This document shows positions 1 through 41,912 of a DNA stretch of 41,912 bases, in pieces. Origin of the DNA: Flavobacteriales bacterium. Lineage in GTDB: Bacteria > Bacteroidota > Bacteroidia > Flavobacteriales > Flavobacteriaceae. The position numbers were made by a program, and so were the translations under genes. The notes below the pieces were generated by a model. It had not been told where the DNA came from, made no database searches, and worked only from the letters and a program-made list of their open reading frames with translations. Position 1 is the stretch's first letter. Each line of letters begins with the position of its first letter. Location of the stretch: NCBI GenBank assembly GCA_024229195.1, contig JAAESS010000371.1, positions 1 through 41,912 on the forward strand, given 5' to 3'.

Positions 1-31
1 AAAAACCTCTGATTTTCATCAGAGGTTTTTT
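1..31. terminator. Intrinsic terminator hairpin
   Basis: A 13-bp inverted repeat (bases 1-13 with 18-30, loop TTTC) is flanked by an A-run on the left and a T-run on the right, so it could end transcription from either direction. No complete gene lies next to it inside the window. It probably serves a gene just left of the window or a short minus-strand transcript ending near base 50. Confidence 0.8.
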
Positions 32-33
32 AT

Positions 34-369
34 ATATGATCTATTTTAAATTATAGCATAAAAATCCTCTGCATCCGAAAACGCATCATCATTTTTACCA
101 TATTTAAATTGTTGTTCTTCATTTATTATGAGGGCAAATATAAAAATTAATTTTAAATTTCAAAGCCGAGCTCCTTTTTGTCTGTCTGAAATAAGGGAAA
201 TCATTCTAAATCGTATCGTTTATTTTTCTGATAGTCATTTTGTATAAATCCCTGTTAATTCATTGTAAACCGGACAAAAACAAGAGACAATAGTGTGAAC
301 ACAAAAGATGTTTTTCTGATTATAAAAATTTATTTATTAAAACATGGATCTCATAATTTTAAATTTACT
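34..369. other. Intergenic region, no supported gene
   Basis: About 335 bases between the left-edge terminator and the metK promoter. The minus strand has a short open stretch of about 28 codons ending in TAA near base 50, close to the terminator. Its residues are acidic and protein-like, but it has no ATG, GTG or TTG start. It may be the remnant of a gene. Nothing else was recognised. Confidence 0.4.
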
Positions 370-377
370 TAAATTTG
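370..377 (+). promoter_or_regulatory. metK promoter -7 element (TAAATTTG)
   Basis: TAAATTTG matches the Bacteroidetes -7 consensus TAnnTTTG exactly. The expected transcription start, about 5-8 bases downstream, lies just before the SAM-II-like aptamer, which is a consistent arrangement. I found no clear TTG -33 element at the usual spacing. Confidence 0.55.
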
Positions 378-390
378 CAGTCTATAATCC

Positions 391-456
391 AGAGGAAAAA
401 TTTGAACTGATTGCAACCTCCTAAAAAAAATGCTAAAGCAGTACGTCTACTTTAGC
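391..456 (+). promoter_or_regulatory. SAM-II-like riboswitch in the metK leader
   Basis: The sequence aligns by eye with the SAM-II aptamer. A short P1 stem (GAGG at 392-395 with CCTC at 417-420) encloses a loop ending in ATTGCAA. An A-rich linker CTAAAAAAAA follows, then the conserved GCTAAA block at 433-438. SAM-II occurs in Alphaproteobacteria and Bacteroidetes on methionine/SAM genes, so metK is a sensible target. The 3' block GCTAAAG (432-438) is also perfectly complementary to CTTTAGC (450-456), giving an alternative 7-bp hairpin that would compete with the pseudoknot. The match comes from recalled consensus, not a covariance search. Confidence 0.7.
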
Positions 457-498
457 TTCATAGGTCTTCATTTCAGTTTTCTCGTCAAAATCGACAAT

Positions 499-1752
499 AT
501 GTCTTATTTATTTACTTCTGAATCGGTATCAGAAGGACATCCTGATAAAGTTGCTGATCAAATATCTGATAACCTGTTGGACAATTTTTTAGCATTTGAT
601 CCACATGCAAAAGTTGCCTGTGAAACCATGGTTACCACAGGACAGGTGATACTGGCAGGCGAAGTGAAAACCACCACATATATTGATGCACCTAAAATTG
701 CCAGAGAAACCATCAAAAAAATTGGTTATACCAAAGGTGAATATAAATTTGAAGGGGAGAGTTGTGGTGTTATTTCATTGATCCACGAACAATCTCAAGA
801 TATCAATCAGGGTGTTGACCGAGGGGAAGATGAAGAACAAGGTGCCGGAGACCAGGGAATGATGTTTGGCTATGCAACGAATGAAACGGCTAATTTTATG
901 CCTTTGGCTTTGGATCTTAGTCACAGATTACTGAGAGAATTGGCTGTTATCAGACGAGAAAATTCTGATATCAAATATTTAAGGCCTGATGCCAAAAGTC
1001 AGGTGACCATTGAATATTCAGATGCAGGTGTTCCTCAACGAATCGATACGATCGTGCTTTCAACCCAACATGATGAATTTGATGAAGATGAACAAATGCT
1101 TGAGAAAATCAAAAATGACATTATTGGAATTTTGATCCCAAGAGTAGTTGCAGACCTTCCGGAAAGCATTCAGGTTTTATTTAATGATCAGATCAAATAC
1201 CATATCAATCCAACTGGAAAATTTGTAATAGGTGGACCTCATGGAGATACTGGTTTGACAGGAAGAAAGATCATTGTAGATACTTATGGTGGAAAAGGAG
1301 CTCATGGTGGTGGTGCCTTTAGCGGAAAAGACCCAAGTAAGGTTGACAGATCAGCTGCTTATGCGTCTAGACATATTGCTAAGAATATGGTGGCTGCCGG
1401 CGTATGTGATCAGGTTTTGGTGCAGGTTTCTTATGCAATTGGTGTTGCTGAGCCAACTTCCATCAATGTTGAAACATACCAATCTTCCAAAATTGATAAA
1501 ACTGACGGTGAAATTTCAAGGATCATCGAAAACTTATTCGATATGAGACCCGCTGCCATTGAGAAAAGCCTCAAACTTCGAAATCCTATTTATGGTGAGA
1601 CTGCTGCATATGGTCATATGGGAAGGAATCCCAGAACGGTCACAAAGAAATTTTCTTCTCCTTATTCAGGTGAAAAATCTCTTGAAGTTGAATTATTTAC
1701 CTGGGAAAAGCTTGATTATGTTGATAAAATAAAAAAGGCTTTTGATCTTTAA
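499..1752 (+). CDS. metK: S-adenosylmethionine synthetase
   Basis: MetK makes S-adenosylmethionine from methionine and ATP in the cytoplasm. The 417-residue product starts [17 protein letters not shown], the usual family N-terminus with the ATP-binding histidine in EGHPDK (about residues 12-17). It also carries [12 protein letters not shown] (about residue 246) and the glycine-rich GGGAFSGKD loop (about residue 270). The frame is open back to an ATG at 430, but that adds 23 residues unlike any MetK and overlaps the riboswitch, so 499 is preferred. Feedback by SAM through the leader riboswitch is the likely regulation. Confidence 0.96.
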
Positions 1753-1820
1753 ATCAATCTGAATAGAATATACCAAAGGATGTAAAGGTCCTCAAAATTA
1801 TAAATCAAAGTTTGAAGCTG

Positions 1821-2609
1821 ATGAAAAGATTGTTTTTGCTACTCTTGTGCTTACCTGTTTTCGTGTTGAATGCCCAGAATCTTACAACTGAATTCAAGGC
1901 AAAACATGCACTTGAAGCTGAGACATTTGTTGGTGTTGATGAATTTCAAAATATGTATTACATCAACAATAATATTTTGTACAAAAAGACGGCCAAAAAA
2001 ACCTTTTCCTACAGTAATATTGAGTTGGGTAAACTCAGTATGGTAAATGTACAGAATCCATTTAAGGTGATTTTATTTTATGTTGATTTTAATGCTGCGA
2101 TCATCCTGGATAATAACCTGAATGAGTTGACTCAAACAATGGATTTCACCAAAGAAACCAAGGTTGATAATGTTTCATTTGTAACTTCTGCATCTCAAAA
2201 TAATCTCTGGTTATTTGCCGGTGACAATAAACTCCATTTATATGACTACCAGATGCTGAAGGAAATTTTCCAAACCCAGGCCATTACTTTTTATAACCGG
2301 AGTTTTATTCCTATAAACATAGTGAGCACCTATAAAAATATCTGGATACTTTCAGAAAACGGGGTTTTGGAGTTCAATGAATACGGCATATTCATCAAAG
2401 GACATAATATCAAGGGGGCTGATCAGATTTTTCCTTTCCAAAAAGGATTTATCTATTCAATTAATGGGTCTTATTTTTACAATGACCTCATAAAGACCTT
2501 TCCGATGGAATTAGATCATGAGGGCTCAGTGCTATCAACATACATAAATAGTTCGAATATTTTCCTTTATGACGGCAGTCATGTGTATGAATACCAAATA
2601 AAGCGTTGA
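1821..2609 (+). CDS. Exported hypothetical protein, probable beta-propeller-like
   Basis: A 262-residue protein of unknown function. ATG 1821 is chosen over an in-frame TTG at 1812 because it begins a clean signal peptide (MKRLFLLLLCLPVFVLNAQ, cleavage near AQ-N). The mature part alternates short hydrophobic and polar strands with recurring motifs such as NLWLFAGDNKLHLYD and NIWILSENGVLEF, the look of WD/propeller blades. There are no catalytic motifs, so it is probably periplasmic or surface-located. It lies 68 bases after metK on the same strand and may be co-transcribed. I recognise the type from flavobacterial genomes but can assign no role. Confidence 0.8.
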   Translation: MKRLFLLLLCLPVFVLNAQNLTTEFKAKHALEAETFVGVDEFQNMYYINNNILYKKTAKKTFSYSNIELGKLSMVNVQNPFKVILFYVDFNAAIILDNNLNELTQTMDFTKETKVDNVSFVTSASQNNLWLFAGDNKLHLYDYQMLKEIFQTQAITFYNRSFIPINIVSTYKNIWILSENGVLEFNEYGIFIKGHNIKGADQIFPFQKGFIYSINGSYFYNDLIKTFPMELDHEGSVLSTYINSSNIFLYDGSHVYEYQIKR

Positions 2610-2694
2610 AAATTTCCATAAAGAAAGGATATAAGCTATATTTTTTTTAATTTCGCTATCCATTACCATTCACTAAAACCAAACAACTAGACCC

Positions 2695-3309
2695 ATGCAT
2701 ATTGCGATAGCCGGAAATATTGGAGCAGGAAAAACAACATTGACAAGTTTATTGGCTAAACATTATAAATGGGAACCTCATTTTGAGTCAGTTGCAGAGA
2801 ATCCTTACCTGGATGATTTTTACGGTTCTATGGAGCGTTGGTCATTTAATTTACAAATCTATTTTTTAAATAGTCGATTTCGTCAAATTCTTGAGATCCG
2901 CGAAAGTGGAAAAAATATTATTCAAGACAGGACCATCTATGAGGATGCCCATATTTTTGCGCCTAACCTGCATGCAATGGGACTAATGACCAATAGAGAT
3001 TTTGGCAATTACGAAACGCTATTCGATTTGATGGAGCGCTTGGTTTCTCCACCTGATCTTCTTATTTATTTAAGGGCAAGTATTCCTACCCTTGTGGGTC
3101 AGATTCATAAACGTGGTAGAGATTTTGAGAATACGATCAGTATTGATTATTTGAGTCGTTTAAATGAACGATATGAAGCCTGGATCAGTAAGTATAAGAA
3201 AGGAAAACTTCTTATCATCGATATTGATAATCTAAACATTGTTGATAGTCCTGAAGATCTTGGATCGATCATCGATCGGATTGATGCACAGATCCATGGT
3301 CTATTTTAA
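2695..3309 (+). CDS. Deoxynucleoside kinase
   Basis: A 204-residue cytoplasmic kinase of the dNK family (deoxyadenosine/deoxyguanosine/thymidine kinases), which phosphorylates deoxynucleosides in the salvage pathway. The N-terminus carries a Walker A loop, GNIGAGKT (residues 7-14). A DRT motif sits at about residues 79-81, where the family has its substrate-binding DRS/DRT. An arginine-rich lid follows (IHKRGRDFE, about residue 140). The length is typical. Exact nucleoside specificity cannot be read from the sequence. It lies 85 bases after the preceding gene and is followed by a GC-rich element and a bidirectional terminator. Confidence 0.9.
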   Translation: MHIAIAGNIGAGKTTLTSLLAKHYKWEPHFESVAENPYLDDFYGSMERWSFNLQIYFLNSRFRQILEIRESGKNIIQDRTIYEDAHIFAPNLHAMGLMTNRDFGNYETLFDLMERLVSPPDLLIYLRASIPTLVGQIHKRGRDFENTISIDYLSRLNERYEAWISKYKKGKLLIIDIDNLNIVDSPEDLGSIIDRIDAQIHGLF

Positions 3310-3324
3310 TTTCATGATTATAAA

Positions 3325-3395
3325 CCGAGCACCACGGAGCTGAGAACTGCACATGTGAGTACCCCAGGGACGAACGGCTCGAAAGTGAATCTTTC
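3325..3395. other. GC-rich, dyad-containing intergenic element of unknown nature
   Basis: About 60 percent GC by eye, in strong contrast with AT-rich flanks. It contains a potential closing stem (CGAGC 3326-3330 with GCTCG 3377-3381), an internal palindrome CACATGTG (3349-3356 region) and a small 3' hairpin GAAAG/CTTTC (3381-3395). There is no plausible ORF and it is not a tRNA. It could be a structured RNA in the 3' region of the kinase transcript, or a remnant of a mobile or repetitive sequence. Confidence 0.35.
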
Positions 3396-3410
3396 AAAAA
3401 AACTTGAATA

Positions 3411-3452
3411 AAAAACAAAAAAAAACTCTCAAGAAATTGAGAGTTTTTTTTT
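3411..3452. terminator. Bidirectional intrinsic terminator
   Basis: Perfect 8-bp stem ACTCTCAA / TTGAGAGT with a GAAA tetraloop (3425-3444), an A-run before it and a T-run after it. It separates the plus-strand kinase from the convergent minus-strand exb operon and can stop both. Confidence 0.9.
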
Positions 3453-3466
3453 AATTTTTAAATAAA

Positions 3467-3931
3467 TTATTTTACGTTGTCCATTACATCACCCTTTAGA
3501 GTAGAGTAATTGATTTTAAGAGCATTGATATTTCTCAACTCTTCTTTGATATCTGTAACAGTTCCTACGTTAGTTTCAATATCAGCTTTAATTGATGTCG
3601 TTAAAAGAGGAATCTCATCTTCAGGATGTGTTTCTCTTTCTGCAAAAATAAAATACTTTACATCTTTTACATCTGCTATTCGATCATTCAATTGGATCTT
3701 ATCTCCATTTTGATCTTTTACCTTTCCTACATAAATATAGCTCACCAAACTTTTTCGCTCCAGCTTTTTAATTTCTGTTGCTTTTGGCAGAGTAGGTTTT
3801 TTGATCTTCAATTCTGTCTCACGCATTACTGTTGTAACCATGAAAAAGAACAAGAGCATAAATACAATATCGGGTAAAGATGCTGTTGATATACCCGGCA
3901 TTCCTTTTTTCTTCTTTTTAAACTTCGACAT
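3467..3931 (-). CDS. exbD: Biopolymer transport protein ExbD/TolR (second copy)
   Basis: A 154-residue inner-membrane protein of the ExbD/TolR family, the peptidoglycan-facing half of the proton-driven motor that energises TonB. A lysine-rich cytoplasmic N-terminus leads into one transmembrane segment carrying the conserved proton-conducting aspartate (D21 in SLPDIVFMLLFFFMVTT). A periplasmic domain follows. It is the last gene of the exbB - membrane protein - exbD - exbD operon, 6 bases after the upstream exbD, and is followed directly by a strong terminator. Two ExbD-type subunits in one operon is the usual flavobacterial arrangement. Confidence 0.92.
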   Translation of the reverse strand: MSKFKKKKKGMPGISTASLPDIVFMLLFFFMVTTVMRETELKIKKPTLPKATEIKKLERKSLVSYIYVGKVKDQNGDKIQLNDRIADVKDVKYFIFAERETHPEDEIPLLTTSIKADIETNVGTVTDIKEELRNINALKINYSTLKGDVMDNVK

Positions 3932-3937
3932 AAGAAA

Positions 3938-4564
3938 TTATTTTGTTGGTTCTGCCTCAGAAATAATCTGAGGATATTTTCCTTTAGCCTCTTTAATCCT
4001 ATCCTTTAAAGTCTCATTGGTGGGATTGTTTTTTGAATCTTTCAATAGCTGTGTATATGATATTCCATATTTTTCTTCACAATATCTATTTCTAAGATCC
4101 GTATAGGCTCCTACCAATTCATTTTGAACGGCGATATAAGTCCCGTAAGAGGTTCCTCTATCACTTTCTAATGAAATAACCGCCTTATTTGGATGGTCTG
4201 ACGACAAAGGATCCTTCGCTCCCTGACACCAGTCACATTCTGCGGGCTCAGCATCATCGATCGGATTTCCAAGACCTCCACCATTGTCTATAAACTTGGT
4301 AGCTTCTTCACGAATCTGATCAATGGTCATAAATGTTTCGCCTTCAACCAAAATGTCATTGTTACGGTTTACTGTTACGACAAACACGTTTTTTTCTTTT
4401 AATTTTGGTGGATCAGGCATGTCTTCCGGCTGCTTTTCAGGTAATTTCCTGCTAATCCCGGTGTCCACATCCATCGTAGTAGTTACTAGAAAGAATATGA
4501 GCAACAAGAAAGCAATATCGGCCATTGACCCTGCATTGATTTCCGGTACATCTCTTTTTGCCAT
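3938..4564 (-). CDS. exbD: Biopolymer transport protein ExbD/TolR (first copy, long periplasmic domain)
   Basis: A 208-residue ExbD-family protein. The N-terminus MAKRDVPEINAGSMADIAF leads into the single transmembrane helix with the conserved aspartate at D16. The family usually has about 140 residues, so this copy carries a periplasmic insertion. The insertion includes a C-D-W-C motif (C110, C113) and a third cysteine in NRYCEEKYG, so a disulfide or metal site is possible. It sits 4 bases after the upstream membrane-protein gene and 6 bases before the second exbD. It probably pairs with the second ExbD as a heteromeric pair around ExbB (inference). Confidence 0.92.
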   Translation of the reverse strand: MAKRDVPEINAGSMADIAFLLLIFFLVTTTMDVDTGISRKLPEKQPEDMPDPPKLKEKNVFVVTVNRNNDILVEGETFMTIDQIREEATKFIDNGGGLGNPIDDAEPAECDWCQGAKDPLSSDHPNKAVISLESDRGTSYGTYIAVQNELVGAYTDLRNRYCEEKYGISYTQLLKDSKNNPTNETLKDRIKEAKGKYPQIISEAEPTK

Positions 4565-4568
4565 AATA

Positions 4569-5036
4569 TTATTTTGTTGATACTAATGATTTAATAAAAT
4601 CCCATATAAAGAATCCTAAGCCAACTGCTCCAAGTAGCACCGAATACCAGATACCGGTACTAACCCATTTTGAAGTGCTTCCGGCCTCACCGTCTTTAAT
4701 AATGTTCCCAGATAAATTTGTTGTTGCTTCATCTGAAGCCATCATATATGAAATTAATAGCACAACTGCTAAAGCTCCTAAGGAAACTAAGGTCTTCTTT
4801 AAAAGTTTTGGCTGTCTGATTAAATTCCAAAGAGAAAATACAACAGCAATAACTGTAGTGATGATCAAAATCACCTTCGCGAACTGCACAAAAGGAGAAA
4901 CCAGACTGTTTTGCAAATCTAAACTCTCTTTTACAGCATCATCGCCTTCCATAATTATCCTTACCAAGAAGTAGATCGCAATCAAGCCAATCAACCCTGA
5001 AACAAGTGATAATATTTTTGATACTTTACTATTCAT
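4569..5036 (-). CDS. Small integral membrane protein in the exb operon
   Basis: A 155-residue protein with about four predicted transmembrane segments (near residues 8-28, 50-68, 83-98 and 128-148) and no recognisable catalytic motif. It sits between exbB (7 bases away) and the first exbD (4 bases away), a position where Flavobacteriia regularly keep an uncharacterised membrane protein. The context suggests an accessory subunit of the ExbBD motor, but this is inference only. Confidence 0.8.
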   Translation of the reverse strand: MNSKVSKILSLVSGLIGLIAIYFLVRIIMEGDDAVKESLDLQNSLVSPFVQFAKVILIITTVIAVVFSLWNLIRQPKLLKKTLVSLGALAVVLLISYMMASDEATTNLSGNIIKDGEAGSTSKWVSTGIWYSVLLGAVGLGFFIWDFIKSLVSTK

Positions 5037-5043
5037 AATTCTC

Positions 5044-5763
5044 TTATTTATTTCTGATCAAAAGATCCACTAACTTAATAGAAGCATCTTCCATATTATT
5101 TACAATACCATCAATTTTAGAAATGATGTAATTATAAAAGATTTGCAAAATAATTGCCACTACAAGTCCAAATACTGTTGTTAAAAGTGCTACTTTAATA
5201 CCACCTGCCACAACCGCTGGAGAAATATCTCCTGCCGCTTCAATAGAGTCAAATGCAGAAATCATACCAATTACTGTTCCCATGAAACCAAGCATTGGAG
5301 CCAAGGCAATAAATAAAGACAACCAAGAGACGTTTTTCTCTAAAAGTCCCATCTGAACACCGCCGTAAGAGACAACCGCTTTTTCAGCAGCATCAACTCC
5401 TTCGTCCATTCTATCCAAACCTTGATAAAAAATAGAAGCAACTGGTCCTTTTGTATTTCTACAAAGTTCCTTTGCAGCTTCAACACCACCGGTTCCCATA
5501 GCTTCTTCTACATCATTAACTAATTTTTCAGTATTGGTAGTAGCCATGTTTAGGTAAATAATTCTTTCGATGGCAATCGCCAAACCTAAAATTAAAGTTA
5601 CCAATACAATCCCCATAAAGAAAGGACCACCTTCAATAAAACGCTGTTTTAAAACTTGATGAAAAGTTTTTTCAGCAACTTCTTCTGTTTGTGCATAAAT
5701 GCTTTGAACCGAGCTCAAAAACATCAATCCTGTCATTGCGAGGATAGTAAATACTTTTTTCAT
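5044..5763 (-). CDS. exbB: MotA/TolQ/ExbB proton channel family protein
   Basis: A 239-residue inner-membrane protein forming the proton channel of the ExbB-ExbD motor that drives TonB-dependent uptake across the outer membrane. An N-terminal signal-like segment ends near YAQ. The first channel helix follows (FFMGIVLVTLILGLAIAI), then a cytoplasmic loop and the paired C-terminal helices of the family (LAPMLGFMGTVIGMISAF and VALLTTVFGLVVAIILQIF), with the conserved GxxGTVxGMI signature. It is the first gene of the operon and lies about 80 bases downstream of tRNA-Ser on the same strand. Confidence 0.94.
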   Translation of the reverse strand: MKKVFTILAMTGLMFLSSVQSIYAQTEEVAEKTFHQVLKQRFIEGGPFFMGIVLVTLILGLAIAIERIIYLNMATTNTEKLVNDVEEAMGTGGVEAAKELCRNTKGPVASIFYQGLDRMDEGVDAAEKAVVSYGGVQMGLLEKNVSWLSLFIALAPMLGFMGTVIGMISAFDSIEAAGDISPAVVAGGIKVALLTTVFGLVVAIILQIFYNYIISKIDGIVNNMEDASIKLVDLLIRNK

Positions 5764-5841
5764 TTTCTTAAATGTTTGTTATTTAAATTTAATTAACGGG
5801 TTTAAAGATATAAAAATTTTGGAACATAAGAACATCTTCCG

Positions 5842-5928
5842 CGGAGAGAAAGGGATTCGAACCCCCGTTACGATTTCTCATAAACACGCTTTCCAAGCGT
5901 GCGCCTTAAGCCACTCGGCCACCTCTCC
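5842..5928 (-). tRNA. tRNA-Ser (GGA)
   Basis: The minus strand reads GGAGAGGTGGCCGAGTGG at the 5' end, with the long variable arm of class II tRNAs, a TTCGAATCC T-loop and a closing acceptor stem. The anticodon loop CTTGGAAAG gives anticodon GGA. The discriminator base is G, as expected for serine. CCA is not encoded. Confidence 0.96.
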
Positions 5929-6000
5929 AAAATGTCAAAATTTTAGTACGAGCGGCAAGTAACAAAAAATAATTTAATTGGAAAAACTTTTAATTTAAAA

Positions 6001-7032
6001 CTAGCTCATTTCACCTCGTATTGGCGTCTCAAATTTGGATTTAAATTTTTGAAAAGGAATCTTCTTTCCCAAAAGCAATTTTAATTTTGCGATAGCAGAT
6101 TCTGTCGTAATATTTTTACCACTGATAACTCCGGCATTTTTTAAATGCATACTTGTTTCATAATGTCCCATGCTCACACTTCCGCTGATACACTGAGTAA
6201 CGTTGATCACAGGGATTTTTCTGTCGATGGTTTTTTTCAGTGCATCCGAAAACCAATCGTCTGTTGGTGCATTCCCGGCACCATAGGTTTCAAGAATCAC
6301 ACCTTCAAGCCCAGGGAATTCCAATATATGCTCTACGGTATTTCTATTTATTCCTGGAAATAGTTTCAAAATGACAATATTAGCATTAAAATCTTTTTCC
6401 AAACTCAGCGTTTGGTTTCGATCGGCTTTGTGAAGCCATTGATCATTGAAATTGAGATGAACACCACTCTCCCCCAAATTTGGATAATTTGGTGACTCAA
6501 ATGCTTCAAACTGTTCTGAACTGATCTTTGTGGTTCGATTTGCTCGGTATAATTTATATTCAAAATACAATCCCACTTCCTGGATCTTTGGAATCTGATT
6601 TTCATGGGTGGCTGCCACCTGGATGGCGGTGATCAGGTTTTCCTTGGCATCAGTTCTCAGGTCTCCGATTGGTAACTGAGACCCGGTAAAAATAACAGGT
6701 TTACTCAAATTATTAAGAATAAAACTGAGAGCAGAAGCGGTATATGACATGGTGTCAGTTCCTGTAAGCACAACAAAACCGTCAATATCATGATACCGAT
6801 TTTCAATGATTTCTGCGATCATCACCCAATAATTCGGTGACATATCGGATGAATCGATAGGGCTTTCAAAAGCAGTGGTCTCAATATTACAGTCAAGTAA
6901 TTTAAGCTCCGGTATCTTTACTTTGATATTCTCAAAATCAAATGGCTTAAGTGCATTTGACTTATAATCCTTTACCATTCCAATGGTACCACCTGTGTAG
7001 ATTAATAGTATAACTGGCACATTATTTTTCAT
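6001..7032 (-). CDS. ansA: Type I L-asparaginase
   Basis: A 343-residue cytoplasmic enzyme that hydrolyses asparagine to aspartate and ammonia. Both catalytic threonine motifs are present: TGGTIG at residues 13-18 and TGTDTM at 90-95. Further family marks are FTGSQLPIGDLRTDAKENL and ETYGAGNAPT. There is no signal peptide, which favours the type I (cytoplasmic, AnsA) form over the periplasmic type II. The length is normal. The start codon lies only a few bases after a -7-like box, so its mRNA may be nearly leaderless. Confidence 0.93.
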   Translation of the reverse strand: MKNNVPVILLIYTGGTIGMVKDYKSNALKPFDFENIKVKIPELKLLDCNIETTAFESPIDSSDMSPNYWVMIAEIIENRYHDIDGFVVLTGTDTMSYTASALSFILNNLSKPVIFTGSQLPIGDLRTDAKENLITAIQVAATHENQIPKIQEVGLYFEYKLYRANRTTKISSEQFEAFESPNYPNLGESGVHLNFNDQWLHKADRNQTLSLEKDFNANIVILKLFPGINRNTVEHILEFPGLEGVILETYGAGNAPTDDWFSDALKKTIDRKIPVINVTQCISGSVSMGHYETSMHLKNAGVISGKNITTESAIAKLKLLLGKKIPFQKFKSKFETPIRGEMS

Positions 7033-7037
7033 AAAAA

Positions 7038-7045
7038 CAAAATTA
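7038..7045 (-). promoter_or_regulatory. Candidate ansA promoter -7 element (TAATTTTG)
   Basis: The minus strand carries TAATTTTG, an exact match to TAnnTTTG, ending 5 bases before the ansA ATG at 7032. If used, transcription would start at or within a few bases of the start codon. No TTG was found at ideal spacing, so this is tentative. Confidence 0.4.
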
Positions 7046-7094
7046 GCATGCTTTTTGCAATAAATGTATCAATTAAAATAAAAGATATATACAT

Positions 7095-7772
7095 ATGGGT
7101 GGTTCTTTTTTATTGATCATTATCATTGGCTTGTTAGGCATGTGGGTGCAAAGCCGATTAAAAAATAAATTTAAAAAGTATTCTCATTTGCACTTGCAAA
7201 ATGGAATGAGCGGAAAAGAAATTGCTGAAAAGATGCTTTCAGACAATGGTATTTTCGATGTCGAAGTAACTTCAACTCCTGGCAGGTTAACAGACCATTA
7301 CAATCCTCAGAATAAAACGGTGAACCTAAGCGAAGCTGTATATAATGAGCGTAATGCTGCAGCTGCAGCGGTAGCTGCACATGAATGTGGTCATGCTGTT
7401 CAACATGCAGAAAGCTATGCTTGGCTGGAGTTCAGATCAAGACTTGTTCCGGCAGTCGGAATTTCCTCTAAGCTGGCTTCCTTTATTTTGATAGCTGGAA
7501 TATTTACAGTTGAGGCATTTCCTCAATTATTACTGTTGGGAATTCTTTTGTTCGCGGCAACGGTTCTATTCACAATTGTAACGCTGCCTGTGGAATATGA
7601 CGCCAGTAACAGAGCGCTTATCTGGTTGGAAGAAAAACAAATGGTGACCAGCTCAGAACATGATGCTGCCAAAGATGCGCTCAAATGGGCTGCCAGAACT
7701 TATGTTGTTGCAGCACTTAGCTCAATAGCGACTCTTTTGTATTATGTAAATATCTATAACAGTAGAAGCTAA
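7095..7772 (+). CDS. Zinc metallopeptidase, YugP family (membrane)
   Basis: A 225-residue inner-membrane protein of the neutral zinc metallopeptidase family (Zn_peptidase_2). An N-terminal membrane helix comes first, then the zinc-binding catalytic HECGH motif at residues 96-100. Two hydrophobic segments follow (about residues 125-165), then a C-terminal stretch with VEYDASNRAL, where the third zinc ligand is expected. The physiological substrate is unknown for the family. The gene is divergent from ansA and its 3' end overlaps the lrp-like gene by 4 bases tail to tail. Confidence 0.9.
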   Translation: MGGSFLLIIIIGLLGMWVQSRLKNKFKKYSHLHLQNGMSGKEIAEKMLSDNGIFDVEVTSTPGRLTDHYNPQNKTVNLSEAVYNERNAAAAAVAAHECGHAVQHAESYAWLEFRSRLVPAVGISSKLASFILIAGIFTVEAFPQLLLLGILLFAATVLFTIVTLPVEYDASNRALIWLEEKQMVTSSEHDAAKDALKWAARTYVVAALSSIATLLYYVNIYNSRS

Positions 7773-8233
7773 ATCTTCATCTGCCTGTCAATTTGCTGAT
7801 CAAGAGAAATAAAGGTTTCTGTTCGTGCTACACCTTTGATATTTTGTATTTCATGATTTAGAACTTGCATCAAATGTTCATTATCTCTACATAAAATTTT
7901 TACAAAAATTGCGTAATTACCGGTCGTATAGTGACTTTCAATGACTTCATCTATTTCTTTAAGACGCTTGGTGGCCTCTTTGTATTTACTGGAGCTATCT
8001 AGAAATATACCAACAAAAGCCAGTGTTTTAAAACCCAATATTTTGGGATTGATGACGAATTTTGACCCTGATATCAGTCCTGATGCTTCTAGTTTTCTCA
8101 ATCGCTGATGGATAGCGGCGCCAGATATCCCAACTTCTCGTGCGATACTCAAGATTGGAGTTCTGGCATCTTCCATAAGCTGGTTCAAGATCAGTTTATC
8201 TATCCCGTCAATTTTAAGACTTGTTTCTTTCAT
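7769..8233 (-). CDS. Lrp/AsnC family transcriptional regulator
   Basis: A 154-residue DNA-binding regulator. The N-terminal winged helix-turn-helix runs over residues 8-55 (DKLILNQLMEDARTPILSIAREVGISGAAIHQRLRKLEASGLI). A C-terminal RAM ligand-binding and oligomerisation domain contains TGNYAIFVKI. Such proteins respond to amino acids; the ligand here cannot be told. A palindrome, TGTAAGAACTTACA, lies 18 bases upstream of the start codon and is a plausible autoregulatory site. Confidence 0.94.
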   Translation of the reverse strand: MKETSLKIDGIDKLILNQLMEDARTPILSIAREVGISGAAIHQRLRKLEASGLISGSKFVINPKILGFKTLAFVGIFLDSSSKYKEATKRLKEIDEVIESHYTTGNYAIFVKILCRDNEHLMQVLNHEIQNIKGVARTETFISLDQQIDRQMKI

Positions 8234-8251
8234 TGTTTGTAAATTAAATCA

Positions 8252-8265
8252 TGTAAGAACTTACA
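8252..8265. promoter_or_regulatory. Palindromic operator candidate upstream of the Lrp-family gene
   Basis: TGTAAGAACTTACA consists of perfect 6-bp half-sites TGTAAG/CTTACA around AA, located between positions -19 and -32 relative to the lrp-like start codon. Lrp/AsnC proteins commonly autoregulate through such dyads, so this is a natural candidate binding site. Confidence 0.5.
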
Positions 8266-8312
8266 AATTTTAACCAAAAAGTAAAATTCTCCATCAAAAA
8301 CATATAAAAATA

Positions 8313-8347
8313 AAAAAAAAGATATGAGTAATTCATATCTTTTTTTA
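8313..8347 (-). terminator. Intrinsic terminator of the fabH-accB-accC transcript
   Basis: AT-rich hairpin with GATATGA / TCATATC core (8321-8327 with 8333-8339), extended by A and T runs on either side. It lies about 20 bases after the accC stop on the minus strand and can also act on the opposite strand. Confidence 0.75.
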
Positions 8348-8367
8348 TTTTCCTTATAAATTGTTAT

Positions 8368-9717
8368 TTATTCATCTTTTTGAATGACAAACGTATCCAT
8401 AAAAGCAGTCGTATAATTTCCTGCGATATAATCCGGATCATCCATCAGTTGTCTGTGAAAAGGAATCGTTGTTTTTATACCTTCAATGACAAATTCATCA
8501 AGTGCTCTTTTCATTTTTGAGATCGCCTGTTCCCGGGTCTGCGCCGTGATAATAAGTTTGGCGATCATTGAATCGTAGTTAGGCGGAATGGTATAACCAG
8601 CGTAGACATGTGTGTCTAATCTTACCCCATGACCTCCCGGAGCATGAAAAATAGTTATGGTTCCCGGAGAAGGTCTAAAACCATTCATCGGGTCCTCTGC
8701 GTTAATCCTGCATTCAATAGAATGTTGGGTCGGATAATAGTTGATTCCGATAATAGGTATACCTGCTGCCACTTTAATCTGCTCGCAAATTAAGTCGAAA
8801 TTCGATATTACCTGCTCGGTAATAGGATGTTCCACTTGAATTCTGGTATTCATCTCCATAAAATAGAAGTTCCTGTGTTTATCAACCAAAAATTCAATGG
8901 TTCCGGCACCTTCATATTTTATAAATTCTGAAGCTAGAACAGCAGCTTGACCCATTTTTTCTCTGAGCTCATCTGTCATAAACGGAGATGGAGTCTCTTC
9001 AGTCAATTTTTGATGCCTTCTTTGGATACTGCAATCCCTCTCTGAAAGGTGACATGCACGACCTTTTGAATCTCCAATAATTTGGATTTCAATATGTCTT
9101 GGATCTTCGATAAGCTTTTCCATATACATGGAATCATTTGCAAAGGCTGCTTTTGACTCTTGTCTTGCCGAATCCCAGGCTTCCTGAAGATCTTCTGGTT
9201 TCCAAACGGCTCTCATCCCTTTTCCTCCTCCTCCTGCTGTAGCTTTAAGCATCACAGGATATCCGATCTCTTTCGCAGTTTTTTTGGCAATAGCAAAAGT
9301 GCCCATAATTCCCTCAGAACCAGGAACCGTAGGTACTCCCGCTTTTTTCATCGTTTCTTTTGCCGAAGCTTTATCTCCCATAAGGTTGATCATTTCTTCG
9401 GATGCTCCAATAAATTTAATACCGTGTTCTTCACATATTTTTGAAAAACGGGCATTCTCTGACAAGAATCCATAACCCGGATGGATGGCATCCGCATTTG
9501 TAATCTCAGCTGCAGCTATGATATTAGAGATTTTTAGATAAGAATCTGTGCTCGATGCTGGACCAATACAAACCGCTTCATCTGCGAAACGCACATGCAA
9601 ACTTTCTGCATCTGCCGTTGAATAAACCGCGACTGAACTGATTCCCATCTCGCGACAGGTTCGTATGATACGAAGGGCAATTTCTCCTCGGTTTGCTATT
9701 AATATTTTTTTAAACAT
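8368..9717 (-). CDS. accC: Acetyl-CoA carboxylase, biotin carboxylase subunit
   Basis: A 449-residue cytoplasmic enzyme that carboxylates the biotin on AccB using ATP and bicarbonate, the first half of malonyl-CoA formation. It opens with the typical [20 protein letters not shown]. The ATP-grasp glycine-rich loop [10 protein letters not shown] is near residue 162 and the catalytic [10 protein letters not shown] segment near residue 290. Length is as expected and the reading frame is intact. It lies downstream of accB in the fabH-accB-accC block, 71 bases after the restored accB stop, and is followed by a terminator. Confidence 0.97.
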
Positions 9718-9788
9718 AATTTTATCAAATTATATTAATACTGAATCACTTTTGATATTTATAATCTTTTATGGTGATTCCTTAAAAC

Positions 9789-10276
9789 CTAGGAAGGATC
9801 GATCAAGAATAATGGCTGATCGAATTCAACAGGTGATGAATCCTCGATAAGAACCTTTACAATTTTACCTGACACTTCTGATTCAACCTCATTGAATAAC
9901 TTCATCGCCTCAATATACAAACTGTATCTCCTGCTTCAATGGTGTCACCAACTTTTACAAATACTGGTTTATCCGGAGAAGGTTTTCGATATAAAGTTCC
10001 TATAATTGGTGACTTGATCTCAATATATTTCGAAGTATCTTCAGCTCCTTTATCTTCTGTTTTCGCTGCAGGCTCGGTTGCCACCGGACTTGGTGCTGCT
10101 TCAGTTGGAACTGCAACAGGCATTGAAACAGGAGAAGTTTGCTGAAAATAATTAGTTTCATGTCTTTGCGCTCCGGTCTTGATAGTGATCTTGACATCAC
10201 CCATCTCCAATTTTACCTCATTGGCACCAGACTTGGCGACGAACTTAATTAGATTTTGAATTTCTTTTAATTCCAT
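9789..10276 (-). pseudogene. accB: Biotin carboxyl carrier protein with a one-base frameshift
   Basis: AccB carries the biotin used by acetyl-CoA carboxylase. The open frame runs 10276-9902 (124 residues): the usual N-terminal KEIQNLIKFVAKS helix, a Pro/Ala-rich linker, then the start of the biotinyl domain (SPIIGTLYRKPSPDKP). It stops in DTVCILRR, just where DTVCIIEAMK is expected. Adding one base around 9912-9916 restores IEAMK with the biotinylated lysine (residue 126). The frame then continues through [20 protein letters not shown] to a stop at 9789, giving 162 residues, the normal family length. As AccB is essential, a sequencing or assembly error is more likely than a true knockout. Confidence 0.9.
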
Positions 10277-10297
10277 ATTTTTAAGTTTAGAATAGTT

Positions 10298-11293
10298 TTA
10301 TGAATTGTAGCACCACTTAAAGTAAATAGATCCCCATGAAAATCCACCACCAAAAGCAGCAAATATAACATTATCACCTTTTTTAAGTTGGCTCTCATAA
10401 TCAGCTAAAAGCAATGGTAAGGTAGCTGAAGTTGTGTTTCCGTAATATTGAATGTTTAACATGACTTGTGAAGCATCCAATTTCATTCTTCGCGCTGTTG
10501 CTTCAACAATTCTTTTATTGGCCTGATGCGCTGCTAACCATTTCACATCTTCATTCTTAAGATTATTTCTGTCAAGTATTTTTTCACAAACATCGGCCAT
10601 ATTAAAAACCGCATTTTTGAAAACGGTTTGTCCATCTTGTTTTGCAAAATGTAGTCGACCTGCAACTGTATCTTCTGAAGCCGGCAATACCGATCCTCCA
10701 GCGGCAACATTTAAAAATTCTCTCCCTGAGCCGTCAGTCCTCAAATACTCATCCTGCAAACCATTACCATCAGCAGTTGGCTCGATCAATACCGCACCGG
10801 CCCCATCTCCAAAAATAATGCAAGTGGCCCTGTCTGTATAATCAATCATGGAAGAATTCTTATCTGCTCCAATCAGTAATATTTTTTTGTACCTGCCGGA
10901 TTCTATATATCCCCCAGCAACAGACAAACCATATAAAAAACTCGAGCAAGCCGAATCCAAATCAAATGCAAAAGCATTAACAGCGCCTATTTCGGCTGCT
11001 ACATAGGCTCCAGTAGAAGCTGCCTGCATATCTCTGGTTGCAGTACACAAAATAACCATTTCGATCTCTTTAGGATCAAGATTGGTTTTCTTTATAAGAT
11101 CTTGTGCAGATTTGACAGCAAGGTAAGAAGTACCTTTACCCTCTTCTTTTAAAATTCTTCTTTCTTTAATTCCAGTTCTTGAAACTATCCACTCATCATT
11201 GGTCTCAACCATCGTTTCCAACTCTTTGTTGGTAAGCACATAATCAGGAACGTATTTCCCAACAGCGGTTATCGCAGCAGTAACTTTATTCAT
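10298..11293 (-). CDS. fabH: 3-oxoacyl-ACP synthase III
   Basis: A 331-residue cytoplasmic condensing enzyme that starts fatty-acid synthesis by joining an acyl-CoA primer with malonyl-ACP. The Cys-His-Asn triad is visible: C116 in DLDSACSSFLYG, histidine in AAHQANKRI, and asparagine in YYGNTTSATLPL. Length and N-terminus (AAITAVGKYVPDYVLTN) are typical. It precedes accB by 21 bases and is separated from rpmF upstream by a terminator. It appears to have its own promoter (-7 box at 11353-11360) with a 16-bp palindrome in the leader. Confidence 0.96.
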   Translation of the reverse strand: MNKVTAAITAVGKYVPDYVLTNKELETMVETNDEWIVSRTGIKERRILKEEGKGTSYLAVKSAQDLIKKTNLDPKEIEMVILCTATRDMQAASTGAYVAAEIGAVNAFAFDLDSACSSFLYGLSVAGGYIESGRYKKILLIGADKNSSMIDYTDRATCIIFGDGAGAVLIEPTADGNGLQDEYLRTDGSGREFLNVAAGGSVLPASEDTVAGRLHFAKQDGQTVFKNAVFNMADVCEKILDRNNLKNEDVKWLAAHQANKRIVEATARRMKLDASQVMLNIQYYGNTTSATLPLLLADYESQLKKGDNVIFAAFGGGFSWGSIYFKWCYNS

Positions 11294-11322
11294 GTCTGTT
11301 TTTTTACTGTTTTCGATTAAAA

Positions 11323-11338
11323 AATTGATTCATCAATT
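11323..11338. promoter_or_regulatory. 16-bp perfect palindrome in the fabH leader
   Basis: AATTGATTCATCAATT is a perfect inverted repeat. It sits between the candidate fabH -7 box (11353-11360) and the fabH start codon at 11293, so just downstream of the expected transcription start. This is a classical repressor position. The cognate regulator is unknown; a TetR-type or other fatty-acid regulator is possible. Confidence 0.45.
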
Positions 11339-11352
11339 AATAAAACAGTGCC

Positions 11353-11360
11353 CAAAAGTA
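11353..11360 (-). promoter_or_regulatory. Candidate fabH promoter -7 element (TACTTTTG)
   Basis: The minus strand reads TACTTTTG, an exact TAnnTTTG match, 60 bases upstream of the fabH ATG. A TTTG lies about 15 bases further upstream, slightly closer than ideal for a -33 element. Its position after the rpmF terminator supports separate transcription of fabH-accB-accC. Confidence 0.5.
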
Positions 11361-11425
11361 ATAAAATTAAATGTGCAAATTGATCAAAAAAAAACATTTT
11401 TTGGCTATTTTCACTTAAAATCAAC

Positions 11426-11453
11426 AAAAAAACCCTCAATAATGAGGGTTTTT
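11426..11453. terminator. Intrinsic terminator after rpmF
   Basis: 11-bp stem AAAAACCCTCA / TGAGGGTTTTT (11428-11438 with 11443-11453) with ATAA loop. It sits about 23 bases after the rpmF stop on the minus strand and separates DUF177-rpmF from fabH. Confidence 0.85.
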
Positions 11454-11475
11454 GGCATAAAATCAAAAAACTTGA

Positions 11476-11670
11476 TTATGCGTTATTTTCTTGTGAATCG
11501 ATTAAAACCTGACCTCTGTAGTAAAGTTTACCTTCATGCCAGTGAGCACGGTGGTATAAATGAGCTTCGCCAGTCGTAGGATCTTTCGCAATTTGAGGAG
11601 CCGACGCTTTGTAATGCGTTCTTCTTTTATCTCTTCTTGATTTTGACGTTTTTCTTTTAGGATGTGCCAT
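11476..11670 (-). CDS. rpmF: 50S ribosomal protein L32
   Basis: A 64-residue basic ribosomal protein with the family opening [20 protein letters not shown]. The cysteine pairs found in zinc-binding L32 versions are absent, so this is the C-minus type. It lies 2 bases after the DUF177 gene, the usual pairing in many bacteria, and upstream of fabH, another conserved association. Confidence 0.97.
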
Positions 11671-11672
11671 CT

Positions 11673-12209
11673 CTACTTATTTTTATCTATTAGTAATTTT
11701 TTCAAATCTTCCCAACGGGGATCAATTTTATCTGTTTCTTTATTCTTTCCCGGACTCAACTCTTCGAGTTTATTTAACATGTCCGATTTCAAAGTGCCAT
11801 CAGCAATTCCTGGATGAATTTTTTTCAATGGAACGGCCAAAACGATCATTTCATATATATATTGAGAAAGATCCAATTGGTGCTCACCATGAGGCAGTAT
11901 CAAAACTTCCTCATTATCATTGTTAAATTCTTCTCCGAATTTAACAACCAAATCAAGCATTCCTTCCATGGGAAGTGCAAATGGTTCATTTGTCAGATCA
12001 CATGCAACATTTGCAGTGCCCTGACTTTCAAAATGCAATTCAAGTAAAGTACTCTTTTTTACAAAGTCAAGACTTACTGTGAAATCTGCATCTAAAAATT
12101 CATCGAATTTAAATGACTCAAAGAACTGTTTATCAATTTTATATTCAAATTTGTGCTTTCCTTCTTTTAATCCAAAAAACGACAACACAAAATCATTTGA
12201 TAATTTCAT
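11673..12209 (-). CDS. DUF177 (YceD) family protein
   Basis: A 178-residue protein of the YceD/DUF177 family, which is nearly always encoded directly before rpmF and has been linked to 23S rRNA/ribosome assembly. The start is set at ATG 12209 ([19 protein letters not shown]). An in-frame TTG at 12233 overlaps the -7 promoter box and is unlikely to be used. Family marks are the internal ACDLTNEPF segment, where other members have the CxR-type motif, and the C-terminal [10 protein letters not shown]. It is probably co-transcribed with rpmF (2-base gap). Confidence 0.88.
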
Positions 12210-12230
12210 CTGAACATAAATTTGAGCGCG

Positions 12231-12264
12231 CAAAGATAGAAAAAAATTAAGTATTTAAAAACAA
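12231..12264 (-). promoter_or_regulatory. Promoter of DUF177-rpmF
   Basis: The minus strand has TTG (12264-12262), 23 bases, then TATCTTTG (12238-12231), matching the Bacteroidetes -33/-7 pattern. The start codon is 21 bases after the -7 box. The -33 element touches the end of pdxA, so this operon can be expressed apart from pdxA. Confidence 0.6.
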
Positions 12265-12265
12265 T

Positions 12266-13327
12266 TTATTTAGAATATTGTTTTTTCTTTTCTTTTTGAA
12301 TTTCAAGTTTGTCTTCAATCAAAGTATAATACTCTTGCCTGGCCTTGAACAATTTGATCGCCAAAAAGATAGCCTCTTTAAAGGATGAAAACTCCGCCTC
12401 TCCTTTGCCTGCGATCTCGTAAGCCGTTCCGTGGTCGGGTGAAGTTCTGATTTTATCAAGTCCGGCTGTAAAATTTACACCTTTTCCAAATGCTATTGTC
12501 TTAAAAGGAGCCAATCCCTGGTCGTGATACATCGCCAAAACTCCATCAAATTTCTCATGATTACCGTTTCCGAAAAAGCTATCAGCAGCATAGGGCCCGT
12601 AAACCAATTGTCCTTTAGTCTGAAAAGCCTCCAGAGTTGGTCTAACAATTTCATCATCTTCGGTTCCAATGACGCCTTGATCTCCACAATGAGGATTAAG
12701 ACCAAGCACAGCAATTTTAGGTTTAGATATATTAAAATCTTCAACCAGACTTTTATACATAAGGTTCACTTTCTTACTGATCAATTCAGCAGTAATTTGC
12801 TGAGCTACTTTTTCAATCGGGATATGGCCAGTAATCAAGCCAACTCGTAAAGCGCCAGAGCAAAGGATCATCAAAGCCTCTCCATTTAATTTACTTTCTA
12901 AAAATTCAGTATGACCTTTAAATTTAAAAGTATCTGACTGTATGTTATTTTTATCTATTGGAGCAGTAACCAACACATCTATTTCTCCCTTTCGAAGTGC
13001 TTCCGTAGCTTTCTCTAAAGAGACCAAAGCGTATTTACCTGAAACTTCTGTCGGATTACCAATCTCAACATCCACCATTTCCTTCCAAACATTTAATAGA
13101 TTCAGCTTTTGCAGAACTACTTTATTTATTGAATCAACTCCATGAATGTTGGTATTCAGTCCTAAGGTTTTTTTATGATAACTAACCACTTTGGATGAAG
13201 CAAAAATAATCGGCGTACAAAAGTCTAACATTCTACTGTCTTCAAATGATTTTAGTATGACTTCAATACCTATTCCATTTAAATCTCCTACTGAAATTCC
13301 TACTTTTATTTTATCCTTTTTTTTCAT
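12266..13327 (-). CDS. pdxA: 4-hydroxythreonine-4-phosphate dehydrogenase
   Basis: A 353-residue cytoplasmic NAD-dependent enzyme of pyridoxal-phosphate (vitamin B6) biosynthesis, acting on 4-phosphohydroxy-L-threonine. The N-terminal IKVGISVGDLNGIG motif is typical. The three metal-binding histidines are recognisable in FKGHTEFLE, GLNPHCGD and MYHDQGLAPFK. Length is normal apart from a lysine-rich tail (EKKKQYSK). The gene is divergent from ribE and lies upstream of the DUF177-rpmF pair, which has its own promoter. Confidence 0.95.
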   Translation of the reverse strand: MKKKDKIKVGISVGDLNGIGIEVILKSFEDSRMLDFCTPIIFASSKVVSYHKKTLGLNTNIHGVDSINKVVLQKLNLLNVWKEMVDVEIGNPTEVSGKYALVSLEKATEALRKGEIDVLVTAPIDKNNIQSDTFKFKGHTEFLESKLNGEALMILCSGALRVGLITGHIPIEKVAQQITAELISKKVNLMYKSLVEDFNISKPKIAVLGLNPHCGDQGVIGTEDDEIVRPTLEAFQTKGQLVYGPYAADSFFGNGNHEKFDGVLAMYHDQGLAPFKTIAFGKGVNFTAGLDKIRTSPDHGTAYEIAGKGEAEFSSFKEAIFLAIKLFKARQEYYTLIEDKLEIQKEKKKQYSK

Positions 13328-13405
13328 CCAACTGTGTAATAATTCTTAATTTTGAAAGGTAATTTAATTTTACCGGACCACAAATTTAATCAATAATTTT
13401 AGAAT

Positions 13406-13990
13406 ATGTTTACAGGAATAATCGAAGAACTTGGAGAAGTCACAGAATTAATTCACGATCAGGAAAATTTACATATTACGGTAAAAAGTAAACTTTCTAA
13501 GGAGCTCAAAATTGATCAAAGTCTGGCACACAACGGTGTCTGTCTGACTGTGATTAAACTTGGAGATGATACCCATACGATAACAGCAATAAAGGAAACC
13601 ATTGACAAGTCAAACATAGGTCAGCTGAGAATTGGTTCTAAAGTCAATTTAGAACGAGCCATGCAGCTAGGAGCGAGACTTGATGGCCATATTGTTCAGG
13701 GTCATGTGGATCAAACGGCAGTTTGCATCGAAGTAAAAGAGCAAGACGGCAGTTGGATTTATACTTTTAAATATGACAATACTTACAATAACTTAACTAT
13801 TGAAAAAGGTTCTATCACAGTGAACGGAGTAAGTCTTACAGTAGTTAATTCAAAACCTGCTAGTTTTAGCGTAGCCATTATTCCTTACACATATGAGCAT
13901 ACGAATTTTCATCAAATCAAGGAAAATGATATGATCAATTTGGAATTTGATGTAATAGGAAAGTATGTAGCCAGGCTTATTGAGAAGTAA
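13406..13990 (+). CDS. ribE: Riboflavin synthase, alpha subunit
   Basis: A 194-residue enzyme that converts two 6,7-dimethyl-8-ribityllumazine molecules into riboflavin. It starts with the signature MFTGIIEELG and shows the two tandem lumazine-binding domains. In each half a NGVxLTV motif is visible (HNGVCLTVIKLG near residue 43; VNGVSLTVVNSK near residue 143) and GHIVQGHVD joins them. Length is slightly below the common 200-210 but complete. Its stop codon directly abuts that of the convergent PID-CTERM gene. Confidence 0.95.
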   Translation: MFTGIIEELGEVTELIHDQENLHITVKSKLSKELKIDQSLAHNGVCLTVIKLGDDTHTITAIKETIDKSNIGQLRIGSKVNLERAMQLGARLDGHIVQGHVDQTAVCIEVKEQDGSWIYTFKYDNTYNNLTIEKGSITVNGVSLTVVNSKPASFSVAIIPYTYEHTNFHQIKENDMINLEFDVIGKYVARLIEK

Positions 13991-14173
13991 TTAGCGCTTC
14001 GAATTATCGTGAATTTTCTTGACGGCATAGCCAACTCCTAGAGCTAACAAACCGAGAATACCACCATCTATTGGGAATGGTGGCGGTGGTGGAGGTGGCC
14101 CCTGAGCCAGACTCACAGTAGATACAAATATTAAAGCAATAGTGAGGGATGCTCTATAATATTTATTTGCCAT
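13991..14173 (-). CDS. Small PID-CTERM-type surface peptide
   Basis: A 60-residue peptide. It has an N-terminal signal peptide (ending SLAQ), a run of seven prolines (GPPPPPPPFPIDGG), a hydrophobic helix (ILGLLALGVGYAV) and a basic tail (KKIHDNSKR). The P-I-D motif, helix and basic end form the tripartite layout of CTERM sorting signals described for flavobacteria, in which an exosortase-like enzyme would process the protein. There is almost no mature region, as is common for this group. The exosortase itself is not in the window. The assignment is from motif recall. Confidence 0.75.
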   Translation of the reverse strand: MANKYYRASLTIALIFVSTVSLAQGPPPPPPPFPIDGGILGLLALGVGYAVKKIHDNSKR

Positions 14174-14216
14174 AAAAAATTACTCTTTATAAATTTGTAT
14201 TAATCTAAAATTCTTG

Positions 14217-14224
14217 CAAATATA
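14217..14224 (-). promoter_or_regulatory. -7 element for the PID-CTERM gene (TATATTTG)
   Basis: The minus strand has TATATTTG, an exact TAnnTTTG match 44 bases upstream of the start codon. No matching TTG was found at standard spacing. Confidence 0.45.
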
Positions 14225-14401
14225 GGAAAACGATTAAAAAATTGCTCTTCTGAGATCAAATATTTTGTCATTTGTGAATTCCCTGGTCAAATTGTAAACA
14301 AAACTTTCAAATGTAAAAATAAAAATAATACTTTTTCAACTATTAAAAAAGAGATAAATTATTTTTAATTCTATAGGTTTAATTTTTCTGTTTTAAAATT
14401 C

Positions 14402-14439
14402 AAAAAAAAATCTGAAAGTTCATTTTTCAGATTTTTTTT
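14402..14439 (-). terminator. Intrinsic terminator of the CAU tRNA
   Basis: Hairpin with TCTGAAA / TTTCAGA core (14411-14417 with 14425-14431), extended by A/T pairs. On the minus strand it begins directly after the tRNA 3' end and finishes in a T-run. Confidence 0.8.
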
Positions 14440-14440
14440 G

Positions 14441-14514
14441 TGGACCCAGAAGGGCTCGAACCTTCGACCCCCTGATTATGAGTCAGGTGCTCTAACCAAC
14501 TGAGCTATGGGTCC
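14441..14514 (-). tRNA. tRNA with CAU anticodon (Met elongator or Ile2)
   Basis: The minus strand reads GGACCCATAGCTCAGTTGG, with acceptor stem closing in GGGTCC and discriminator A. The anticodon loop is CTCATAA, anticodon CAU. It lacks the initiator-type C1-A72 mismatch, so it is not initiator tRNA. Elongator Met and lysidine-modified Ile2 cannot be separated with confidence by eye. CCA is not fully encoded. Confidence 0.93.
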
Positions 14515-14561
14515 AAATTTGGAGTGCAATATTACTATTTTTTTACGTTAACTACAATAAT

Positions 14562-14569
14562 TATCTTTG
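14562..14569 (+). promoter_or_regulatory. -7 element for the outer-membrane protein gene (TATCTTTG)
   Basis: Exact TAnnTTTG match 41 bases before the ATG at 14610. No clear -33 TTG was found. Confidence 0.4.
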
Positions 14570-14609
14570 ATTAATTATTTTAAAAACTCAATCATCTAAT
14601 TACAATATT

Positions 14610-15221
14610 ATGTTGCAACGTCTTTCTACCACACTTTGCTTTTTTCTTCTGTTTGGAACTGCTCTAGCGCAAGAAACTGAAGTGATCAAAAATAATCCTA
14701 ATTATGAGTTCCAATCCGAGAAACAGCAACAGACGCAGAAAACAACAAGTCAAAAAAATATTGTTCCCTATCAAGGATACTGGAGTTTTGGAGGGAATTT
14801 AGGACTCTCATTCTGGAATGGAGGCACTGATATTTTACTGGCTCCAAAAGCTTATTATCACGTCTCGCCAATGTTTTTGACAGGTTTTGGTATCACCTAT
14901 ATTTACTCAAGTGCTGAGGATGATTTCGCCAAATACAGTCAGAATTCATTTGGAGGAAGTGTGATGGGTGCTTTCAGGCCAATTCCTTATTTACAATTAT
15001 CTGCAGAATATGAAGGTCTTCAAACAAATGGTAATAGTAGCTTCAAATTTTCAGGTGACCGTGATAACAATAATTATTCTTATTGGAATAATGCCATCTA
15101 TTTAGGTGCGTCTTTTGTTTCCAGAAATGTGTCTTTTGGAATCAGATATGACGTTTTATATGATTCAACCCGAAGCGTGTATAGCTCTGCATGGTCACCC
15201 GTCATCGGATTTTATTTCTAA
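14610..15221 (+). CDS. Outer-membrane beta-barrel protein (porin-like), function unknown
   Basis: A 203-residue exported protein. A signal peptide (MLQRLSTTLCFFLLFGTALAQ) and a Gln/Lys-rich linker are followed by alternating aromatic/glycine strands (SFGGNLGLSFWNGG, GFGITYIYSS, LQLSAEYEGLQ, VSFGIRYDVLY). The protein ends in phenylalanine (VIGFYF), the terminal aromatic typical of outer-membrane barrels. Size suggests an 8-stranded barrel. It has no cargo or enzyme motif. Its 3' end overlaps the convergent small gene by 20 bases. Confidence 0.8.
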   Translation: MLQRLSTTLCFFLLFGTALAQETEVIKNNPNYEFQSEKQQQTQKTTSQKNIVPYQGYWSFGGNLGLSFWNGGTDILLAPKAYYHVSPMFLTGFGITYIYSSAEDDFAKYSQNSFGGSVMGAFRPIPYLQLSAEYEGLQTNGNSSFKFSGDRDNNNYSYWNNAIYLGASFVSRNVSFGIRYDVLYDSTRSVYSSAWSPVIGFYF

Positions 15222-15549
15222 ACCATACTTTTTGCCACTCCCTTTTTAAGACCATAAAAGCTACTTGTTTTGCTATTACATTTGGCTCGGTATCTGTAAT
15301 TGATAGCAGCGCTTTCTCCGACAGATCAACACGGTATAAAAAATTAAGGTAGGTTCCGAAATCACTTGTTATCAATTCCAATATAAAATTATACATTTTC
15401 GGAATCAATTGTTTTGCTTGGATATCTTTTTCACTACTAAAAACAGCTCCTGCAAGATCCGCATCCTTTTGAATCTGCTGCGTCAAATTTTCAATTAAAT
15501 TGTGGGATTCAATCTCTTTTACTAACGCAATTTCTGCATCGCCTTTCAT
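15202..15549 (-). CDS. Conserved-type hypothetical protein next to polyprenyl synthetase
   Basis: A 115-residue, mostly helical soluble protein with no signal peptide, membrane helix or recognised motif. It begins 5 bases after the polyprenyl synthetase stop, so it is clearly in the same operon. The C-terminus (VLKREWQKVWFRNKIR) is basic and aromatic. The function is unknown. Operon position suggests a link to isoprenoid metabolism, but nothing in the sequence shows it. A 20-base tail-to-tail overlap with the outer-membrane gene is present. Confidence 0.75.
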   Translation of the reverse strand: MKGDAEIALVKEIESHNLIENLTQQIQKDADLAGAVFSSEKDIQAKQLIPKMYNFILELITSDFGTYLNFLYRVDLSEKALLSITDTEPNVIAKQVAFMVLKREWQKVWFRNKIR

Positions 15550-15554
15550 ATCGA

Positions 15555-16520
15555 TCAGGTTTTTCGAGTCATTAAACTCTTGGCGAAATTCTTCAATAAT
15601 TCCTGTTTTGTTACATCTAGTGAAAGTGCATCAATTTCAGCTAGGGCTTTCATTGTAAATTTTTGAATTTCTGCCAGAAGTAAGTCTGAAACACCGTATT
15701 TGAGAATGATTGATTTGACTTGAGCAATCTTTTTTTGCTCTTCATCTTCATTCGCATATAGTTTCAGCAAAAGTTCTTGATCGCTAGAATCCGCCAGCTC
15801 TAAAGTTTTAATGTAAAAAAAAGTCTTTTTCCTTTCAATAATATCTCCTCCTATTTTTTTACCAAAATCTTCAGCTCCAAATGTATCCAGATAATCATCT
15901 TGTAACTGAAATGCAATACCAAGGTTCAATCCAAAATTATAAATTCTCTCTTGATCTTGATATGAGGCTTTGCATATGATGGCCCCCATTTTTAAGGAAG
16001 CTCCCACCAATACCGCTGTTTTATAACTGATCATTTTGAGATAGGCATCAAGATCTACTTTGGGCATAGTTTCAAAATCAATATCCATTTGCTGCCCTTC
16101 ACAAACTTCTAACGCAGTTTTATTATAAAGGGCAATCAGAGGTTTGAAAATATCCCCTTCATAATATTCAAGGCGTTGATTTGATTGGATCATCAAGGCA
16201 TCACCTGAAAGTATTCCCGTATTCAAGTCCCATTTTTTATGAACAGTAATTTTACCTCTTCTCAATTCTGCTCGATCCATAATATCATCATGAATCAAAG
16301 TAAAATTGTGAAACATTTCGATAGACAGCGCTGCCTCCATTCCTTCAGAGATATCTCCTCCAAATAAATCGCAACTCATCAATACAAGAATTGGCCGCAT
16401 TCTTTTTCCACCTAAAGACATGATATAATCAATCGGCTTATATAAATTCTTGGGTTCGTTCTTCGTCAAATTCTTGGACATAAAGTTCAAAAATGCCGCT
16501 CTATAGTTTTCGATATTCAC
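15555..16520 (-). CDS. Polyprenyl (farnesyl/geranylgeranyl-type) diphosphate synthetase
   Basis: A 321-residue trans-prenyltransferase that condenses isopentenyl diphosphate onto an allylic diphosphate. The basic GGKRMRP motif (about residue 38) precedes the first aspartate-rich motif DDIMD (about residue 78) and the second, DDYLD (about residue 208). The start is a GTG at 16520; starting there gives the usual family length. Product chain length cannot be fixed by eye. It heads a two-gene operon with a small unknown gene. It provides precursors for quinones, carotenoids or cell-wall lipid. Confidence 0.93.
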   Translation of the reverse strand: MNIENYRAAFLNFMSKNLTKNEPKNLYKPIDYIMSLGGKRMRPILVLMSCDLFGGDISEGMEAALSIEMFHNFTLIHDDIMDRAELRRGKITVHKKWDLNTGILSGDALMIQSNQRLEYYEGDIFKPLIALYNKTALEVCEGQQMDIDFETMPKVDLDAYLKMISYKTAVLVGASLKMGAIICKASYQDQERIYNFGLNLGIAFQLQDDYLDTFGAEDFGKKIGGDIIERKKTFFYIKTLELADSSDQELLLKLYANEDEEQKKIAQVKSIILKYGVSDLLLAEIQKFTMKALAEIDALSLDVTKQELLKNFAKSLMTRKT

Positions 16521-16667
16521 AGTTAATGTTTTGGTAAAAATAATTAATCTACTCGAATAGCCCCGCTAGTTAAGGCTAAAATTCTGTAATTGTTTTGTAT
16601 CACTATTTTGTAACAGATATACTTCTTTGGAGTCTAATAAAAACATTGTTAAAAAATTGTAAACTTT

Positions 16668-16708
16668 GGAAACTTTTTTGGTGTTAATAGTTTCCATGTT
16701 TATATTTG
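16668..16708 (+). promoter_or_regulatory. Promoter with overlapping operator of the efflux operon
   Basis: TTG (16678-16680), 20 bases, then TATATTTG (16701-16708) matches the Bacteroidetes -33/-7 pattern very well. An inverted repeat GGAAACT (16668-16674) / AGTTTCC (16689-16695), with 14 bases between, straddles the -33 element, where a repressor would block RNA polymerase. The -7 box ends 7 bases before the tetR ATG, so the mRNA is probably leaderless or nearly so. Confidence 0.7.
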
Positions 16709-16715
16709 CAAACTT

Positions 16716-17312
16716 ATGAAAGATAAAATTCTGCAGAAATCGGCTGATATGTTTTTGAATTTAGGATTCAAAAGCGTTACCATGGATGACATAGCCGCTA
16801 ACTTGGGTATGTCTAAAAAAACGATATACAGTCATTTTTCATCAAAAAAGAAACTTGTTGAAGCTTCTACATTTTTCGTGTCAGAAAAAGTAAATGAGAC
16901 CATTTGTTCCATTATTGATGCAAAATACGATCCTATTGAGGAGACCTTTACCATCAAATCAATGATCAATAATTTACTGAAAAATGAAAAATCCTCACCA
17001 TCCTATCAACTTCAAAAATATTATCCAAAGATTTTCAAACAAGTCAATGACCAACAATTTGAAGTATTAAAAAGCTGTATAGTGGAAAATTTAAAAAGAG
17101 GTATAGTTGGTGGTTATTATCGTAAAGATATTGACATCGATTTGATCACTCGATTTTATTTTAGCGGCAACATAAGCCTGACCAATCAAGATTTATTTCC
17201 TATGGATAAATATGAAATGTCTTCCTTGAAAGATACATATCTCGATTATCATATCCGGGCAATTGCCACTGAAAAAGGACTTAGAACTTTAAAAAATATT
17301 CTCAAAAAATGA
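16716..17312 (+). CDS. TetR/AcrR family repressor of the efflux operon
   Basis: A 198-residue regulator with a standard TetR N-terminal helix-turn-helix (residues 5-45: FLNLGFKSVTMDDIAANLGMSKKTIYSHF) and a divergent helical ligand-binding domain. It is the first gene of a four-gene operon, overlapping the tolC-type gene by 4 bases (ATGA). That position makes it the likely local repressor, acting at the dyad GGAAACT-N14-AGTTTCC in its own promoter. The inducer is unknown. Confidence 0.93.
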   Translation: MKDKILQKSADMFLNLGFKSVTMDDIAANLGMSKKTIYSHFSSKKKLVEASTFFVSEKVNETICSIIDAKYDPIEETFTIKSMINNLLKNEKSSPSYQLQKYYPKIFKQVNDQQFEVLKSCIVENLKRGIVGGYYRKDIDIDLITRFYFSGNISLTNQDLFPMDKYEMSSLKDTYLDYHIRAIATEKGLRTLKNILKK

Positions 17313-18646
17313 AAAAATTATACCCCTTGTTGTTGCTTACATTATTGAGTATTTCGATAAAAGCACAAGAAACATATTCGTTATCGCTTGATGAGGCCAT
17401 ACAATATGCCTTGGAAAACAACTATACAGTGAGAAATGCTGCCCTGGATATTGAAGCGGCCGAGAAACAAAAATGGGAAGCTACCTCTTTTGGACTTCCT
17501 CAAATAGATGCAGGTATTGATTATCAGAACTGGATCAAACAACAAGTTTCTTTTATCCCTTCAGAAATCATCGGTGGTGACCCCGGAGAATTTACCCCGG
17601 TTGTTTTTGGAACTAAGCAGAATATGAATGCAAAGGTAACTGTTAATCAATTGATCTTTGATGGTTCTTATCTCGTTGGATTGCAATCAGCCAAAACATT
17701 TCTCATGATATCAAATCTGGCTAAAGAAAAAACAGATCAAACCATTAGAGAAGCTGTGATCAATGCGTATGGCAACGTTGTTGTGGCTCAAGAAACTTTA
17801 GAAATTCTTTATAAGAATAAAGAAGTCCTTGAGAAAAACTTAAACGAAACCAGAATTTTACTCCAAAACGGATTTGCTGAAGAGCAAGATTTTGAGCAAC
17901 AACAGATCACCTTGTCAAGTATCGATAACGAAATAAACAGGTCTTCGAGACTTGAGGTTATTTCCAAACAAGCCTTGAATATAACATTGGGTCTGCCAAT
18001 TGAATCACAAGTTGAACTTACAGAAAACTTAGAAGGTTTAGCCTTAAAAAGTACTGACCTGCAGATTTTATATTCAGATTTTGATCTTGAAAATCATGTA
18101 GATTTCAGGATCGCTGACAATCAGGTATTATCTGATGAATTACTGGTGAAATTTGAAAAAAGTAAAAGTATTCCTTCGATAAATGCTTTTGTAAACTACA
18201 ATACTTTTCAATACGGGAATAATTTAATTTTCTTCGAAAATTTTGATGAAAATTGGTTTGATTCGTCGCTTTTTGGCATCAGCATGAAAATCCCTGTGTT
18301 TAGTAGTTTACAAAGAAGTTCAAGAACACAGCAGGCAAAAATCAATTTGATGCAATCAGAGATTGATAAATATGAAGTCTCTGAAAATCTAAAACTTCAA
18401 GTCAGTACTGCAAAAAATAAATACCAGTTTTCACTTGATCAGTTTCAAACATCCAAAAAAAATCTGGCACTGGCAGAAAGTATTGCTGAAAAAGAGCAAA
18501 TTAAATTTTTTGAGGGTCTGAGTACAAGTATAGACCTTACCAACACACAAAATCAATTGTTTGGATCTCAACAAGATTATATCCAATCGATCCTTGAAAT
18601 TATACAATCTAAAGTCGAATTAGAAAATGCACTTAACCTATTTTAA
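17309..18646 (+). CDS. TolC family outer-membrane efflux protein
   Basis: A 445-residue outer-membrane channel for a tripartite pump. A signal peptide (MKKLYPLLLLTLLSISIKAQ) is followed by two copies of the OEP repeat, each with long coiled-coil helices. The first begins LSLDEAIQYALENNYTVRNA, and the second includes FEKSKSIPSINAFVNYN. Length is normal. It sits between the tetR-type gene (4-base overlap) and the lipoprotein adaptor gene (1-base gap). Confidence 0.94.
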   Translation: MKKLYPLLLLTLLSISIKAQETYSLSLDEAIQYALENNYTVRNAALDIEAAEKQKWEATSFGLPQIDAGIDYQNWIKQQVSFIPSEIIGGDPGEFTPVVFGTKQNMNAKVTVNQLIFDGSYLVGLQSAKTFLMISNLAKEKTDQTIREAVINAYGNVVVAQETLEILYKNKEVLEKNLNETRILLQNGFAEEQDFEQQQITLSSIDNEINRSSRLEVISKQALNITLGLPIESQVELTENLEGLALKSTDLQILYSDFDLENHVDFRIADNQVLSDELLVKFEKSKSIPSINAFVNYNTFQYGNNLIFFENFDENWFDSSLFGISMKIPVFSSLQRSSRTQQAKINLMQSEIDKYEVSENLKLQVSTAKNKYQFSLDQFQTSKKNLALAESIAEKEQIKFFEGLSTSIDLTNTQNQLFGSQQDYIQSILEIIQSKVELENALNLF

Positions 18647-18647
18647 A

Positions 18648-19823
18648 ATGAAAAATATATTAACCCTGATTATAATAACACTTATACTGGCATCTTGTGG
18701 AGATGACAAAAAACTAAGTGTTGATGATGTCATAGAATCTCAAAATATTGAAACAATTCGAGCAAAAAAGGCTGAATTAGTTACTGAGCAGAACCTGATC
18801 AAACAAGAAATTAAAAAACTTGATATCGTTATATCTGAACTGGATGCAGGAAAGAAGATTCCTTTGATCACCACTTTTCAACTGGAAGAATCACAGTTCA
18901 AGCATTTTCTTGAATTACAAGGAAATGTCACGACTAAAAATCTATTGATGATCTACCCTGAATATTCCGGTGTACTTACCAATGTTTATGTCAAAGAAGG
19001 TCAAAAAGTAAGAAAAGGAGAGGTGCTTGCCAGAATTGATGATGGCGGATTAAGCCAGCAATTAGCTCAATTGAAAATTCAGTCTGAATTAGCCAAAACC
19101 ACCTTTGAGAGACAACAAAGATTATGGGATCAGAAGATTGGTAGTGAAATGCAATATTTACAGGCCAAATCAAATTATGAGTCGCAAGACCAAGCCATAG
19201 CACAGCTGGAGCAACAAGTGGCCAAAACAATTGTTAGAGCCCCATTTTCAGGAACGATTGATGATGTTCTTACCGAACAGGGAAGTGTCGTGATGCCCGG
19301 ACAGTCTGAATTGATGCGTATCGTAAATTTAGACAACATGTATATTGTGACAGATGTTCCGGAAAAATACATCTCTCAAATTACACGAGATAAAAAAGTA
19401 GAGGTTGAATTTCCGATCTTAGGTAAAAAGATTGATTCCAAAGTAAGACAGGTTGGCTATTTTATCAATCCTAACAACAGAACCTTTAAGGTTGAAATAT
19501 CCATACCCAATAAAGAACGGTCCATCAAACCTAACCTTACGGCCAAACTAAAAATCAATGACTACACCAATGAAAATGCCTTACTGATCCCGCAAGGAAT
19601 CATATCTGAAAATGCCAGCGGAGAACAATATATCTATGTCATTAAGGATAAAGTCGGTAATGACGAGGCAGTAGCAGAAAAAACTGTCATAGAAACGGGT
19701 CTTACCCAGGGTGATTTGATCGAAGTAACCAGTGGCTTAGAAAAAGGAGATGAAATTGTCATGGAGGGAGCACGAAGTGTCAATGATGGACAAAAAGTCA
19801 AAATAATCAACCAAGATTCCTAA
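18648..19823 (+). CDS. RND efflux periplasmic adaptor (membrane-fusion lipoprotein)
   Basis: A 391-residue periplasmic adaptor linking the RND permease to the TolC-type channel. ATG 18648 gives a lipoprotein signal with lipobox LASC; an upstream in-frame ATG at 18627 lies inside the tolC-type gene and is less likely. A coiled-coil hairpin with lipoyl half-motifs is visible (GVLTNVYVKEGQKVRKGEVLARID and IVRAPFSGTIDDVLTEQGSVVMPG), then beta-barrel and membrane-proximal domains. The gap to the permease gene is 3 bases. Confidence 0.93.
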   Translation: MKNILTLIIITLILASCGDDKKLSVDDVIESQNIETIRAKKAELVTEQNLIKQEIKKLDIVISELDAGKKIPLITTFQLEESQFKHFLELQGNVTTKNLLMIYPEYSGVLTNVYVKEGQKVRKGEVLARIDDGGLSQQLAQLKIQSELAKTTFERQQRLWDQKIGSEMQYLQAKSNYESQDQAIAQLEQQVAKTIVRAPFSGTIDDVLTEQGSVVMPGQSELMRIVNLDNMYIVTDVPEKYISQITRDKKVEVEFPILGKKIDSKVRQVGYFINPNNRTFKVEISIPNKERSIKPNLTAKLKINDYTNENALLIPQGIISENASGEQYIYVIKDKVGNDEAVAEKTVIETGLTQGDLIEVTSGLEKGDEIVMEGARSVNDGQKVKIINQDS

Positions 19824-19826
19824 ATT

Positions 19827-22800
19827 ATGGTAAAACAGAAAAAAGTACTTGATAAGGAATTTGGTTTATCCTCGTGGGCCATTAATAACAAAACGACCAT
19901 CTATGTTGTTATCTTGATCATTCTCTTTTCAGGATTGTCTTCCTATAACAATATGCCAAGAGAAAGTTTTCCGGAGGTAAAAGAAACTAAAATATATATC
20001 AGTTCGATTTATCCGGGAAATACAGCAGAGGATGTTGAAAAACTATTGACCGATCCTATTGAAGAAAAGCTCAAAACAGTAAGTAATGTGGTTGAAATTA
20101 CCTCTACTTCTCAAGAGGATTATTCTATGGTTATCGTAGAATTTGATGAAAACATAAGTGTCGATGCAGCAAAGCAAAAGGTGAAAGACGAAATTGATTC
20201 AGAGACCGCCGGAGAAGATTGGCCAACGTTTAATGGTGCTAAAGTTGAACCCAATGTCTTTGAGTTGACTCTTTCTGAGGAAATGCCTATTCTCAACATC
20301 AATATATCGGGAGACTACCCTGTTGAGCAGCTCAAAAGGTTTGCCGAGTATCTGGAGGATGAAATAGAAAGTCTTTCTGAAATCAAGCAGGCTGATATTA
20401 GAGGCGCCCAGGAAAAAGAGGTTGAAATTGCAGTTGACATCTATAAAATGATGGCCGCTAAGGTAAGTTTTGATGATGTCATCAATGCTATAAACCGCGG
20501 AAATATAACGATGTCTGCAGGTAATCTTGTTTCAAGTGGTCAGCGTCGTACGATCAGGATCATCGGCGAAATTGAGCGTCCATCAGAACTAAACTCTTTT
20601 GTAGTAAAGTCTGAAAATAATAGTCCCATATACTTAAAAGATGTTGCAGATGTTTCCTTTAAAGAAAAGGAACGAACAACCTACGCAAGAGAATTTGGAG
20701 ATGTTGTTGTGATGCTCGATGTTAAAAAAAGATCTGGAAAAAATATGGTAGCTGCTGCCGAAAAAATACAAGAAATTGTTGAAGATGCAAGAATTAATGT
20801 GTTTCCAAGTGACCTAAAGATTACAATTACCAATGATCAATCTCCCAAAACCATTGGACAAGTAGATGATTTGGTTAATAATATTGTATTTGGAATTATT
20901 TTGGTGGTGACCGTTTTAATGTTCTTTTTAGGGTTTAGAAATGCACTCTTCGTTGGTTTTGCAATACCAATGTCAATGCTCATGTCATTGATGATCCTGG
21001 ATGCTTTGGGTTATTCTATGAATACGATGGTTCTTTTTGGACTGATCATGGGGCTTGGTATGTTAGTGGATAATGGAATCGTTGTGGTAGAGAATGTTTA
21101 TCGACTGATGGATGAGGAAGGAATGGAGCGAAAAGAAGCTGCAAAAAAAGGTATCAGCGAAATTGCATTCCCGATCATCATTTCAACAGCCACAACTATA
21201 GCAGCTTTTATTCCACTCGGATTATGGCCGGGCATTATGGGAGACTTTATGATATACCTTCCAATCACACTATCGGTGGTGCTGGGGTCATCACTTTTCG
21301 TTGCGATATTTTTTAATTCAGTAATGGTTTCTCAGTTTATGAGTACTGAAGACAAAGATATGTCTCCAAGAAATATATACACCATAACCGGCATATTGGC
21401 TCTGTTTGGAATTCTAATCATGTTCATTGGAGGACAATACAAGATATTTGGTTCACTTATGCTAACTACTGCTATTTTACTATGGATATACAGATTAGTA
21501 CTAAGAAAAATGGCAAAATATTTTCAGAATCATATTTTATCCAAATGGGAAATTTGGTATGAAAAGACCTTGACATCAGCACTAAGGGGCTGGAAACCAT
21601 TGACAATTGCTATTGGAACAGTTGTATTGTTGCTTTTGGCCTTTGGAGGTTTTGGTAAATCAGTTGAGACTCAAAGAACCAAAGTTGAATTTTTTCCTGA
21701 TAATGTTCCGAATCAGATCATTGTTTATATTGAATATCCGCAAGGAACCGATATTGAAAAAACAAATAAGATCACTCAAGAAATTGAATCACGGGTATAT
21801 TTATTTCTAAATGCAGATGAATACCGTGATAATGATTATAATTTTATGGTAGAAAGCACTGTTGCTCAGGTAGGAGAAGGAGCTGGTAATCCTCAAACAG
21901 ATGCAGGTTCAGCCGCAGAGATGCCTCATAAATCGAAAATTACCGCTTCTATGCGTGAATTTAAGTACAGAAAGGGCTTGGATAGTGAAAAACTAAGACA
22001 GGAAATTCAGGAAGCACTCGTAGGTATTTATCCAGGAGTAGCTATTAGTGTTGAAAAAGACGCGAATGGTCCACCTGCAGGGTATCCGATAAATATAGAA
22101 ATTGAAGGAGATGACTATGCCGAACTAATTCAAACGGCTGAAAAGATGAAAGATTTTCTCAATATGCAAAGCATTCAAGGCATAGATGAATTGAAAATTG
22201 ATGTCAATCGATCAAAACCTTCAATGTATGTGAACATAGACAGAAGAAAAGCCGGTGAGCTGGGAGTTACAGCAGGTCAGGTGGGTCAGCAATTGAGAAA
22301 TTCGATCTTTGGATCAAAGGCAGGTATTTACAAAGAAGATGGCGAGGATTACGATATCTATGTCAGATTCAATGAAATGGATAAATATAACAAAAGCGCC
22401 ATTTTCAATCAGAAAATTACCTTTAGAGATCCTGCGACAGGTAAAATCAAAGAGATTCCGGTTTCTGCTGTAACAAATCAAAAAAATAACTCAGGATTTA
22501 GTGCGATCAAACATAAAGATGCAAAAAGAGTGGTCACCTTATATTCTGCATTGTCACCAGGTTTTACAGATGCTGGAGCCATCGTCAATAAAATTCAGTC
22601 TGAAATGGAAGGGTTTTCGGATCTTCCAACAGGTGTGGAAATTGACTATACAGGACAAATTGAGGAGCAGAATAAGCAAATGACTTTTTTAATAGGAGCC
22701 TTCTTTTCAGGTCTCGGGTTGATCTTTTTAATTTTGATCTTACAATTTAATTCAGTGTCGAAACCTGGAATTATTATGTTGGCAATTTTTCTGAGTCTAA

Positions 22801-23309
22801 TCGGCGTTTTCGGCGGGCTCATCATTACAGGAAAACCTTTTGTGATCATGATGACCATGGTAGGGATCATTTCACTTGCCGGAATTGTGGTGAATAATGG
22901 AGTGGTACTTCTTGATTATACCCAGTTATTGATCGATAGAAAAAAAGCAGAGTTACAGCTTGACGAAGATGATTATCTGGATAATGAAAATTTACTGAAT
23001 AGTATTATAAAAGCCGGAAAAGCAAGATTAAGACCCGTTCTACTGACAGCTATTACGACAATATTAGGTTTGATTCCATTAGCAATTGGTTTCAATATAA
23101 ATTTCTATACCCTATTTACTGAATTCGATCCGCAAATCTATATAGGAGGTGATAATGTTATTTTTTGGGGTCCTTTAGCTAAAACGGTTATTTATGGTTT
23201 ATTGGTAGCTACTTTTTTAACTTTAGTTGTGGTTCCCATCCTCTTTTACCTGATCACAAGATTTAAGATGTGGATGAGAACAAAAACTCAAACTCGAATG
23301 GCGGCATAA
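19827..23309 (+). CDS. RND efflux transporter permease
   Basis: A 1160-residue inner-membrane proton-driven exporter of the AcrB type with 12 transmembrane segments and two large periplasmic domains. The first helix and docking region (GNTAEDVEKLLTDPIEEKL) are typical. In TM4 the AcrB aspartate pair D407-D408 is D415-N416 here (LVDNGIVVVENV). In TM10 the AcrB lysine K940 is replaced by asparagine (VVNNGVVLLDY, about N1023). The proton relay therefore differs from AcrB. Length is about 110 residues above AcrB, partly from a soluble stretch near residues 510-560. The substrate is unknown. It is the last gene of the tetR-tolC-MFP-RND operon. Confidence 0.95.
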   Translation: MVKQKKVLDKEFGLSSWAINNKTTIYVVILIILFSGLSSYNNMPRESFPEVKETKIYISSIYPGNTAEDVEKLLTDPIEEKLKTVSNVVEITSTSQEDYSMVIVEFDENISVDAAKQKVKDEIDSETAGEDWPTFNGAKVEPNVFELTLSEEMPILNINISGDYPVEQLKRFAEYLEDEIESLSEIKQADIRGAQEKEVEIAVDIYKMMAAKVSFDDVINAINRGNITMSAGNLVSSGQRRTIRIIGEIERPSELNSFVVKSENNSPIYLKDVADVSFKEKERTTYAREFGDVVVMLDVKKRSGKNMVAAAEKIQEIVEDARINVFPSDLKITITNDQSPKTIGQVDDLVNNIVFGIILVVTVLMFFLGFRNALFVGFAIPMSMLMSLMILDALGYSMNTMVLFGLIMGLGMLVDNGIVVVENVYRLMDEEGMERKEAAKKGISEIAFPIIISTATTIAAFIPLGLWPGIMGDFMIYLPITLSVVLGSSLFVAIFFNSVMVSQFMSTEDKDMSPRNIYTITGILALFGILIMFIGGQYKIFGSLMLTTAILLWIYRLVLRKMAKYFQNHILSKWEIWYEKTLTSALRGWKPLTIAIGTVVLLLLAFGGFGKSVETQRTKVEFFPDNVPNQIIVYIEYPQGTDIEKTNKITQEIESRVYLFLNADEYRDNDYNFMVESTVAQVGEGAGNPQTDAGSAAEMPHKSKITASMREFKYRKGLDSEKLRQEIQEALVGIYPGVAISVEKDANGPPAGYPINIEIEGDDYAELIQTAEKMKDFLNMQSIQGIDELKIDVNRSKPSMYVNIDRRKAGELGVTAGQVGQQLRNSIFGSKAGIYKEDGEDYDIYVRFNEMDKYNKSAIFNQKITFRDPATGKIKEIPVSAVTNQKNNSGFSAIKHKDAKRVVTLYSALSPGFTDAGAIVNKIQSEMEGFSDLPTGVEIDYTGQIEEQNKQMTFLIGAFFSGLGLIFLILILQFNSVSKPGIIMLAIFLSLIGVFGGLIITGKPFVIMMTMVGIISLAGIVVNNGVVLLDYTQLLIDRKKAELQLDEDDYLDNENLLNSIIKAGKARLRPVLLTAITTILGLIPLAIGFNINFYTLFTEFDPQIYIGGDNVIFWGPLAKTVIYGLLVATFLTLVVVPILFYLITRFKMWMRTKTQTRMAA

Positions 23310-23335
23310 ATTACTGGCCCTAAGAAATTATAGTT

Positions 23336-23381
23336 AAAATGTGAAATGAATTTTGTTCAACACAAGTTCATTTCACATTTT
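23336..23381. terminator. Bidirectional terminator between efflux operon and patatin gene
   Basis: Perfect 15-bp inverted repeat (23336-23350 with 23367-23381, core TGTGAAATGAA / TTCATTTCACA) with a 16-base loop, ending in A and T runs. It lies between two convergent genes and suits both. Confidence 0.75.
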
Positions 23382-23444
23382 CATTTTATAAATCTTTATA
23401 CTTTGAACAAAGAAGAGAAATTTAAATGAAGACCTGCATTAATC

Positions 23445-25676
23445 CTAGAACCAGAAACCTACATTGATATACCAATAATTTTGACTGTTATCAGGATTCC
23501 AGGAATAGACAAGCTCAATAGGGCCAATAATGGTATTCACACCATAACCGGCTGCATATCCTAATTTTGTATCTTCAAATATTCGCCCATCATTCCAAAT
23601 ATCATCATTAATCCTACCAAGATTTCCTGTAAAAGACAGAAAATTCTTTTTGAACAATTCAACTCTGGCTGTAAGTGCTGTTCTTAAAAATGCAGATTCG
23701 TTTAATTCAGCAAAACCATATCCATAGAAGGGTACGAAAGTATTGATATAATTTTCATTATAACCTCCGAGATGATAGTCCAGCACCAAATTATCATTAT
23801 TCCCAATGGTGACTCCAGCTTCTGAAATAATTTGAAAGGTGAGTTTGTCAAAAAATGTATGTGCAAATCCAACCCTCCCGAATAATTGAGAAAATGGAGT
23901 GAAGTTTTCATTATAATCACTTGAAGTACCATAAAGAATGTATTCAGAATTGAAAAAGACACCTTTTTTTGGAAAGTATTTGGTATCATAAGTGTCTAGC
24001 ATGATCTTTCCAAAAGCATTAAAAAAATGGCTTCGTTCAAAATAGATCCTGTTGGTCTGATCGTCAACTATTTCATCTGTAAAAGTATTCAAAAATTTAT
24101 GTTCGATCCCGATTCTGAAGGCCCATCGATCTTTGATGGTTGATTGAAGGAACAATCTGGTTGTAAAATCTATATAACGAATAGGTATCTTTAACCCTGA
24201 GTCCGAGGCATCATTTTTTGAAATTGGAAGTGTGCTGCTTACTATATCCGTCTTAAAAGTATTATATCTTGTATTCAATCCAAAACTCCAATTAAAACCA
24301 TTATCATAAAAGTAATCGATATTATATCTGATATTATCTCCAACAACAAAATCAGCTGAAATAAAGTCATTCTTAAAAAATAAATGCTTGTTTGTGAAAT
24401 TCACTAGAATCCCTGTTTTATAAAGATCATCATAATGAGCCCCAAATTGAATTAAGGTCTCCTCGGTATTTTCAGTGACTTCAAACTCAACACTAAGTCC
24501 TCCCTCAATCGGAATAAACTTATAAAAGATACTTTCAAAATTCCCTGTTGCTGTTAAGACATCAATCCCTCTCATAAAGTCCTTTCGACTGATGGTTTCA
24601 TTCTTTTCAAGCCCTAATTTTTTGATACAGTACTGATCAGTATAATTCCTGTTGCCCTTGATCAATATTTCTTTGAATGTAAATTCATCTGTAAATGTAT
24701 AGGCCTCGATAGATCTCTCTCGTACACCTCCTTTTTGTCTGATGGCTAATTCTTTTAGCTGATCTTCTACCTTTTCCATGGCAAGATCTCCTCTTTTCAT
24801 GATCTCTTCACTCTCGTCAAATGAAAATGTTGTGAATTCATCTAAATCAGGTCTTATGTATAAATCTGACTGCTCAATTTTCTCATCCCATTTATTATAC
24901 ATTTGAAAACCTGCAATCTGCATTAGTATTTCTGGAAGTGTATTGAGGTTCTCAATATCTTTAAGACCCGCGGACACATTAACCCCAATGATATAATCTA
25001 CCCCTTTTTCCTTCATTTTTTCGACAGGGAAATTATCCACAATTCCTCCATCCACCAATACCTTACCGTCAACCTTTACAGGTGTCAATAGTCCGGGAAA
25101 TGAACCACTTGCCCTAATCGCCTCCGGTAAGAACCCTTTGTCCAATACGACCTCCTCTCCAGTTTCCAGGTTGGTAGCAATACAAAAGAACGGGATATCC
25201 AATTCACTAAAATCATCTACTTGATGAACATGCTCCGTAAGTTGAGAAAATATATTAAAAGCATTCTGGCCTTTGGAAACAGCAGAAGGTAATTCAATCT
25301 TCCTTTTTACCAATGGCAAAGAAATAGCGTATTTCCCATCATTCTCCTTCTGATAAAATGAGGATACTTCTCGAGGTAAGTCGTCTCGAACAAGACCATC
25401 AAGATCATAAACATGAAGGACTGAATCTAGCTCTTTAGCACTGTAGCCAGAGGCATAGAGTCCTCCGATTATAGCACCCATGCTGGTCCCCGCTATATAA
25501 TCAACTCTGACACCGGCTTCCTCCAGTTTTTTTAAGACACTTACATGTGCAAATCCTTTTGCCCCTCCACCACTTAAAACAAGACCTACTTTTATATCTT
25601 TTTCAACAGACGACACCTCCTGAGCCCCAAGAGAAGTCATCATGACTAAACATAAAATCAAAAGAAAATATTTCAT
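23445..25676 (-). CDS. Patatin-like phospholipase with C-terminal outer-membrane barrel
   Basis: A 743-residue exported protein resembling type Vd autotransporters (PlpD-like). A signal peptide (ending LGAQ) precedes a patatin catalytic domain: oxyanion-hole GGGAKG at residues 36-41, the nucleophile serine in GTSMG at 63-67 and the catalytic aspartate in DGG near residue 210. A POTRA-like segment follows (EILIKGNRNYTDQYCIKK), then a barrel of alternating aromatic strands ending WYINVGFWF. The expected activity is phospholipase/esterase, probably presented at the cell surface. It overlaps the uvrC stop by 4 bases, so the two are co-transcribed. Confidence 0.9.
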   Translation of the reverse strand: MKYFLLILCLVMMTSLGAQEVSSVEKDIKVGLVLSGGGAKGFAHVSVLKKLEEAGVRVDYIAGTSMGAIIGGLYASGYSAKELDSVLHVYDLDGLVRDDLPREVSSFYQKENDGKYAISLPLVKRKIELPSAVSKGQNAFNIFSQLTEHVHQVDDFSELDIPFFCIATNLETGEEVVLDKGFLPEAIRASGSFPGLLTPVKVDGKVLVDGGIVDNFPVEKMKEKGVDYIIGVNVSAGLKDIENLNTLPEILMQIAGFQMYNKWDEKIEQSDLYIRPDLDEFTTFSFDESEEIMKRGDLAMEKVEDQLKELAIRQKGGVRERSIEAYTFTDEFTFKEILIKGNRNYTDQYCIKKLGLEKNETISRKDFMRGIDVLTATGNFESIFYKFIPIEGGLSVEFEVTENTEETLIQFGAHYDDLYKTGILVNFTNKHLFFKNDFISADFVVGDNIRYNIDYFYDNGFNWSFGLNTRYNTFKTDIVSSTLPISKNDASDSGLKIPIRYIDFTTRLFLQSTIKDRWAFRIGIEHKFLNTFTDEIVDDQTNRIYFERSHFFNAFGKIMLDTYDTKYFPKKGVFFNSEYILYGTSSDYNENFTPFSQLFGRVGFAHTFFDKLTFQIISEAGVTIGNNDNLVLDYHLGGYNENYINTFVPFYGYGFAELNESAFLRTALTARVELFKKNFLSFTGNLGRINDDIWNDGRIFEDTKLGYAAGYGVNTIIGPIELVYSWNPDNSQNYWYINVGFWF

Positions 25677-27478
25677 AAAGTCGATTTTGGGGGCGGTTCG
25701 ATTTTAAAATGTTGACTCACTTTTAGCGCCTTGTCCTTACCTATAAGTTGCTCTAAATCGTCAAACGTTGCAGTTTTTATTCTTTTTATTGATTTAAATT
25801 TTTTTAATAGTGTCACCACTGTCTTTTCACCAATTCCACGAATATTAGACAGTTCACTGTTAATGGCTCCTTTACTTCTTTTATTCCTGTGATGGGTAAT
25901 TCCGAATCTGTGGGCCTCATTTCTCAACTGTTGAATGATCTTCAATGTTTCCGATTTCTTATCCAGATATAAGGGAATCGAATCACCCGGATAATAGATC
26001 TCCTCTAATCTTTTCGCTATTCCTATGATCGCTATTTTTCCTCTTAAGCCTAATATATCAAGACTTTTTAAAGCAGATGACAACTGCCCCTTACCTCCAT
26101 CGATCACAATTAGTTGTGGTAAATCCAAGCCCTCTTCTACGAGTCTTTTATACCTCCTGTGCACAACCTCCTCCATCGAAGCATAATCATCCGGACCTTC
26201 AACAGTTTTAATATTAAAATGTCGGTATGCTTTTTTATCAGCTTTCCCATTCTTAAAAACAACACAAGCCGCAACGGGATGACTTCCTTGGGTATTCGAG
26301 TTGTCAAAACATTCGATATGCCTGGGCTCTTCTTTAAGTCTGAGGTCCTTCTGCATCTGGGCCATAATTCTTTTTGTATGCCTGTCCGGATCCACAATTT
26401 GAATTTGTTTAAATCGCTCCTGTCTGAAGTATTTGGCATTTCTGATCGATAATTCAACGATGCGCTTTTTGTCTCCCTGCTTTGGAACCGTAACTTTTAC
26501 AATATCCCCTATATCAACATTTAAGGGTGTGTAAATCTCAGCTGATGTAGAATGAAATCGATCCCGGATCTCAACAATGGCCAATTCAAGTAAAGACTTA
26601 TCATCTTCATCTAATTTTTTTTTGATCTCAACGGTATGAGACTGTATGATCGCTCCATTGACAATCTTAAGAAAATTAATGTATGCAAAAGATTCATCTG
26701 AAACGATACTAAATATATCAACATTCGTAATTGACGGATGAACAACGGTTGACCGTGCCTGGTAATTTGATAGCATCTCGATCTTTTCCTTTATTTTATG
26801 TGCTTCTTCAAATTCAGCCTTTTCGGCAAAATCTAACATTAACTTCTCAAAGCGTTTTAAGGAAGCACCGAATTGTCCTTTGATAATATTCCTGATCTCT
26901 TTGATATCCTGGTTGTAGTCCTCCTCTGACTGCAGTCCTTCACAGGCTCCTTTACAATTCTTGATATGGTACTCAAGACAGATCTTATATTTACCGCTAT
27001 CAATATTCTCTGGGGAGAGATTATAGGCGCAACTCCGCAAGGGGTACAATTCTTTGATCAGAGAAAGTAAGGCTCTTACTGTTTTTACTGAGGTATAGGG
27101 CCCAAAGTATTCAGAGCCATCCTTCCATAAATTTCTGGTAAGAAAAATTCTCGGAAATGCTTCTTTCTTGATACAGATCCAAGGATATGTTTTGTCATCT
27201 TTCAGTAAAACATTATACCTGGGCTGGTACTTTTTGATAAGATTATTCTCTAAAAGCAGTGCATCGGTCTCGGTCTCTACCACTATATGTTTGATATGGG
27301 CAATCTTCTTTACAAGAACCCTTGTTTTACCATTATCATGGTGTTTTGTAAAATAAGAAGAAACCCTTTTTTTAAGGTTTTTGGCTTTTCCTATGTACAA
27401 TAGTTTATCTGACCGGTCATAGTATTGATATACTCCGGGGGAACTGGGTAAAGATTTTATTTGAACTTCTAACTCCAA
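25673..27478 (-). CDS. uvrC: Excinuclease ABC subunit C
   Basis: A 601-residue DNA-repair nuclease making both incisions in nucleotide-excision repair with UvrAB. The N-terminal GIY-YIG domain (SSPGVYQYYDRSDKLLYIGKAKNLKKRV) is followed by the four-cysteine region near residues 155-180. A UVR motif near 210-240, the RNase-H-like C-terminal nuclease domain (CFDNSNTQGSHPVAACVVF) and helix-hairpin-helix repeats (IRGIGEKTVVTLLKKFKSI) complete it. The start is a TTG at 27478; no in-frame ATG lies upstream before a stop. It overlaps the patatin gene. Confidence 0.95.
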   Translation of the reverse strand: MELEVQIKSLPSSPGVYQYYDRSDKLLYIGKAKNLKKRVSSYFTKHHDNGKTRVLVKKIAHIKHIVVETETDALLLENNLIKKYQPRYNVLLKDDKTYPWICIKKEAFPRIFLTRNLWKDGSEYFGPYTSVKTVRALLSLIKELYPLRSCAYNLSPENIDSGKYKICLEYHIKNCKGACEGLQSEEDYNQDIKEIRNIIKGQFGASLKRFEKLMLDFAEKAEFEEAHKIKEKIEMLSNYQARSTVVHPSITNVDIFSIVSDESFAYINFLKIVNGAIIQSHTVEIKKKLDEDDKSLLELAIVEIRDRFHSTSAEIYTPLNVDIGDIVKVTVPKQGDKKRIVELSIRNAKYFRQERFKQIQIVDPDRHTKRIMAQMQKDLRLKEEPRHIECFDNSNTQGSHPVAACVVFKNGKADKKAYRHFNIKTVEGPDDYASMEEVVHRRYKRLVEEGLDLPQLIVIDGGKGQLSSALKSLDILGLRGKIAIIGIAKRLEEIYYPGDSIPLYLDKKSETLKIIQQLRNEAHRFGITHHRNKRSKGAINSELSNIRGIGEKTVVTLLKKFKSIKRIKTATFDDLEQLIGKDKALKVSQHFKIEPPPKSTL

Positions 27479-27808
27479 ATCAATATTGTCTTTTAATTTT
27501 CAAGACCTTGAATCATGTAAAATAACAGGTAAAAAGTCTAATTTTCTGTAATTCGTAAAATTTTTTTTCAAAATTGATCAACAGACAATTTGAGTTTCCT
27601 TATTAATTACTCCTAAAACTTCTGTTTATTGCATTTTAGGGATTCAAAATAATAAAGATTGTACAATATAAAATTAATTTTTTGTCATTTTAATAAATGG
27701 CTTTCACCGTCTTGTAAAGCCCTGAATATGGACACTTTATCCAATCAATATTTGTACTTTTACACCTTCAATCAATATTATAAAAATACGTTTTTAAAAT
27801 ACTAGGAA
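27479..27808. other. Divergent intergenic region uvrC / PLP decarboxylase
   Basis: 330 bases without an ORF between divergent genes. Visible are an 11-bp direct repeat CAATCAATATT (27742-27752 and 27769-27779, period 27) just before the decarboxylase, and a hairpin GGCTTT/AAAGCC (27699-27721). Near-matches to the -7 box (AATATTTG at 27747, TACTTTTA at 27755) each have one mismatch. No RNA gene was recognised. Confidence 0.5.
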
Positions 27809-29050
27809 ATGAAATATTGGAAAAAACTTACACATCACAACTTACAATCCAGAATCGAAGATGCACTGAAAGAAAATGTAGATTTTGAGAATGATACCTC
27901 ATTGGGCTATCCTGCCTCAAAATTAGACGATAAGGTTTTTTACAGTGATGCCCCATTTCTAAAAGATGCTCCCACTTTAAAAACCTATGTAGCCAATCCT
28001 AATCATATTGGTTGTCACACCTTTGGATCATCAGAAAGTGCTTTTAAAGGTACACAGGAAATTGAGCGTGAAGTGTTAAGAGTTCTTGCGGTTGATTTTT
28101 TCAAAATGGAGGATGAACAATTTGATGGCTATATCGCACCTGGAGGAACCGAAGCCAACATTCAGGCCATTTGGGTTTTTAGAAATTATTTCAATCATAA
28201 TTTTGATGCCAAAAATAATGAGATCGCCATATTGGCCTCAGAAGATACCCATTATTCGCTGCCAAAAGCCTCTAATCTCTTGAGTCTTGACTTACTTCTA
28301 GCCCCTGTAGATTTTAAAACAAGGGAGATTGATCCTGCTGCTCTGGAAAGTCTCGTAAAAGAAGCTGTTGCTGATGGTAAAAAATATTTTATTGTTGTGG
28401 CCAATATGGCGACTACCATGTTCGGTTCAGTTGATGATCCGGATGTTTATACAGACCTGCTCGAAAATATGGGATTAGACTATAAATTGCACATAGATGG
28501 TGCATATGGCGGCTTTGTTTATCCATTTAGTAATTTGAAATCAAAAATAAATTTTTCTAACCCCAAAGTTTCTTCAATTACGATCGATGCTCATAAAATG
28601 CTACAAGCGCCTTATGGTACTGGTGTTTATTTGAGTAGAAAAGGATTGATTGAAAATGTATTGACCAAGGAGGCTGAATATGTAGAAGGTATGGACCTTA
28701 CTCTTTGTGGTAGCCGATCCGGGGCAAACGCAATCGCGGTTTACATGATTTTATTTACTTACGGGCCATACGGTTGGTATGAAAAGATCAGTGTATTACT
28801 CATGAGAACCAATTGGTTTTGTAAACAACTGGATCAGTTGAGTATTCCATATTTCAGGAATGAACATATGAATATAGTCACCTTATATTCCTCTCATGTT
28901 CCTAAAGATATTGCTGAAAAATTCGATCTTGTTCCTGAGCAACACAATGAAAACAATAAATGGTATAAAGTAGTGATCATGGATCATGTAGAGATTGACA
29001 ATTTATTACAATTGATCGATGAGCTAAAAGACAGAATGAAATTGGCTTAG
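27809..29050 (+). CDS. Pyridoxal-5-phosphate-dependent group II decarboxylase
   Basis: A 413-residue cytoplasmic amino-acid decarboxylase of fold type I (glutamate/histidine/aromatic decarboxylase superfamily). The PLP-binding lysine is K263 in TIDAHKML. Upstream family features are GGTEANIQAIW near residue 112 and the aspartate of HIDGAYGGF near residue 230. The substrate cannot be fixed by eye; histidine, tyrosine, aspartate or glutamate are all possible. It is divergent from uvrC and its stop overlaps the lspA stop by 4 bases tail to tail. Confidence 0.87.
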   Translation: MKYWKKLTHHNLQSRIEDALKENVDFENDTSLGYPASKLDDKVFYSDAPFLKDAPTLKTYVANPNHIGCHTFGSSESAFKGTQEIEREVLRVLAVDFFKMEDEQFDGYIAPGGTEANIQAIWVFRNYFNHNFDAKNNEIAILASEDTHYSLPKASNLLSLDLLLAPVDFKTREIDPAALESLVKEAVADGKKYFIVVANMATTMFGSVDDPDVYTDLLENMGLDYKLHIDGAYGGFVYPFSNLKSKINFSNPKVSSITIDAHKMLQAPYGTGVYLSRKGLIENVLTKEAEYVEGMDLTLCGSRSGANAIAVYMILFTYGPYGWYEKISVLLMRTNWFCKQLDQLSIPYFRNEHMNIVTLYSSHVPKDIAEKFDLVPEQHNENNKWYKVVIMDHVEIDNLLQLIDELKDRMKLA

Positions 29051-29748
29051 TCTAAATTATGCTCTTCGGCAATAATCTCTGATGCATCAGGCTTTTTCTT
29101 TGGAAATATAGTCTTGTTGAACACAATTAACAAACCTACGCCGGTACTGATGGCTGTATCAGCTACATTAAAAACAGGATCAAAAAACGTTAGATTCCGA
29201 TTCTCAAACAGAGAAAAATGATCTCCCCCGATCAATGGTAACCATGATGGAAAATCAAAACTGATACTCGGTACCCAATCAGGTAAAATTGTGTCAACAA
29301 TTGGAAAGTATAACATGTCAACTACCTTTCCGAAGAATAATGAATTATATCCTCCTTCTGGAGGAAGAAAAGTAGCTACCTGTCGATAACTGTCACTAAA
29401 GAAAATCCCGTAAAAAACAGAATCGATAATATTTCCTAGAGCACCGGCAAAAATCAAAGAAATGGCAGTGATCAAAATACGATGTGAATTATTTTTTAGC
29501 GCATCATACAACCAATAACCAATTCCCGTAATCGCAACTAATCGAAACAAAGTCAAAAACAGTTTACCAGACTTACCACCAAATTCCTTGCCCCAAGCCA
29601 TACCATTATTTTCCAAAAAATGGATTCGGAACCAATCCAAGCCCATTACTTTGATCTCTTCGCTCAACACAAAATGTGTCTTGATATAGATTTTGGAAAC
29701 CTGATCAATTAAAAGAATGATGACGATAATTATAATTGCTTTTTTCAC
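29047..29748 (-). CDS. lspA: Lipoprotein signal peptidase (SPase II)
   Basis: A 233-residue inner-membrane aspartyl peptidase that cleaves prolipoprotein signal peptides. It shows the family helix ILLIDQVSKIYIKTHF, the NNGMAWG segment and both catalytic aspartates: GNIIDSV near residue 110 and FNVADTAIS near residue 195. It is longer than the E. coli enzyme (164) owing to a loop, usual for flavobacteria. The start is a GTG at 29748 (first residues MKKAIII). An in-frame TTG at 29769 would add seven basic residues and cannot be excluded. Confidence 0.92.
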   Translation of the reverse strand: MKKAIIIIVIILLIDQVSKIYIKTHFVLSEEIKVMGLDWFRIHFLENNGMAWGKEFGGKSGKLFLTLFRLVAITGIGYWLYDALKNNSHRILITAISLIFAGALGNIIDSVFYGIFFSDSYRQVATFLPPEGGYNSLFFGKVVDMLYFPIVDTILPDWVPSISFDFPSWLPLIGGDHFSLFENRNLTFFDPVFNVADTAISTGVGLLIVFNKTIFPKKKPDASEIIAEEHNLD

Positions 29749-29811
29749 GAATTTCTTTTCTTTGTTCAATATAATTGTGTGCTTTTAAGGGCGCTACAAT
29801 ATTACTAAAAA

Positions 29812-30441
29812 TTAGTCTTTTGGTCCATTTAAATAAATATTAGCCAAAATCGTCCTAATGACTATCGAATTTTCAGGTTTTCCGATTGTTTGAAATAGTT
29901 TTTTATCCGGCTTGACTGCGTCTTTATAGTGTAACTTATTTATCAAAACTCCCAAGTTCGTCTCTGCATCAATTTTTGTGTTTCTGATCTCATTCAAAAA
30001 AACGCTACCTGAATTTAAACTCAGTTTAACAGGATCATTCATATTACGGAGTTTAATAATTCCGTCTTCCACTTTTACATTCAAATCACCGGAAAAATTA
30101 TTCGAATACAGATTCCCCTCGATAAAAGAGATATACAGTGTTTTTCCTTTCGGAACATAAATTTGATAGGAGATATAATTGGGCTCTACATGACATACTT
30201 TGTCGTCACCAAGAGATTCTTCTACAACTTTAATTTCATGATCACTCAACAACACATGCCCTTCTTTCTCTTCCAATTGAAAACTTGGCGATATGCTAGT
30301 CCCTTCAGCTCTAACTATAATAATGGATTCGTTGTCAGAATTTAACAAGTCTATATGATCTATCAGATCAAACTCAATAAGAATATTTTCTGCTTTAGAA
30401 TCTATTCTTTTTTCGACAATTTCCTGACTGTAAGCATACAC
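29812..30441 (-). CDS. Exported beta-helix-like (GIN/DUF4097-type) protein, start uncertain
   Basis: A protein of about 209 residues with regular short beta strands (VEDGIIKLRNM, LSLNSGSVFLNEIRN, ETNLGVLINKLHY) resembling the auto-adhesin/GIN and DUF4097 families. No function is known. The open frame has only a GTG (30441) as start, leaving a truncated signal peptide (VYAYSQE). The frame is open further upstream and encodes a hydrophobic stretch (CSWIFYLCVVYAYSQ), but it contains no start codon. An ATG at 30469 preceded by AAGGAGAT lies in another frame, so a one-base indel in the signal peptide is possible. It sits in the ileS - dksA-like - this - lspA run. Confidence 0.7.
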   Translation of the reverse strand: MYAYSQEIVEKRIDSKAENILIEFDLIDHIDLLNSDNESIIIVRAEGTSISPSFQLEEKEGHVLLSDHEIKVVEESLGDDKVCHVEPNYISYQIYVPKGKTLYISFIEGNLYSNNFSGDLNVKVEDGIIKLRNMNDPVKLSLNSGSVFLNEIRNTKIDAETNLGVLINKLHYKDAVKPDKKLFQTIGKPENSIVIRTILANIYLNGPKD

Positions 30442-30502
30442 AACACATAAATAAAAGATCCATGAACATGATCTCCTTAAGCGGTCGTATCTGCCTCGTT
30501 TA

Positions 30503-30886
30503 CTAATACTGTTGGTTCTTTGCTGCTATACTTAAAGTAGCATGAGGAACAAGTTTTAAACGTTCCTTTTGAATGAGGTTCCCTGTTACACGACAAACCC
30601 CATAAGTTTTATTTTCAATTCGCAGCAAGGCATTCTTCAGGTCTCTGATAAATTTTTCCTGACGAATGGCCAATTGTACATTTGCCTCTTTTGACATGGT
30701 TTCAGATCCTTCTTCAAAAGCCTTAAAGGTTGGCGAAGTATCATCCGTACCATTATTACTGTCATTTTTAAACGTGCTTTCAATCAAACCTAAATCTTTA
30801 CTTGCATGATTGATTTTTTCTTCTATGATCGATTTAAACTCTGCTAAATCCTGATCTGAGTATCTAATTTTATTCTCACTCATCAT
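30503..30886 (-). CDS. DksA/TraR-like protein lacking most zinc ligands
   Basis: A 127-residue protein with the coiled-coil-plus-globular layout of DksA/TraR, which in other bacteria binds the RNA polymerase secondary channel. The C-terminal YGVCRVTGNLIQKERLKLVPHATLSI is the family signature, but only one cysteine (C98) remains of the usual four, so no zinc is expected. Its start overlaps the ileS stop (ATGATGA), implying translational coupling. This ileS-dksA-lspA neighbourhood is common in flavobacteria. Confidence 0.9.
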   Translation of the reverse strand: MMSENKIRYSDQDLAEFKSIIEEKINHASKDLGLIESTFKNDSNNGTDDTSPTFKAFEEGSETMSKEANVQLAIRQEKFIRDLKNALLRIENKTYGVCRVTGNLIQKERLKLVPHATLSIAAKNQQY

Positions 30887-33800
30887 TTTGCTTTTTCTAA
30901 GAACAATACTGAATTTATCTGGTCAAAAACAATATCAGTCCCAATTTCAACTTCTTCTTTTAATATTAATTCTTTGGTTAATGTTTCATTTTTAATATAC
31001 TCTGCATTGAGAGCAATCGCTTCGTCAATAAAACCATCTTTTTTGATATAAAGGTTGATCTTATCCGTTACTTCCAAGCCACTTTCCTTTCTTAAATTTT
31101 GAATTCTATTCACCAATTCTCTGGCGATACCTTCATTCTTTAGCTCCTCTGATATTGAAACGTCTAAAGCAACGGTTAAATTGCCTTGATTGGCAACTAA
31201 CCAACCTTCTATATCCTGTGTTGTGATCTCAACTTCCTCCAACAACAGATTTTCCTTCTTTCCATTTATTTCAATCATCAATGCCCCTTCTCGCTCAATC
31301 CCTTCAATATCCTCATTCGTCAAACCATTTATAGCCTGACCCACAAATCTCATTTCCTTACCATATTTAGGACCAAGGACCTTAAAATTAGGCTTGATAT
31401 TCTTGATAAGAATACCTGAAGCGTCATGCAGCAACTCAACTTCTTTTACATTTACTTCCGAAATAATCAAATCGGAAACTGCTTCAATATCTAATTTATC
31501 CTGTTCATCCATAACAGGAATCATTATTTTTTGCAAAGGTTGACGAACTTTGATCATTTCCTTTTTTCTGAGTGACAATACCATTGAAGATATTGACTGA
31601 GCCTTTTGCATCTTTCTTTCCAGGGACGGATCAATCAACGCTTCATCTGCTTTTGGAAATTCACCCAAATGTACAGAACTTAATTTATTTTCAAAAACGT
31701 TTTTTGTTAAATCTCGGTACAAATTATCCATAAAAAAAGGAGCAATCGGAGAGGCCATTTTTGCCGTAGTCAGCAAACATGTATACAAGGTTTGATAGGC
31801 TGAAATCTTATCTTTTTGATAGTCTCCCTTCCAAAACCTTCTTCTACATAACCTTACGTACCAGTTACTCAAATTTTCTCCAACAAAATCCTGAATCGCC
31901 CTTGCAACTTTCGTTGGCTCATAATCATCGTAATAACGCTCTACTTTTTTGATCAGCGAATTCAATTCTGACAAAATCCAACGATCTATCTCTGGTCTTT
32001 CTTCATTCGGGATCTCCTCTTCTGTATATGAGAATTTATCGATATTAGCATATAATGAGAAAAAAGAATAGGTATTGTAAAGTGTCCCAAAGAATTTTCT
32101 TCTCACTTCCTCTATCCCGTCGATATCAAATTTCAGGTTATCCCATGGGTTTGCATTTGAGATCATATACCATCTTGTGGCATCAGGACCATATTTTTTC
32201 ATGGTATCAAAAGGATCTACACCATTCCCAAGCCTTTTTGACATTTTCTTTCCGTTCTTGTCAAGTACAAGCCCGTTTGATACTACATTTTCGTAGGCAA
32301 CACTGTCAAAGTTCATGGTGGCTATAGCGTGAAGCGTATAGAACCATCCTCTGGTTTGATCTACACCTTCTGCTATAAAATCAGCCGGATAAAACTCCCG
32401 GTTGTCAATTTTTTCTTTATTTTCAAAAGGATAGTGCCATTGCGCATAAGGCATTGCACCTGAATCAAACCATACATCTATAAGATCTGATTCTCTTTTC
32501 ATGGCTTGCCCTTTATCCGAAACCAAAACAATTTGATCCACTATGTTCTTGTGAAGATCGATCTTATCATAGTTTTCCTCACTCATGTCTCCAACAACAA
32601 AATCTTCGAAAATATCCTTATCCATAAATCCTTTAGCTATGGATTTTTGCATTTCGGATTTTAGCTCCTCAACAGATCCAATGATGATCTCTTCTGATCC
32701 ATCTTTTGTTCTCCAGATAGGTAATGGAGTACCCCAGAACCTTGATCTGGACAGATTCCAGTCATTGGCGTTTTGAAGCCAGTTACCAAATCTTCCCTCA
32801 CCGGTCGATTTTGGCTTCCAATTGATCGACTGATTCAACTCGAACATTCTATCTCTCTTATCGGTCACTTTAATAAACCAGGAATTTAATGGATAATATA
32901 AAATTGGTTTATCTGTTCTCCAGCAATTTGGATAACTGTGCTTATACTTTTCTACCTTAAAAGCTTTATTCTCTTCTTTTAATTGTATCGCGATTTCTAC
33001 ATCAACTGATCTTTCCGGCTCTTTACCATCATCATAATATTCATTCTTGACATATTTTCCGGCATATTTACCAGTATGAGAGGTGAATTTTCCTTGCAGA
33101 TTTACCAGTGGAACCGGATTATTATGATCATCCATAACCAACATCGGAGGAACTTCCGGTTTCGCCTGTTTTGCAACCAAGGCATCATCTGCACCAAATG
33201 TTGGTGCCGTGTGCACAATTCCGGTACCGTCTTCAGTAGTAACAAAATCTCCTGCAATCACCCGGAATGCATTTTCAGCATTCTGATAAGGCAAAGTCCA
33301 GGGAAGAAGTTGCTCATATCTGATGTCAAGTAAATCAACTCCTTTACATTCATCGATTATTTTATAGGGTATTACTTTATCTCCTGCCTGATAAGATTCC
33401 AGAGTCATTTCTTCATTGGCCTCTTGAAATTTCTTCCCCATCTGGTAGCCTACCAATTCCTTGGCCAGAACTACATTGACAGGTTCAAAAGTATACTGGT
33501 TATAGGTTTTTACGATGACATAGTCTATCTTTTTGCCAACTGTCAGGGCCGTATTTGAAGGCAGCGTCCATGGCGTAGTGGTCCAAGCCAATATATAAAG
33601 ATCACCTTCTATTATTTTTAGACTTTCAGGTAAAGTATCTGGTATCACTTTAAATTGTGCAACAACAGTGGTATCTGTAACATCCTGATAAGTCCCCGGC
33701 TGATTGAGCTCGTGCGAACTTAAGCCTGTTCCTGCTTTTGGAGAATATGGCTGGATCGTATAACCTTTATAAAGTAATTTCTTTTGATAAAGATTCTTTA

Positions 33801-34293
33801 GCAACCACCAAAGCGTCTCCATGTATTTAGGCTTATAAGTGATATAAGGATCATTCATGTCTACCCAGTGACCCATTTTTTTTGTAAGATCTTCCCAGAT
33901 ATCTGTGTAGCGTAATACTGCCTTTTTACAAGCCTGATTGTACTCCTCAACGCTTACCTTTTTTCCGATGTCTTCTTTTGTGATACCGAGCTCTTTTTCC
34001 ACTCCCAATTCTATGGGTAAACCATGGGTATCCCAGCCGGCTTTTCTTTGAACCTGAAAACCTTGCAAAGTTTTGTATCGGCAAAACAGATCTTTGATCG
34101 CTCTTCCCATTACATGGTGAATTCCGGGAAGTCCGTTTGCAGAAGGAGGACCTTCAAAAAAAACGAAACTTTCCTTGCCTTCTCTTGAGCTAATACTTTT
34201 TTGAAATATATCATTCTCTTCCCAAAATTCGAGCGTTTTTTCGGCAATTGCCGGTAGGTCCAGTCCTTTATATTCCTTGAAAGTATGACTCAT
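30883..34293 (-). CDS. ileS: Isoleucyl-tRNA synthetase (class-2-like form)
   Basis: A 1136-residue cytoplasmic class I synthetase charging tRNA-Ile. The HIGH-type motif is GLPGIHHVMGR (residues 54-64) and the KMSKS motif reads KMSKR (near residue 682). The editing domain is present between them (NQPGTYQDVTDTTVV and LAWTTTPWTLPSNTAL). The motif style and length resemble the Thermus/eukaryote-like IleRS rather than the E. coli type; that form is generally tolerant to mupirocin (inference). It heads the ileS-dksA-GIN-lspA run and has its own promoter. Confidence 0.96.
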   Translation of the reverse strand: MSHTFKEYKGLDLPAIAEKTLEFWEENDIFQKSISSREGKESFVFFEGPPSANGLPGIHHVMGRAIKDLFCRYKTLQGFQVQRKAGWDTHGLPIELGVEKELGITKEDIGKKVSVEEYNQACKKAVLRYTDIWEDLTKKMGHWVDMNDPYITYKPKYMETLWWLLKNLYQKKLLYKGYTIQPYSPKAGTGLSSHELNQPGTYQDVTDTTVVAQFKVIPDTLPESLKIIEGDLYILAWTTTPWTLPSNTALTVGKKIDYVIVKTYNQYTFEPVNVVLAKELVGYQMGKKFQEANEEMTLESYQAGDKVIPYKIIDECKGVDLLDIRYEQLLPWTLPYQNAENAFRVIAGDFVTTEDGTGIVHTAPTFGADDALVAKQAKPEVPPMLVMDDHNNPVPLVNLQGKFTSHTGKYAGKYVKNEYYDDGKEPERSVDVEIAIQLKEENKAFKVEKYKHSYPNCWRTDKPILYYPLNSWFIKVTDKRDRMFELNQSINWKPKSTGEGRFGNWLQNANDWNLSRSRFWGTPLPIWRTKDGSEEIIIGSVEELKSEMQKSIAKGFMDKDIFEDFVVGDMSEENYDKIDLHKNIVDQIVLVSDKGQAMKRESDLIDVWFDSGAMPYAQWHYPFENKEKIDNREFYPADFIAEGVDQTRGWFYTLHAIATMNFDSVAYENVVSNGLVLDKNGKKMSKRLGNGVDPFDTMKKYGPDATRWYMISNANPWDNLKFDIDGIEEVRRKFFGTLYNTYSFFSLYANIDKFSYTEEEIPNEERPEIDRWILSELNSLIKKVERYYDDYEPTKVARAIQDFVGENLSNWYVRLCRRRFWKGDYQKDKISAYQTLYTCLLTTAKMASPIAPFFMDNLYRDLTKNVFENKLSSVHLGEFPKADEALIDPSLERKMQKAQSISSMVLSLRKKEMIKVRQPLQKIMIPVMDEQDKLDIEAVSDLIISEVNVKEVELLHDASGILIKNIKPNFKVLGPKYGKEMRFVGQAINGLTNEDIEGIEREGALMIEINGKKENLLLEEVEITTQDIEGWLVANQGNLTVALDVSISEELKNEGIARELVNRIQNLRKESGLEVTDKINLYIKKDGFIDEAIALNAEYIKNETLTKELILKEEVEIGTDIVFDQINSVLFLEKAK

Positions 34294-34319
34294 GTTTTCT
34301 TGCGAATTCTATTATTTTG

Positions 34320-34353
34320 CAAAAGTACATATTTTCTGAAAATTTTCGTTCAA
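34320..34353 (-). promoter_or_regulatory. ileS promoter
   Basis: The minus strand has TTG (34353-34351), 23 bases, then TACTTTTG (34327-34320), matching the Bacteroidetes -33/-7 pattern. The -7 box lies 26 bases before the ileS ATG. Confidence 0.6.
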
Positions 34354-34360
34354 TACCACA

Positions 34361-34397
34361 AAAAAAGCATCACGCTAATGCGTAATGCTTTTCTTTT
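34361..34397 (-). terminator. Intrinsic terminator of the sprF-ompA cluster
   Basis: Hairpin AAAGCAT-c-ACGC / GCGT-a-ATGCTTT (34364-34375 with 34380-34391, one mismatch) with A- and T-runs, about 25 bases after the stop of the last OmpA gene on the minus strand. Confidence 0.8.
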
Positions 34398-34418
34398 TTA
34401 TATCTGATTTTCAATATG

Positions 34419-35963
34419 CTATTTGTGGATCACTACAAATTCTGTCCTTTTATTTTGTCTGTGTTCAGATTCTGTACATTTTACTCCATTTGAACAGCCG
34501 TTGACCAATTTGGTTTCTCCAAATCCTTTTCCGGTAATTCTTCTCGAATCTACCCCGATACCGATAAGATATCTGACAGTTTCTGAGGCTCGTTTCTGGG
34601 ATAACCACATATTATATCCATCACCTCCTCTAGAGTCAGTATGAGAACCAAACCGTACGATCATATCAGGAAATTTATCCATCAATCTAGCAACCTTAGC
34701 TAATTCGTCATAAGATCTTTCCAAAATATTCGCCTCATTGAGTTCAAATTCAATCGTTCTCACATTTAGTATTTCATTGCCATTCACCTTGATAAATTCT
34801 TTTTCATCCAATTTGAGGGTAATCTTATTTTCATAAGTATTGACCTTAGTAGTTACCAAAGTTGTATCTGTTTCAAAAAAACCAAACTTATCGCCGGCAA
34901 TTTTATAGGTCTCATCGCATTTCACCTTGAAGAAGAATTCACCATTTTTTAAAGTCTCTATTCTTCTGATTTTTTCTCCTTTACTATCATAAATCGAAGC
35001 AAAAGCGTTTGATAAAGGTTGTCCTGTCTTTTTATCAACAATGATTCCTTGAACAACCTGATCGCAAATCGGATTTACGGTGAGTTGTTTGAAAAAATAA
35101 ATATCATCATCTCCTTTACCTCCTCTTCTATTCGAAGAAAAATAACCACTTTGACTTTCCTGGTCGATAATAAAAGAAAAATCATCTCCTTTACTGTTCA
35201 TGGGTTTACCAAGATTGATAGGCTCTTCTAAAGATCCGTCAAGTTTGGTCATATAAATATCATAGCCTCCCTGTCCGTCAGGCTTATTGGATGAAAAATA
35301 AAGAATGTCTCCATCTACATAAGGTGTGTATTCTCTATACTTTGAATTTACAGTAGGACCGAGATTTATTGGAGCTCCGTAATGCCCATTATTGATAGAA
35401 ACTTTATAGATATCTGTTTGTCCATAACCACCCGGTTTATCCGAAATATAAAAAAGTGTTTTTCCATCCTCTGAAACAAAAGGATGACCCGTACTGTATT
35501 TATCATTATTGATCGTTAAGGTCATGACATTTGTCCGACTTCCTGATTCACCCACATTAGCCCTAAAAATCTTTAGATTACTTGATCTAACTTTACCTTG
35601 CATATAGTTATTGGAGGTGAAATATAATTCTTTCAGATTCGGTGAAAAAGCAACCATAGCGTCATGGTATTTTGAATTTACCGCACTAGAGAAAGGTCTT
35701 ACTCTTGTAATTTCACCATCTTTCTCCAAATTACCAATATAAAGATCAAGAAAAGGTTGGTCGTTACCTTCCCAAGTTTTATTGGAAATCCCATTTTTTC
35801 TTGAGGAAGAAAATACAATCTTGTCTTTTCCATAAAACGTAGCCCCAAAGTCTCCATTCTCAGAATTTGCCTCCAAACTCTTCACTTTGTATTGTGCAGC
35901 TGTCAATTGAGCATATAACACAACAGACAATAACATAAAAAGAATTGAAAATATAGTTTTCAT
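34419..35963 (-). CDS. OmpA family protein with PD40/TolB-like repeats (downstream copy)
   Basis: A 514-residue envelope protein. ATG 35963 begins a clear signal peptide (MKTIFSILFMLLSVVLYAQ); an upstream TTG at 35981 lies inside a terminator. Order: propeller of WD40-like PD40 repeats (SEDGKTLFYISDKPGGYGQ and similar, residues 30-300), a carboxypeptidase-regulatory-like beta domain (VQGIIVDKKTGQPLSNAFA, about 305-375), then an OmpA peptidoglycan-binding domain (FGSHTDSRGGDGYNMWLS to NKRTEFVV). This matches the PorE-type T9SS periplasmic anchor. It is a tandem paralogue of the neighbour. Confidence 0.9.
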   Translation of the reverse strand: MKTIFSILFMLLSVVLYAQLTAAQYKVKSLEANSENGDFGATFYGKDKIVFSSSRKNGISNKTWEGNDQPFLDLYIGNLEKDGEITRVRPFSSAVNSKYHDAMVAFSPNLKELYFTSNNYMQGKVRSSNLKIFRANVGESGSRTNVMTLTINNDKYSTGHPFVSEDGKTLFYISDKPGGYGQTDIYKVSINNGHYGAPINLGPTVNSKYREYTPYVDGDILYFSSNKPDGQGGYDIYMTKLDGSLEEPINLGKPMNSKGDDFSFIIDQESQSGYFSSNRRGGKGDDDIYFFKQLTVNPICDQVVQGIIVDKKTGQPLSNAFASIYDSKGEKIRRIETLKNGEFFFKVKCDETYKIAGDKFGFFETDTTLVTTKVNTYENKITLKLDEKEFIKVNGNEILNVRTIEFELNEANILERSYDELAKVARLMDKFPDMIVRFGSHTDSRGGDGYNMWLSQKRASETVRYLIGIGVDSRRITGKGFGETKLVNGCSNGVKCTESEHRQNKRTEFVVIHK

Positions 35964-35978
35964 ACAATTATACTTTAA

Positions 35979-36005
35979 CAAAAAACCAACGAAATTCGCT
36001 GGCTT
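35979..36005 (-). terminator. Terminator-like hairpin between the two OmpA genes
   Basis: On the minus strand, AGCCAGCGA pairs with TCGTTGGTT (with two G-T pairs) around an ATT loop, followed by a run of T. It sits between two tandem genes, so it may attenuate expression of the downstream copy. Confidence 0.55.
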
Positions 36006-36021
36006 TTAGTATTTGATCGAG

Positions 36022-37671
36022 TTACATTTTTATAATCACAAATTCCGTACGCCTGTTCATCGCGTGTTGCGCTTCGGTACAGTCGACTCCATCGGCACAT
36101 CCATTGATCAATTGACTTTCTCCATACCCTTTTCCAGTGATTCTACTTGCATCGACTCCTTTTTCAAGGATATAATTTACTGTAGATGATGCTCTTCTTG
36201 TTGATAACCAAGTATTGTATCCAATAATCCCTCTTGAATCGGTATGTGAACCAGATTCGATGATCATTTCAGGGTATTTACTCATTAAATCAACAACTTT
36301 ATCTAATTCTTTCATTGCTTCCTTGTTTAAATAGGAAGAATTCAATTCAAAATAGATCGGTTCAATATTGACCACATATGTACTTGGTCTAACTTTTACG
36401 ATTTCCTCCGGCAAGACTTCCGGCATACCCTCGGGTTTATCTTCAACAACTGCAAGAACAGGCTCCATTTGTTCGAGAATTTCTCCTGTTCCGAGTAATA
36501 TGAGTAGTTTTAATTTTTTGTCAGCCTCCATTGATGTTGTAAGTGACTTACTTTGTGTAGTGTAACCCTCTTTACTTCCTTCCAATTTATAACTGGTATC
36601 GCAATAAGCAGGGAGTTCAAACATCCCTTCTTCATCAACAACAACTTCTTCAACTACATTTCCGTCAGCATCTTTGATCGCTACTACCGCACCTCTAATG
36701 ATTTCAGTGGTGTTCTGATCTCTTACCTCACCTGTGATCAATTGACGACATTTAAATATAACTGGTTCTTCTTCGATGAATGAATAGAGATCATCATCTC
36801 CTACTCCACCGCTTCTATTTGAAGAAACATATCCTTTTCTGGTTTTGCTATTGATAATAAAAGTAACATCGTCGGCACTTGAGTTTATCGGTTTATTTAA
36901 TAATATAGGCTCTGGAGTATAATCCACTAATCGAGTGGCATAAACATCAAATCCGCCCATTCCTCCATCTTTATCAGATGAGAAATATAAAACTTCACCA
37001 TCAACAAAAGGAGAAAATTCCTTTGCGGAAGAATTGATCTTCCATCCTAAATTTTCAGGATTTCCAAAACCACTTTGATTGATTGCTACTTTAAAAATAT
37101 CTGTTTGTCCATATCCTCCTGGCATGTCAGAAACAAAATACAATGTTTTCTCATCAGGGCTCAAAGCCGGATGACCCACTGAATATTCTACATTATTAAA
37201 AGGCATTGGAATGATATTTACCCATTCTCCTTTCTCATTGATAGAAGCTTTGAACATGGCCAGATTAGCCATTTCTTTTTCACTCCTAGACAGTTTTTTA
37301 TTGTAGAAATTATTTCTTGTAAAGTAAACTGTTTTTAGATCTCTCGTAAAAACAACGTCTGCCTCGTGATAGCGTGTATTGACCTCCCCCTTCATCAAGG
37401 TAACATTTTCAAGGTCACCATTTGGAAGAATATCGCCAACATATAATTCTAAAAATCTTTGATTGTTGTCAACCCAAACGTCATTCACTAAAGTTATCCC
37501 TTTTTTTGGTGAAGCATAAACCAGTTTATCTTCTCCAAAGAAGGCCGTTCCAAAATCAGAATTTTTTGAGTTGACGGTAAGTAAATTGATTGAGTACTTT
37601 CCTGCGCCTTCAGTTTGAGCATATGATACTCCTAATGAAAATAGAAGCAATGCCAAAATGTAATTTTTCAT
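36022..37671 (-). CDS. OmpA family protein with PD40 repeats (upstream copy)
   Basis: A 549-residue paralogue of the next gene with the same domain order: signal peptide (ending VSYAQ), PD40 propeller (LSPDEKTLYFVSDMPGGYGQ), carboxypeptidase-regulatory-like domain (ITGEVRDQNTTEIIRGAVV), an acidic linker rich in E and P (about residues 400-425), and a C-terminal OmpA domain (SGSHTDSRGIIGYNTWLS to NRRTEFVIIKM). It should bind peptidoglycan and project a periplasmic propeller. It follows sprF by 33 bases. Such PorE-like proteins commonly accompany PorP/SprF genes. Confidence 0.9.
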   Translation of the reverse strand: MKNYILALLLFSLGVSYAQTEGAGKYSINLLTVNSKNSDFGTAFFGEDKLVYASPKKGITLVNDVWVDNNQRFLELYVGDILPNGDLENVTLMKGEVNTRYHEADVVFTRDLKTVYFTRNNFYNKKLSRSEKEMANLAMFKASINEKGEWVNIIPMPFNNVEYSVGHPALSPDEKTLYFVSDMPGGYGQTDIFKVAINQSGFGNPENLGWKINSSAKEFSPFVDGEVLYFSSDKDGGMGGFDVYATRLVDYTPEPILLNKPINSSADDVTFIINSKTRKGYVSSNRSGGVGDDDLYSFIEEEPVIFKCRQLITGEVRDQNTTEIIRGAVVAIKDADGNVVEEVVVDEEGMFELPAYCDTSYKLEGSKEGYTTQSKSLTTSMEADKKLKLLILLGTGEILEQMEPVLAVVEDKPEGMPEVLPEEIVKVRPSTYVVNIEPIYFELNSSYLNKEAMKELDKVVDLMSKYPEMIIESGSHTDSRGIIGYNTWLSTRRASSTVNYILEKGVDASRITGKGYGESQLINGCADGVDCTEAQHAMNRRTEFVIIKM

Positions 37672-37704
37672 AAATTCCCCTTTTTTATGTTTTTCTACAC
37701 AGCC

Positions 37705-38634
37705 CTAGAAAAATCTAGGTGACTTCAAATTCTTTTTTGAGAAGTCAATGTCATACAATAATATAATCTCATGTGATCCACCGGTTTGTGCATTTGAGAA
37801 TTCTGAGATCGTATAATCGTAAGCATAACCAATTCTAAAATCAGGGGTAACTCCGAAATTGAATAACAAACTAACGGCATCGTCTATTCTGTAACTCGCA
37901 CCTACTTCGAACCTATCATACATTAGGAAGTTTGCGTTAATATCTATTGAGACCGGTGCTCCGGTTACTCCTTTAAACATCAATGATGGTTTAAACTTTA
38001 ATGTACTGGACAGGTCAAAAACATATCCACCGGTCAAAAAATAATGAACTTCCTCAGAGGCCTTGGTGTTGATATTATCTTTGTCTAAATGTTCAGATTT
38101 CAAAATATTTGGAACTGAGAAACCGGCATACCATTTGTTGGTATAGTAGTAAACTCCTGCACCAAAATTCGGAAACGCATCGTTAATATTTTCATCAAAT
38201 ACAGGGTCTCCTGAATTCGAAGTCTGTGGCAATACTACATCCAACAGATTCACATTTAGCAAAGTCACACCACCTTTTAATCCAAAGGCCAATCTTCCTT
38301 CATCCGAGGTGGTTAACGTATAGGAAAAATCCGCATAAATATTCTGCTCTTTAGCGGGGCCTATTTCATCTGCAATTACAGAGAGTCCAACCCCTACTTT
38401 TTTTCCTAACGGCGCATGAACATCAAAAGTTAATGTTTTTGGTGCTCCATCCACACTCGTCCACTGGCTACGCCCCAACAAACCTAAACTTAAGGTTCCT
38501 CTAGAACCAGCGTATGCTGGATTTACAACGTTCATATTATACATATATTGTGTATACTGAGGATCTTGTTGTGCATTGGTCTCGTTAAAGAATAGTAAAA
38601 AACCAATAGCTAAGAAAATTGTTATTTTTTTCAT
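37705..38634 (-). CDS. PorP/SprF family type IX secretion membrane protein
   Basis: A 309-residue outer-membrane barrel with signal peptide (ending ETNAQ) and the hallmark N-terminus QDPQYTQYMYNMNVVNPAYAG of PorP/SprF. In F. johnsoniae, SprF is needed for secretion or attachment of the SprB adhesin, and PorP/SprF homologues are often encoded beside proteins with type B sorting domains, as here. It follows the giant adhesin by 147 bases and precedes two OmpA proteins. A dyad lies 20-36 bases upstream of its start. Confidence 0.94.
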   Translation of the reverse strand: MKKITIFLAIGFLLFFNETNAQQDPQYTQYMYNMNVVNPAYAGSRGTLSLGLLGRSQWTSVDGAPKTLTFDVHAPLGKKVGVGLSVIADEIGPAKEQNIYADFSYTLTTSDEGRLAFGLKGGVTLLNVNLLDVVLPQTSNSGDPVFDENINDAFPNFGAGVYYYTNKWYAGFSVPNILKSEHLDKDNINTKASEEVHYFLTGGYVFDLSSTLKFKPSLMFKGVTGAPVSIDINANFLMYDRFEVGASYRIDDAVSLLFNFGVTPDFRIGYAYDYTISEFSNAQTGGSHEIILLYDIDFSKKNLKSPRFF

Positions 38635-38653
38635 TTGTTAAATTTTATTCATT

Positions 38654-38670
38654 TGACAATCAAATTGTCA
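38654..38670. promoter_or_regulatory. 17-bp dyad upstream of the sprF-like gene
   Basis: TGACAATCAAATTGTCA is a perfect 7-bp inverted repeat (TGACAAT/ATTGTCA) with a 3-base centre, located 20-36 bases upstream of the start codon. It could be a regulator-binding site or a short RNA hairpin in the leader. Confidence 0.4.
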
Positions 38671-38736
38671 TTTAAATAGTAATGAGTTGTTAAAGAAATA
38701 TTTTTTGAAATCTCATTACCCCCTTTTTTATTGTGA

Positions 38737-38770
38737 TTGGGTAGCATAGCTTTGATGAAATGCTACCCAA
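38737..38770. terminator. Strong hairpin between adhesin and sprF-like gene, without U-tract
   Basis: Perfect 11-bp stem TTGGGTAGCAT / ATGCTACCCAA with 12-base loop, starting 12 bases after the adhesin stop on the minus strand. On that strand no T-run follows directly, so it is either a weak terminator or an mRNA-stabilising hairpin that tunes expression of the downstream genes. Confidence 0.5.
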
Positions 38771-38781
38771 AAAGTTTTCTA

Positions 38782-41700
38782 TTAGTAATTCACATATACC
38801 CAACCTTTGTCAGGAGATTTGTTACCATCATTGTATTGAATCAGATAGAAATAAGTTCCTGCAGGTACCAATTGTCCTTTACTCAAGGTCATGTTACCTG
38901 TAGATTCGCCATTCCACCAATTCGGATTCAGGCTACCATTATTATCGTACTGATACACACTGTTACCCCATCTGTCAAATACCTCCATCGTAAAGTTCGG
39001 TGTTTCAATTAAGCCAGGAATACTGAACAAGTCATTTTCACCATCTCCATTTGGAGAGAATCCACTTGGGATCAAACTAGTGTTAAATACCAATCGCACT
39101 CCGTCTGAGATCAATTCTAGAACAGGATCACATGCATAGTCTGGAGATGTCAAAACAACTCTGTATCTGCTTCCTTCTAATTTACCTCTTGCATCATTAA
39201 TTCTTAACCTGTCGGTATCTACTCCACTGTATTTGATGTCATTTACCAAATTCATCCAGCTATTTCCTCCATCCATACTTTGTTGCCATTGATAGAATGT
39301 GGCAGTGGCAGAAACTTCAAATATGGCATCATCTCCGAGCGCGATTTCCGTTTCTTCAGGTTGATTTTCGATTGAAGAAGGTTCTCCTGCTTCCTGGAAG
39401 TCAAAAATACCATTGTTGTCTAGATCATTCGGGGTTGTATATCCTCCTTGTCCTGTTACTTGACCATCCGCATTAACTGTTACCGGTGAAGTTCCAAGAA
39501 TTCCATCTCCATCAGGATCTGTAAATCCAGCCTCAACAGTATCAGCACATCCGTCGCTATCAGAATCTAAACTTATTCTGTCAGGTCTTCCATCCAAGTT
39601 TGAATCTGTAACTTCACCTTCAACAGTATCAAAAATACCATCATTGTCATCATCAACATCTACAATATCAAAAACGCCATCATTGTCAGTATCTAATAAG
39701 ACATTATAGCTTGCTGCTACTGAAGCATCTCCCGGATCACATGAGAAAGCAATATTACTTGCAACCACTCTGTATTCATTAAAGTAATCTGGAATAACCA
39801 GTCCTGAAACCGTTAAGGTCGCTGTTGATGTGCCACTGTATTTAGTATCATCACTAAGTGGTGTAAAACTCACACCATCAGCACTAATTTCCCATTGATA
39901 AGTATCTCCATCAGAAGTAGCTATGTAAGTTGCGCTACCACCAAGAATAAAGTCCTGATCAACCGGATCTCCGGTAATATTCGCAGCTGCACCAGCCTCC
40001 TGGAAATCATAAGTTCCATTATTATCTAAATCATTCGGTGTTGTGTATCCATTTGTTCCACTAGTTACTTGACCAGTTAAAGGATCAACAGTTACAGGAG
40101 AATTCCCTAAAAGGCCATCTCCATCACCATCAGTAAAGCCGGCTTCAACAACATCGTCACATCCATCCGAATCCGAATCCAATTCAAATCTATCCGGTGT
40201 TCCATTATTGTTCGAATCACCTCCATTAGGACCGGCATCTTCTACAGTATCAAATATACCGTCGTTATCATCATCAACATCCACAATGTCTGGCACACCA
40301 TCATTGTCATTATCAGGTAAACTCACAATCAAAGCCGCATCCGATGTTGTTACAGGATCACAGGCAAAGGCAATATTATTCACACGAACTCTGTATCCGT
40401 ATCCTAACATACTTACGCTTACATTTGAAACTGTTAAACTTGCTGTTTCTGCACCTGAATAATCACCTCCATCAACTACATCATTCCATGTAGTGCCGTC
40501 TGTACTTTCTTCCCACTGATAAGTATCTGCAGAAGCAACAACATCAAACGTTATTGCACCTCCCGGTACAAGATTTTGATCTATTGGTTGCGTTGTTATT
40601 GCTGCAGCACTTCCTGCTTCCTGGAAGTCTGGAGTACCGTTATTATCTAAATCATTTGGTGCAGTATAACCGTCGGTTGCACTTGTCACCAATCCGGTTG
40701 CATCAACAACAGGTGGGCTTGCAGTTCCTAAATTTCCAGAACCATTATCCGTAAACCCAGCTTCAGTTACATCAAAACATCCGTCACCATCTGAATCTAA
40801 ATTAATTCTATCTTCATTTGTGCCTGGATCTGTATTTCCTGGTTCAACAGTATCTAAAATACCGTCATTGTCATCATCTACATCCACTATATCAAATACA
40901 CCATCATTGTCGAAATCACTTGGAGTGATATATCTGGCTACAGCAGAAAGTGTTTTTGGATCACATGCATAGCCAATATTGTTAACCAAAACTCTGTATC
41001 TATAAGTCAATTTACTGACATCGGAATTCGTAACAGATAAATCTGCTGTTTCAGTCCCTGCATAATCACCAACATCAGTCAGAATAGTCCAATTAGCACC
41101 TCCGTCTTGACTCTCTTCCCACTGATATGTATCAGCTGTTGCCACAACGTTAAAAGTTGAAATTCCAATGATAAGCGCCTGATCCGTTGGTTGAGTGGTA
41201 ATCGTGGCAGGAGCTCCTGCTTCCTGGAAATCTCTTGTTCCTGATCCATTAAGATCATTAGGAGGAGTATAACCATCAGTTCCACTTGTTACCTGACCGT
41301 TAGCATCAACTGTTATTGGGAAATTTCCTAATTGACCGTCACCATTAACATCCGTAAATCCAGCTTCTGTCACGTCAAAACATCCGTCTCCGTCAGAATC
41401 CAGATTCGTTGCATCAGGATTCGTTGAAGGATCAGTATTCCCTGCTTCGTCAACATCTAGAATACCGTCATTATCATCATCAACATCAACGACGTCAAAC
41501 ACTAAATCTTTATCAAAATCACCTGGTGTTATAAAAGTAGCATCTGTTGAAGTGCTTCCCAGGTCGCAGGCATAAGCTATATTATTTACCAATACTCTGT
41601 ACCTGTGATTCACTTTGCTGAAATCAGGAGTTGAAACTGTCAGATCAGGAGTTGTTGTTCCTGAATAGTCACCCGTATCAGTTAAAGTCGTCCATGTTAA

Positions 41701-41912
41701 TCCATTGTCAATACTTTCTTCCCACTCATAAGACCCGTCAATGGCTGCCAGATCAGTAACTACAGAAAAAGTAGAAGATCCTGCCAAAACATATATTTGA
41801 TCTGTTGGCTGTGTGGTTATATTTGCTGCTGCTCCGGCTTCCTGGAAATCAGGATCTACTGAACCATTATTATTTGCAGGTGGTGTATATCCATCTGTTC
41901 CACTTGAAACTG
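38782..41912 (-). CDS. Giant modular surface adhesin with T9SS type B (gliding motility-associated) C-terminal domain, partial
   Basis: At least 1042 residues; the frame continues past the right window edge. Four complete modules of about 201-207 residues and the start of a fifth are visible. Each has an Ig-like beta domain (ITTQPTDQ...YQWEES...GDYAG...YRVLVNNIAYACD) followed by Asp-rich calcium-binding repeats of the thrombospondin type 3 kind (DNDGVFDIVDVDDDNDGI, LDSDGDGC) and NDLDNNG...DFQEAG. The C-terminus (SGFSPNGDGENDLFSIPG, FDRWGNSVYQYDN, GWVYVNY) is the CHU_C/type B sorting domain that directs T9SS export. The product is probably a Ca-rigidified cell-surface adhesin or gliding-related fibre. 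The true start lies outside the window. Confidence 0.92.
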   Translation of the reverse strand, partial: VSSGTDGYTPPANNNGSVDPDFQEAGAAANITTQPTDQIYVLAGSSTFSVVTDLAAIDGSYEWEESIDNGLTWTTLTDTGDYSGTTTPDLTVSTPDFSKVNHRYRVLVNNIAYACDLGSTSTDATFITPGDFDKDLVFDVVDVDDDNDGILDVDEAGNTDPSTNPDATNLDSDGDGCFDVTEAGFTDVNGDGQLGNFPITVDANGQVTSGTDGYTPPNDLNGSGTRDFQEAGAPATITTQPTDQALIIGISTFNVVATADTYQWEESQDGGANWTILTDVGDYAGTETADLSVTNSDVSKLTYRYRVLVNNIGYACDPKTLSAVARYITPSDFDNDGVFDIVDVDDDNDGILDTVEPGNTDPGTNEDRINLDSDGDGCFDVTEAGFTDNGSGNLGTASPPVVDATGLVTSATDGYTAPNDLDNNGTPDFQEAGSAAAITTQPIDQNLVPGGAITFDVVASADTYQWEESTDGTTWNDVVDGGDYSGAETASLTVSNVSVSMLGYGYRVRVNNIAFACDPVTTSDAALIVSLPDNDNDGVPDIVDVDDDNDGIFDTVEDAGPNGGDSNNNGTPDRFELDSDSDGCDDVVEAGFTDGDGDGLLGNSPVTVDPLTGQVTSGTNGYTTPNDLDNNGTYDFQEAGAAANITGDPVDQDFILGGSATYIATSDGDTYQWEISADGVSFTPLSDDTKYSGTSTATLTVSGLVIPDYFNEYRVVASNIAFSCDPGDASVAASYNVLLDTDNDGVFDIVDVDDDNDGIFDTVEGEVTDSNLDGRPDRISLDSDSDGCADTVEAGFTDPDGDGILGTSPVTVNADGQVTGQGGYTTPNDLDNNGIFDFQEAGEPSSIENQPEETEIALGDDAIFEVSATATFYQWQQSMDGGNSWMNLVNDIKYSGVDTDRLRINDARGKLEGSRYRVVLTSPDYACDPVLELISDGVRLVFNTSLIPSGFSPNGDGENDLFSIPGLIETPNFTMEVFDRWGNSVYQYDNNGSLNPNWWNGESTGNMTLSKGQLVPAGTYFYLIQYNDGNKSPDKGWVYVNY
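39385..41847 (-). repeat. Tandem in-frame repeats of about 600 bp in the adhesin gene
   Basis: The FQEAG-coding sequence (TCCTGCTTCCTGGAA on the plus strand, or close variants) recurs at 41833-41847, 41215-41229, 40612-40626, 39991-40005 and 39385-39399. Spacings are 618, 603, 621 and 606 bases, all multiples of three. The units are similar but clearly diverged. Assembly across such a gene is error-prone, and copy number could vary between strains. Confidence 0.9.

Follow-up and report, generated by a model that had tools for sequence, protein, structure and literature searches.

The window, by which we mean the whole 41,912-nucleotide stretch of contig JAAESS010000371.1 that was analyzed, carries accB on the minus strand between fabH and accC. 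Both neighbors lie on the same strand and are intact: fabH (11293-10298) encodes a beta-ketoacyl-ACP synthase III of 331 amino acids (TIGR00747, 349.6 bits against a cut-off of 292.1), and accC (9717-8368) encodes a biotin carboxylase of 449 amino acids (TIGR00514, 699.7 bits, cut-off 626.5). ORF calls and homology place the whole of accB, with both of its reading frames, at 10276-9789. The ORF that begins at 10276 runs for 124 codons to a premature TGA stop at 9904-9902 and ends in GDTVCILRR, the final ILRR of which is out of frame. The remainder of the gene, 41 codons that include the IEAMK biotinylation motif, is read from 9914 in a different frame and reaches a normal TAG stop at 9791-9789. 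Compared with the genes of relatives, accB is one base short just before IEAMK, and a translational shift would have to fall within 9938-9905, bounded by the nearest preceding stop in the C-terminal frame and by the premature stop. As assembled, no uninterrupted frame passes through the biotinylated lysine.

The frame break is seen by homology as well. The Pfam Biotin_lipoyl domain is split into two matches in two frames, covering profile positions 35 to 73 and 2 to 37, and tblastn searches with AccB from four relatives (L040, L042, L043, and L045) each returned two pieces with the frame switch at 9908/9914. When the two frames are joined, the protein scores 152.1 bits against the biotin carboxyl carrier protein (BCCP) profile TIGR00531, above the cut-off of 115.2, and aligns with positions 1 to 155 of the 156 in the profile, whereas the 124-amino-acid truncated product scores 86.2 bits and falls below the cut-off. 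The joined protein and the placement next to accC and fabH are thus those of a BCCP gene, from which this copy differs in that its frame is broken just before IEAMK. A preliminary description of this DNA had reported an accB frameshift with one missing base before IEAMK, followed by about 40 more residues to a normal C terminus; the ORFs, Pfam matches, and tblastn alignments agree with the frameshift, and the 41 codons and TAG stop agree with the length.

The source is a draft assembly of 415 contigs that is 90.21% complete and 7.37% contaminated. No second accB was found in it (one protein match at E values of ≤10), and the sequence around the lesion has a single exact place, even with a gap of 0 to 2 bases allowed. 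The assembly does contain two further biotin-dependent carboxylase-type clusters, on contigs C216 (L003) and C307 (L004), each with its own small, intact carrier protein. The carrier ORF on C216 (161 amino acids) adjoins a second biotin carboxylase, and that on C307 (139 amino acids) has two neighbors, a carboxyltransferase and a membrane protein, the latter being, as we read it, a decarboxylase subunit. With one gene of each cluster used as the query, both clusters were found to be conserved in three relatives (G004, G012, and G013). Neither carrier qualifies as AccB: they score 29.6 and 42.2 bits, respectively, against the BCCP cut-off of 115.2. The other genes of the pathway, described earlier as intact, are so: in addition to accC in the window, accA (433.4 bits, cut-off 319.3), accD (338.2 bits, cut-off 317.45), and birA (141.3 bits, cut-off 83.1) are found elsewhere in the assembly above their cut-offs and with no internal stop. 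This indicates that the pathway has been kept.

AccB was searched for in 60 genomes, including the source genome, and 55 of these gave a match. Among the 54 relatives that matched, 53 have an accB open frame of at least 160 amino acids. The exception, G021, has its accB interrupted by a contig end at base 16738 and matches as two contig-end fragments; every other relative with a match has a single accB. Five relatives gave no AccB match in this search (G007, G019, G044, G051, and G057). Two of them, G044 and G057, belong to the same order (family f9), are 1.7 Mb in size and 99% and 97% complete, respectively, and lack an AccB match at E values of ≤0.001. Their AccB may be divergent or absent. 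Comparison with close strains had been proposed earlier as a check on the frameshift, and it found accB whole, with the IEAMK motif in frame, in every one of the 29 relatives examined at this locus. A scan of the genome_contigs set, which may leave out records very near the window's own genome, matched at least 593 stretches, 589 of which encode a relative. The best 80 were kept, and in all of them accB is intact through the motif, although this sample is biased toward intact genes because the motif itself served as one of the two search patterns. The closest named relative among the matches listed is Aquimarina sp. strain MMG016, at 72% identity.

The 42 codons beyond the lesion, stop included, were compared with those of relatives to gauge its age. 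There were 15 synonymous and 0 nonsynonymous differences from the nearest relative, L010, and the same numbers were obtained with L011. The corresponding synonymous and nonsynonymous counts were 20 and 1 with L012, 22 and 1 with L013, 15 and 2 with L014, and 25 and 0 with L016. The part of accB past the lesion has been under purifying selection and was kept protein coding in its own frame until recently. Since all differences from L010 are synonymous, a real lesion, if there is one, must be very recent.

The frequency of such breaks in this assembly was assessed by scanning for frame switches relative to the ORFs of relatives over 113,642 coding positions, comprising 30,123 in the window and 83,519 on four of the assembly's own contigs (C216 and C307 whole and most of C181 and C267), a sample of a 3.0-Mb assembly. 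Of eight stretches of the assembly, C237 (in part) and C33 were left out as having no matching reference stretch. Three places were flagged, namely, accB, a transporter-like gene on C216, and a false flag produced by an ORF of a relative that lies antisense to window genes at 3938-5036, which leaves two real frame switches, accB among them, in the whole comparison. In a control, the detector recovered 34 of 40 artificial single-base deletions. A scan with a stricter E value and without the window reported no switch, and in it the C216 gene appeared only as a partial match. That gene, at approximately 23301-23905 of C216 (L127:3301-3905), switches frame beside a run of eight T residues and lacks most of its 3′ part relative to G012 (L135), in which it is at least 560 amino acids long; its state suggests decay or misassembly. 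A chimeric join at the accB lesion was also considered and rejected, as identity to G014, measured in 250-base bins, does not change abruptly at that point. The accB break therefore stands alone, a point in favor of a real rare allele and against an assembly of poor quality throughout. It lies neither at a homopolymer (no run of four or more identical bases occurs in the 50 bases examined around it) nor among many similar indels. Those features are typical of frequent assembly errors and are not required for a single one.

Programmed -1 ribosomal frameshifting of the dnaX type served as the comparison for a break that the cell might overcome. As in that system, a -1 shift at the lesion would restore a known protein, here of normal length, and an AGGAG sequence stands about 10 bases upstream. 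The preliminary description had seen no slippery heptamer, and we likewise found none of the form X XXY YYZ in frame in the 124-codon ORF. The predicted RNA fold of 9925-9840 is ordinary (z score of -1.42, with 18 of 200 shuffled sequences folding equally well), and the AGGAG stretch is identical in L012, a relative without the shift. Conservation is lacking as well: the shift occurs in none of the 29 loci examined in relatives and in none of the best 80 genome_contigs loci. No account of accB recoding was found in the literature at the level of titles and abstract openings. It is therefore very improbable that frameshifting or any other recoding restores full-length AccB. A naturally split AccB was also weighed, in which translation would stop at the TGA at 9904-9902 and reinitiate at the ATG at 9905-9903, the Met codon of IEAMK, to give a second chain of 38 amino acids that pairs with the first. 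The two codons do overlap as ATGA, a layout used in translational coupling. However, the Met-Lys codons of the motif create the overlap by themselves, as ATGAA always holds TGA in that frame, so it does not point to design; the 29 relatives examined all carry the motif in frame; and the second chain would be without the Ile-Glu-Ala that precedes the Met. We regard this arrangement as extremely unlikely.

The main rival is a real and very recent accB null mutation in the sampled strain, with the cells living on outside fatty acids or forming a dying minority; the preliminary description had raised a real mutation only in stating what would refute its reading. The isolation of the break and its position outside a homopolymer argue for such a mutation, as does the C216 transporter-like gene, whose frame switch and 3′ loss mean that real gene decay may occur in this genome. 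The essentiality of AccB, which had been asserted outright, holds as a rule but is conditional, since accC and accD null mutants of Staphylococcus aureus live as fatty acid auxotrophs according to one report (PMC6102330). Against this reading, neither accA, accC, accD, and birA nor fabH shows decay, there is no relaxation of selection in the codons past the lesion, and the one relative with a match that lacks a long open accB frame is cut by a contig end. A null mutation is accordingly an unlikely explanation. Another is that the assembly misses an intact accB that the organism does have, either as a second gene or as a strain allele. The incompleteness of the assembly leaves room for it, but relatives with a match have one accB each apart from the contig-end pieces of G021, the locus has a single place in its own assembly, and the two other small carriers score far from the BCCP cut-off. 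We consider this explanation improbable.

We conclude that the frame break is probably an error of assembly or consensus calling, or else a broken allele of a minority that entered the consensus from a mixed sample. This reading is favored by the whole accB genes in the 29 examined relatives and the best 80 loci, the absence of decay past the lesion (all 15 differences from L010 being synonymous), the kept pathway, the fragmented and partly contaminated draft, and the lack of recoding signals. Counting against it are the rarity of breaks as measured by a detector of known recovery, the position outside a homopolymer, and the absence of an identity step that would mark a chimeric join. Gene-fragmenting indel errors in draft assemblies offer a comparison (compare Kastor, PMC12007338, which concerns long-read assemblies): as in such errors, a conserved gene that relatives have whole is broken here by a single-base indel. 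The present case differs in that the break is isolated and outside a homopolymer. Among the three options put forward in the preliminary description, an assembly error fits best, a second gene copy is not present in the assembly, and recoding is without a signal. Under the favored reading, the locus would be the ordinary accB of a Flavobacteriaceae draft genome whose assembled sequence is one base short before the biotinylation motif, and the working gene in the organism would encode a normal AccB of about 162 amino acids. We infer that the prevailing accB gene of the organism is free of the lesion.

On present evidence, the case warns that a single base in a draft genome can mimic the loss of an essential gene. 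A lesion that was nonetheless real and fixed would leave the cell to make a key carrier protein by unusual translation or from two chains, or to replace it with outside fatty acids; that a fixed lesion is bridged to a working carrier, by a ribosomal shift without a heptamer or by two chains with reinitiation at the ATG, is very doubtful.
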